From the NCBI GenBank assembly GCA_026125445.1, contig JAHCLE010000010.1:1-41321 (forward strand): 41,321 nt of DNA. Reading direction: 5' to 3'. Position 1 is the first letter of the stretch. Every line of letters begins with the position of its first letter. Below the pieces are notes generated by a model, which worked only from the letters and a program-made list of their open reading frames with translations, did not search any database and was not told where the DNA came from. Shown here piece after piece: positions 1-41,321 of this stretch. Origin of the DNA: Burkholderiales bacterium (GTDB taxonomy: Bacteria; Pseudomonadota; Gammaproteobacteria; Burkholderiales; Usitatibacteraceae). The position numbers and the translations under genes were made by a program.

Positions 1-1707
1 GTCCTCGTCACCCTGGTCATCACCTACTGGGCGGCGCGGAAGACCAAGACCTCCTCCGAGTACTACGCGGCCGGCCGCAGCGTCTCGGCGCGGCAGAACG
101 GCTTCGCCCTGGCCGGCGACTACATGTCGGCCGCCTCCGTCCTCGGCATCTCCGGCATGGTGGCGCTGAAGGGCTACGACGGCATGATCTACGCCACCGG
201 CTGGCTGGTCGGCTGGCCGGCGCTCATGTTCCTCATGGCCGAGCCGCTGCGGAACCTCGGCAAGTTCACCTTCGCCGACGTGGTGGCCTTCCGCCTCCAG
301 CAGAAGCCGGTGCGCATCGCCGCCGCCATCGGTGGCATCGTGACGGTGCTCTTCTACACCATCGCCCAGATGGTCGGCTCCGGCTCGCTCATCCAGCTCA
401 TGTTCGGCCTCAAGTACGAGTTCGCCGAGATCATCGTGGGCGTGGTGATGCTGGCCTACGTGCTCTTCGGCGGCATGCTCGCGACCACCTGGGTCCAGAT
501 CATCAAGGCGGTGCTGCTGCTCATCGGCGTCACCTTCCTCACCGCGCTGACGCTCTCCAAGTTCGGCTTCAGCCCGGTGGCGCTCTACGCCGAGGTGGTG
601 AAGCAGCACGGCCCGGGGGCGCTGCAGCCCGGCGGCCTCATCACCAGCCCGCTCGAGGCCGTCTCCCTCGGCCTGGCGCTGATGTTCGGCCTGCTCGGCC
701 TGCCGCACATCCTCATGCGCTTCTTCACGGTGCCCACGGCCCAGGCCGCGCGCAAGAGCGTCATCTGGGCCATGGCGATCATCGGCGGCTTCTACGTGCT
801 CACGCTGTTCATGGGGCTGGGCGCGGCGATGAAGGTGGGTCCCACCAACATCACCGCCATAGACAAGGGCGGCAACATGGCCGCCCCGCTGCTCGCGCAG
901 CACCTGGGCGGCGGCGCGGACTCCATGCTCGGCAACCTCATGCTCGCCTTCGTGGCGGCGGTGGCCTTCGCCACCATCGTGGCGGTCGTGGCGGGCCTGG
1001 TGCTCGCGGCGGCCTCTGCCATGTCCCACGACCTGTGGGTCGGCGTGATCAAGGGAGACCACGCGACCTCCGACGAGGAGGTGCGCGCCGCGCGGATCTG
1101 CTCGGTGATCGTGGGCATCATGGCGATCACGATCGGCATCCTCGCGCAGGGCCAGAACGTCGCGCACCTGGTGGCGCTCGCCTTCGCGGTGGCGGCCTCG
1201 GCCAACCTGCCGGTGGTCCTGCTCACGCTCTACTGGAAGCGCTGCAACACGGCGGGCGTGGTGGGCGGCCTGGTCGTGGGCACGGTCACGGCCATCGGCC
1301 TCGTGCTCGTCTCGCCGAACATGACCTACCCGAAGGCGATCACGTCCGCGGCGCAGAAGGCCGTGGACACCGCGACGGCGCGCATCGCGAAGCTCGAGGC
1401 GGACATGGGTGCGGCCACGGAGGCGGCGGCCAAGGAGAAGCTCGAGAAGGCGATCGCGGCCTCGAAGAAGGATCTCGCGGCCAACCAGGCGACGCTGAAG
1501 AAGTTCGAAGGGCAGACCACGAGCCTCGTGGGCCTGGAGAAGCCGCTCTTCGAGCTGCGCAACCCCGGCATCATCTCCATCCCGCTGGGATTCCTCGCGG
1601 TGATCGTCTTCTCGCTCATGTTCAAGGACGGCAGGGCGCTCGCGATGTGGGACGAGCTCTACGTCCGGACGAACACCGGCATCGGCCGCGCAGGGGTCTC
1701 CCACTAG
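1..1707 (+). CDS. actP: Cation/acetate symporter (ActP-like, sodium:solute symporter family), 5' partial
   Basis: The reading frame is open from base 1, so the N-terminus lies outside the window; an internal ATG at 124 is not the true start. The protein is a multi-pass inner-membrane symporter of the SSS family that would bring in acetate or a similar short monocarboxylate with Na+ or H+. Seen: an early segment YYAAGRSVSARQNGFALAGD followed by MSAASVLGISG, which is the typical SSS/ActP N-terminal region, then repeated hydrophobic helices. Odd: between two late membrane segments (about bases 1320-1560) there is a long Ala/Lys/Glu-rich stretch that looks like a coiled coil, where E. coli ActP has only a short loop. 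The two genes downstream are of a kind often seen beside actP. Family assignment is solid; substrate is inferred. Confidence 0.85.
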   Translation, partial: VLVTLVITYWAARKTKTSSEYYAAGRSVSARQNGFALAGDYMSAASVLGISGMVALKGYDGMIYATGWLVGWPALMFLMAEPLRNLGKFTFADVVAFRLQQKPVRIAAAIGGIVTVLFYTIAQMVGSGSLIQLMFGLKYEFAEIIVGVVMLAYVLFGGMLATTWVQIIKAVLLLIGVTFLTALTLSKFGFSPVALYAEVVKQHGPGALQPGGLITSPLEAVSLGLALMFGLLGLPHILMRFFTVPTAQAARKSVIWAMAIIGGFYVLTLFMGLGAAMKVGPTNITAIDKGGNMAAPLLAQHLGGGADSMLGNLMLAFVAAVAFATIVAVVAGLVLAAASAMSHDLWVGVIKGDHATSDEEVRAARICSVIVGIMAITIGILAQGQNVAHLVALAFAVAASANLPVVLLTLYWKRCNTAGVVGGLVVGTVTAIGLVLVSPNMTYPKAITSAAQKAVDTATARIAKLEADMGAATEAAAKEKLEKAIAASKKDLAANQATLKKFEGQTTSLVGLEKPLFELRNPGIISIPLGFLAVIVFSLMFKDGRALAMWDELYVRTNTGIGRAGVSH

Positions 1708-1716
1708 CGGCGCGCA

Positions 1717-1745
1717 CGGGAGGGCGGCCGCGAGTCGCCCTCCCG
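1717..1745 (+). terminator. Terminator-like hairpin after actP
   Basis: A perfect 10-bp stem (CGGGAGGGCG paired with CGCCCTCCCG) encloses a 9-nt loop, 10 bases after the actP stop. There is no T tract, so it may be a weak terminator or an mRNA 3'-end stabiliser between actP and the next gene, which starts 17 bases further on. Confidence 0.5.
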
Positions 1746-1761
1746 GCGGTATCATCGAGCG

Positions 1762-3687
1762 ATGGCTTCGACCCCCGAGGGCGGCGCTCCCGCGCCCGCC
1801 TCCGCCACCGGGCTCGTGGCGTCCACCATGGCCACGCTGCGCCGGCACGCGCCGTTCAACGCGATGCGCGAGTCGCACCTCGCCTTCCTCGCCTCGCGGT
1901 TGAGGCTCGCCTACTTCTCGGAAGGCGAGGTGATCCTCGAGGGCGGCCAGGGCATCCCCGAGTGCGCCAACATCATCAAGCAGGGGGCGGTCGTCGTCTC
2001 GGCGGACACGGCGAGCGACGAGGTGGAGCTCGCCCTGCACGAGGGCGAGTGCTTTCCCATCGGGGCGCTGCTGGCCGGCCGGCCCGTCACGCGAACCTAC
2101 CGCGCCTCCCACGATACCTTCTGCTACCAGCTCGCGAGGCGCGACTTCAACGACCTCGTCGAGCAGAGCGAGGTGTTCCGCAACTTCTGCACGCACCGCA
2201 TCGCGCACCTCCTGCACCAGGCGCTGGGCAACCTGCAGAAGGACGTGGTCGCGAGCTCCGAGGAGCGCCAGCCGCTCGAGCGGCCGCTTCGCGAGGCCAT
2301 CCACCGCGAGGTGGTCACCGTGGACGAGAGCGCCCCCATCCGCGACGCGCTCGACCTCATGGTCTCGCAGAAGGTGGGCTCCGTGATCGTGACGCGGGGC
2401 GAGGGCGAGCTCGCCGGCATCTTCACGCTGCGCGACGTCGCCTCGCGGGTGGCCCTGCCCGGTCGCCCGGTGACCGATCCCGTCGCCGCCGTCATGACGC
2501 GCGACCCGGCCACGCTCGACGCCGACGAGTTCGCCTTCCAGGCTGCGATGCGCATGGCGGAACTCGGCATCCACCACATCGTGATCACCGAGGGGGGGCG
2601 GCTGCGCGGCATGGTGTCCGAGCGCGACCTCTTCCGCCTGCAGCGGGTGGGCCTCACCTCCATCGGCGGCGAGATCGTGGTGGCGAGGTCGGTGGAGCAG
2701 CTCGCGAAGCTCGCGAGGGACGTGCGCTCGCTCGTTCCCAGCCTCCTGCTGCAGGGCGTGAGCTCGGAGCACGCGACCCTGATCCTCTCCAGCCTCAACG
2801 ACCGCCTGACGCGCCGCGTGATCGCGCTCCTCGCGGACGACTTCGGCCTCGCGCCGGACGACTTCTGCTGGCTCGCGATGGGCTCCGAGGGGCGCCACGA
2901 GCAGACGCTCTCCTCCGACCAGGACAACGGGCTCGTCTTCCGCGATCCCGCCGACGGGAACGCCGACGCCGTCCGCTCGCGCCTGGTGCCCTTCGGGCGG
3001 GAGGTGAACGAGGTCCTCGCGAAGATCGGCTTCCCGCTCTGCCGCGGCGAGATCATGGCCGGCAACCCGCAGTGGTGCCTGTCGGAGTCCGAGTGGCGCG
3101 CGCGGTTCGCGGCGTGGATCTCCTCGGGTGACCCGGTGGCGATCCTCAACGCCACGATCTTCTTCGACTTCCGCCCCCTCGACGGCGACCCCGAGCTCGC
3201 CGACCGCCTGCGCGAGTGGCTGGGCGTGGCCATCCGCGACCAGGCGATCTTCCTGCGCGCCATGGCCCAGAACGCGCTCGCGAACCGGCCTCCCCTGGGC
3301 GTGATGCGCGACTTCGCCCTGTCGGAGGACCCGGAGCACGCGCGCACGATCGACCTCAAGGTGAACGGCGCCACGCTCTTCATCGACTGCGCGCGCGTGC
3401 TCGCGCTCGCCGCCGGCGTGGCGGCCACGGGGACGGCCCGCCGCATCCGCGAGGCGGCGGCGCGTCGCGGCCTCGCGCGCGAGGAGGCCGAGGGCTGGGT
3501 GGCGGCCTTCCACTACGTCCAGCTCTTCCGCCTGCGCCACCAGACGCGCCAGGTGAGCCGGGGCGAGGCGCCCGACAATCACCTCGATCCCGAGGGACTC
3601 AACGACCTGGACCGCCGGCTCCTCAAGGAGGCGCTGCGCACCGCCCGCAGCATGCAGCAGCGGCTGGCGCTCGACTACCACCTGTGA
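1762..3687 (+). CDS. cNMP-binding / CBS-pair / DUF294 nucleotidyltransferase-fold protein
   Basis: A 641-residue cytoplasmic protein with four modules. Residues about 25-150 form a cyclic-nucleotide-binding-like beta roll. Residues about 175-310 hold two CBS repeats (VGSVIVTRGEGELAGIFTLR, then GIHHIVITEGGRLRGM). Residues about 370-395 carry the DUF294 nucleotidyltransferase motif GSEGRHEQTLSSDQDN. The remainder is the helical DUF294 C-terminal domain. In this family the CBS and cNMP parts are thought to sense nucleotides and control the transferase domain; its substrate is not established. The ATG start follows the hairpin after actP. The stop overlaps the GTG start of the exonuclease gene, so the two are probably translationally coupled. 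Regulation of acetate uptake is an inference from position. Confidence 0.88.
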   Translation: MASTPEGGAPAPASATGLVASTMATLRRHAPFNAMRESHLAFLASRLRLAYFSEGEVILEGGQGIPECANIIKQGAVVVSADTASDEVELALHEGECFPIGALLAGRPVTRTYRASHDTFCYQLARRDFNDLVEQSEVFRNFCTHRIAHLLHQALGNLQKDVVASSEERQPLERPLREAIHREVVTVDESAPIRDALDLMVSQKVGSVIVTRGEGELAGIFTLRDVASRVALPGRPVTDPVAAVMTRDPATLDADEFAFQAAMRMAELGIHHIVITEGGRLRGMVSERDLFRLQRVGLTSIGGEIVVARSVEQLAKLARDVRSLVPSLLLQGVSSEHATLILSSLNDRLTRRVIALLADDFGLAPDDFCWLAMGSEGRHEQTLSSDQDNGLVFRDPADGNADAVRSRLVPFGREVNEVLAKIGFPLCRGEIMAGNPQWCLSESEWRARFAAWISSGDPVAILNATIFFDFRPLDGDPELADRLREWLGVAIRDQAIFLRAMAQNALANRPPLGVMRDFALSEDPEHARTIDLKVNGATLFIDCARVLALAAGVAATGTARRIREAAARRGLAREEAEGWVAAFHYVQLFRLRHQTRQVSRGEAPDNHLDPEGLNDLDRRLLKEALRTARSMQQRLALDYHL

Positions 3688-4385
3688 GCTGGCTCGCGCG
3701 GATCGCGGGGCCCAGGCCCGCCCTCGACGAGGAGACGGGGCTCCTGCTCAAGGCCTGGCGCTCTTCGGCGATCGTGCGGCCGCACGCGCCGTTCGCCGCC
3801 TGCGAGTGGACCGTCCTCGACACGGAGACGAGCGGCCTCGACGTCCGCCACCACACGCTGCTTTCGATCGGGGCGGTGCGCATGTCGGGCACGCACGTGG
3901 TCATGGGACGCTCCTTCTACCGCGAGATCCGCCCCGAGCGGGCGAGCGAGAAGGAGAACATCCTGGTGCACGGCATCGGCCGGGGCGCGCAGCTCTCCGG
4001 CGAGGCGCCGCAGCGGGCGCTGGCCGCCTTCATGGCCTTCGCGGGCGGGCGTCCGCTGGTGGCCTACAACGCGCCCTTCGACCGCGAAATGCTGGAGGGT
4101 GCGGTGCTGCGCCACCTCGGCGTCAAGTGGCGGCCGACCTGGATCGACGCGGCGGACCTGGTGAAGTCCATGTTCCCCGCCGAGGCGATGGAGCGCAAGA
4201 CGCTCGACGACTGGATGGGGCGCTTCGGCATCGTGCACTACGAGCGCCACAACGCGCTCGCCGACGCCCTGTGCACCGCGCAGCTCTTCCAGATACTCCT
4301 CGCGCGCGCCTCGCGCGAGGGCTACATCACGGTGGCCGACCTCCGCCGCGCCGAGCGCAACTACCACTGGCAGCGCAAGCGCTGA
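3684..4385 (+). CDS. DnaQ-like 3'-5' exonuclease (DEDDh family)
   Basis: A 233-residue protein with all DEDDh exonuclease motifs: Exo I DTET at D46/E48, Exo II in YNAPFD at D133, and Exo III HNALAD at H189/D194. It resembles the DNA polymerase III epsilon subunit but lacks a clear polymerase-binding tail, so it is more likely a stand-alone nuclease of the kind found beside DUF294 genes. The GTG start at 3684 overlaps the preceding stop as GTGA; no ATG occurs before the conserved region, so this start is preferred over longer readings that run through the upstream gene in another frame. It ends convergent with the alpha/beta hydrolase gene. Confidence 0.85.
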   Translation: MSWLARIAGPRPALDEETGLLLKAWRSSAIVRPHAPFAACEWTVLDTETSGLDVRHHTLLSIGAVRMSGTHVVMGRSFYREIRPERASEKENILVHGIGRGAQLSGEAPQRALAAFMAFAGGRPLVAYNAPFDREMLEGAVLRHLGVKWRPTWIDAADLVKSMFPAEAMERKTLDDWMGRFGIVHYERHNALADALCTAQLFQILLARASREGYITVADLRRAERNYHWQRKR

Positions 4386-4410
4386 CGGTCGCAGGCGGGT
4401 CCCCGACGCG

Positions 4411-4426
4411 TCGCCTGTTCAGGCGA
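4411..4426. terminator. Small convergent hairpin
   Basis: A 6-bp stem TCGCCT/AGGCGA with loop GTTC lies between two convergent genes and includes the hydrolase stop codon (4419-4421). No T tract follows on either side, so termination is only suggested. Confidence 0.3.
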
Positions 4427-5270
4427 GGGCGAGGGCGGCGTCGTACAGGGGCTGGCCGCGCTCGGCGAGCGCCTCCAGCACGCTGAAATGGTGCAGGCCC
4501 GGCAGGACGAGCGGCCCGCGCGCCTGCGGCGCCCAGCGGTCGGCGAGGAGGCGCGACTGGCGGAGGAACTCGCCGCTCTCGTCGCCGCCCACCGCCACCG
4601 CGAGCGGCGCCTCGATCGTCGGGCGCCGGTCGTGCAGGTCGAGCGCGCGGGCGGAGGCGGCGTCGAGGCGGAAGTCGGCGTTGCCGGAGAAGAGCGGCAT
4701 TGGCGAGAAATCAAAGAGCCCGCTGATGGGCACGCCTCCCGCGATGCGCGCCAGGTCGAACGCGAAGCGCTCGCGCGAGGCCGCGAAGATCGCGCCAACG
4801 AGGTGCCCGCCGGCGGAATGGCCCGCGACCACGATGCGCCGGGCCCCGGCTCCGTGGACCGGCGCGTGGATCGCGATCCAGTTGAGGGCCGCGATCGCGT
4901 CGTCGACGATGTCCGCGATGCCCACCGCCGGGCACAGCCGGTAGTTCACCAGCGCGACGCTCACGCCTTCGGCCACCCAGGACGGGGCGAGCCACGCGAA
5001 CAGGCGCTTGTCGAGCCCGCGCCAGTAGCCGCCGTGCAGGAAGACGAGGAGCCGCTCGCTCGCCGTCGCCGGGAAGAAGTCCACCCGCTGGCGAGCGTGG
5101 GGGCCGTAGGGGAGGTCCAGGCGGCCGGGAAGGCTCTGGCGGACGAACTCGGAGTCCTTTTCCCAGCGCGCGAAGAACGCGGGATGCTCCGGGACGAGCT
5201 GGCGGTTGCTGTACTCGCGCTCGACCCAAGCGGAATCGAGCGGAGAAGGTGGAAGGAGAAGGTCCTGCAT
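4419..5270 (-). CDS. Alpha/beta hydrolase, kynurenine-formamidase/esterase-like
   Basis: A 283-residue serine hydrolase. The oxyanion motif HGGYW is at residues 79-83, the nucleophile elbow GHSAGG has Ser152, and the likely triad is completed by Asp230 (GGDES) and His260 or His261 (GLHHFS). HGGxW plus this length fits arylformamidase (kynurenine formamidase) and related carboxylesterases. No kynureninase or tryptophan dioxygenase genes are nearby, so the substrate stays open. The ATG at 5270 begins a sequence typical of the family; a GTG at 5324 would add 18 residues with no family resemblance. It is divergent from the restriction gene at 5394, and this junction is the left edge of the lower-GC insert. 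Confidence 0.8.
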   Translation of the reverse strand: MQDLLLPPSPLDSAWVEREYSNRQLVPEHPAFFARWEKDSEFVRQSLPGRLDLPYGPHARQRVDFFPATASERLLVFLHGGYWRGLDKRLFAWLAPSWVAEGVSVALVNYRLCPAVGIADIVDDAIAALNWIAIHAPVHGAGARRIVVAGHSAGGHLVGAIFAASRERFAFDLARIAGGVPISGLFDFSPMPLFSGNADFRLDAASARALDLHDRRPTIEAPLAVAVGGDESGEFLRQSRLLADRWAPQARGPLVLPGLHHFSVLEALAERGQPLYDAALALA

Positions 5271-5393
5271 AGCAAGGTCCAATCGTCCGGGGAACCCTGA
5301 GTCGCTTCGTGCATGGCTCATCACGGGAGTCCCAGCCGCTCGACAATGACTGGAGCGTGTCCCTCGACTCAGGGCATACTACCCTTCACGCCT

Positions 5394-8300
5394 ATGGCCA
5401 GAAAATCCGACAGCCCGATCCTCAATAGCCCCTACGAGGAGCCGAGGAAGCATTACGCCACGGACGGCGAAGGCAATCTCAATTACTCCGACATCCGCGA
5501 TGGCCGGAGGATATTCACGCCGGATACGCCTTCTATACCGTCCTCGCAGGCGCAGCCGACCATGTTCGACCTCAACGAACTGGCGACGGAATTTCGGGAA
5601 CACGTCATAAACCTGCTCAGGGCTGAAGTCGCCGCGTGGCGGAATTCCGGGTATCCCGGTGTGTCTAGCCGCGTAACGCGGGAGCTTCTGGACTACTGGT
5701 TCCGCAACGACGAACGCCCTGATCGCGACAAGTTGTTCTTTGCGCAGCAGGAGGCGGTCGAAAGCGCGATCTGGCTTAACGAGATCGCGGAGCGGTCGAA
5801 TGCCGGTTCGCACATTCTCGATCGACTCACGCGCTCCCAGCGCACGGTTTCGGACGATGCGGAACAGGTTCTTCCCCGGATCGCGTTCAAGATGGCGACG
5901 GGCACGGGCAAGACCGTGGTCATGGCCTGCCTGATCCTCTATCACTTCCTGAACCGCCGGCAATATCGGAACGACACGCACTATGCCGACGACTTTCTCG
6001 TCGTGGCGCCAGGCATCACGATCCGTGACCGGCTCCAGGTGCTGTTCGTGGACACGAGCACGCGCAATCGCTTGGACGCAATGGATTACTACCGGCAGCG
6101 GGCCCTGGTGCCACCCCAGTACGCGGATCAGCTCGACTCGCTGAACGCGCGTCTCGTCGTCACGAATTATCACGCCTTCGAACCCCGCGTTCTTTCGGGC
6201 AACAAGCGAAGCCCGTTCGACGGGAAATTGGATCACGAAGGCAACAAGCGGCAGGCGCTGGAAGACTTCTCGCTCGTCGTGAAGCGCGTGCTTGGCAAGT
6301 TCCGTCCGGGGCGACGACTGCTGATCCTGAATGACGAAGCCCATCACTGTTATCTGCCGAAGGCGAAGGGGCGCGATACGGAAGAGGAGGCCAGCGCCAC
6401 GGAGAACGAGCGCGCCGCCGTCTGGTTCACGGGCCTGACGGAGATCGCGCGGCGCTTTCAGGTGCGGAGCGTGTACGACCTCTCCGCGACGCCGTATTAC
6501 CTCTCTGGTTCCGGCTGGCCCGCCTACTCGCTTTTCCCATGGGTAGTCACGGACTTCGGCCTCATCGAGGCGATCGAAGCGGGGCTGGTCAAGATCCCGT
6601 TCCTTCCGGAGGAGGACACCAGCCAGCAATTGGGCCAGCCCGTACTTCGGGAGCTCTACAAGCACTGCAAGGACCAGCTTCCGCGAAAGGGACAGGAGCG
6701 GGCGCGCAGCGAGGCGAAAAAGAAGAATGAGAAGGTGGCCGAGGCACCGCCGAGCCTTCCGGCCACGCTGGTCACGGCACTCCAGATGTTCGTCCGCCAT
6801 TACGAGAGCTACGAAGCGGGCATGCGGGGCAGGGGCGAGCGACGCATGGACCTGCTCACGGAGCCCCCCGTATTCATCGTCGTGTGCAACAACACGACGG
6901 TGTCCAAGGAGGTCTTCAAGTACGTCGCGGGTTGGGAGGTGGAAGGCGAGGAGGGTGAAACGATCGCGTACGCGGGCGCCTTTGACTGCTTCTCGAACTA
7001 CGACCCTGTTACCAAGGCGCGCCGCAATAAGCCGCCCACGCTTCTCATCGACAGCGACGCGCTGGAATACTCCGGCCAGGTGGATTCGGAGTTCAAGCGA
7101 GTGTTCGCCCCAGAGATCGAACAGTTCAAGCGCGATTTCCGCATCCAGTATCCGGAGCGAAGCGCGGAGGATGTCGACGAAACCGTGATTCTGCGCGAAG
7201 TGGTGAACACGGTGGGCAAGCGCGGCAGGTTGGGTGCCCACGTGCGCTGCGTCGTGTCGGTGTCGATGCTGACGGAGGGGTGGGATGCCAATACGGTCAC
7301 CCACATCGTGGGGCTGCGGGCGTTCAATTCGCAGCTATTGTGCGAGCAGGTGGCAGGCCGGGCGCTTCGTCGCAGGGAGTATTTTCTCGACCCGAAGACG
7401 GGGATGTTCCCGCCAGAGTACGCACACATCATCGGCGTGCCCTTCAAGCTGTTCAAGCCCGGGGCAAGCGAGTATGTGGAGCCCGTGCCGACAGTCGAGG
7501 TGCGCGCCTTGTCGGAACGGGAGAAGTTCGAGATCCGGTTTCCGAACGTGGTGGGCTACCGGGTCCACACGATCGATGCCCCCCTCGAGGCGGATCTGTC
7601 GGCGATCGAGGATTTCAGGCTCGACTTTACAAAGGTGCCGGCCAGGACGCTTCTCGGAACGCCTGTCGGCCCGGAGAAGCGGGTGCTATCCCTGGACGAG
7701 GCCCTCGAGTTGCGCGAGCAAGAGGTTCTCTTCTGGCTCGTCCAGCAGCTTCTCCGCCATCGGTTCCGCGACAAGGACGACCGGCCTGAGGTGACACAGT
7801 TCGCCGCGTTGAGGCGCATTGCCGAGCGCTGGATCGCGGAGAAGGTAAAGGTGATCGGGGAGACGGACGAGCGGTACCGGAGGTTCGTCGTCTACTGGAA
7901 GGGTGAGGAGGTCGCGGCGCACATCAACCGGGCCATCGAATCCCACGCGCAGCGCCAAGGGCGTACAAGCGTTCAGCCCGTCCTGAACCACTACAACCCG
8001 GAGGGTTCGACCCGATACGTGTCCGGGCACACGACGCGCAAGACCATTCCCACGAAGAAAAGTCACGTAAACGTGGTCGTTGCGGACACCGATTCCTGGG
8101 AGCAGCTTACGGCCAAGGCGCTGGACGAGATGAAAGAGGTGGAGTCCTACGTCAAGAACGCCTACCTTCAATTCGGAGTTCCGTACGTCAAGGAAGGCCG
8201 CGACCGTACATACCTGCCGGATTTCATCGCTCGAGTTCGCGTGGGAGACGGGAAAGATGAGTTCGTGAATCTCATCGTCGAGGTCACGGGGATGAACCAG

Positions 8301-8558
8301 GACAAGGCGGAAAAGCGCTGGTACCTGGAGAACCGCTGGCTCCCTGCGGTGAACAATCGGGGGATGTGGGGGCAGTGGGGCTTCGCCGAAATCACGACCG
8401 ACATCGCCACGGTGAAGAACCAGATTTCAGACGCGATCGAACGAGTGCGCGCGGAGGCAGAGGCGCGGCAGGAACGGCAATTCTTTGCCAAGGCGCAGTC
8501 GGTCTCGATGGCCAACGTATGGGACAACCCCGGCGACGAGGTGTGGAATGGTGCTTAG
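5394..8558 (+). CDS. Type III-like restriction enzyme, DEAD/DEAH helicase-nuclease subunit
   Basis: A 1054-residue superfamily 2 ATPase fused to a nuclease-like domain. Seen: Walker A MATGTGKT near residue 167, DEAH box LNDEAHHCY near 313, motif V region LTEGWDANTVTHIVGLRAF, motif VI QVAGRALRR near 651, and a C-terminal PD-(D/E)xK-like block with LPDF near 940 and VEVTG near 962. It would translocate on DNA and cut unmodified DNA together with the methyltransferase at 8891. The ATG at 5394 (MARKSDSP) is preferred; an upstream in-frame ATG at 5313 would overlap the divergent hydrolase region. Its last 11 bases overlap the toxin gene. From memory it resembles a family annotated in databases as BPTD_3080-type restriction endonuclease; I could not check this. 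Base composition is lower in GC than the flanks. Confidence 0.85.
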   Translation: MARKSDSPILNSPYEEPRKHYATDGEGNLNYSDIRDGRRIFTPDTPSIPSSQAQPTMFDLNELATEFREHVINLLRAEVAAWRNSGYPGVSSRVTRELLDYWFRNDERPDRDKLFFAQQEAVESAIWLNEIAERSNAGSHILDRLTRSQRTVSDDAEQVLPRIAFKMATGTGKTVVMACLILYHFLNRRQYRNDTHYADDFLVVAPGITIRDRLQVLFVDTSTRNRLDAMDYYRQRALVPPQYADQLDSLNARLVVTNYHAFEPRVLSGNKRSPFDGKLDHEGNKRQALEDFSLVVKRVLGKFRPGRRLLILNDEAHHCYLPKAKGRDTEEEASATENERAAVWFTGLTEIARRFQVRSVYDLSATPYYLSGSGWPAYSLFPWVVTDFGLIEAIEAGLVKIPFLPEEDTSQQLGQPVLRELYKHCKDQLPRKGQERARSEAKKKNEKVAEAPPSLPATLVTALQMFVRHYESYEAGMRGRGERRMDLLTEPPVFIVVCNNTTVSKEVFKYVAGWEVEGEEGETIAYAGAFDCFSNYDPVTKARRNKPPTLLIDSDALEYSGQVDSEFKRVFAPEIEQFKRDFRIQYPERSAEDVDETVILREVVNTVGKRGRLGAHVRCVVSVSMLTEGWDANTVTHIVGLRAFNSQLLCEQVAGRALRRREYFLDPKTGMFPPEYAHIIGVPFKLFKPGASEYVEPVPTVEVRALSEREKFEIRFPNVVGYRVHTIDAPLEADLSAIEDFRLDFTKVPARTLLGTPVGPEKRVLSLDEALELREQEVLFWLVQQLLRHRFRDKDDRPEVTQFAALRRIAERWIAEKVKVIGETDERYRRFVVYWKGEEVAAHINRAIESHAQRQGRTSVQPVLNHYNPEGSTRYVSGHTTRKTIPTKKSHVNVVVADTDSWEQLTAKALDEMKEVESYVKNAYLQFGVPYVKEGRDRTYLPDFIARVRVGDGKDEFVNLIVEVTGMNQDKAEKRWYLENRWLPAVNNRGMWGQWGFAEITTDIATVKNQISDAIERVRAEAEARQERQFFAKAQSVSMANVWDNPGDEVWNGA

Positions 8559-8880
8559 CCCGGGGGATGTCGTGATGCTGGATGTCATGTATTCGGATCA
8601 GACGGGGATGAAGCAGCGGCCCGCGGTTGTGCTCACGATGCCCGACGCGAACGGCGATTTCCTCATTGCGCCGATCACCACCACTTCCGGCCTTGGCAAT
8701 TCGACGGCGTTGGACGCGGCCAAGTTCGCGAGGGGCGGCCTTCCGCACATGAGCTGGATACGCGCGGATCGTGTGTTCATTGTCAACACGACTACCGTCG
8801 TGAAGCAGTTCGGCACGCTGAAGCCGGAAGCCGTCAAGGAAGTCCTGAAGATCCTCTGTCCGGCAATCGGCTGCAAATAG
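8548..8880 (+). CDS. MazF/PemK-like endoribonuclease toxin
   Basis: A 110-residue protein that starts with the MazF/PemK fold signature: [13 protein letters not shown], then [10 protein letters not shown] and IAPITTTSG, where the Arg and Thr/Ser positions correspond to the RNA-cleavage site of the family. The ATG at 8548 lies inside the end of the restriction gene (11-base overlap), so the two are probably co-translated. The methyltransferase starts 10 bases after its stop. No antitoxin-sized gene lies before or after it, which is unusual for MazF. It could be a domesticated member that acts as part of the restriction system, or its antitoxin is elsewhere or replaced by another island protein. 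Family call is firm, toxicity is inferred. Confidence 0.75.
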
Positions 8881-8890
8881 CGAGAGACCC

Positions 8891-11530
8891 ATGGCTACCA
8901 AGAAGCCCACCCGCGCTGGCAAGACCGCAACGGATGTCCATCGAACGGGCAAGCGAATCGATGCCATCCACCATGAAGGCGACAAGCGGCTGCTCATTCC
9001 TTCGCAGGAAGAGGCAGGGATGGAGTCGGAGAATCCCGTCGTCACGGCCAAGCGGAAGGTGGAGTTCCCGTTGAATCCAGTCACGACTCGCGGGCGAGAC
9101 CCGGAGCTGTACTGGATGAATAAGTACGGGCCTCGCGACGACGAGACGCGGCTGTCCGTGGATATCCGCTCGCTCTATCGCCACGAGCACGTCGAACCCG
9201 AGACGCTCATCCACCGGCTGTACAAGATCCGGAAGAGCGACTCCCCGCAGAACGATCTCTTCATCAACGAGACATTCGGGAATCTGCTTGGCGGTGTGGA
9301 TGAGCTGGACAAGCCGAAGCAGTACTACAAGCATGCCCAGAACTGGCGGAATCGCCTGATTCAGGGGGACTCACTGCTGGTGATGACCAGCCTCCTCGAG
9401 CGCGAGGGAATGGCGGGCAAAGTTCAGATGATCTACATCGACCCGCCATATGGCATCAAGTACGGGTCGAACTGGCAGATGAAGTTGAACGACAGGAACG
9501 TGAAGGATGGCGATGACGCCAATCTGTCAGGCGAGCCGGAGGTCATCAAGGCATTTCGTGATACTTGGGAACTGGGCATTCACTCCTATCTGTCATATTT
9601 GAGAGAGAGAATGCTGGTTGCGCGTGATCTCTTGACGGACTCTGGTTCGTGCTTTGTTCAAATCTCCGACGAGAGTGTCCATCTCGTGCGCAGTGTGATG
9701 GACGAAGTGTTTGGGAGCGAGCAGTTCTGTGCACTTATCACGCTTCAAAAGACGACGGGCGCGGGCAGTCCGGCAATTGGGACCGACGTATTGCCGGCGA
9801 CCAACGACTATTTGATCTGGTATGCCCGATCCCATGAATCCGTGAAGTATCGTCAGCTCTACCTGGAGCGATCTGGTGAGGGATGGGTCAATTACAACTA
9901 CGTTCGTCTGCCAACAGGTGAACATCGGCGCATGACTGCCATTGAGGCATCAAAGTGGAATCTGTTGCCGGCCGGGGCACGTGTCTATCGGCGAGACAAC
10001 CTTACTTCCGCTTCGTCGTCGGGTGAAGCCGCTCGTCCCGTCAATTGGGAAGGGAAGTCGTATGCACCTGGAAAGGGAGGGTGGAAGACGTCACATGCTG
10101 GAATTGCAAGGCTCGGGGAAGCGGGGCGATTGGAAGCATATGGAAGTACTCTTAGTTATCGTCGATTCGCGGACGACTTTCCGTATTTCCGCTTGACGAA
10201 TCTCTGGGACGACGTTTTGACTGGTGGATACGCGGACGAAAAGCTGTATGTAGTTCAAACGGTGAAGAAGATCGTTGAGAGATGTGTGTTGATGACAACA
10301 GACCCTGGGGACCTCGTCATTGACCCGACCTGCGGTTCCGGGACTACTGCCGCCGTTTCGGAACAGTGGGGCCGGCGTTGGATCACGATGGATACTTCAC
10401 GAATCGCGCTCAACATTGCGAAATCGCGTCTTGTCACCGCCATATTTCCGTGGTTTCAGTTGCACGACTTAGTTGGGTCTGACGTTCGTCAAGGGTTTGT
10501 CTACAAGAAGGTCCGGCATGTAACGCTTAAGAGCATCGCAAACGGGGAGCCATCGGAGGAAGAAACCCTGTTCGATCAGCCAGAGATGGACAAAGGCAAG
10601 TTGCGCGTGAGTGGGCCGTTTACTGTGGAGACGCTTCAAGGGCTGGATCCGACACTGCCCGAGAACGTGCAGTCCGGGAAGGCGGAAGTTGATCAACTGT
10701 CGCAATTCTATGATCGGGTATGTGCCCATCTTCAATCCGCTGGCATCAAGAACGGCATCCGAAATGAGAACGCGGTCTTCACCCGCATCAATCCCCTGGC
10801 CCACGAAGCGCTCCATGCCGAGGGCTTCTACACAACGGATCGCGGTGAGGCGAAGGCGTACCTCCACATCGGCCCGCAGTTCGGTACGGTCAGCAAGCAG
10901 GCGGTCAACGAGGCGGCCAAGGAATGCCGAATTCGCGGTGACGCCGATTGGCTGGTGATCCTGGGCTTCCGATTCGATGACGACATCGAGAACCGGGACA
11001 TCGCCACAAAGCACGGCAGCTTTATCGTGACGAAGGTGCGGATGCACGACGATTTGCTTCAGGAAGGACTGGTCAAGAAGGACAAGAAGGCCGCGTCCTT
11101 CGTGACGATCGGGGAACCTGATGTCCATGCCGAGAAGCAAAGGGATGGCACCGTGGTCGTGGAAATCCGCGGGCTCGACATCTACGACCCAATCCGTGAC
11201 GAGGTGAAACCGCGCTCCGTCGCGGACATTGCCTACTGGATGGTGGACGACGACTACGACGGCTCCAGCTTCATCGTGCGGCAGGTGTTCTTCTGCGGCG
11301 GCGACAAGGACGAGTTCGACAAGTGGAAGCGGGGCCTTTCGGACCTCGTGAAACAGACGACAAAGCGAAAGGTCGAGCAGACCCTCAAAGTGGAGATCGA
11401 CGACGAGGCTTTCGACCGGCTTTATGGCTTCCGGTCCCACCCCATTCCGGCCAAGAAGGGACGACGTGTGGCCGTCCGTGTGGTAAGCCAATTTGGAGAA
11501 GAAAGTACTAAAATCATAGGGTTGGGATAG
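8891..11530 (+). CDS. Site-specific adenine DNA methyltransferase (type III Mod-like, beta class)
   Basis: An 879-residue N6-adenine or N4-cytosine methyltransferase. The catalytic motif [14 protein letters not shown] (D184) precedes the SAM-binding motif [10 protein letters not shown] (D478), an order that defines the beta class used by type III Mod subunits. The target-recognition region should lie between them. A long C-terminal part (residues about 540-879) carries no motif I recognise and may contact the restriction subunit. The start follows GAGAG at 8882 and lies 10 bases after the toxin stop, so all three genes form one operon. From about 9540 to 10520 the DNA is visibly more AT-rich than the rest of the gene, as if the recognition region had been swapped by recombination. 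Confidence 0.87.
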
Positions 11531-11552
11531 GTTCCGCTTTGTTTATTCTGTT

Positions 11553-11589
11553 ATTAGTCAATTTATAGACGTCTTGAAATTTGACTAAT
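11553..11589. promoter_or_regulatory. Inverted repeat (candidate operator) before the AAA ATPase gene
   Basis: Nine-base arms ATTAGTCAA (11553-11561) and TTGACTAAT (11581-11589) are separated by 19 bases. The right arm lies in the spacer of the putative promoter and the -35 lies between the arms, so a bound dimer would block RNA polymerase. The region is strikingly AT-rich for this window. Confidence 0.45.
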
Positions 11590-11602
11590 TTCGACATAAC
11601 AT
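11574..11602 (+). promoter_or_regulatory. Sigma70-like promoter of the AAA ATPase gene
   Basis: TTGAAA (11574-11579) and TAACAT (11597-11602) are spaced by 17 bases. Transcription would begin at about 11609, next to the ATG at 11610, so the message may be leaderless. No Shine-Dalgarno sequence is visible. Confidence 0.5.
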
Positions 11603-11609
11603 AGCGAGC

Positions 11610-12800
11610 ATGGATCCGGTTACCAACCCCTATGCCCCAGGCGCCGGCACACCCCCTCCGGAGCTCGCCGGGCGCGACCAACTGCGCGAGCAGGTCCGCA
11701 TCGCGATCGAGCGCGTGAGACTCGGGCATCCGACCAAGAGCGTGCTCATGGTCGGCTTGCGCGGCGTGGGGAAGACCGTCCTTCTCGATCGCATCCGTGA
11801 CGACGCGGAAGCCGCCGGAATCCAGACCATTCGCGTCGAAGCGCCTGAAACCCGATCGCTTCCCGCGCTGCTCGCGCCGCAGTTGAGACAGGCGCTCCTT
11901 CGCCTGAGTCGCGTTGCCAAGGCCAAGGCCGGCGCCGAACGGGCGCTGCGGGCGCTGGCGGGATTCGCCAAGGCGCTGAAGGTGAAATATCACGACATCG
12001 AAGTGGGCCTGGACCTCGAGCCCGAGGCGGGACTCGCCGACAATGGTGACCTCGAACATGACCTCCAGGCGCTCCTGGAGACTGTGGGCACTGCTGCGCA
12101 GGACGCGTCCACCGCGATGGTGATGTTCGTTGACGAACTTCAATACGTGAAGGAGGAGGAGCTCGCCGCGCTCATTACGGCGCTGCACCGTTCCGCCCAG
12201 CGACGCCTCCCCGTCACGCTCGTGGGTGCCGGGCTGCCGCAGTTGCGCGGACGCATGGGCAAGGCCAAGTCGTATGCGGAGCGACTGTTCGAGTTTCCGG
12301 AAGTGGGGGCGCTCCCCCGCGAGGCCGCAGCCACCGCCATCGAGAAGCCGGCCCGTGAAATGGGCGTGGCCTATGTTCCCGACGCGATCGCCTTGATCCT
12401 CAAGGAGACAAAGGGCTATCCGTACTTTCTCCAAGAGTGGGGCAAGCATGCATGGGACACGGCCTCGGCGTCACCTATCACCCTCGCCGATGTGCAAGTC
12501 GCGTCGCGGTCCGCGATCGCCGCCCTCGACGAAAGTTTCTTCCGCGTCCGCTTCGATCGCCTGACACCTGGCGAGAAGAAATATCTTCGTGCAATGGCTG
12601 AACTCGGGCCAGGCCCGCATCGGTCCGGTGACATCGCTGACGAACTTGCCAAGCCCGTCACGTCCCTCGGCCCCACGCGGGGCAAATTGATTGCGAAGGG
12701 CATGATCTGGAGTCCCAGCCACGGCGATACGGGCTTCACGGTTCCGCTGTTCGACGAATTCATGCGGCGGATCATTCCGGGCTCCGACTGGAAGACCTGA
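11610..12800 (+). CDS. AAA ATPase / ORC-CDC6-like ATP-binding protein
   Basis: A 396-residue P-loop ATPase. Walker A GLRGVGKT is near residue 50, Walker B VMFVDELQY has its Asp near 175, and the C-terminal 120 residues look like a winged-helix domain (KKYLRAMAELGPGPHRSGDI and onward). The family is AAA_16/ORC-like, and the opening residues MDPVTNPYAPGAGTPPPELA are a widespread signature of mobile stand-alone ATPases. Its function is unknown; such proteins occur in defence and mobile regions. It has its own AT-rich promoter, 79 bases after the methyltransferase stop, and lies at the right edge of the insert. Whether it belongs functionally to the restriction operon cannot be told from sequence. 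Confidence 0.8.
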   Translation: MDPVTNPYAPGAGTPPPELAGRDQLREQVRIAIERVRLGHPTKSVLMVGLRGVGKTVLLDRIRDDAEAAGIQTIRVEAPETRSLPALLAPQLRQALLRLSRVAKAKAGAERALRALAGFAKALKVKYHDIEVGLDLEPEAGLADNGDLEHDLQALLETVGTAAQDASTAMVMFVDELQYVKEEELAALITALHRSAQRRLPVTLVGAGLPQLRGRMGKAKSYAERLFEFPEVGALPREAAATAIEKPAREMGVAYVPDAIALILKETKGYPYFLQEWGKHAWDTASASPITLADVQVASRSAIAALDESFFRVRFDRLTPGEKKYLRAMAELGPGPHRSGDIADELAKPVTSLGPTRGKLIAKGMIWSPSHGDTGFTVPLFDEFMRRIIPGSDWKT

Positions 12801-12812
12801 TTCGGACTCGCT

Positions 12813-14066
12813 GTGTTGACGGCACGCCACGAATTCGACTTCGCCGAAATCGGCCGCGACGTTCTGGCCCGCGTTGACGCTCTCGCCCGCCACAGCGATT
12901 CCCCCGTCCACTACACGCGCACCTGGCTTTCCCCCGCGCACCGCGCCGCCGCGGCCCAGCTCGCCGAATGGATGCGCGAGGCGGGAATGGCCGTGCGCGT
13001 GGACGGCGCCGGCAGCGTGATCGGCCGCTACGAGGGCCTCGCTCCCGGGGCGAAGGCGCTCGTGACCGGCTCGCACTTCGACTCGGTGCGAAACGGCGGC
13101 AAGTACGACGGCGTCGTGGGCATCCTCGTGCCGCTCGCCTGCGTGGCGGACCTGCACCGCCAGGACCTGAGGCTGCCGCACGCCATCGAGGTCGTCGCCT
13201 TCGCCGACGAGGAGGGGGCGAGATTCCAGACGAGCTTCCTCGCGAGCCGGGCCTTCCTCGGGCAATTCGACCCCGCGATCCGCGACCGGAGGGATGCCGA
13301 CGGCATCGGCTTCGACGAGGCGATGCGCGCCGCCGGGCTCGATCCCGCGGCCATCGCCGCGGACCCGCGCGATCCCGCCACGATCGCCGCCTACGTCGAG
13401 GTGCACATCGAGCAGGGGCCGGTGCTGCTGGAGGCTGGCCTGCCCCTGGGCGTGGTGACCGTCATCGCCGGCGGCACGCGCCACCGCGTGACGGTGACGG
13501 GCGCCGCCGGCCACGCCGGCACGGTGCCGATGGCCTCGCGCCGCGACGCGCTCGCCGCCGCGGCGGAAATGATCCTCGCAGTGGAAAGCCGCGCGCGCAC
13601 GGGCGGCGGTCTCGTCGGCACCGTGGGCGTGCTCGAGGTGCGTGAGGGCACCGGCAACGTGATCCCGGGGCACGTGGAATTCACCGTGGACATCCGCTCC
13701 GGCGACGACGCGGTGCGTGAGGCGGCGGAGCGCGACGTCTTCGCCCGCTTCGAGGCCATCGCCGCCAAGCGCGGCGTGACCGTGGCCACGCGCCGCAACC
13801 ACGCGGTGCGCGCGACTCCCTGCTCGCCGCGGCTGCAGGAGCTGCTCGCCGAAAGCATGAGCGCCGTCGGCGTTCCCGTGCGCCGGCTCGCGAGCGGCGC
13901 CGGCCACGACGCGATGGTGATGGCCGCCGCGACCGAGGTCGGCATGCTCTTCGTGCGCTGCGGTGCGGGCGGGGTGAGCCACAACCCGGCCGAGACGGTG
14001 ACGGCCGAGGATGCGGGGCTTGCGGTCGCCGCCCTCGGCGAGTTCTTCCGGAAGTTCGCGGCCTGA
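12813..14066 (+). CDS. M20-family amidohydrolase (allantoate amidohydrolase / N-carbamoyl-L-amino acid hydrolase)
   Basis: A 417-residue zinc-dependent amidohydrolase of the AllC/HyuC group. Conserved pieces are TGSHFDSVRNGGKYDG and FADEEGARF (metal ligands His, Asp, Glu), VEVHIEQGPVL, the dimerisation-domain segment GAAGHAGTVPM, and SGAGHDAM near the C-terminus. It hydrolyses a carbamoyl or ureido bond and releases ammonia and CO2. No allantoinase or hydantoinase gene lies nearby, so allantoate versus carbamoyl-amino-acid cannot be decided. The start is GTG at 12813 (TTG at 12816 is an alternative), only 12 bases after the AAA ATPase gene. Base composition returns here to the high-GC background. 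Confidence 0.82.
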   Translation: MLTARHEFDFAEIGRDVLARVDALARHSDSPVHYTRTWLSPAHRAAAAQLAEWMREAGMAVRVDGAGSVIGRYEGLAPGAKALVTGSHFDSVRNGGKYDGVVGILVPLACVADLHRQDLRLPHAIEVVAFADEEGARFQTSFLASRAFLGQFDPAIRDRRDADGIGFDEAMRAAGLDPAAIAADPRDPATIAAYVEVHIEQGPVLLEAGLPLGVVTVIAGGTRHRVTVTGAAGHAGTVPMASRRDALAAAAEMILAVESRARTGGGLVGTVGVLEVREGTGNVIPGHVEFTVDIRSGDDAVREAAERDVFARFEAIAAKRGVTVATRRNHAVRATPCSPRLQELLAESMSAVGVPVRRLASGAGHDAMVMAAATEVGMLFVRCGAGGVSHNPAETVTAEDAGLAVAALGEFFRKFAA

Positions 14067-14073
14067 CGGTCCC

Positions 14074-14307
14074 TCAGCCCTTCGCGGGCGAAGGCAGGAC
14101 CTGGATCGGGATCGCCTTGGGCGCCGGCGCCGCGTGCTTCGGCGACGAGAAGTAGAGGACCGTCCAGAACACCGCGCAGGCGAGGAGGGCGAGCGCGACG
14201 ATCGTCGCGATCCGCTTGCGTCGCGCCCGGGCGTCCTTGTCCGGGCGGTAGGCCGGGATGGCCTCGTCGAGGGCCTTCTGGATGTGGTGGTCGCGGAAGT
14301 CGGTCAC
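14074..14307 (-). CDS. Small single-pass membrane protein, unknown function
   Basis: I do not recognise the family. From a GTG at 14307 the product is 77 residues: a charged N-terminal part (TDFRDHHIQKALDEAIPAYR, then a basic DARARRKR), one membrane helix (IATIVALALLACAVFWTVLYF) and a short Pro/Ala-rich tail. Positive residues before the helix suggest the N-terminus is inside the cell. An ATG at 14364 would add 19 Pro/Arg-rich residues. It converges with the M20 gene, leaving 7 bases between stops. Confidence 0.5.
   Translation of the reverse strand: MTDFRDHHIQKALDEAIPAYRPDKDARARRKRIATIVALALLACAVFWTVLYFSSPKHAAPAPKAIPIQVLPSPAKG
14079..14094. terminator. Hairpin at convergent gene ends
   Basis: CCTTCG and CGAAGG form a 6-bp stem with loop CGGG, just after the M20 stop and within the last codons of the small membrane protein. 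There is no T tract. Confidence 0.25.
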
Positions 14308-14443
14308 GGTGCCGACATTATCCCGGCGTTCGCCTGCGCGCGGTGGCGGTGTTTCCGCGGACACAAATTGTTGCCAATGCGTCCTTCGCGCGGACGTCGC
14401 GCCGGCCTATGCTCTTCCCATGCATTCGACAAGGAGCAAGGCC

Positions 14444-15028
14444 ATGAGAACCCGATTCGCGATCGCCGCCCTCGCGGCGGCCACCCTTTCCACGCTCGCC
14501 GCCGCCCAGATGGGGCCGGGGATGGGCCAAGGCATGATGGGCGGGCAGGGCATGGGTCCCGGCGCGGGACCGCAGGATTGCCCCATGATGGGCCAGGGCA
14601 TGGGTCCCGGCATGGGGGGCAGGGGCATGATGCACGGCCGTGGCGGCATGCACGGCGGCGCGGGCATGATGGGCGGCGCGATGGGGCAGGGCCCCGGGCT
14701 CGCCGCGCTGGAGGCGCTCGACCTCACGGCCGAGCAGCGCGCCAAGGTGACCGAGATCCGCCGCGACCTGCAGCGCCGCAACCACGCGCTCATGGGCTCG
14801 CTGCGCGAGATCCGCTGGAAGGGGCAGGACATCGCCAAGGCGCCGAAGCTCGACCTGGAGGCTTCCCGCAAGCTCTACGACGAGGGCGCGGCGGTGCGCA
14901 AGCAGATGTTCGAGGCGAGGCTCGAGGCGCGGGCCAAGGCCGAGGCCGTCCTCACGAAGGAACAGCTCGAGCAGCTGCGCAACGCCCCGCGTCCCGGTCC
15001 GGGGCCGATGCGCCACCGGATGAGCTGA
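14444..15028 (+). CDS. Met/Gly-rich periplasmic Spy/CpxP-like (LTxxQ) protein
   Basis: A 194-residue exported protein. A signal peptide (MRTRFAIAALAAATLSTLAAA) is followed by about 65 residues of MGPGMGQGMMGG-type repeats with some His and one Cys, then an alpha-helical LTxxQ domain (LDLTAEQRAKVTEIR, later VLTKEQLEQL) as in Spy, CpxP and periplasmic metal-sensor proteins. The family acts in envelope stress or metal resistance; the Met/His-rich part could bind copper(I) or silver, which is inference. AAGGAG at 14431 sits 7 bases before the ATG at 14444 and fixes the start over an ATG at 14420. No metal efflux genes lie next to it. Confidence 0.75.
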   Translation: MRTRFAIAALAAATLSTLAAAQMGPGMGQGMMGGQGMGPGAGPQDCPMMGQGMGPGMGGRGMMHGRGGMHGGAGMMGGAMGQGPGLAALEALDLTAEQRAKVTEIRRDLQRRNHALMGSLREIRWKGQDIAKAPKLDLEASRKLYDEGAAVRKQMFEARLEARAKAEAVLTKEQLEQLRNAPRPGPGPMRHRMS

Positions 15029-15101
15029 CCGCCCCCGAGGGGCCGCGGGTTGACGAAACCGGCATCGCGGCCGCCGCGGTGCCGGTATCTTGGAAGGTGC
15101 C

Positions 15102-15866
15102 ATGAACAAGCACCTTTTGCCGCGCGAGCACGGCGCCTACGCCGAGCTCGGCTTCCCGCTCCTTTCGGGGCTGGTCCTCGCCTCTCCCGGCGCCGCCGCA
15201 TGGCTCTTCGTGGCTGCGGCGGTGCTTCTCTTCCTCGCCAACGAGCCGCTGGTCGTCCTGCTGGGCGTGCGCGGCAAGCGAGCGCGCGACGAGCACGCCG
15301 TGGCCGCGCGCCGCGGCCTCGCCATGCTGGGAGGCCTGGGGGTTGCGGCGGGAGTGGCCGCCCTGTGGCTCGCCCGCCCCGAGGTGCGCTGGCTCGCGCT
15401 CGTTCCCGCCGCGTTCGCCGCGGGACTGGTCCCGGTGGTGCTCTCGAGGAACCTGAAGACCCTGCCCGGCGAGGTGATCGCCGGCGCGGCCTTCTCCGCC
15501 ATGCACCTGCCCGTGGCGGCCGCCGGGGGCGCGGACGGGCCGGCGCTTTGGGGGCCGCCGGTGCTGTGGTTCGCGGTCACGGTGAGCGCCACGCTCGCCG
15601 TGCATGCCATCAAGTCGTGCATCACCGGGGCCACGCCCTGGGTCGTGCCGGCCGCCTCCTGGACCGCCCGGATTGCCCTCCTCGCGGCGCTCGCGGCCTG
15701 GGTCTGGCTGCCCGGCTGGCGCACCGTCGCCCTGGCCGCCTGCCTTCCCCTGGCGGGGGTGGTCGCGGTCAACCGGCTGGCCCTTTCTCCCCGGAAGCTC
15801 AAGCAAGTGGGCTGGGCGGTGGTCGCCGCCAACGCCCTGGCCGTCACCGTCCTCGCCACGGGCTGA
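15102..15866 (+). CDS. YwiC-like integral membrane protein
   Basis: A 254-residue protein with about eight hydrophobic segments and the hallmark opening LLPREHGAYAELGFPL of the YwiC-like family, whose function is unknown. Conserved polar features are the PREHG motif and the GVRGKRARDEHAVAARRG loop. GGAAGG at 15092 lies 4 bases before the ATG at 15102. It starts 73 bases after the Spy-like gene and may share its transcript. Confidence 0.75.
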   Translation: MNKHLLPREHGAYAELGFPLLSGLVLASPGAAAWLFVAAAVLLFLANEPLVVLLGVRGKRARDEHAVAARRGLAMLGGLGVAAGVAALWLARPEVRWLALVPAAFAAGLVPVVLSRNLKTLPGEVIAGAAFSAMHLPVAAAGGADGPALWGPPVLWFAVTVSATLAVHAIKSCITGATPWVVPAASWTARIALLAALAAWVWLPGWRTVALAACLPLAGVVAVNRLALSPRKLKQVGWAVVAANALAVTVLATG

Positions 15867-15877
15867 GGCCCGCCCCG

Positions 15878-15896
15878 GGCCCCGGTTCCGGGGGCC
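15878..15896 (+). terminator. Terminator-like hairpin after the YwiC-like gene
   Basis: GGCCCC (15878-15883) can pair with GGGGCC (15891-15896) around a 7-base loop, and a run of four T follows at 15904-15907. It lies 12 bases past the stop. Confidence 0.4.
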
Positions 15897-15906
15897 GGAA
15901 AGGTTT

Positions 15907-15922
15907 TGCGGAATATTCCGCA
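15907..15922. promoter_or_regulatory. Perfect 16-bp palindrome TGCGGAATATTCCGCA
   Basis: A perfect self-complementary site about 50 bases upstream of the proposed -35 of the peptide gene. Its AT centre contrasts with the GC-rich surroundings. It fits a dimeric regulator site; no cognate regulator can be named. Confidence 0.45.
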
Positions 15923-15971
15923 TTCCGGCTGCCGAATGGGCCTGAGCCCCCCCGGGGGCCCCCCGGTAGGA

Positions 15972-15998
15972 TTGCGGTCATCGAAAGCGTGCTATCTT
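15972..15998 (+). promoter_or_regulatory. Candidate promoter of the double-glycine peptide gene
   Basis: TTGCGG (15972-15977) and TATCTT (15993-15998) have a short 15-base spacer, but the -10 is extended by TGC (15990-15992). It would give a leader of about 50 bases before the ATG at 16056. Confidence 0.35.
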
Positions 15999-16055
15999 GC
16001 TTTCGCCCCGGGCGGGAAGCCCGGACCGCAACGCAACAGATTCGAGGAGATCGCC

Positions 16056-16295
16056 ATGTCGAACAAAGAACAGAAACCGGTTGCCCAACCCGAAGGCGAG
16101 CTTTCGGACCAGCAGCTCGACAACGTGTCCGGCGGCCAGCAGGTCGTCAAGCTCGAGAAGATCACCGTGACGGCCAAGCGCGAGCAGCCGCAGAACGTGG
16201 TGAAGCTCGACAAGGTCACGGTCACCGCCAAGCGCGAGCCGCCGCTCGCCGGCACGCAGATCGCGTCCGCCGAGGGCGCGACGAAGAAGAACTAG
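16056..16295 (+). CDS. Double-glycine leader peptide with two TonB-box-like core repeats (putative NHLM-exported peptide)
   Basis: A 79-residue peptide. Residues 1-27 look like a bacteriocin-type leader ending ELSDQQLDNVSGG, the motif cut by C39 peptidases after Gly-Gly. The 52-residue core has no Cys and carries two near-identical segments, VVKLEKITVTAKRE (30-43) and VVKLDKVTVTAKRE (48-61), then a small polar tail ending KK-N. ITVTAKRE closely resembles the TonB box at the N-terminus of TonB-dependent receptors. AGGAGA lies six bases before the ATG at 16056 and selects this start over a longer in-frame reading from 15906. It faces a C39-peptidase ABC exporter operon that ends 22 bases away on the other strand. 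Export as a secreted peptide is strongly suggested; a toxin or receptor-directed role is inference. No maturation enzyme lies beside it. Confidence 0.75.
   Translation: MSNKEQKPVAQPEGELSDQQLDNVSGGQQVVKLEKITVTAKREQPQNVVKLDKVTVTAKREPPLAGTQIASAEGATKKN
16143..16238 (+). repeat. Two 42-bp direct repeats inside the peptide gene
   Basis: Units at 16143-16184 and 16197-16238 encode VVKL(E/D)K(I/V)TVTAKRE with a 4-residue spacer. Differences between units are mainly synonymous or conservative, which points to an old duplication kept under protein-level selection. Confidence 0.8.
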
Positions 16296-16317
16296 CGCGC
16301 CTTCCCCGGCCGCCGCT

Positions 16318-18465
16318 TCAGGCCACCTGCCGCGCGAGCATCGCGGCGAAGGGGCCCGGGACGGCGGCCAGCTCCCGGAACGTCCCTGCCTGGACGATCC
16401 GGCCCCGGTCCAGCACCACGATGCGGTCGGCATTGCGCACCGTCGCGAGGCGGTGCGCGATGACCACGCGCGTGGCCTCCAGTCCCTCCAGCGTCTCCAG
16501 CACCGCCGCCTGCGACAGGTTGTCGAGCGCGCTCGTCGCCTCGTCGAGCAGCAGGATGCGTGGCCGGCCCACGAGCGCGCGCGCGATGAGCACGCGCTGG
16601 CGCTGGCCCCCGGAGAGCGTGCTCACGCCTTCGCCGACCAGCGTGTACATGCCCATGGGCATCGCCTCGATGTCGGCGGCCAGTCCCGCCGCGCGCGCCG
16701 CGTCCCAGGCGTCGTCCACGGTGAGGCTCGAGGCGCCCACGATGTTGGTGAGGATGTCGCCCGCCCACAGGCGCCCGCCCTGCAGCACCGTGCCGATCCG
16801 GGCGCGCAGGCACTTGAGGTCCAGCGCGGGAAGCACCCGCCCGTCGAAGCGAACCGTGCCGCTCCCCGGAAACTCGAATCCCAGCAGCAGGCGCAGCAGC
16901 GTCGACTTGCCGGAGCCGCTGGCGCCCACGATCGCCACGAACTCGCCGGGCCGGATCGAGAGGTCGATGCCGGAGAGCACCTCCGGGCCGCCCGGATAGG
17001 CGAAGGAGACGCCCACGAAGTCGATGGCGCCCTGGGGCTCGTGGCGGATCTTGCCGCGCACGCTGTCCTCCGGCGGCGTGGCGAGGATGGGCCTGGCGCG
17101 CTCCCAGACGGGGGCGAGGGCGGCGAGGTCGATGGCCGTGGCCACCATGCCGTGCACTCCGCCCAGCAGCCCGAACATCGCCGTCTGGAAGGCGACGAAT
17201 TCGCCCACCGACAGGGCGCGCGCGGCCGGCGCCTGCGCCAGCTGCCAGGCGAGGTAGAGGACGAGGATGGCCGCGGCCGGCTGCAGGATCGCGAGCAGCA
17301 CCGACTCGAGGTTGGAAAGCGAGGCGCTGCGGTGGTTGAGGTCGCGGAACTCGCGGTAGCGCGAGAGCCAGTTGGCGTAGGCCCGCGACTCGGCCGCCGC
17401 CGCGCGCAGCTTGGCGATGCCGGAGAAGTACTCGAAGGCCATCGCGGAGAGCTTGCCGTCGGCGGCCTCGATGCGCCGCCCGATCGAAAGCCGCGCCGCG
17501 CCGAGCGCGGCCGAGAGGATGGCCGCAACCGCGACCACGCCCAGGGCCGCCGCGGTGAGCTTCGGGCTGTAGGCGAGCATGAGCGCGGCGTTGGCCGACA
17601 GGAAGATCGCGGTGACGAATGCGCCGATGGAGGCGCCGGTGATGGTGCGCTGCACCGTGTTCACCGCGCCCAGTCGCAGCGCCAGGTCGCCGCTCGAGAA
17701 GGCGCGGAAGAAGCGCGCCGGCGCGCCGATGACGCGGTCGAGCACCGCGGCCTGCATCGCCACCGAGGTGCGCGACTCGAAGCGCAGCACGGCGAGCGTG
17801 CGCAGCACGTCGAGCGCGATGGCCGCCAGCCCCGCCGCGGCCAGTCCCGCGACGATGGCAATCGCCAGCGACGCGGAACCCGCGGGGATGGCGCGGTCGA
17901 TGAGCCTTCCCGTGGCCACCGGCGTGAGCAGCCCCGCGAGCGCCGCCGCCAGTCCCGTGGCCACGAGGACGCCCACCTCGCCGCGCGCGTGCGCGAGGGC
18001 GAAGCGCAGCACGTCCACGGTGCCCAGGGGGCGCGGCTCGAAGCTGCGGTGGAAGGCTAAGGCGAAGGGGGCGAGCCGGCGCGCCGTGTCCTCGTCCACC
18101 GGCCACTCGAGCGGCGGCCCCCCGGCAGGGTCGACGGCAACGAGGCGGTAGCCCGCGAGCGGCAGGGGCACGAGCGCGACCCAGCCCGTGGCGCCCGATG
18201 CGGCCGCGGCGTCGCTCTCGCGCGGCATCTGGCGCCGCTCGGCCACGCGGGCGAGCATCGGCGTGCCGCCCTCGGCCCACCAGCGGCCGTCGAGCAGCAC
18301 GCGCCGCGAACGCAGGCCGAGCGACGCGCCGGCTTCTTCCACCGCAACGGCCTCGTCGGCGAACTCGTGCACGACCGCCTCGCCGCGCACGCCCAGCGGC
18401 GCGGCGAGCAGCCCGAGCGCGCCGGTCAGCGTGGTGGAACGGAAGGCGACGCCGGGATCGGCCAT
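16318..18465 (-). CDS. NHLM-type bacteriocin ABC transporter, ATPase/permease without peptidase (ABC2-like)
   Basis: A 715-residue exporter half-unit. Residues about 1-150 form a cytoplasmic N-terminal region without a C39 catalytic Cys, about 165-435 form the six-helix transmembrane domain, and the rest is the nucleotide-binding domain with Walker A GASGSGKST near 515, signature LSGGQRQRVLIARAL, Walker B ILLLDEATSALD and the H-loop VVIAHRL. In NHLM systems this protein pairs with a peptidase-containing partner. Its ATG shares one base with the partner's stop (TGATG), so they are coupled. Longer readings that continue upstream in the same frame cross the partner gene and are not real. It converges with the peptide gene. 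Confidence 0.82.
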   Translation of the reverse strand: MADPGVAFRSTTLTGALGLLAAPLGVRGEAVVHEFADEAVAVEEAGASLGLRSRRVLLDGRWWAEGGTPMLARVAERRQMPRESDAAAASGATGWVALVPLPLAGYRLVAVDPAGGPPLEWPVDEDTARRLAPFALAFHRSFEPRPLGTVDVLRFALAHARGEVGVLVATGLAAALAGLLTPVATGRLIDRAIPAGSASLAIAIVAGLAAAGLAAIALDVLRTLAVLRFESRTSVAMQAAVLDRVIGAPARFFRAFSSGDLALRLGAVNTVQRTITGASIGAFVTAIFLSANAALMLAYSPKLTAAALGVVAVAAILSAALGAARLSIGRRIEAADGKLSAMAFEYFSGIAKLRAAAAESRAYANWLSRYREFRDLNHRSASLSNLESVLLAILQPAAAILVLYLAWQLAQAPAARALSVGEFVAFQTAMFGLLGGVHGMVATAIDLAALAPVWERARPILATPPEDSVRGKIRHEPQGAIDFVGVSFAYPGGPEVLSGIDLSIRPGEFVAIVGASGSGKSTLLRLLLGFEFPGSGTVRFDGRVLPALDLKCLRARIGTVLQGGRLWAGDILTNIVGASSLTVDDAWDAARAAGLAADIEAMPMGMYTLVGEGVSTLSGGQRQRVLIARALVGRPRILLLDEATSALDNLSQAAVLETLEGLEATRVVIAHRLATVRNADRIVVLDRGRIVQAGTFRELAAVPGPFAAMLARQVA

Positions 18466-20684
18466 CACCCGCCTCCCGTCTCGCCCGCGACGAGGGCCGC
18501 GTAGCGTCCGCCCTCGATCGCCGCGAGCTCCTCGTGCCTTCCGCGCTCCACCACGCGGCCGTTCTCGAGCACGAGGATCTCGTCGGCGTCGCGCACCGTG
18601 GACAGCCGGTGCGCGATCACGAGGCACGTGGTGCCGCGCTTGCGCAGGTTGGCCTCGACCACCGATTCCGTGGCCGGGTCGAGTGCGCTGGTGGCCTCGT
18701 CGAGGATGAGGATCGAGGGCCCGCGCGCCAGGGCGCGTGCGATCTCGATCCTCTGGCGCTGCCCCCCGGAGAGGTTGCGCGCGCCCTCCTGCAGGGGCGC
18801 ATCGAGCCCGCCCTGGCGCACGCCGATCTCGTCCTCGATGGCGGCGTGGCGCGCCGCGGCGCGGATCACCTCGTCCTCCGCGGCCGGGTCCCACATCGTG
18901 AGGTTGTCGCGCACGCTGCCCTCGAAGAGCATCACGTCCTGGTCGACGTAGGCCACGGCGCGCGCGAGCTCCTCGCGCACGAAGGACCCGCGCGGGAGCC
19001 CGTCGAAGAGGATCTCGCCGCTCCAGGGGTGGTAGAGGCCGGCCGCCAGGCGCGCGAGCGTCGACTTGCCCGAGCCGGAGGCGCCCACCAGCGCCACGCG
19101 CCGCCCGTCGCCGACCACGAGGCTGAAGCCCTCGACGAGGGGCGGGCCGCCCCTGGAATAGCCGAAGGTCACGTCGCGGAACTCGAGCGTGCGCGGGCGC
19201 GCGCCGGAGATCGCCGACGGCGGATCCTCCACCGCCGCCACGCCCGGCTCGGCGGGATGGTTGAGCACGTCGTCCAGCCGCGCCATGTCCCCGCGCAGCC
19301 CCTGCAGCTTGCGCGCGGCGAGGAAGAGCGCGTGCACCGGCGCGGTGAAGCCCGCCAGCAGCACCTGGAAGGCGACCAGGTCGCCGACGCTGAACCCGCC
19401 GCCCTGCATGATGCGAAGCGACCCCAGGCCCAGCACGCCGAGCTGCGCCGCCAGGCCCGCGAGCGCCGGCACCTGCATGAGTGCCAGCGTGGCGCGCTGC
19501 GACTCGACCGCCGTGTTGGCGAACTGCACCTGCAGGCCCAGCCACTTGAGGAAGAGCGCGCCCTCCTGCCCGCCGGCCTTGATGCTCTCGATGTTGGCGA
19601 GCCCTCCCGTGGCCATGCCCGAGAGCTTGCCCGCCTGCACCGACAGGCGCTGCGACACGCCCTCGTTCACGCGGTTGATGGCGCGCAGCGCCGCGAGCTC
19701 GCAGGCGAGGCAGGCGAGGACCAGCGCCGTGAGGCCCACGTCGAGCCGCAGCATGAGGCCGAGGAAGAAGACGGCGGTGACGAGGTCGAGCACCAGGTGC
19801 GCGAGGTCCGCGGAGACGGTGTGCGCCACCTCCTCGTTGAGGTCCACGCGCGAGGCGATCTCGCCCGGCGAGCGCTGCACGTAGAAATCCATCGGCAGGG
19901 CCAGGGCGTGGGAGAAGAAGCGGCGGGCGGAGCCCAGCGCCGCGCGCGTGAACGCCGCCGTGAGCACCCGCGCCTGCAGCCAGGAGAGCGCTCCGCGCGC
20001 GAGCGCCGCCGCGAGCAGGCCCGCGAGCAGCGTCTCGGCCACTCCCGGCAGCCGCGCGGCGAGCACCTCGTCCACGAAGCGGCCCATGAGCCACGGCAGC
20101 GCGAGCCCCGGCGCCACGAGGGCGAGCCCGAGGAGTACCGCGAGCGCCACCGACGGGCCCAGTCCCGCGAGGTGGCGACGGAGCGAGCGCAGCACGGAGG
20201 GCGGCTCGCCCCCGGGCGCGAACTCCGGACCCTTCTCGAAGGTGAGGACCACGCCCGTGAAGCCCTCGTCGAACGCGGCCGCGTCGAGGCGCCTGCGGCC
20301 CATGGCGGGATCGTTGAGCCAGGCCTCGCCGTCGCGGAAGCCCTCGAGGACGACGAAGTGGTTGAAGTTCCAGAAGACGATGGCGGGAAGCGGCAGGCTC
20401 GCGAGCTCGCCGGGCTCCTTGCGGAAGCCGCGCGCGACGAGGCCGTAGCCGCGCGCGGCGCGAAGGATGCCGCCCGCCTTGCTGCCGTCGCGCGTGACGC
20501 CGCAGTCCGAGCGCAGCACCTCCAGCGGCACGTGGCGGCCGTGGTGCGCGAGCACCATCGCCAGCGCGGCGGCGCCGCACTCCACCGCCTCGAGCTGCAG
20601 GATCGTCGGGACGCGCGCGATGGGCGAGTCCGGCAGCCGCGAGGCGGCGGCCGGGGCGGCGGCCTGCGCGGCTACCGAAGCCAT
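18465..20684 (-). CDS. NHLM-type bacteriocin ABC transporter with C39 peptidase domain (ABC1-like)
   Basis: A 739-residue peptidase-ABC exporter that would remove the double-glycine leader and export the core. The C39 peptidase has Gln30/Cys36 in ILQLEAVECGAAAL, His109 in NFNHFVVLEG and Asp125 in LNDPAMG, so the catalytic set is complete. A transmembrane domain follows (about 165-440), then the ATPase: Walker A GASGSGKST near 535, signature LSGGQRQRIEIARAL, Walker B ILILDEATSALD and H-loop VIAHRLS. The ATG at 20684 lies within the end of the 55-residue gene upstream and there is no good Shine-Dalgarno site, so translation is probably coupled. An obvious substrate is the double-glycine peptide at 16056. 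Confidence 0.87.
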   Translation of the reverse strand: MASVAAQAAAPAAASRLPDSPIARVPTILQLEAVECGAAALAMVLAHHGRHVPLEVLRSDCGVTRDGSKAGGILRAARGYGLVARGFRKEPGELASLPLPAIVFWNFNHFVVLEGFRDGEAWLNDPAMGRRRLDAAAFDEGFTGVVLTFEKGPEFAPGGEPPSVLRSLRRHLAGLGPSVALAVLLGLALVAPGLALPWLMGRFVDEVLAARLPGVAETLLAGLLAAALARGALSWLQARVLTAAFTRAALGSARRFFSHALALPMDFYVQRSPGEIASRVDLNEEVAHTVSADLAHLVLDLVTAVFFLGLMLRLDVGLTALVLACLACELAALRAINRVNEGVSQRLSVQAGKLSGMATGGLANIESIKAGGQEGALFLKWLGLQVQFANTAVESQRATLALMQVPALAGLAAQLGVLGLGSLRIMQGGGFSVGDLVAFQVLLAGFTAPVHALFLAARKLQGLRGDMARLDDVLNHPAEPGVAAVEDPPSAISGARPRTLEFRDVTFGYSRGGPPLVEGFSLVVGDGRRVALVGASGSGKSTLARLAAGLYHPWSGEILFDGLPRGSFVREELARAVAYVDQDVMLFEGSVRDNLTMWDPAAEDEVIRAAARHAAIEDEIGVRQGGLDAPLQEGARNLSGGQRQRIEIARALARGPSILILDEATSALDPATESVVEANLRKRGTTCLVIAHRLSTVRDADEILVLENGRVVERGRHEELAAIEGGRYAALVAGETGGG

Positions 20685-20839
20685 GCGGCGAAGGCGATCA
20701 CGGCGACGGCGAGGAGCGCGATCCCCGCGGCGAGCCGGCGCGGGTAGGCGGGCAGGCGCGGCCTCGCGTCGAGGCGCTCCGGCGAGGCCAGGCGCTCGAG
20801 CGCCGCCTTGCGGAAGATCGCGTTGTCGGGCGCGGCCAT
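20672..20839 (-). CDS. 55-residue N-terminal stub of an NHLM HlyD-type membrane-fusion protein
   Basis: The product starts like the secretion (HlyD) proteins of NHLM systems, with IFRKAALERLASPERLD at residues 8-24, and continues through one membrane helix (LAAGIALLAVAVIAFAAWLR) to a TAG stop. The coiled-coil and periplasmic adaptor domains of about 350 residues are absent and there is no space for them, since the peptidase-ABC gene begins 13 bases before this gene's end. GAGGAG lies just upstream of the ATG at 20839 and overlaps the previous stop, so the stub is probably translated. It may anchor or regulate the exporter, or be a relic of deletion. This small gene is easily missed. Confidence 0.6.
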   Translation of the reverse strand: MAAPDNAIFRKAALERLASPERLDARPRLPAYPRRLAAGIALLAVAVIAFAAWLR

Positions 20840-20846
20840 CGGCTCC

Positions 20847-21371
20847 TCAGCCCGCCAGGCGCTTGAGCATGCGGTCGAAGCGCGCGCCGGCGAGGTGGAC
20901 GTTGTCGAGCAGGTCGTCGGTGAGCTCGTCCTTGGCGTCGGCGTCCTCGGCCCCGTCGCCGTAGCCCATGCGCCGCGTCGTGCTGCGCAGCCGGCTCGCG
21001 AGGAAGACGCAGAGCGCGCGGTAGAAGCGCGCGGCGAAGGCCGGGTCCGCGGAGAGCTTGGCGCGCACGGTGGCGTCCGAGATCCTGAGGAGCGTGGCGT
21101 CGCTCGCCACCCGAACGCTCACCGCGGTCGGCGCCGGGTCCACGAGCGACATCTCGCCCACGATCTCGCCCGATCCCATGAGCGCGAGCTGCGTGCCCGC
21201 GGCCGTGTGCACCGAGAGGGCGCCCTCGAGCACGAACCAGATGTTGTCGACGCGGGCCCCGAGGGGAACCAGCGTGGTCCCGGCGTCGAGGTGGATGCGC
21301 TCGCCCGACTTCGAGAGCCACTCCACGTCGCCGTCGGTGAGTTCGCTGAAGATGAGCAGGACCTTGCGCAT
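20847..21371 (-). CDS. Cyclic-nucleotide-binding-domain protein of the export operon
   Basis: A 174-residue Crp-like beta-roll protein (residues about 10-115; GSGEIVGEMSLVDPAPTAVSV matches the phosphate-binding cassette G-E-(x)-S with a following Arg-free TAVSV) and no helix-turn-helix, so it is not a Crp-type DNA-binding regulator by itself. Residues 116-174 are helical and acidic. In NHLM-type clusters such domains accompany the exporter. GGAGGGGAG lies about 7 bases before the ATG at 21371. It is the first gene of a four-gene minus-strand operon. The conserved Arg of true cAMP binders seems replaced by Thr-Ala, so cAMP binding is doubtful. Confidence 0.75.
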   Translation of the reverse strand: MRKVLLIFSELTDGDVEWLSKSGERIHLDAGTTLVPLGARVDNIWFVLEGALSVHTAAGTQLALMGSGEIVGEMSLVDPAPTAVSVRVASDATLLRISDATVRAKLSADPAFAARFYRALCVFLASRLRSTTRRMGYGDGAEDADAKDELTDDLLDNVHLAGARFDRMLKRLAG

Positions 21372-21481
21372 GGCGTGACTCCCCTCCGGGCGCGACCCGC
21401 GGGCCGCTGACGGGGCCGAGTGTAACGGAAAGGCCCCGCGCGGCGCTGCTAGACTGGCGGCTGACCGTGTATCGACCTCCC

Positions 21482-22075
21482 ATGACCCCCGACGAACTCA
21501 GGGCCTGGCGAAAGGCGCAGCGCCAGCGGCTCATCGCCGCGCGCACCGCGGTGGACCCGGCAACGCTCGCGCGCTGGCGCGAGGCGATCGACGCCCGCCT
21601 CGAAGCCGGCTTTCCGGATCTCGCGCGCGGCGTGGTCGCGTTCTGCTGGCCGGTGCTCGCCGAGTACGACCCGCGCTACCTCGCCCGACGGCTTCGCGAG
21701 CGGGGCGCGACGACGGCGCTGCCGGTGGTGGTGGCGCCGCGGACGCCGCTCGCCTTCCGCGAGTGGCATCCCGGCGTGCGCCTCGCGGAGGGCGCGATGA
21801 AGATCCCCTATCCCGCCGAGTCGCGCGAGGTGATCCCGGACACGGTGCTGCTGCCCATGAACGGCTGGGACCCGGGAGGCTACCGGCTGGGCTACGGCGC
21901 CGGCTTCTTCGACCGCACGCTCGCGAGCCTCGCCGTGCGCCCGCGCGTGATCGGCGTCACCTACGAGCTGGCGCGCATGGAGACGATCCATCCGCAGGCG
22001 TGGGACATACCGGTCGACTTCGTGGTGACCGAGGGCGCGCTCCATCGCCGCGGAAGCGACGGACGGATGCTGTGA
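21482..22075 (+). CDS. 5-formyltetrahydrofolate cyclo-ligase
   Basis: A 197-residue cytoplasmic enzyme that converts 5-formyl-THF to 5,10-methenyl-THF with ATP. The diagnostic block is NGWDPGGYRLGYGAGFFDR near residues 125-143, matching the GYRLGYGGGYYDR motif of the family, and an Arg/Lys-rich N-terminal helix (RKAQRQRLIAAR) matches the usual KxxxRxxxxxxR pattern. The ATG at 21482 is preferred over a GTG at 21467. It is divergent from the cNMP protein gene; I see no 6S RNA-like sequence beside it. Confidence 0.85.
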   Translation: MTPDELRAWRKAQRQRLIAARTAVDPATLARWREAIDARLEAGFPDLARGVVAFCWPVLAEYDPRYLARRLRERGATTALPVVVAPRTPLAFREWHPGVRLAEGAMKIPYPAESREVIPDTVLLPMNGWDPGGYRLGYGAGFFDRTLASLAVRPRVIGVTYELARMETIHPQAWDIPVDFVVTEGALHRRGSDGRML

Positions 22076-22105
22076 GCCCGGGCGGGTCCGGGCCGCTCCC
22101 CCGGG

Positions 22106-23107
22106 TCAGCCTTCGGGAAGCTCGGGTTTCTCCGGGTTCCAGTAGGCGAAGGTGCTCCAGTACGAGGGGCCTTCGTCGCCCGGGGGTCCCACGTCGCACT
22201 CCCCGCAGATGCTCATCGTCGCCCGGCTCGAGTCCATGGCGGCCAGCAGCCGACGGCGGGGCTCGTCGCGCAGGATTTCGCTGTATCGCTGCGTGCGCAG
22301 GTCGCCCAGCACGGCGGCGTGCGGATGGATGCAGCAGGGCACGACGGTGCCGTCGCCGTCGACGTAGAGCTGGTTCATCTCGCCGAACCACTGCTTGTGG
22401 ACGAATTCCGACGCGTCCGCCGCGTACACGCAGTGGCCGCGGGGAACGACGACCACGCGCCCGGTGAGGTTCTCCTTGGCCTGCGGCAGTGCCATCCACT
22501 TGCGGAACTCGGGCGTCCACCCCATCGGGCGCAGGAGATTCTCCCAGCGCTGCGCGTCCTGGCGGGTGCGCACGATGGTGCGCGTGCCCAGTTGCATCGC
22601 CGGCGCCCAGCGGTCGCGTAGCACCCGGGCCCGCTCGAGGAACTCCATGAGCTTCTCCCACTTCGACGGCGGGCGAAGGCGCTCGTATTCCTCCGGGGTG
22701 CCGTCGCCGTCGCAACTGACGACGAGGCGGTTCACGACCTCCAGGCGCATGGCCTCCTCGAACTGGCCCCAGTCGACCCACTGCGCGTTCGTGCTGATCT
22801 CGACGATCGAAGCCTTCCAGCTCTGGCGGGGGATCTCCGCCACGAGCGAGGCGAGCTGCCGGTGCAGCAGCGGCTCGCCCTCGCGGTACAGCCGCAGGTA
22901 GGCGATGCGCTCGACGTCGATGTTGCGCAGGCAACGAGCGAAGTCCTCCACGGGAATGCGGTACACCTTGGGCTCGATCATCGGCGTCGGGCACCCGAGG
23001 CAGCGAAGCTGGCACCCGCGCACGATGTCGAACTGCAGCATGAAGATGTGCTTCGGCTTCGCCGGGCTCGCGGGGCCTTGAACGGGATGCAGCGGGATGA
23101 CGCTCAC
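22106..23107 (-). CDS. Radical SAM/SPASM-type protein in a surface-polymer cluster
   Basis: A 333-residue protein with the radical SAM cluster motif CQLRCLGC near residue 35 and a Cys-rich C-terminal part (PCCIHPHAAVLGDLR and ICGECDVG) typical of SPASM auxiliary iron-sulfur clusters. It should bind SAM and carry out radical chemistry on an unknown substrate. No ATG precedes the conserved region; GTG at 23107 is the best start, with ATG at about 23041 possible but short. It lies 92 bases after the Wzt-like gene on the same strand, with its own AT-rich promoter-like stretch. Such proteins occur in polysaccharide loci, so a polymer-related role is more likely than modifying the distant double-glycine peptide. 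Confidence 0.75.
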   Translation of the reverse strand: MSVIPLHPVQGPASPAKPKHIFMLQFDIVRGCQLRCLGCPTPMIEPKVYRIPVEDFARCLRNIDVERIAYLRLYREGEPLLHRQLASLVAEIPRQSWKASIVEISTNAQWVDWGQFEEAMRLEVVNRLVVSCDGDGTPEEYERLRPPSKWEKLMEFLERARVLRDRWAPAMQLGTRTIVRTRQDAQRWENLLRPMGWTPEFRKWMALPQAKENLTGRVVVVPRGHCVYAADASEFVHKQWFGEMNQLYVDGDGTVVPCCIHPHAAVLGDLRTQRYSEILRDEPRRRLLAAMDSSRATMSICGECDVGPPGDEGPSYWSTFAYWNPEKPELPEG

Positions 23108-23126
23108 GAATGGGCTTTCGGCAGTA

Positions 23127-23161
23127 GGCGGCCGGAAAGGGCCGCCAAGGACCTGATTATC
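23127..23161 (-). promoter_or_regulatory. Promoter-like stretch and hairpin before the radical SAM gene
   Basis: Reading the minus strand, GATAAT (23161-23156) is a good -10 but no convincing -35 lies upstream. Between it and the GTG start a 7-bp hairpin, GGCGGCC/GGCCGCC (23146-23127), would form in the leader RNA. Confidence 0.3.
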
Positions 23162-23199
23162 ATACGGGTTCGGCTCCGGTGCCGGCGTCGGGGCGGGGG

Positions 23200-24399
23200 T
23201 CAGGGCCTGCCACGGCCCGGCAACCAGGTCTGGCGCGGGCGGACGAACCCATAGTCGCGGATCTCGCCCGTCACCGTGAACTCGCTCGTCACGGTGTCGA
23301 ACAGCCTCAGTCCGGCGGGATCCAGGGCGTGCACGCGGAAGATGTACTTGCCCGGAAGCAGCTCCAGGGGCCCGTAGCGGATCGCGTAGCCGAAGTGGTT
23401 GGGGGCGAGGCGGGCGGGAACGAAATCGAAGTCGTTCGAATGCGTGCCGCTGATCCCCACGCCGTTCACGCGCGCGATGCCGGCGAGGACGACCGGCGGG
23501 CGGTCGTCGGGATCGTAGGCGACGATCTGCGCGACGGCCGTCCCGCCCATGGGAAAGACGTCCTGCGGGCGCCCCCCGGAGTCCTCGGACCACAAGGAGA
23601 CGATGCGGGGAGTGGAGCCGAGCGGTGGCGGCGGGGCGTCGGCCCTGGCCGCGGACTTGGCCTCGTGGTATGCGAGGTACTCGCGCGTCACATCGAAGGC
23701 TGCACCCTGCATCCGCGCGCGTCCATGGTGCAGCCACAGGGCGCGGGTGCACAGGGTCTGGACGTGGTACATGCTGTGCGAGACGAGGAGCAGCGTGCCC
23801 CCGGCCGCGCGGTAGCGCTCCAGCCACTCGATGCACTTCTTCTGGAAGGACTCGTCGCCGACGGCGAGCACCTCGTCGGTGATGAGCAGCTCGGGATCGA
23901 GCGCGGTGGCCACGGCGAAGCCCAGGCGCACGACCATGCCCGACGAGTAGTGCTTGATCGGGTCGTCGATGTGGCTGCCGATGTCGGCGAAGTCGATGAT
24001 CGACTGCGTCTTTCGCGCGAGCTCGCGCGGCGAGAGGCCGGCGAGCGCGCCCGAGAGCCCGATGTTCTCGCGGCCCGTGTACTCGGGATGGAAGCCGCTG
24101 CCGAGCTCGAGGAGCGCGCCGATGCGTCCCGACACCTCGACCGTGCCCGCCGAGGGCCGCGACACGCCGGCGATGATCTTGAGGAGCGTCGACTTGCCGG
24201 CGCCGTTCTCGCCGATCACGCCCACCGACTCGCCGCGCCGCACCTCGAGGTCGATCGAGTCGAGCGCGCGGAAGCTGGGCGCCTCGCGGCGCCGCAGCAT
24301 CAGCGCGGCCAGCGCGCGCAGGCGATCGCCGCCCGTGGCGAGCTTCGGGTAGTCCTTGGTGACCGCGTCCAGGCGGACGAGGATGTCGGGAGGAGGCAT
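23200..24399 (-). CDS. Wzt-like ABC transporter ATP-binding protein with polymer-recognition domain
   Basis: A 399-residue ATPase for export of a surface polysaccharide or teichoic-acid-like polymer. Walker A GENGAGKST is near residue 62, the motif GRIGALLELGSGFHPEYTGR is the Wzt/TagH hallmark, the signature is HYSSGMVVRLGFA, and Walker B is LLITDEVLAVGDESF. Residues about 265-399 form a beta-rich C-terminal domain as in Wzt, which binds the polymer end before export. The ATG at 24399 gives the usual family start; further upstream the frame has no homology. The partner permease (Wzm/TagG type) is not in the window and must be elsewhere. It follows the IspD-like gene after 70 bases. Confidence 0.87.
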   Translation of the reverse strand: MPPPDILVRLDAVTKDYPKLATGGDRLRALAALMLRRREAPSFRALDSIDLEVRRGESVGVIGENGAGKSTLLKIIAGVSRPSAGTVEVSGRIGALLELGSGFHPEYTGRENIGLSGALAGLSPRELARKTQSIIDFADIGSHIDDPIKHYSSGMVVRLGFAVATALDPELLITDEVLAVGDESFQKKCIEWLERYRAAGGTLLLVSHSMYHVQTLCTRALWLHHGRARMQGAAFDVTREYLAYHEAKSAARADAPPPPLGSTPRIVSLWSEDSGGRPQDVFPMGGTAVAQIVAYDPDDRPPVVLAGIARVNGVGISGTHSNDFDFVPARLAPNHFGYAIRYGPLELLPGKYIFRVHALDPAGLRLFDTVTSEFTVTGEIRDYGFVRPRQTWLPGRGRP

Positions 24400-24469
24400 G
24401 GTCGCGTTCCGGGCGCCGGAGCGCCGGCGCGGTGGGCATTCTACTTCGGGGGCGCCGCGGACGCGTCGC

Positions 24470-25192
24470 TCATGGGCGCCCGCCCGGGTCGGCGGACCGC
24501 GCCTGCGCCTCGTCCCAGGCGGCGACGAGCAATTGCGCGAGGCGGTATCCGTCCGCGTTGGTGATCTTGATGTTGTCCGGCTCCGAGGCGGCGAACGCGA
24601 AGGGCAGCCCGGCTCGCACGACCAGCTCGACCGTGGAGCGCGCGACGAGCCCGGCTTCGCGGGCCCTCCGATGCGCTTCCTCGAGGACGGCGCGATGGAA
24701 GGCGAGCGGGGAGCGCACCTGGCCCGCATCCGCGAGCGCGAGGAGTCCAGCCAGGCCGCCGTCGCGCGCCCGTGCCACGGGGGAATCGAACGCCTCGAGG
24801 CAACCCGCGGCCCCGGTGCGCTCGCCCAGGGCGGCGACCTCGTGCAGGAGCCGCCGGGAACCGAAGGGCCGCGCCACGTCGTGGATGAGGATCCGGTCGC
24901 CGGTGGCGGCGGCCAGCAGCCTCGCGACCGATTCCTGCCGCGAATCGCCCCCGGCCATCACCACGCAGGCGGGATCGGCGCGGCGGATGTCCGCCACGCA
25001 CGCCTCCGGCACCGCGAGCAACACCTGACCCGCGAACTCCCGCGCCCGGCGCACGGCGCGCTGCCAGAGCGCCTCGCCTCCCAGCGGCAGCAGGCACTTC
25101 GGTCCCCGCCCGAGCCGGTCGCCGGAGCCCGCGGCCGGGACGAGGAAGCTCCAGCGGCGCGGATCGTGGCGGTAGGAGCCGGCGGGCGTCAT
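24470..25192 (-). CDS. IspD-like nucleotidyl (cytidylyl) transferase
   Basis: A 240-residue enzyme with the IspD/TarI fold signature: PAAGSGDRLGRGPKCLLPL at the N-terminus (CTP-binding loop and Lys), GGDSRQESVARLL, IHDVARPF, and IKITNADGYRLAQ at the C-terminus. It would transfer CMP to an alditol phosphate. True IspD makes CDP-methylerythritol, but here the gene is embedded between a GT2 glycosyltransferase and a Wzt-type ATPase, near a CDP-glycerol-type polymerase. A role in making CDP-glycerol or CDP-ribitol for the polymer is therefore more likely. Its ATG overlaps the preceding stop by four bases (ATGA). Housekeeping IspD cannot be excluded. Confidence 0.75.
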   Translation of the reverse strand: MTPAGSYRHDPRRWSFLVPAAGSGDRLGRGPKCLLPLGGEALWQRAVRRAREFAGQVLLAVPEACVADIRRADPACVVMAGGDSRQESVARLLAAATGDRILIHDVARPFGSRRLLHEVAALGERTGAAGCLEAFDSPVARARDGGLAGLLALADAGQVRSPLAFHRAVLEEAHRRAREAGLVARSTVELVVRAGLPFAFAASEPDNIKITNADGYRLAQLLVAAWDEAQARSADPGGRP

Positions 25193-26079
25193 GGGTCGGC
25201 CCGCGTCGGCGAAGTGTCGCGCCCCGGGTCGTCGCCGGGGGCGACGTCCACTTCCTCGCCGTAGCCCGCGATCTCGTACACGAGCGAGCAGCGAAGGCGC
25301 GGACCCCGGCCTTCCGGCAGCGCGGGCCGCGTCTTGATCTCGCGCTCGGGAAGGTCCACCCGCACGGGAACCGCCGCGCCCGCCGCGGCCGCCTCCACCA
25401 TCTGCACGGCCACCTGGCGCAGCCGGCGCCTTTCCTCGAGGCCGAGCGCGCGCGCGACGGCGCGCATCACGTCGAACTTGAGGGCGCGATAGACGAAGTT
25501 GAGGCGCGTCGTGCGGTCCACGCCCTTGATGCGGTGGAAGCGCGTGCGCTCCTCGTCGGAATGGCGGATGGGCGTCACGAAGCCGCCGGGATAGAAGCCG
25601 CGCCGCACGCCCTGCAGCGCGAGCGCCGCGTACAGGTCGTTGTCCTCGCCGCCCCAGCCCTCGATGGCCTCGTCGTAGCCGCCGGCCGCGAGGAACGCGG
25701 AGCGCTCCACGAGGCACGAGCCCCAGGTGTTCGGGTCGCCCGAATCCGGAAGGTAGAAGTGCCCGTGGGCGAGGCCGGGAGAGACCCGCCGGAAGAAGTC
25801 CGGCGCCAACTGCACGTCGGCATCGACGAAGGCGAGCCATTCCGACTGCGCGGCCGCGGCGCCGAGGTTGCGCGCCCGTGCGGCGTTGAACCCCGCGTCG
25901 TCGGTCACGCGGACCACCTTCACCTGCGGGAAGTGTTCGAGCACCCAGTTGCCGGCGCCGTCGGGGCAGCCGTAGTCGACCACGACCCAGTCCGCGTCCT
26001 CCTGGGCCACGGCCGCGGGGAGGGTTTGCGAGAGGTGGGCCAGACGGCCCTTGCAGGTGGTCACGTAGGTGAACTTCAT
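25189..26079 (-). CDS. Family 2 glycosyltransferase
   Basis: A 296-residue GT-A fold enzyme. Residues 1-110 show the start MKFTYVTTCKGRLAHL, NAARARNLGAAAAQSEW and the DxD-type metal site FVDADVQL. A later GWGGEDNDLYAAL is the galactosyltransferase-type C-terminal motif with the catalytic acidic residues. It probably adds a sugar to a surface polymer; donor and acceptor are unknown. Its start overlaps the stop of the polymerase-like gene upstream and its stop overlaps the start of the IspD-like gene, both as ATGA, so the three are translationally coupled. Confidence 0.83.
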   Translation of the reverse strand: MKFTYVTTCKGRLAHLSQTLPAAVAQEDADWVVVDYGCPDGAGNWVLEHFPQVKVVRVTDDAGFNAARARNLGAAAAQSEWLAFVDADVQLAPDFFRRVSPGLAHGHFYLPDSGDPNTWGSCLVERSAFLAAGGYDEAIEGWGGEDNDLYAALALQGVRRGFYPGGFVTPIRHSDEERTRFHRIKGVDRTTRLNFVYRALKFDVMRAVARALGLEERRRLRQVAVQMVEAAAAGAAVPVRVDLPEREIKTRPALPEGRGPRLRCSLVYEIAGYGEEVDVAPGDDPGRDTSPTRADP

Positions 26080-27632
26080 GGCCGCGTCCCGCGCCAAGGT
26101 TCCGTCTCGTCCCGGAGCTGCGCGAGCCGCTGCGCGATTCGCTCCCCCGCCCGGCCGTCGGCCAGCGTGCCGAAGAGCTCCTCGCGCAGGCGGGCGCGAC
26201 GGGCGGCGACGTCCGGCGGCTCCGGCCCGGAAAGGGCGCGCTTCACGGCGGCGGCCAGGTCCTCGCGCCGGCCGACGGTCGTGGACACCGGCCCCAGCTG
26301 CCACTCCGTCGCGCCGGGATCGAAGGCGCTCGACGCGCGCGCACGGGCGACGTCGAGCAGCCGGACCAGCGGGCGGTCGAGCGCCAGGAACTGCGTGGCC
26401 ATGCTCGACACGTCGGAAACGAGCACGTCCGCGTCCGCGAGGAGCGCCACGGTGTCGCAGCTGCCGGCATCCCGGTACTCGACGTTGGGCCGCGTGCGCG
26501 CCAGATCCCGCCACGCCGCGAGCAGGCGCGGCGCGTCGAAGCGCAGCTGCGGATGGGCGTTGAGGACGACGCGGATCGACTCGTCTCTCCCGCGGATCGC
26601 CGCGACCGGATCCTCGCCGGCGAGGAACGCTGCGCTGAGCTCGGGATTGAAGGTCGGCGCGAAAAGCACGCGCCGCGGCCGTCCCCGCTCGTCCGCGGAT
26701 GCCTTGCGCAGGCGCCGGATCATCCCGTCCATCTGCGGGTAACCCGTGGCCCAGACCCTCTCCTCGTCGAGCAGGGCGAGTCGGCGGATCTCCCCGGCCT
26801 GCCATTCGCTGCTGGCGCAAACGTGGTCGCAAGCGGCCGCGGAGTAGAGGCCGTAGTTCTTGCCGTTTACCGAGACGCCGTGGCGCGTGTTCACGAAGCG
26901 CGTGCCGGGGAGCATCAGGCGCAGCTCGCGCATGAGCGGAGGCGTGGGCGAGGACAGGACCACGATCTTCGGTCGCTGGGCCGCGAGCATCCACGGGCTC
27001 GTCGTGCACGCGAAGGCGATGCCGCGGGCGTCGAGAGCCTCGGCGATGGACCTCTGGATCCAGCCGTGCCAGTCCGCGACGAGCAGGAAGCCGACCTCCG
27101 GCCGCCTTCCCGGCGACCGGCGCGCGACGGCCGCGGCGTGCAGCCCGAAGGCGGCGACGGGATTGCCCGGCAGGTCCTGCGCGAGCGACTCGTAGATCCG
27201 GCCCGCCGCCTCCGGGTCGCGCGCGAGCTCGACCTCCGCGAGGAGCAGGGATTCCTCGTGCGAACGGTCGGGTTTCCCGAGCAGCGAGGCCGCCTCTTCC
27301 ATCCGCCCGCATTGCGCCAGCGCGCGGGCCCGGGCGAAGCGAAGGGGGCGGCTCGACGGCAGCCGCTCGCGTCCCCGCGCGGCGAGGCGCCCGGCCTCGG
27401 CATGGTTGCCGCCGTGGTCGACGTAGGTCACCAGCATGTGCCACGCCCGCTCGTCGTCGGGATGGGAGGCGACGAACTGGCGCGCCATGCTCTCGGCCTG
27501 CGCGAGGTTGGCGCGGGAGCAGGCGGCGGCGAGTTCCTCGACGGAGCGCGGCGCGGAGGCGGCCGGCGCGTCGCGCCCCGCAACCCGCTCCGGGTCAGGC
27601 GCCGCCGGCGATCTTCCCGTCCCTGCGGTCAT
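26076..27632 (-). CDS. CDP-glycerol glycerophosphotransferase-like protein with TPR-like N-terminus
   Basis: A 518-residue protein. Residues about 30-170 contain helical TPR-like repeats. The C-terminal 300 residues fit the TagB/TagF (Glyphos_transf) family, with RHGVSVNGKNYGLYS, GYPQMDGM, FAPTFNP, and near the end VSDVSSMATQFLALDRPLVR, matching the ISDYSS-(x)-F-(D)-rP motif. This family transfers glycerol or ribitol phosphate from a CDP donor onto a growing chain at the inner membrane. It is the first gene of the cluster, its ATG at 27632 lies 53 bases from tRNA-Leu on the same strand, and read-through from the tRNA promoter could transcribe it. The TPR fusion is less usual. Confidence 0.75.
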   Translation of the reverse strand: MTAGTGRSPAAPDPERVAGRDAPAASAPRSVEELAAACSRANLAQAESMARQFVASHPDDERAWHMLVTYVDHGGNHAEAGRLAARGRERLPSSRPLRFARARALAQCGRMEEAASLLGKPDRSHEESLLLAEVELARDPEAAGRIYESLAQDLPGNPVAAFGLHAAAVARRSPGRRPEVGFLLVADWHGWIQRSIAEALDARGIAFACTTSPWMLAAQRPKIVVLSSPTPPLMRELRLMLPGTRFVNTRHGVSVNGKNYGLYSAAACDHVCASSEWQAGEIRRLALLDEERVWATGYPQMDGMIRRLRKASADERGRPRRVLFAPTFNPELSAAFLAGEDPVAAIRGRDESIRVVLNAHPQLRFDAPRLLAAWRDLARTRPNVEYRDAGSCDTVALLADADVLVSDVSSMATQFLALDRPLVRLLDVARARASSAFDPGATEWQLGPVSTTVGRREDLAAAVKRALSGPEPPDVAARRARLREELFGTLADGRAGERIAQRLAQLRDETEPWRGTRP

Positions 27633-27684
27633 GTCGGATTCGGCGTTCTCGTCGGGCCACGGATGCGGTACCTCGGCGCGCTCC

Positions 27685-27771
27685 TGGTGCCGGGAGAGGG
27701 ACTCGAACCCTCACGGTGTCGCCACCGGCGGATTTTGAGTCCGCTGCGTCTACCGATTCCGCCATCCCGGC
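27685..27771 (-). tRNA. tRNA-Leu (anticodon CAA)
   Basis: On the minus strand the RNA starts GCCGGGATGG and ends TCCCGGCA-CCA; the acceptor stem pairs fully and CCA is encoded. The anticodon loop is CTCAAAA within GCGGA/TCCGC, giving CAA (plus strand 27735-27737), which reads UUG. A long variable arm (GGTG GCGA CACC) is typical of class II tRNA-Leu. The T stem-loop is GAGGG TTCGAGT CCCTC. Confidence 0.95.
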
Positions 27772-27788
27772 CGTGGATGGAGGGGAAA

Positions 27789-27795
27789 GTATAAT
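27789..27795. promoter_or_regulatory. Back-to-back -10 elements between tRNA-Leu and queA
   Basis: AGTATAAT reads TATAAT on the plus strand (27790-27795, toward queA) and TATACT on the minus strand (27794-27789, toward tRNA-Leu). No good -35 is visible for either. The only AT-rich spot between the two divergent genes, so a shared promoter core is likely. Confidence 0.45.
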
Positions 27796-27839
27796 CGACG
27801 CATGCCAATCGCCGACCCGCCGGCCGCGCGGCGCGGCCG

Positions 27840-28883
27840 GTGAAGCTCTCCGACTTCGACTACGCGCTGCCGCCGGAGCTCATCGCGCAGCACCCCGCGC
27901 CGCAGCGCTCGGCGAGCCGGCTCCTGCGCGTGGAGCCGGGCGGGGCGCTCCGCGACCTCGCCTTCCGCGACCTTCCCTCGCTCCTCGACCCGAAGGACCT
28001 CCTCGTCTTCAACGACACGCGCGTCATCAAGGCGCGCCTGCGCGGCCGCAAGGACACCGGCGGCGAGGTGGAGGCGCTGGTCGAGCGCGTGACGGGGGAG
28101 GGGACGGCGCTCGCGCACGTGCGCGCGAGCAAGTCGCCCAGGGCGGGGCGCAGGCTCCTCTTCGCGCCGGGGGTCTCGGCCGAGGTCACGGGGCGCCAGG
28201 GGGACCTCTTCGAGCTGCGCTTCGAGGGCGGCCTGCGCGTGCTGGACGTCCTCGCGGCGCATGGCGAGGTGCCGCTGCCGCCCTATATCGCGCACGCGCC
28301 GCAGGCCGAGGACGAGTCGCGCTACCAGACGGTGTACGCCGAGGTGCCGGGCGCGGTGGCCGCGCCCACGGCGGGGCTGCACTTCGACGCCGCGATGCTC
28401 GCCATGCTCGCGGAGCGCGGGATCGCCTCGGCGCGCGTGACGCTGCACGTCGGCGCGGGCACCTTCCAGCCCGTGCGCGTCGAGGACGTCTCGGCGCACG
28501 TGATGCACGAGGAGTGGTACAGCATCCCGGAGGCAACCGTGAGCGCGATCGCGGCGGCGAGGGCCAGGGGAGGGCGGGTGCTCGCGGTGGGCACGACCAC
28601 GCTTCGCGCGCTGGAGTCGGCCGCCGCCGCGGGGCCGCTCGCCGCGGGCTCGGCGCAGACGCGGCTCTTCATCGTCCCGGGGTACCGCTTCCGGGTCGTC
28701 GACCGCCTGCTCACCAACTTCCACCTCCCGAAATCGACGCTGCTCATGCTCGTGTGCGCCTTTGCGGGCACCGGGGCCATCCGTCGCGCCTATGCGCACG
28801 CGGTGGCGGCCCGCTACCGGTTCTTCTCGTACGGCGACGCGATGCTGCTCGACCGCGCGGTGCCGGAAGCCGGGGAAGCCTAG
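27840..28883 (+). CDS. queA: S-adenosylmethionine:tRNA ribosyltransferase-isomerase (queuosine synthesis)
   Basis: A 347-residue enzyme that transfers the ribosyl part of SAM to preQ1 in tRNA to make epoxyqueuosine. The family opening [53 protein letters not shown], and [16 protein letters not shown] near the C-terminus make the call certain. Translation starts at GTG 27840; an ATG at 27802 is not in frame with it. The length matches the family. No tgt is present in the window. It converges with the DUF2917 gene, their stop codons overlapping by four bases. Confidence 0.96.
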
Positions 28884-29197
28884 GCGCCGAGGAGGCGCTG
28901 GGCGCGGAAGCGCGCCTCGAGGAGGCGCTCCTCGCCGAGCAGCTCGCCCGGCATTCCGCGCGGCTCCTCGTCGCGCAGGGCGACGCGGGAGTCGGCCATC
29001 GCCTGGACGAGGGTGCGGCCGGCGCGCCTCACGACGAAGGACTCGCCCGCCGCCACGATGAAGTCCTGCGGCTCGCCTTCCTCCGTGATCCAGAGGGTGC
29101 CTTCGCGCGCCTGGATGCGGGTGCCGAGGGCGTCGTCGAGGGCCAGGAACTGGCCCGCCTCGAGGGTGAGAACGGGGGAGTCGAGTCTCAGCTGCAT
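28880..29197 (-). CDS. DUF2917-family protein
   Basis: A 105-residue protein with no signal peptide. [35 protein letters not shown] and [18 protein letters not shown] form a cupin-like beta structure that defines DUF2917; the C-terminal 35 residues are charged and helical. Function is unknown. AAGGAGGC lies 5 bases before the ATG at 29197. It is divergent from the LysR gene, whose other side holds a second DUF2917 gene of clearly the same family. Confidence 0.8.
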
Positions 29198-29301
29198 GGC
29201 GGCCTCCTTGATGAATGCGTTCCGGGAATGCAGAATGTTCGTCGGGTGCGCCCAGTATCGTTACAGCGCCACTGAGGGACAAACGAAAAACCGGAATGCC
29301 T

Positions 29302-29322
29302 TGCATGATCCCAGCGCATGCA
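29302..29322. promoter_or_regulatory. TGCATG-N9-CATGCA inverted repeat at the LysR start codon
   Basis: Six-base perfect arms (29302-29307 and 29317-29322) flank nine bases, and the right arm contains the LysR ATG. This could be a site for autorepression, but it lacks the standard T-N11-A arrangement. Confidence 0.3.
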
Positions 29323-30229
29323 TAATCCCCGCCGTCCCCTGCCGCCGCTGGACCTCGTGCGAGGCTTCGAGGCCGCCGCCCGGCGCCTGTCGTTCACGCA
29401 GGCGGCGCAGGAGCTCTTCGTCACCCAGTCGGCGGTGAGCCGGCAGGTGCAGGCGCTCGAGGAATTCCTGGGGGTGAAGCTCTTCGAGCGCCGGCACAAG
29501 GCGCTCGAGCTCACCGAGGCGGGCCAGGCCTACTACCGCGCCGCGGCCGCCGCCCTCGCGGAGCTGCGCGCAGCCACGCAGCGCCTTCGCGAGTCCACGC
29601 GCGGGCACGTGCTCACCGTCACCACCACCGGCTCCTTCGCCTCGATCTGGCTGGTGCCGCGCCTGGGCCGGTTCCGCCAGGCCCATCCCGGCATCGACGT
29701 GCGCATCGCCGCCACCCACCTCACGCTCGACCTGGAGCGCGAGGGCATCGACGTGGCCGTCCGCGACGTTCCTTCAGGCAGGGAGCCGCCGGGCTCGGTG
29801 CGGCTGGTGGGCGAGCGCCTCTGCCCGGTGGCGAGCCCCGCCTACCTGCGCGAGTCGAAGGCGCCGCTGGCGCAGCCCGCCGACCTGCGCCATCACGTGA
29901 TGCTCCTGCTGCACGACCCGCAGGGGCGCTGGCCGTGGCTGAGCTGGGCGGCGTGGCTGGAGGCCAACGGCGTGGCCGACCTCGTGCCGGGCGGCACGCT
30001 CGCCTACGACCAGTACGACCAGGTGGTGAACGCGGCCGTGCACGGCCAGGGCGTGGCCCTGGGGCGGATGTCGGTGGTGGATTCCCTCGTGGAGGAGGGC
30101 AGGCTCGCGGCTCTCTTCGGCAAGCGGATGCAGGTGCCGCGCGCCCTGCACGCGATCTACGCCCCGGGCGCGGAGAACCGCCCCGAGGCGCGCGCCTTCG
30201 TGAACTGGCTGAGGCGGGAGATCGCCTAG
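29318..30229 (+). CDS. LysR-family transcriptional regulator, GcvA-like
   Basis: A 303-residue regulator. The N-terminal winged helix-turn-helix spans about residues 9-68 (LSFTQAAQELFVTQSAVSRQVQALEE, LGVKLFERRHKALELTEAG), followed by a linker helix and an effector-binding domain. The GcvA-like pattern is seen in the PPLDLVRGFEAAARRLSFT opening. The effector is unknown. It lies between two DUF2917 genes, divergent from one and converging with the other, so these are probable targets. No Shine-Dalgarno sequence precedes the ATG. Confidence 0.88.
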   Translation: MHNPRRPLPPLDLVRGFEAAARRLSFTQAAQELFVTQSAVSRQVQALEEFLGVKLFERRHKALELTEAGQAYYRAAAAALAELRAATQRLRESTRGHVLTVTTTGSFASIWLVPRLGRFRQAHPGIDVRIAATHLTLDLEREGIDVAVRDVPSGREPPGSVRLVGERLCPVASPAYLRESKAPLAQPADLRHHVMLLLHDPQGRWPWLSWAAWLEANGVADLVPGGTLAYDQYDQVVNAAVHGQGVALGRMSVVDSLVEEGRLAALFGKRMQVPRALHAIYAPGAENRPEARAFVNWLRREIA

Positions 30230-30462
30230 GCGGCTTCCCGGAGGTCGACCCAGGTGGTGTCGATGGCCTGGACGACCGTGCGGCCCTTGCGGGACACCAC
30301 GAATTCCTCGCCCGGGTTCACGACGAAGTCGCTGCAGTCGCCTTCTTCGGTGACCCACACGCGGGCGCCGACGGGACGGATGTGCACGCCCTTCGCGTCG
30401 TCGATCGTGAGGACCTGGCCGGGTTCGAGGACCACCTTCGAGGAAGTGACTTTGAGTCGCAT
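30226..30462 (-). CDS. DUF2917-family protein, second copy
   Basis: A 78-residue protein that aligns by eye with the copy at 28880: VLEPGQVLTIDDAKGVHIRP, VWVTEEGDCSDFVVNPGEEF and VVSRKGRTVVQAI. It lacks the charged C-terminal extension. Function is unknown. Its stop overlaps the end of the LysR gene on the opposite strand by four bases. Confidence 0.8.
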   Translation of the reverse strand: MRLKVTSSKVVLEPGQVLTIDDAKGVHIRPVGARVWVTEEGDCSDFVVNPGEEFVVSRKGRTVVQAIDTTWVDLREAA

Positions 30463-30721
30463 GGTTTTCGCTTCTCCGTGTCCGGCGCAGCACCCGACGG
30501 CCGAGGCCGCGCTTCGATGGGAAAATGCTGCGCCGCAGCGAAGGCGCCCACAAGCGAGATTTCCGAAAGCGATGCGATAGTTTTTCTAATGCCTCTCCCG
30601 GCCGGGCACGATTGACGCCGCGCAGGCGCCCGCCGGGCGCGGTTTGTATAATTCCGCTTCCCGAACAACGAGCGACCGGTCCCCTTGGCGCAACACCCGC
30701 GACAGCGGTCGGAGGATTCCC
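30463..30721. promoter_or_regulatory. Intergenic leader region of the men operon
   Basis: No credible gene. It separates the DUF2917 gene (minus) from menF (plus). A TATAAT box at 30647-30652 is a good -10 for the men operon, though no consensus -35 is found 16-18 bases upstream. A Shine-Dalgarno sequence GGAGGA (30711-30716) fixes the GTG start at 30722. Confidence 0.4.
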
Positions 30722-32077
30722 GTGGATGACGTGGTGACGTCGACGCCGGCGCTTGCGCCGGGCGCCGCGGCCGCGGGCGTGCGTGCGACCCTCGACTGCG
30801 ACGACATCCACGCGCTGCCCGCGCGGCTGGGGACGCTCGCGCCTTTCCTGCCCCAGATCGCCTGGTCGGATTCCTCCGCCGGCGGCGAGCGCTGGCTCGC
30901 CCTGGGCGAGATCGATTCCCTCGTGGCGCCGGCGGGCTCGGGATTCGTCGCCGCCTACGAGCTGCTCGCGCGGGCGCGCGAGCGCGTGCGCCTGCTCGCG
31001 AGGCTCGCCCCGGAGCCGGGGCTCGTCCGCTACATCGGAGGCGTGGCCTTCGATCCGCGCCACGGCGCGAACGAGGGCTGGCCCGGCGGCCAGGCGGCGC
31101 GCTTCGTCCTGCCGCGCGTGCTGCTGCGCCAGGCGGGAGCGCGGGCCGAGGTCACGGTGCTCGGCACGCCCGAGGCCGAGGCCCACGACATCGTCGGGCG
31201 CCTGCGGGAGGCCGCGCGCCAGGCTGCGCCCGCCCCGAACCGCATCCGCGTGCGGGAAGCGATCGCGGAGGGCTCGCGCGAGCGCTGGACGCACGCCGTG
31301 CAGGAGGCGCTGCGCGCGATCGACTCGGGCGCCGTGCGCAAGGTCGTGCTCGCGCGCGACATCCTCCTCGACGCCGAGCGCGAGATCGATCCCTGGGCCC
31401 TGCACCGCCTCGTGCACGCGGGCGAGCCGCACGGCCTGCGCTTCTGCCTTCGCTTCGAGGCCGGGTCGGCCTTCATGGGCGCCAGCCCCGAGCGGCTCGT
31501 CGCCCAGCACGGCGCGGCGATCTCCTGCGATTGCCTCGCGGGCACCATCGCGCGCGGCCTCTCGCCCGGGGACGAGGCGCGCAACGCCGCCGCGCTCCTC
31601 GCGAGCGAGAAGGACGGCAGGGAGCACCGCATCGTCCTCGAGGAGATCCTCGCGGCCATCGCCCCGCACGTGCGCTCCGTGCAGTCCCCGGAGGCGCCGC
31701 GCATCCTGGCGCTTCCCGGCGTGCTTCACCTGTGGAGCCCGATCCGGGCGCAGCTTCGCCAGGGCGTGGGCCTGAGCGAGATCGTCGCGGGGCTGCACCC
31801 GACGCCCGCCGTGGGCGGCTCGCCGCGGCTGGCGGCCATGGACCTCATCCACGCCCTCGAGGGCCGCTCGCGCGGCTGGTACGCGGGACTCGTGGGCTGG
31901 ATCGGCGCCGACGCCGCCGACTTCGCGGTGGCCATCCGCTCCGGCATCGTGCGCGGCAACCGCATGACGGCCTTCGGCGGCGCCGGCATCGTGCGCGGCT
32001 CCGACCCGGGCGCGGAGTGGGACGAGACCGCGCGCAAGGCCGCCTCCTTCATCCACCTGTTCTCGGAGCGCGCGTGA
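30722..32077 (+). CDS. menF: Isochorismate synthase (menaquinone pathway)
   Basis: A 451-residue chorismate-utilising enzyme that makes isochorismate in the first step of menaquinone synthesis. Seen: [45 protein letters not shown], the block [13 protein letters not shown] and [17 protein letters not shown], all standard for MenF/EntC-like enzymes; the Mg-binding Glu lies in the C-terminal helical part. GGAGGA six bases before GTG 30722 decides the start. Its stop overlaps the next start (GTGA). Isochorismate for siderophores is possible in general, but the following genes are all men genes. Confidence 0.92.
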
Positions 32078-34674
32078 CCGCTGCCGACGGCGGCGGCGCC
32101 CCGCGCGCGGGCGGCGCGGCCACGGCGCGGGCGAACCTCCTGTGGGGACGGGCCCTCGTGGAGGGGCTCGTCGCGGGCGGCGTGCGCCACCTGTGCCTGA
32201 GCCCCGGCTCGCGCTCCTCGCCGCTCGCCATCGCCGCGCGCCTCGAGCCCCGGATCGCGTTGAGCGTGCAGATCGACGAGAGGAGCGCCGCCTTCCTCGC
32301 GCTGGGAATCGCCAAGGCGACCCGCGCTCCCGTGGCGCTCGCCTGCACCTCGGGAACCGCGGCCGCCAACTTCCTTCCCGCCGTGGCCGAGGCCAACCTC
32401 GCGGGCGTGCCGCTGGTCGTGCTCACCGCGGACCGCCCGCCCGAGCTTCGCGGCACGGGGGCCGCGCAGACGATCGACCAGCTGGATCTCTACGGCACGC
32501 ACGCGCGCCACTTCCGCGACCTGCCTTGCGCCGACGAGCCGGGCGCGTCGCCCGAGCAGGCCGCTGCCGCGGCGCTCGAGGCCTGCCGCCTCGCGCGCGA
32601 GGGCGCGATGGGGCCGGTGCACCTCAACGTGCCGTTTCGAGAGCCGCTCGTGCCTGCGCCTCGGGAAATGCCCGAATGCGATTCGCAGTGGTCGCAGGTC
32701 GCCGCCCGCCTGGCGGTCTCGCCAGGTTCCGCGGCAACTTCCGCGCCCGCGATGCCGGCTGCCGCCGTGCTCGCCTCGCTGGCGGCGCGGCTCGAGGCGG
32801 CACGCCGCCCGCTCATCCTCGCGGGACCCGAGGCGGTGCGTGCGGCCGACGCGTGGGCGGTGCTCGCGCTGGCGAGCGCGGCGGGCGCGCCGGTGTTCGC
32901 CGACATCGCCTCCGGGCTTCGCGGCGAGCCGGTTCCCGAGGGCGCTCTCGCCTGCGCGCAGGCCGACCTCTTCCTGCGCGACGAGGCGGTGGCGGCGCTC
33001 GCGCCGGACTTCATCCTCCGCCTGGGCGGCATCCCGACCTCGAGGACGCTGGCGACCTGGCTCGCGCGCCACCGCGCGCCGATGGTCGCCGTCCAGCCCG
33101 ACGCGCGGCGCCGCGACCCCGACGGGGTGGTGGGCGAAGTCGTCATCGCTCCGGCGGCGGCACTGTGCGAGGCGCTCGCGGCGCAGGCCAGGCGAGGCGC
33201 GCGCGACGAAGGCTGGCTCGCGGCGCTGGCCGCCGGCGAGGCGGGCGCGCGGGCGCTCGTGCCGATGGCCCCGAAGGAGGCCGCGGCCGTGGTGGCGGCC
33301 TGCGGCGCGGCCCCGGCGGGATCGGCCATCTTCCTGTCGAGCAGCATGCCCATCCGCTGGGCGGAGTTCTACGCGGCCGAGCTCGCCAACGGCGTCGAGG
33401 TGCTGGCCAACCGCGGCGCCAACGGCATCGACGGCGTGGTCTCCACCGCCATCGGCGTGGCCGTCGGCAGCCGCAAGCCCACGCTCCTGGTGACGGGCGA
33501 CCTCGCCTTCCTGCACGACGCGGGCGGGCTGCGGGCCGCGCGCGACCTCGCCACGCCGCTCGCCATCCTGCTCCTCGAGAACGATGGCGGCGGCATCTTC
33601 TCGCACCTGCCCGTGGCGCGGCACGAGGAATTCTTCGAGCCGCTCTTCGGCACGCCGCACGGCTGCGACCTCGCCGCCGCCTCGCGCGCGTCCGGCATCG
33701 AGCACGTCGTGGCCGCGACGCTGGAAGAGGTGTCCTCGCTCGTGTCGGCGACGCTCTCGCGCGGCGGCACGCGCGTGATCGAGTGGCGCACCGAGCGAGC
33801 GCGCACGGCGCGCGAGCAGGCCGCGACCGCGAGCCTGCCGGGCGTGCACGCCGAGCGCCTGGATGCCGGCGGGATTTCGTGGCAGGTACGCAGCCGCGGC
33901 CCGCGCGCGGGCGTCCCGCTCGTCCTGCTGCACGGCTTCACCGGCACGGGCGAGTTCTGGATGCCCGCGGCCAACGCGCTGCCGTCGCGGCGCTGCATCT
34001 TCCCGGACCTGCCGGGCCATGGCGCGACCGGGGCGCCGCGGCCCCCCGGAGCGTGGCGCCTGGAGCGCGCGGCCGATGCGCTGGCGGCTCTCCTCGACAG
34101 CCTGGGCGTGGAGCGCCTCGCGCTCGCGGGCTACTCGATGGGCGGGCGGCTCGCGCTCGCCTTCGCCCTGCGCCATGCGCGGCGCGTGGCGGCCCTTGCC
34201 CTCGTGGGTGCCACGCCCGGCATCGCCGACGACGCCGAACGCGAGGCGCGCACGAAGGCCGACCTCGAGCTCGCCGACTCGATCGAGCGCGACGGCATCG
34301 AGGCCTTCAGCCGGCACTGGGAAGCGAACCCGCTCTTCGCGACGCAGGCCGCGCTCGCACCGGAGCTGCGCGAGGCGATGCGCCGGCAGCGCCTGGCGCA
34401 GGATCCCGGGAAGCTCGCCGCGGCGCTGCGCGCCTTCGGCACCGGCTTCCAGCCCGCGCTGCACGGCGAGCTCGCGCGCCTGGAGATGCCGGTGCTGGCG
34501 ATGGCCGGCAGCCTCGACACGAAATTCGCGGCCATCGCGCGCGACATGGCGGGCCGCATTCCCGGCGCGAGGCTCGTCCTCGTCCCGGACGCGGGGCACG
34601 CCGTGCCGCTGGAGCGCGCGCAGGCCTTCGCCGCCGAACTCGAAGCATTCTTGCAAGGGAGCATCGACGCATGA
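32074..34674 (+). CDS. menD-menH: MenD-MenH fusion: SEPHCHC synthase joined to SHCHC synthase
   Basis: An 866-residue two-domain enzyme. Residues about 15-575 are MenD, a thiamine-diphosphate enzyme: [30 protein letters not shown], and the ThDP motif [11 protein letters not shown] with [13 protein letters not shown]. Residues about 600-866 are MenH, an alpha/beta hydrolase-fold lyase: [12 protein letters not shown], nucleophile [10 protein letters not shown] near residue 687, and [12 protein letters not shown] with the catalytic His near 849. MenD joins isochorismate and 2-oxoglutarate, MenH eliminates pyruvate, so the fusion couples successive steps. GTG at 32074 overlaps the menF stop and is followed by an Ala/Gly-rich stretch before homology starts. 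No stop or frameshift separates the two halves. Confidence 0.93.
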
Positions 34675-35555
34675 CCAGGAAGACGCAGGCCCGCGCCACC
34701 CGGAAGAAACCCGACGCCGCGAAGAGCACCGTGATCCCCGCTGCCGCCTGGCGGTCCGTCGGCCGCTACGAGGACATCCTGTACCACAAGGCCGAGGGCA
34801 TCGCGAAACTCACGATCAACCGGCCCGATGTGAGGAACGCCTTCCGGCCCACGACGCTGCACGAGCTGGCGCGGGCGTTTCGCGACGCGCACGAGGACCC
34901 CGAGATCGGCGTCATCGTGCTCACCGGCGCGGGCGACCTCGCGTTCTGCTCCGGCGGCGACCAGCGCATCCGCGGCGAGAAGGGCTACGTGGGCCCGGAC
35001 GGCGTGCCGCGCCTGAACGTGCTGGACCTGCAGAAGCAGATCCGCTCCTGCCCCAAGCCGGTGATCGCGATGGTGGCGGGATATGCCATCGGAGGAGGTC
35101 ACGTGCTGCACGTGGTGTGCGACATCACCATCGCCGCGGACAACGCGCGCTTCGGCCAGACGGGCCCGCGCGTGGGCAGCTTCGACGGCGGCTTCGGCTC
35201 GAGCATCCTCGCCGACCTCGTGGGGCCCAAGAAGGCCAAGGAGATCTGGTTCACCTGCCGCCAGTACGACGCGAGGCAGGCGCTCGCGATGGGGCTCGTG
35301 AACGAGGTGGTGCCGCTGAAGGACCTGGAGAAGGCGACGGTCGCGATGTGCCGCGAGATCCTGCAGCACAGCCCGCTCGCGCTTCGCTGCCTCAAGAGCG
35401 CGTTCAACGCGGTCTACGACGGCGAGTCCGGCGTGCAGGAGCTCGCGGGCAACGCCACGCTCCTCTACTACATGAGCGAGGAGGCGCAGGAGGGCCGCAA
35501 CGCCTACGTCGAGAAGCGCCGCCCCGACTTCCGCAAGTTCAGGCGCGTGCCCTGA
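34671..35555 (+). CDS. menB: 1,4-dihydroxy-2-naphthoyl-CoA synthase
   Basis: A 294-residue crotonase-fold enzyme that closes the second ring of the naphthoquinone. The signature residues are in [58 protein letters not shown] and [18 protein letters not shown], matching MenB rather than ordinary enoyl-CoA hydratases. A Lys/Arg/Ala-rich N-terminal extension of about 25 residues precedes the conserved start. The ATG overlaps the preceding stop (ATGA). The next gene starts 24 bases downstream. Confidence 0.95.
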
Positions 35556-35579
35556 CCGGGCCCGCGCGCGGGCCCTCGC

Positions 35580-36551
35580 GTGCGCCACGAATTCATCCCC
35601 TACGCCATCGCCTTCCGCGAACCCGTCGCGACGGGCGCGGGCGAGTGGGTGGAGCGGCGTGGCGCCTGGCTTCGCCTCGAGGCGGACGACGGGCGCGTGG
35701 GGCTGGGCGAGGCCGCGCCCCTGGGGCGCGTGGAGACGGCTGCCTCCCTGGAGGAGGCGCTCGCGCAGGGGCCCTTCCGCGACGCAGCCTTCGACCTCGC
35801 CGAGCTCGACCTCGAGGCGCAGCGCTTCGGCCGCCCGCTCGCCTGGGTGCTGTCGGACGCGCCGCGCCCGCAGGTCGCGGTGAACGCGATGCTCTTCGCG
35901 CCCGATCCGCAGGCGCTGGCGGACGAAGCGGGGCGCGCGGTGTCGGCGGGATTTCGCACCCTCAAGGTGAAGGTGGCCGCCGCGAAGCCGGAGGTGGACG
36001 TCGCGCGCCTCCTCGCGGTGCGCGAGCGGGTGGGCGCGGGGGTGGCCATCCGCATCGACGCCAACGGCGCCTGGGACGAGGAGACGGCGATCGCGGTGCT
36101 GCGCGCGGTGGAGGCCTGCGACATCGAGTATGTCGAGGACCCCGTCGCGGGCGACCTCCGCGCCGTGGGCCGGCGCGTCAACATCCCGGTGGCCGCCGAT
36201 CCGGCCACGCTCGAGGAGGGCGAGGGCGTGCTGCGCAGCCGCGGCGCGGACTTCCTCGTCCTCAAGCCCATGGCGCTGGGCGGGCTGCGGCCCACGCGCA
36301 AGCTGGCCGTGGCCGCCATCGACGCGGGGCTGGGCGTGGTGATCACCTCGATCCTCGAGACGGCCGTGGGCGTGGCGGGCGCGCTGCACCTCGCGGCGAG
36401 CCTGCCGGGACCGGAGAGGGCGCACGGGCTGGCCACCGCGGGGCTTCTGGAGGAGGCGCCGGTGGAGGGGCTGGATCCGCCCCACGACGGCCGGATGCGC
36501 CTGCCGAAGGGACCCGGGCTGGGCGTGCGCCTCCGCGAGCGCACGCCGTGA
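35580..36551 (+). CDS. menC: o-Succinylbenzoate synthase
   Basis: A 323-residue enolase-superfamily dehydratase that turns SHCHC into o-succinylbenzoate. Lys of LKVKV near residue 126 is the catalytic base pair site, and the Mg ligands are in RIDANGAW, YVEDPV and AADPAT; a second catalytic Lys is in LVLKPMALGG. GTG 35580 is the start. It lies in the expected place of the men order and its stop overlaps the menE start (GTGA). Confidence 0.9.
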   Translation: MRHEFIPYAIAFREPVATGAGEWVERRGAWLRLEADDGRVGLGEAAPLGRVETAASLEEALAQGPFRDAAFDLAELDLEAQRFGRPLAWVLSDAPRPQVAVNAMLFAPDPQALADEAGRAVSAGFRTLKVKVAAAKPEVDVARLLAVRERVGAGVAIRIDANGAWDEETAIAVLRAVEACDIEYVEDPVAGDLRAVGRRVNIPVAADPATLEEGEGVLRSRGADFLVLKPMALGGLRPTRKLAVAAIDAGLGVVITSILETAVGVAGALHLAASLPGPERAHGLATAGLLEEAPVEGLDPPHDGRMRLPKGPGLGVRLRERTP

Positions 36552-37897
36552 CGCCGGCGATCGTCTCCTGGAGCGAGACCGTCTCGCGCGAGGCGCTCGG
36601 GGACCGCGTGGCGGCGGCGGCCGGAAGGCTTCGCTCGCTGGGGGTTCGGGAGCGCCACCGCGTCGGGCTGTGGGCCGAGAACTCGGTGGAGTGGATCGTC
36701 ATCGCGCTGGCGGTGGCGCGGGTGGGAGGCGTCCTCGTGCCCCTCAACACGCGGCTGGCCGACGCCGAGATCAACTGGCAGGTGGCGCGTGCGCGATTGC
36801 GCGTCGTGATCGCGGGCGACGCGCTGGCCGCGCGCGCGGTGTGCGCGGCCCGGCTCGTGTCGCTGGCGGAATGGCGAACGCTCGCATCCGTGAACGCGGA
36901 AGCCGCGGCCGGCCAGGACGATCCGGCGCGCGAGGCGGCCATCGTCTTCACCTCCGGGACCACGGGACGGCCCAAGGGCGCCGTGCTCACGCGCGGCAAC
37001 CAGCTCGCCGCGGCGCGGGCCTCGTGCGCCGTGCTGCCGCTCGCGCCGGGAGATCGCTGGCTTGCCTCGCTGCCTTTCTTCCACGTGGGCGGCATGGGGA
37101 TCGTGGAGCGCTGCCTGCTCTCGGGCGCCTGCGTCGTCCTGCCGGCGTCGTTCGCGGCCGACGAGCTCGGGCGCTCGGTCGAGGAGCAGGCGGTGACGCA
37201 CCTCTCCGTGGTCGACGCGACGCTGCGCCGCCTCCTGGAAGCGCGCGGCGGGAAGGGGATGCCGGCGCGCGTGCGCGCGGCGGTTGTGGGCGGCGGGCCG
37301 GTGAGCCCGGCGCTGCTGGAGGCGTGCCCGCAGGCGCTCGCGAGCTACGGGCTCACCGAATCGTGCGCGATGGCGACCCTCGTGCGGCCCGGCGCCGCCC
37401 CGGCGCAAAGGCGAACGGCCGGGCAGGCGCTTCCCGGCATCGAGCTGCGCATCGCGGCCGACGGCGTGATCGAGCTGCGCGGACCCACCGTGATGCGCGG
37501 TTACCTCGACGACGCCGAGGCGACGCGCGCGGCGATCGTGGACGGCTGGCTGCGCACGGGCGACCTGGGAGAGCTGGACGCGGACGGGTCGCTCCGCGTG
37601 CTCTCGCGCCGCGACGACCTCATCATCTCCGGCGGCGAGAACGTCTATCCGGCCGAGATCGAGCACGCCCTGCGGGAGCATCCGCAGGTGGCCGACGCGG
37701 TGGTCATCGGCATCGCGGACGGGAAGTGGGGGGAGGTGCCGCTCGCCTTCGTGCAGCTGCGCTCGCCGGGGGAGCCCGACATGCGCGCCTTCCTCGCGCC
37801 GCGGCTGGCGCGCTACAAGCTGCCGCGCGTCGTGTTCGTTGCCGAGATCCCGCGCCTGGCGAACGGCAAGCCCGACCGGGCCGCGCTGAAGACGTGA
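36548..37897 (+). CDS. menE: o-Succinylbenzoate-CoA ligase
   Basis: A 449-residue acyl-CoA synthetase of the ANL superfamily that activates o-succinylbenzoate with ATP and CoA for MenB. The phosphate loop FTSGTTGRPKGAVLT is near residue 137, followed by SYGLTESCAM, GWLRTGDLGELDADG and RRDDLIISGGENVYPAEIE, with the catalytic Lys in LANGKPDRAALK at the end. The N-terminus is shorter than in many relatives, beginning with VTPAIVSWSET, probably genuine because of the GTGA coupling to menC. Its TGA stop lies within the left arm of a 33-bp inverted repeat. Confidence 0.92.
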   Translation: MTPAIVSWSETVSREALGDRVAAAAGRLRSLGVRERHRVGLWAENSVEWIVIALAVARVGGVLVPLNTRLADAEINWQVARARLRVVIAGDALAARAVCAARLVSLAEWRTLASVNAEAAAGQDDPAREAAIVFTSGTTGRPKGAVLTRGNQLAAARASCAVLPLAPGDRWLASLPFFHVGGMGIVERCLLSGACVVLPASFAADELGRSVEEQAVTHLSVVDATLRRLLEARGGKGMPARVRAAVVGGGPVSPALLEACPQALASYGLTESCAMATLVRPGAAPAQRRTAGQALPGIELRIAADGVIELRGPTVMRGYLDDAEATRAAIVDGWLRTGDLGELDADGSLRVLSRRDDLIISGGENVYPAEIEHALREHPQVADAVVIGIADGKWGEVPLAFVQLRSPGEPDMRAFLAPRLARYKLPRVVFVAEIPRLANGKPDRAALKT

Positions 37898-37968
37898 AAA
37901 AAGGGACGGTTCCTGTACCCGTCCCCCGTTCAATAGGGGACGGGTACAGGAACCGTCCCTTTTTTCAC
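37894..37968. repeat. Perfect 33-bp inverted repeat with 9-base loop; REP-like palindrome and bidirectional terminator
   Basis: The arms 37894-37926 and 37936-37968 are exact reverse complements; the loop is CGTTCAATA. Each arm contains GTGAAAAAAGGGACGGTTCC and continues to GTACCCGTCCCC. Read from either side, the long GC-rich stem is followed by a run of six T, so it can end transcription from both convergent genes, menE and the HNH gene. The menE stop codon (37895-37897) is in the left arm. Perfect symmetry over this length is more than a terminator needs and suggests a mobile or dispersed palindrome; no second copy is seen in the window. Confidence 0.85.
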
Positions 37969-37972
37969 TTCC

Positions 37973-38551
37973 TCAGGCGGCGTGCAGGCGCGAGTTGGCC
38001 GACACGTGCTGCTTCAGGAACTCCATCTGGTCGGCGAGGATGCGGCGGTTGGCGAGGATGAGGAATTCCGCGCGGTTGGGCACGTAGGGCGCGTAGAGCA
38101 GGTGCATGTGCGCCTCCTCCGGCGTGCGGTTGCCCTTCCTCTGGTTGCAGGCGCGGCAGGCGGTCACCACGTTCATCCAGGTGTCGCGGCCGCCGCGCGA
38201 CATCGGCAGGATGTGGTCGCAGGTGAGCTTCTGGGGCGGGAAGAGGCCGCCGCAGAAGGCGCACACGGCGCGGTCCCGATGGAAGAGTTCGCGGTTGTTC
38301 AGGGGCGGGGTGGAGTGGAACCCCTTGATGGCGAGCGCCTTGCCGCGGATGGCGATGATGGAGTTCGCCGTGATGTACGACTGCTTCCCGGTCAGGTGCG
38401 AGCGCCCGCCCCAGATCGTGAAGGCCTCGCGGCCGGTCTCCCACGCCACGCGCTCCTTGGCGTAGTACCAGACGGCCTGCTGCCACGTGACCCAGCGGTG
38501 CGGGACGCCGTGCTGGTCCAGCGTGAGGATGAGGGGAAGCGCTCGGTTCAT
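37973..38551 (-). CDS. HNH endonuclease family protein
   Basis: A 192-residue protein with a zinc-finger HNH core: CAFCGG, then CDHILPMSRGGRDTWMNVVT, then CRACNQRKGNR, so both CxxC pairs and the Asp-His of the active site are present. The N-terminal half (LILTLDQHGVPHRWVTWQQA and onward) resembles chromosomal HNH proteins of many proteobacteria and predates any mobile context. Its biological role is not known. The ATG at 38551 is preferred; upstream codons show no homology. It ends five bases from the 33-bp inverted repeat and is divergent from ppa. Confidence 0.82.
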   Translation of the reverse strand: MNRALPLILTLDQHGVPHRWVTWQQAVWYYAKERVAWETGREAFTIWGGRSHLTGKQSYITANSIIAIRGKALAIKGFHSTPPLNNRELFHRDRAVCAFCGGLFPPQKLTCDHILPMSRGGRDTWMNVVTACRACNQRKGNRTPEEAHMHLLYAPYVPNRAEFLILANRRILADQMEFLKQHVSANSRLHAA

Positions 38552-38569
38552 CGTTTTGATTCGGCTTTT

Positions 38570-38599
38570 TTGCCAGTCAAATCGGGAACTTGCGATAAT
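38570..38599 (+). promoter_or_regulatory. Sigma70-like promoter for ppa
   Basis: TTGCCA (38570-38575) and GATAAT (38594-38599) are spaced by 18 bases, and the -10 is extended by TGC (38591-38593). Transcription would start near 38606, giving a leader of about 77 bases. Confidence 0.6.
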
Positions 38600-38642
38600 G
38601 CTGCCCTGCGTCACGCAATTTACCACATCCGACGAGCCTGCC

Positions 38643-38663
38643 GCCGCCAGCCACCCTGGCGGC
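38643..38663 (+). promoter_or_regulatory. Hairpin in the ppa leader
   Basis: GCCGCCAG (38643-38650) pairs with CTGGCGGC (38656-38663) around the loop CCACC, 20 bases before the ppa ATG. It could affect translation or mRNA stability. Confidence 0.35.
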
Positions 38664-38682
38664 CACACCGAAAGTCCCCGCC

Positions 38683-39228
38683 ATGTACCTCGAACGCGTC
38701 ACCGCCGGCACCGACCTTCCCAACGACTTCAACGTCATCATCGAGATCCCCGCGCACGCGGATCCGATCAAGTTCGAGGTGGACAAGGCCACGGGCGCTC
38801 TCTTCGTGGACCGCTTCGTGCAGACCTCCATGCACTACCCGTGCAACTACGGCTACATCCCGCACACGCTCTCCGACGACGGCGATCCCACAGACGTCCT
38901 CGTGATCACCCCGTTCGCGCTCATCCCGGGCGTGGTGGTGCGCTGCCGGCCCATCGGCATGCTCAAGATGACGGACGAGGCCGGCGGCGACACGAAGCTG
39001 CTCGCCGTGCCCATCGACAAGCTGACACCCCTCTACCGCGACATAGAGACCCCGCGCGACCTGCCGGAGATGCTCCTGCAGCAGATCACCCACTTCTTCG
39101 CCCACTACAAGGACCTGGAGGCGGGCAAGTGGGTGAGGATCGAGGGCTGGGTCGGCCCCGAGGAGGCCAAGGCCGAGATCCTCGCGAGCGTGAAGCGCTA
39201 CAAGTCGCCCGCGAAGAAGGGGAAGTAG
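38683..39228 (+). CDS. ppa: Inorganic pyrophosphatase
   Basis: A 181-residue family I soluble pyrophosphatase that hydrolyses PPi and drives biosynthesis forward. The signature [14 protein letters not shown] holds the metal-binding Asp residues, and [28 protein letters not shown] and [15 protein letters not shown] complete the active site. Size is normal. Monocistronic, with its own promoter, and converging with the ROK kinase gene over a perfect hairpin. Confidence 0.96.
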
Positions 39229-39248
39229 GCCGGCCCTTCAGGCCGGCC
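39228..39248. terminator. Bidirectional hairpin between ppa and the ROK kinase gene
   Basis: GGCCGGCC (39228-39235) pairs with GGCCGGCC (39241-39248) around CTTCA. It includes the last base of the ppa stop and overlaps the kinase stop (39238-39240). There is no T tract. Confidence 0.5.
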
Positions 39249-40134
39249 AGAGCATCGCCGCCCCGCGCACGCCGCTCGCGTCGCCGTGGCGCGCGCGGAC
39301 GACGGGAGGCGAGGCCTTCGCGTAGGCGATCGCGGCGATCCTCGCGGGCAGGCTTGCGTAGAGATGGTCGAAGTGCGACAGGCCGCCGCCCAGCACGATC
39401 ACGTCCGGATCCACCAGGTTCACCACGTGGGCGAGCGCGCGGGCGAGCCTCTCCTCGTGGCGCGCGAGGCTCGCGCGGCAGGCGGCATCGCCGTTCGCCG
39501 CCGCGGCCAGGATCGCGGCCGGATCGAGGCGCGAGCCGGTGGCGCGCTCGTGGTCGGCCGCCAGCGCGGGGCCGGAAACGAAGCGCTCGATGCAGCCGTC
39601 GTTCCCGCAGTAACAACGGGGCCCGGGAAGCTCGTCCGCGCGGATCCACGGCAGCGGGTTGTGGCCCCACTCTCCCGCGAGCCCGTGTGCGCCGCGAACG
39701 AGCCGCCCCTCGACCACGATGCCCGAGCCCGCGCCGGTGCCCAGGATCGCGCCGAAGACGATGCGATGGCCGGCGCCGGCCCCGTCGGAGGCTTCCGACA
39801 GCGCGAAGCAGTTGGCGTCGTTCTCGAGGCGAACCTCGCGCGCGAGCGCGCGCCCGAGATCGGCCCCGAGCGGCCGGTCGTTGAAGACGGTGGCGAAGGC
39901 GTTGCGCAGCAGGCCCGCGGACGGATCGACGGCGCCGGGGTGCCCCAGGCCCACGCTCGCCTGCCGGCCCAGCTCGCCCTCGGCCTGCGTCACGAGCGCC
40001 GCCAGGGAGCGCACGGCCTCCCCGTATTCCCCGGCAGGCGTGGGCACGCGCCGGCGCAGGAGCTCCGTCCCGTCGCGGTCGAGCGCGGCGATCTCCGTCT
40101 TGGTGCCGCCCAGGTCCAGTCCGATGCGGATCAA
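39238..40134 (-). CDS. ROK-family sugar kinase (fructokinase-like)
   Basis: A 298-residue kinase. The ATP-binding loop IGLDLGGTKTEIAAL opens the protein, LENDANCFALSEA carries the catalytic Asp, GAILGTGAGSGIVVEG is the ROK motif, and GEWGHN with CYCGNDGCIERFVSG is the zinc site of the family. The pattern fits the Mak/fructokinase type, though glucokinase or N-acetylglucosamine kinase activity cannot be excluded. The start is TTG at 40134; no ATG precedes the conserved loop. It begins 10 bases after the GH15 gene on the same strand, so both are probably co-transcribed. Confidence 0.87.
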   Translation of the reverse strand: MIRIGLDLGGTKTEIAALDRDGTELLRRRVPTPAGEYGEAVRSLAALVTQAEGELGRQASVGLGHPGAVDPSAGLLRNAFATVFNDRPLGADLGRALAREVRLENDANCFALSEASDGAGAGHRIVFGAILGTGAGSGIVVEGRLVRGAHGLAGEWGHNPLPWIRADELPGPRCYCGNDGCIERFVSGPALAADHERATGSRLDPAAILAAAANGDAACRASLARHEERLARALAHVVNLVDPDVIVLGGGLSHFDHLYASLPARIAAIAYAKASPPVVRARHGDASGVRGAAMLWPA

Positions 40135-40144
40135 GCGCGCCCCT

Positions 40145-41321
40145 TCAGAAGGCCTGGTCCCAGGGGATGGACAGGCGGGTGGCGCTGTTGATGAGGCCGA
40201 CCATGCTGTAGGTCTGCGGGAAGTTGCCCCAGAGCTCGCCGGTGGCCGGATCCACGTCCTCCGACAGCAGCCCCAGCGGGTTTCGCCGCGCGAGCGTGGA
40301 TTCGAAGAGGGCGCGCGCCTCCTCGCGCCGGCCCAGGGCCGCGAGCGCGTCGATGTACCAGAAGGTGCACACGAGGAAGGCGTTGTCGGGCGCGCCGAAG
40401 TCGTCGGGCTGCGTGTAGCGGAAGATGAAGTCGCCGCGCCGCAGCTCGCGCCCGACGGCGTCCACCGTGGCGGCGAAGCGCGGGTCGTCCGCGCGAAGGA
40501 AGCCGAGTTCCGCGAGCAGCAGCAGGCTCGCGTCGAGCTCGCCGCCCTCGAAGGTGGCCACGAAGCTTCCCCGCTTGGCCGACCAGGCGCGCTGCGAGAT
40601 GACGGCGTGGATGCGGTCGGCCTCGGCGCGCCAGCGGCCCGCGGGCTCGGCCAGTCCCAGCCGCCGCCCGATCTTGGCCAGCCGGTCGCAGGCGACCCAG
40701 CACATCACGCTCGAGAACGTGTGCACGTGCGCCGACCCGCGCAGCTCCCAGAGCCCGGCATCGGGCGTCGCGTGCAGCTCGGCGGCCTTCGAGCCCAGGA
40801 CCTCGAGGCGGCGGAAGAGCCCCTCGTTGCCCAGCGAGGCGAGCCGGCGGTCGAAGAAGGCGTGCGTGGCCGCGAGGATGGCCGAGCCGTAGACGTCGTT
40901 CTGCAGCTGCCGGAAGGCCTGGTTGCCCACGCGCACCGGTCCCATGCCGCGGTAGCCCGGAAGCGAGTCCACGATGGATTCCTCGAGGTCCGCGCGGCCG
41001 CTGATGCGGTAGACGGGCTGCAGGCGGCCTTCGCTCGACGCCGCCACGTTGATGATGTAGCCGAGGTAGCGCTCCATCGTGCGCGTGGCGTTGAGGCGGT
41101 TCAGCGCGTTCACCACGAAGTAGGCGTCGCGCAGCCAGCAGAAGCGGTAGTCCCAGTTGCGGCCGCTCGCGGGCGACTCGGGGATCGAGGTCGTGAGGGC
41201 GGCGACCACCGCGCCGGTGTCGTCGTAGGCGGCCAGCTTGAGCGTGATGGCGGCGCGGATGATCTCGTCCTGCCACTCGAAGGGGATGGAGAGGTCGCGC
41301 ACCCAGTCGTGCCAGTAGTCG
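40145..41321 (-). CDS. Glycoside hydrolase family 15 (glucoamylase/trehalase-like), 5' partial
   Basis: The frame is open to the window end, so the N-terminus is missing; at least 391 residues are present. ASGRNWDYRFCWLRDAYFVV is the GH15 catalytic-domain hallmark, and LWGNFPQTYSMVGLINSA closes the (alpha/alpha)6 barrel. Bacterial GH15 proteins of this type hydrolyse trehalose or alpha-glucans and are often found with otsA/otsB trehalose genes, which would lie beyond the right edge; this is inference. The gene lies 10 bases upstream of the ROK kinase gene, so the released sugar may be phosphorylated by its neighbour. Confidence 0.88.
   Translation of the reverse strand, partial: DYWHDWVRDLSIPFEWQDEIIRAAITLKLAAYDDTGAVVAALTTSIPESPASGRNWDYRFCWLRDAYFVVNALNRLNATRTMERYLGYIINVAASSEGRLQPVYRISGRADLEESIVDSLPGYRGMGPVRVGNQAFRQLQNDVYGSAILAATHAFFDRRLASLGNEGLFRRLEVLGSKAAELHATPDAGLWELRGSAHVHTFSSVMCWVACDRLAKIGRRLGLAEPAGRWRAEADRIHAVISQRAWSAKRGSFVATFEGGELDASLLLLAELGFLRADDPRFAATVDAVGRELRRGDFIFRYTQPDDFGAPDNAFLVCTFWYIDALAALGRREEARALFESTLARRNPLGLLSEDVDPATGELWGNFPQTYSMVGLINSATRLSIPWDQAF

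Follow-up and report, generated by a model that had tools for sequence, protein, structure and literature searches.

A stretch of 41,321 nucleotides of Burkholderiales DNA, hereafter the window, encoded a 79-residue peptide precursor whose core consisted of two tandem repeats resembling the TonB boxes of the same genome's own receptors. The gene was conserved in relatives and was linked in fixed arrangement to an exporter with a truncated HlyD partner, and a parallel family of Sec-type peptides carried the same boxes, singly or in pairs. The interpretation that we favor, and to which we assign about even chances, is that this self-made peptide would bind TonB by strand addition, compete with the receptors and regulate the producer's own TonB-dependent uptake.

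Peptide precursor and its TonB-box-like repeats

The precursor gene occupied positions 16056-16295 of the + strand, started with ATG, and was preceded at 6 bases by a ribosome-binding site (GAGGAG; 16044-16049, + strand), with similar sites in homologues. Its translation was MSNKEQKPVAQPEGELSDQQLDNVSGG followed by QQVVKLEKITVTAKREQPQNVVKLDKVTVTAKREPPLAGTQIASAEGATKKN, the presumed cleavage site lying between the two. The double-glycine leader (residues 1-27; 16056-16136, + strand) ended in GELSDQQLDNVSGG; the pattern GELSDQQLDxVSGG, of the type found in double-glycine/C39 systems, was kept among homologues. A cut after GG27 would leave a Cys-free core of 52 residues. Two tandem units of 54 nt, 81% identical in DNA sequence, made up most of it: unit 1 (16137-16190, + strand) contained the TonB-box-like KLEKITVTAKRE, and unit 2 (16191-16244, + strand) contained KLDKVTVTAKRE. 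The 14-residue copies of VVKL(E/D)K(I/V)TVTAKRE within them spanned residues 30-43 (16143-16184) and 48-61 (16197-16238), and five of the seven base differences between the two 42-nt repeat cores were synonymous. Translation and tandem-repeat analysis thereby bore out the leader, the Cys-free core and the two copies as the earlier note had described them. The C-terminal tail 3' of the repeats (16245-16292, + strand; ending in LAGTQIASAEGATKKN) had an invariant A70 and nearly invariant K77 and K78. An AlphaFold model of the precursor, of low confidence, showed a helix at residues 18-24 only and a disordered core.

No other ORF of the window had such a double-glycine leader, and the gene was the single match in its own genome assembly. 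The peptide had no match in Pfam and no credible match in PHROGs, and its NCBIfam matches were weak, confined to the leader and all below the model cut-offs. An NHase- or Nif11-like leader body was absent (TIGR03793, 14 bits against a cut-off of 50.9, last 17 positions only).

A perfect 16-bp palindrome, TGCGGAATATTCCGCA, was located 134-149 bases 5' of the peptide start (15907-15922; 0.02 expected per window). It was kept as TGYSGAATATTCSRCA or close variants upstream of the peptide in two genera and was almost unique in each genome; it is a probable regulator site. A wider palindrome regulon was ruled out, as the pattern was nearly unique to the peptide promoter.

The repeats resembled the TonB boxes of receptors identified in the same genome through their Plug domain (AEKVEKIEITGSRVKR, QKVEKIEVTGSNIKR, AVEKLTVTGSRIER, SLDAMVVTATR and others). 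With a scoring matrix built from eight TonB boxes, all from this genome's own TonB-dependent receptors, the repeats scored 19.9 (unit 1) and 17.2 (unit 2), against a maximum of 11.2 among approximately 9000 11-mers of the window, and none of 5000 shuffled cores reached the repeat scores. The likeness extended over 11 positions, including the flanking K-(L/V)-E-K and R, and both repeats matched the TonB-box sequence. A second matrix, from other receptors, agreed with the eight-box matrix but was not independent of the peptide, because those receptors had come from a peptide-profile search. In that search, conducted with related peptides, the matches outside the peptide family lay mostly in long ORFs, at the TonB box, and all 20 of those checked were TonB-dependent receptors with a Plug domain. 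In one member of the bacterial family (G009, locus L051) a receptor-length ORF began with KLEKITVTATKREE. The window's own genome had nine Plug and four TonB_C matches. The proposal that the repeats are TonB-box-like thus holds at the level of sequence, both by the own-receptor matrix and by the Plug-bearing profile matches.

Exporter operon, truncated HlyD and conservation

The peptide gene stood tail-to-tail with ABC2 (16318-18465, - strand), an NHLM-type permease/ATPase without peptidase, at a gap of 22 bases between the peptide ORF and the ABC2 stop (16318), as had been reported. ABC2 matched TIGR03797 with 693 bits, just under the curated cut-off of 709. ABC1 (18465-20684, - strand) had a C39 peptidase-permease-ATPase architecture and matched NHLM_micro_ABC1 (TIGR03796; 876 bits, above the cut-off of 853) and Pfam Peptidase_C39 (1.3e-33); it is the presumed protease acting after GG27 and exporter of the core. 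The Cys, His and Asp motifs of its C39 domain were all recognized by eye, which agrees with the NHLM-type pair with complete triad of the earlier note, ABC2 falling slightly short of its model cut-off. The operon ran in the order cyclic-nucleotide-binding protein, mini-HlyD, ABC1, ABC2, and the C39 ABC transporter typical of double-glycine systems was linked to the peptide. The first gene (20847-21371, - strand) encoded a cyclic-nucleotide-binding-domain protein (Pfam cNMP_binding, 4e-13), in which no DNA-binding domain was found. The C-terminus of this protein (DELTDDLLDNVHLAG) was conserved and resembled the end of the peptide leader; this end might be a pseudo-leader that docks on the C39 domain, unless the likeness is due to chance.

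Mini-HlyD (20672-20839, - strand; 55 aa) overlapped the start of ABC1 and comprised an N-terminal box, IFRKAALERLASPERLD, and one membrane helix, without the periplasmic adaptor. The same truncation occurred in all loci, with the stop position recurring across them. NCBIfam did not recognize mini-HlyD, and a dedicated stub profile was therefore compared with true HlyD; it matched the N-terminus of the full-length NHLM HlyD from the canonical cluster of a relative (E 5e-8 at Z = 4000). That cluster (L167, G020:C160) comprised a full HlyD, a cyclic-nucleotide-binding protein and a glycine-rich NHLP-like precursor. Full NHLM HlyD exceeded the cut-off in two of 28 genomes, at other loci. In place of the full membrane fusion protein of type I secretion of the microcin V type, the locus had only the stub of about 55 residues. 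From its sequence, the exporter looks like a canonical NHLM system minus its periplasmic arm. With the HlyD partner reduced to a membrane stub there would be no periplasmic adaptor to the outer membrane, and periplasmic release is therefore the simplest reading, although generic HlyD-like matches exist, and a full fusion protein from another locus could supply the missing part.

Homologues beside such exporters, which the earlier note had proposed to look for in other genomes, were present in 12 genomes, all from a single betaproteobacterial family; one genus contributed six of them (including that of the window), another five and a further genus one. The records bearing the peptide included Betaproteobacteria bacterium GR16-43 and the MAG FeB_7. 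Identity among homologues dropped to 44% with retention of leader and boxes. In ten aligned homologues, E15, L21, D22, G26 and G27 of the leader were invariant (L16 and S17 in at least 90%), as were K32, V38, T39, R42, V48, V56 and R60 of the core. Codon-wise counts between relatives were rich in synonymous changes for close pairs but not for distant pairs, so that by themselves they are weak evidence; it is the conservation of leader and boxes down to 44% identity, together with box scores above those of the window and of the shuffled cores, that indicates more than chance.

Wherever the contig permitted a view, the peptide was tail-to-tail with ABC2, and it was found in all 12 loci extending beyond ABC2. 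The cyclic-nucleotide-binding protein gene was present in 15 of 28 family genomes, 12 of them with the peptide; in the remaining three the contig stopped within ABC1 or ABC2, short of the expected peptide site. Operon and peptide were on separate contigs in three fragmented assemblies (G001, G007 and G021), and the peptide never occurred in a genome lacking the exporter. The block conserved across genera consisted of peptide, ABC2, ABC1, mini-HlyD and cyclic-nucleotide-binding protein, the other flanking genes varying by genus. No immunity gene, no TolC-like gene and no TonB, ExbB/D or receptor gene was seen in this block, and no sensor or dedicated receptor was linked to the locus.

Beyond the family, no peptide of the double-glycine type was found in 399 genomes of the order or in a scan of genome contigs from 84,980 species, with a filter and patterns that could miss diverged members, and plasmids and phages gave zero matches.

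Among the neighboring genes, a 777-aa ORF at 22106-24439, near the exporter, had radical SAM and SPASM domains and adjoined an IspD-domain ORF and glycosyltransferase genes. It was rejected as a source of radical SAM modification of the peptide, since it lay outside the block conserved across genera, which contained no linked modification enzyme. Positions 5313-11530 of the window held a type III restriction-like pair, a helicase subunit (ResIII) and an N6/N4 DNA methylase.

Sec-type TonB-box peptides

Most members of a third genus of the family lacked the exporter and had many small TonB-box genes instead, such sequences being present in 11 of its genomes. Their architecture was a conserved KDN and a hydrophobic stretch followed by two boxes (MNTETTSKDN...AVQKMEAIVVTAKRLPAPKLDTIVVTAPRIASRA) or by one terminal box (...SDTIVITATRLK). 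The signals, as judged by eye, look Sec-like, with AxA-like ends. The genes were single, and the loci examined shared no neighborhood. Some of these peptides (L122, L124 and L053, of G013, G008 and G022) ended right after their single box, as a receptor N-terminus without the receptor. One genome (G021) had both the double-glycine and the Sec type. The set had no convincing known family, its few marginal NCBIfam matches being TonB-dependent receptors, and no Sec-type peptide was found beyond the family in 369 genomes of the class, where the first-pass filter and patterns could miss diverged members. That one cargo should have two routes points to the boxes as the active portion and to the periplasm as the site where they act.

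Proposed function, alternatives and significance

In the mechanism that we favor, the C39 domain of ABC1 would cleave after Gly27 and the ABC1/ABC2 pair would carry the unstructured 52-residue core through the inner membrane. As its HlyD component amounts to no more than a membrane stub, this exporter would let the core go into the periplasm and not to the cell exterior. Its two TonB boxes would then add beta strands to the TonB C-terminal domain, as receptor boxes do, and the peptide would consequently vie with TonB-dependent receptors for a limited number of TonB molecules, and thereby slow or tune the producer's uptake. Two boxes may provide avidity or bridge two TonBs, and the cyclic-nucleotide-binding protein may gate the exporter. 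A Ton-box peptide of BtuB bound TonB with a KD of 9.4 uM (PMC5413942). The synthetic TonB-box pentapeptide ETVIV, credited by PMC11308372 and PMC5413942 to Tuckman and Osburne 1992, inhibits TonB activity (PMC11308372) and, added to cells, serves to block TonB (PMC5413942). For a two-box peptide in the periplasm, competition with receptors would be the expected consequence.

The earlier note had envisaged a weapon against competitors. As a secreted bacteriocin, the peptide would exit the producer and, in competitors, jam TonB, or its own boxes would let it be pulled in through a receptor. A double-glycine leader with a C39 exporter is typical for class II microcins, TonB boxes occur in colicins (PMC11658791), and ETVIV is active when added externally (PMC11308372 and PMC5413942). 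Yet the periplasmic part of HlyD was absent from every locus, the conserved block had neither an outer-membrane channel nor an immunity gene, the core consisted of boxes only with no killing domain and was not hypervariable as weapons usually are, and the Sec-type relatives would be expected to stop at the periplasm. The HlyD stub and the Sec-type family move the reading away from a bacteriocin, which we consider unlikely. The same note had also suggested jamming or signaling at TonB in the envelope; this part agrees with the findings provided that the peptide acts on its own producer.

A rather unlikely alternative is that the peptide serves as cargo or as messenger instead of inhibiting anything, TonB pulling on it or the peptide reporting TonB occupancy to an envelope sensor. 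TonB systems can drive secretion through a TonB-dependent transporter, as in the PopC/Oar example (PMC6434023), the cyclic-nucleotide-binding protein suggests sensing, and the tail was partly conserved, but the locus had no linked sensor or dedicated receptor. The acceptor might be another TonB_C-domain protein, a TolA-like protein or an assembly factor, with a convergent likeness to TonB boxes; short hydrophobic beta motifs are simple and the genome had four TonB_C matches, whereas a likeness over 11 positions, flanks included, to the genome's own receptors makes this quite improbable. Lastly, the motif is typical of receptor N-termini, as a functionless remnant of a receptor gene would have it, but such a remnant would hardly have its own leader and ribosome site, a conserved exporter partner, a conserved palindrome and a sequence maintained across three genera, and this explanation is given very little credence.

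Exporter and leader are of known kinds, and no described family matches the cargo. Class II microcins, for example microcin V, likewise have a double-glycine leader and a cleavage-export ABC transporter, but here HlyD was a stub, neither a TolC partner nor an immunity gene lay nearby, and the core was made of TonB boxes. NHLP/Nif11-type RiPP export clusters (TIGR03793/03798 with TIGR03794/03796/03797; PMC2887384) have in common the ABC1/ABC2 families and the leader end ELSDxxLDxVSGG; here, the NHase- or Nif11-like leader body was missing, no modifying enzyme was kept, and HlyD was truncated. Nif11-like double-glycine precursor families of another genome (L070 and L071, of G194) had a very similar leader end (GELSDVQLEAVAGG) and unrelated cores. 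The N-terminal TonB box of receptors of the BtuB, FhuA and FecA type shares the motif and the presumed binding mode, but stands before a plug and barrel, while the boxes described here were stand-alone and in tandem. ETVIV (Tuckman and Osburne 1992) likewise blocks TonB as a free peptide with a TonB box, but it is man-made and external, whereas the present peptide is genome-encoded with its own export route. Colicins and pyocins bearing a TonB box are likewise non-receptor proteins, but are large toxins with receptor-binding and killing domains. No description of such TonB-box peptides was found in the open-access literature or the family libraries searched, in line with the earlier note, which knew of no class of this design.

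We tentatively propose, at slightly below even chances, that stand-alone TonB-box peptides form a natural class that reaches the periplasm by two unrelated routes (C39/NHLM without fusion protein, and Sec) and throttles or reassigns the cell's own Ton motor. If TonB binding were proven, these peptides would be of a new kind, and a C39/NHLM exporter would have been repurposed for periplasmic delivery. The peptide may also offer a naturally occurring lead for TonB inhibitors; TonB is an antibacterial target against which synthetic peptides have already been tried. TonB is shared by many receptors at once, and how it is shared out among them is, to our knowledge, not settled in the field. If the proposal is true, it would add a post-translational control layer to outer-membrane transport, undescribed within the literature searched, in which a free TonB-box peptide encoded by the genome would directly regulate how receptors compete for TonB.
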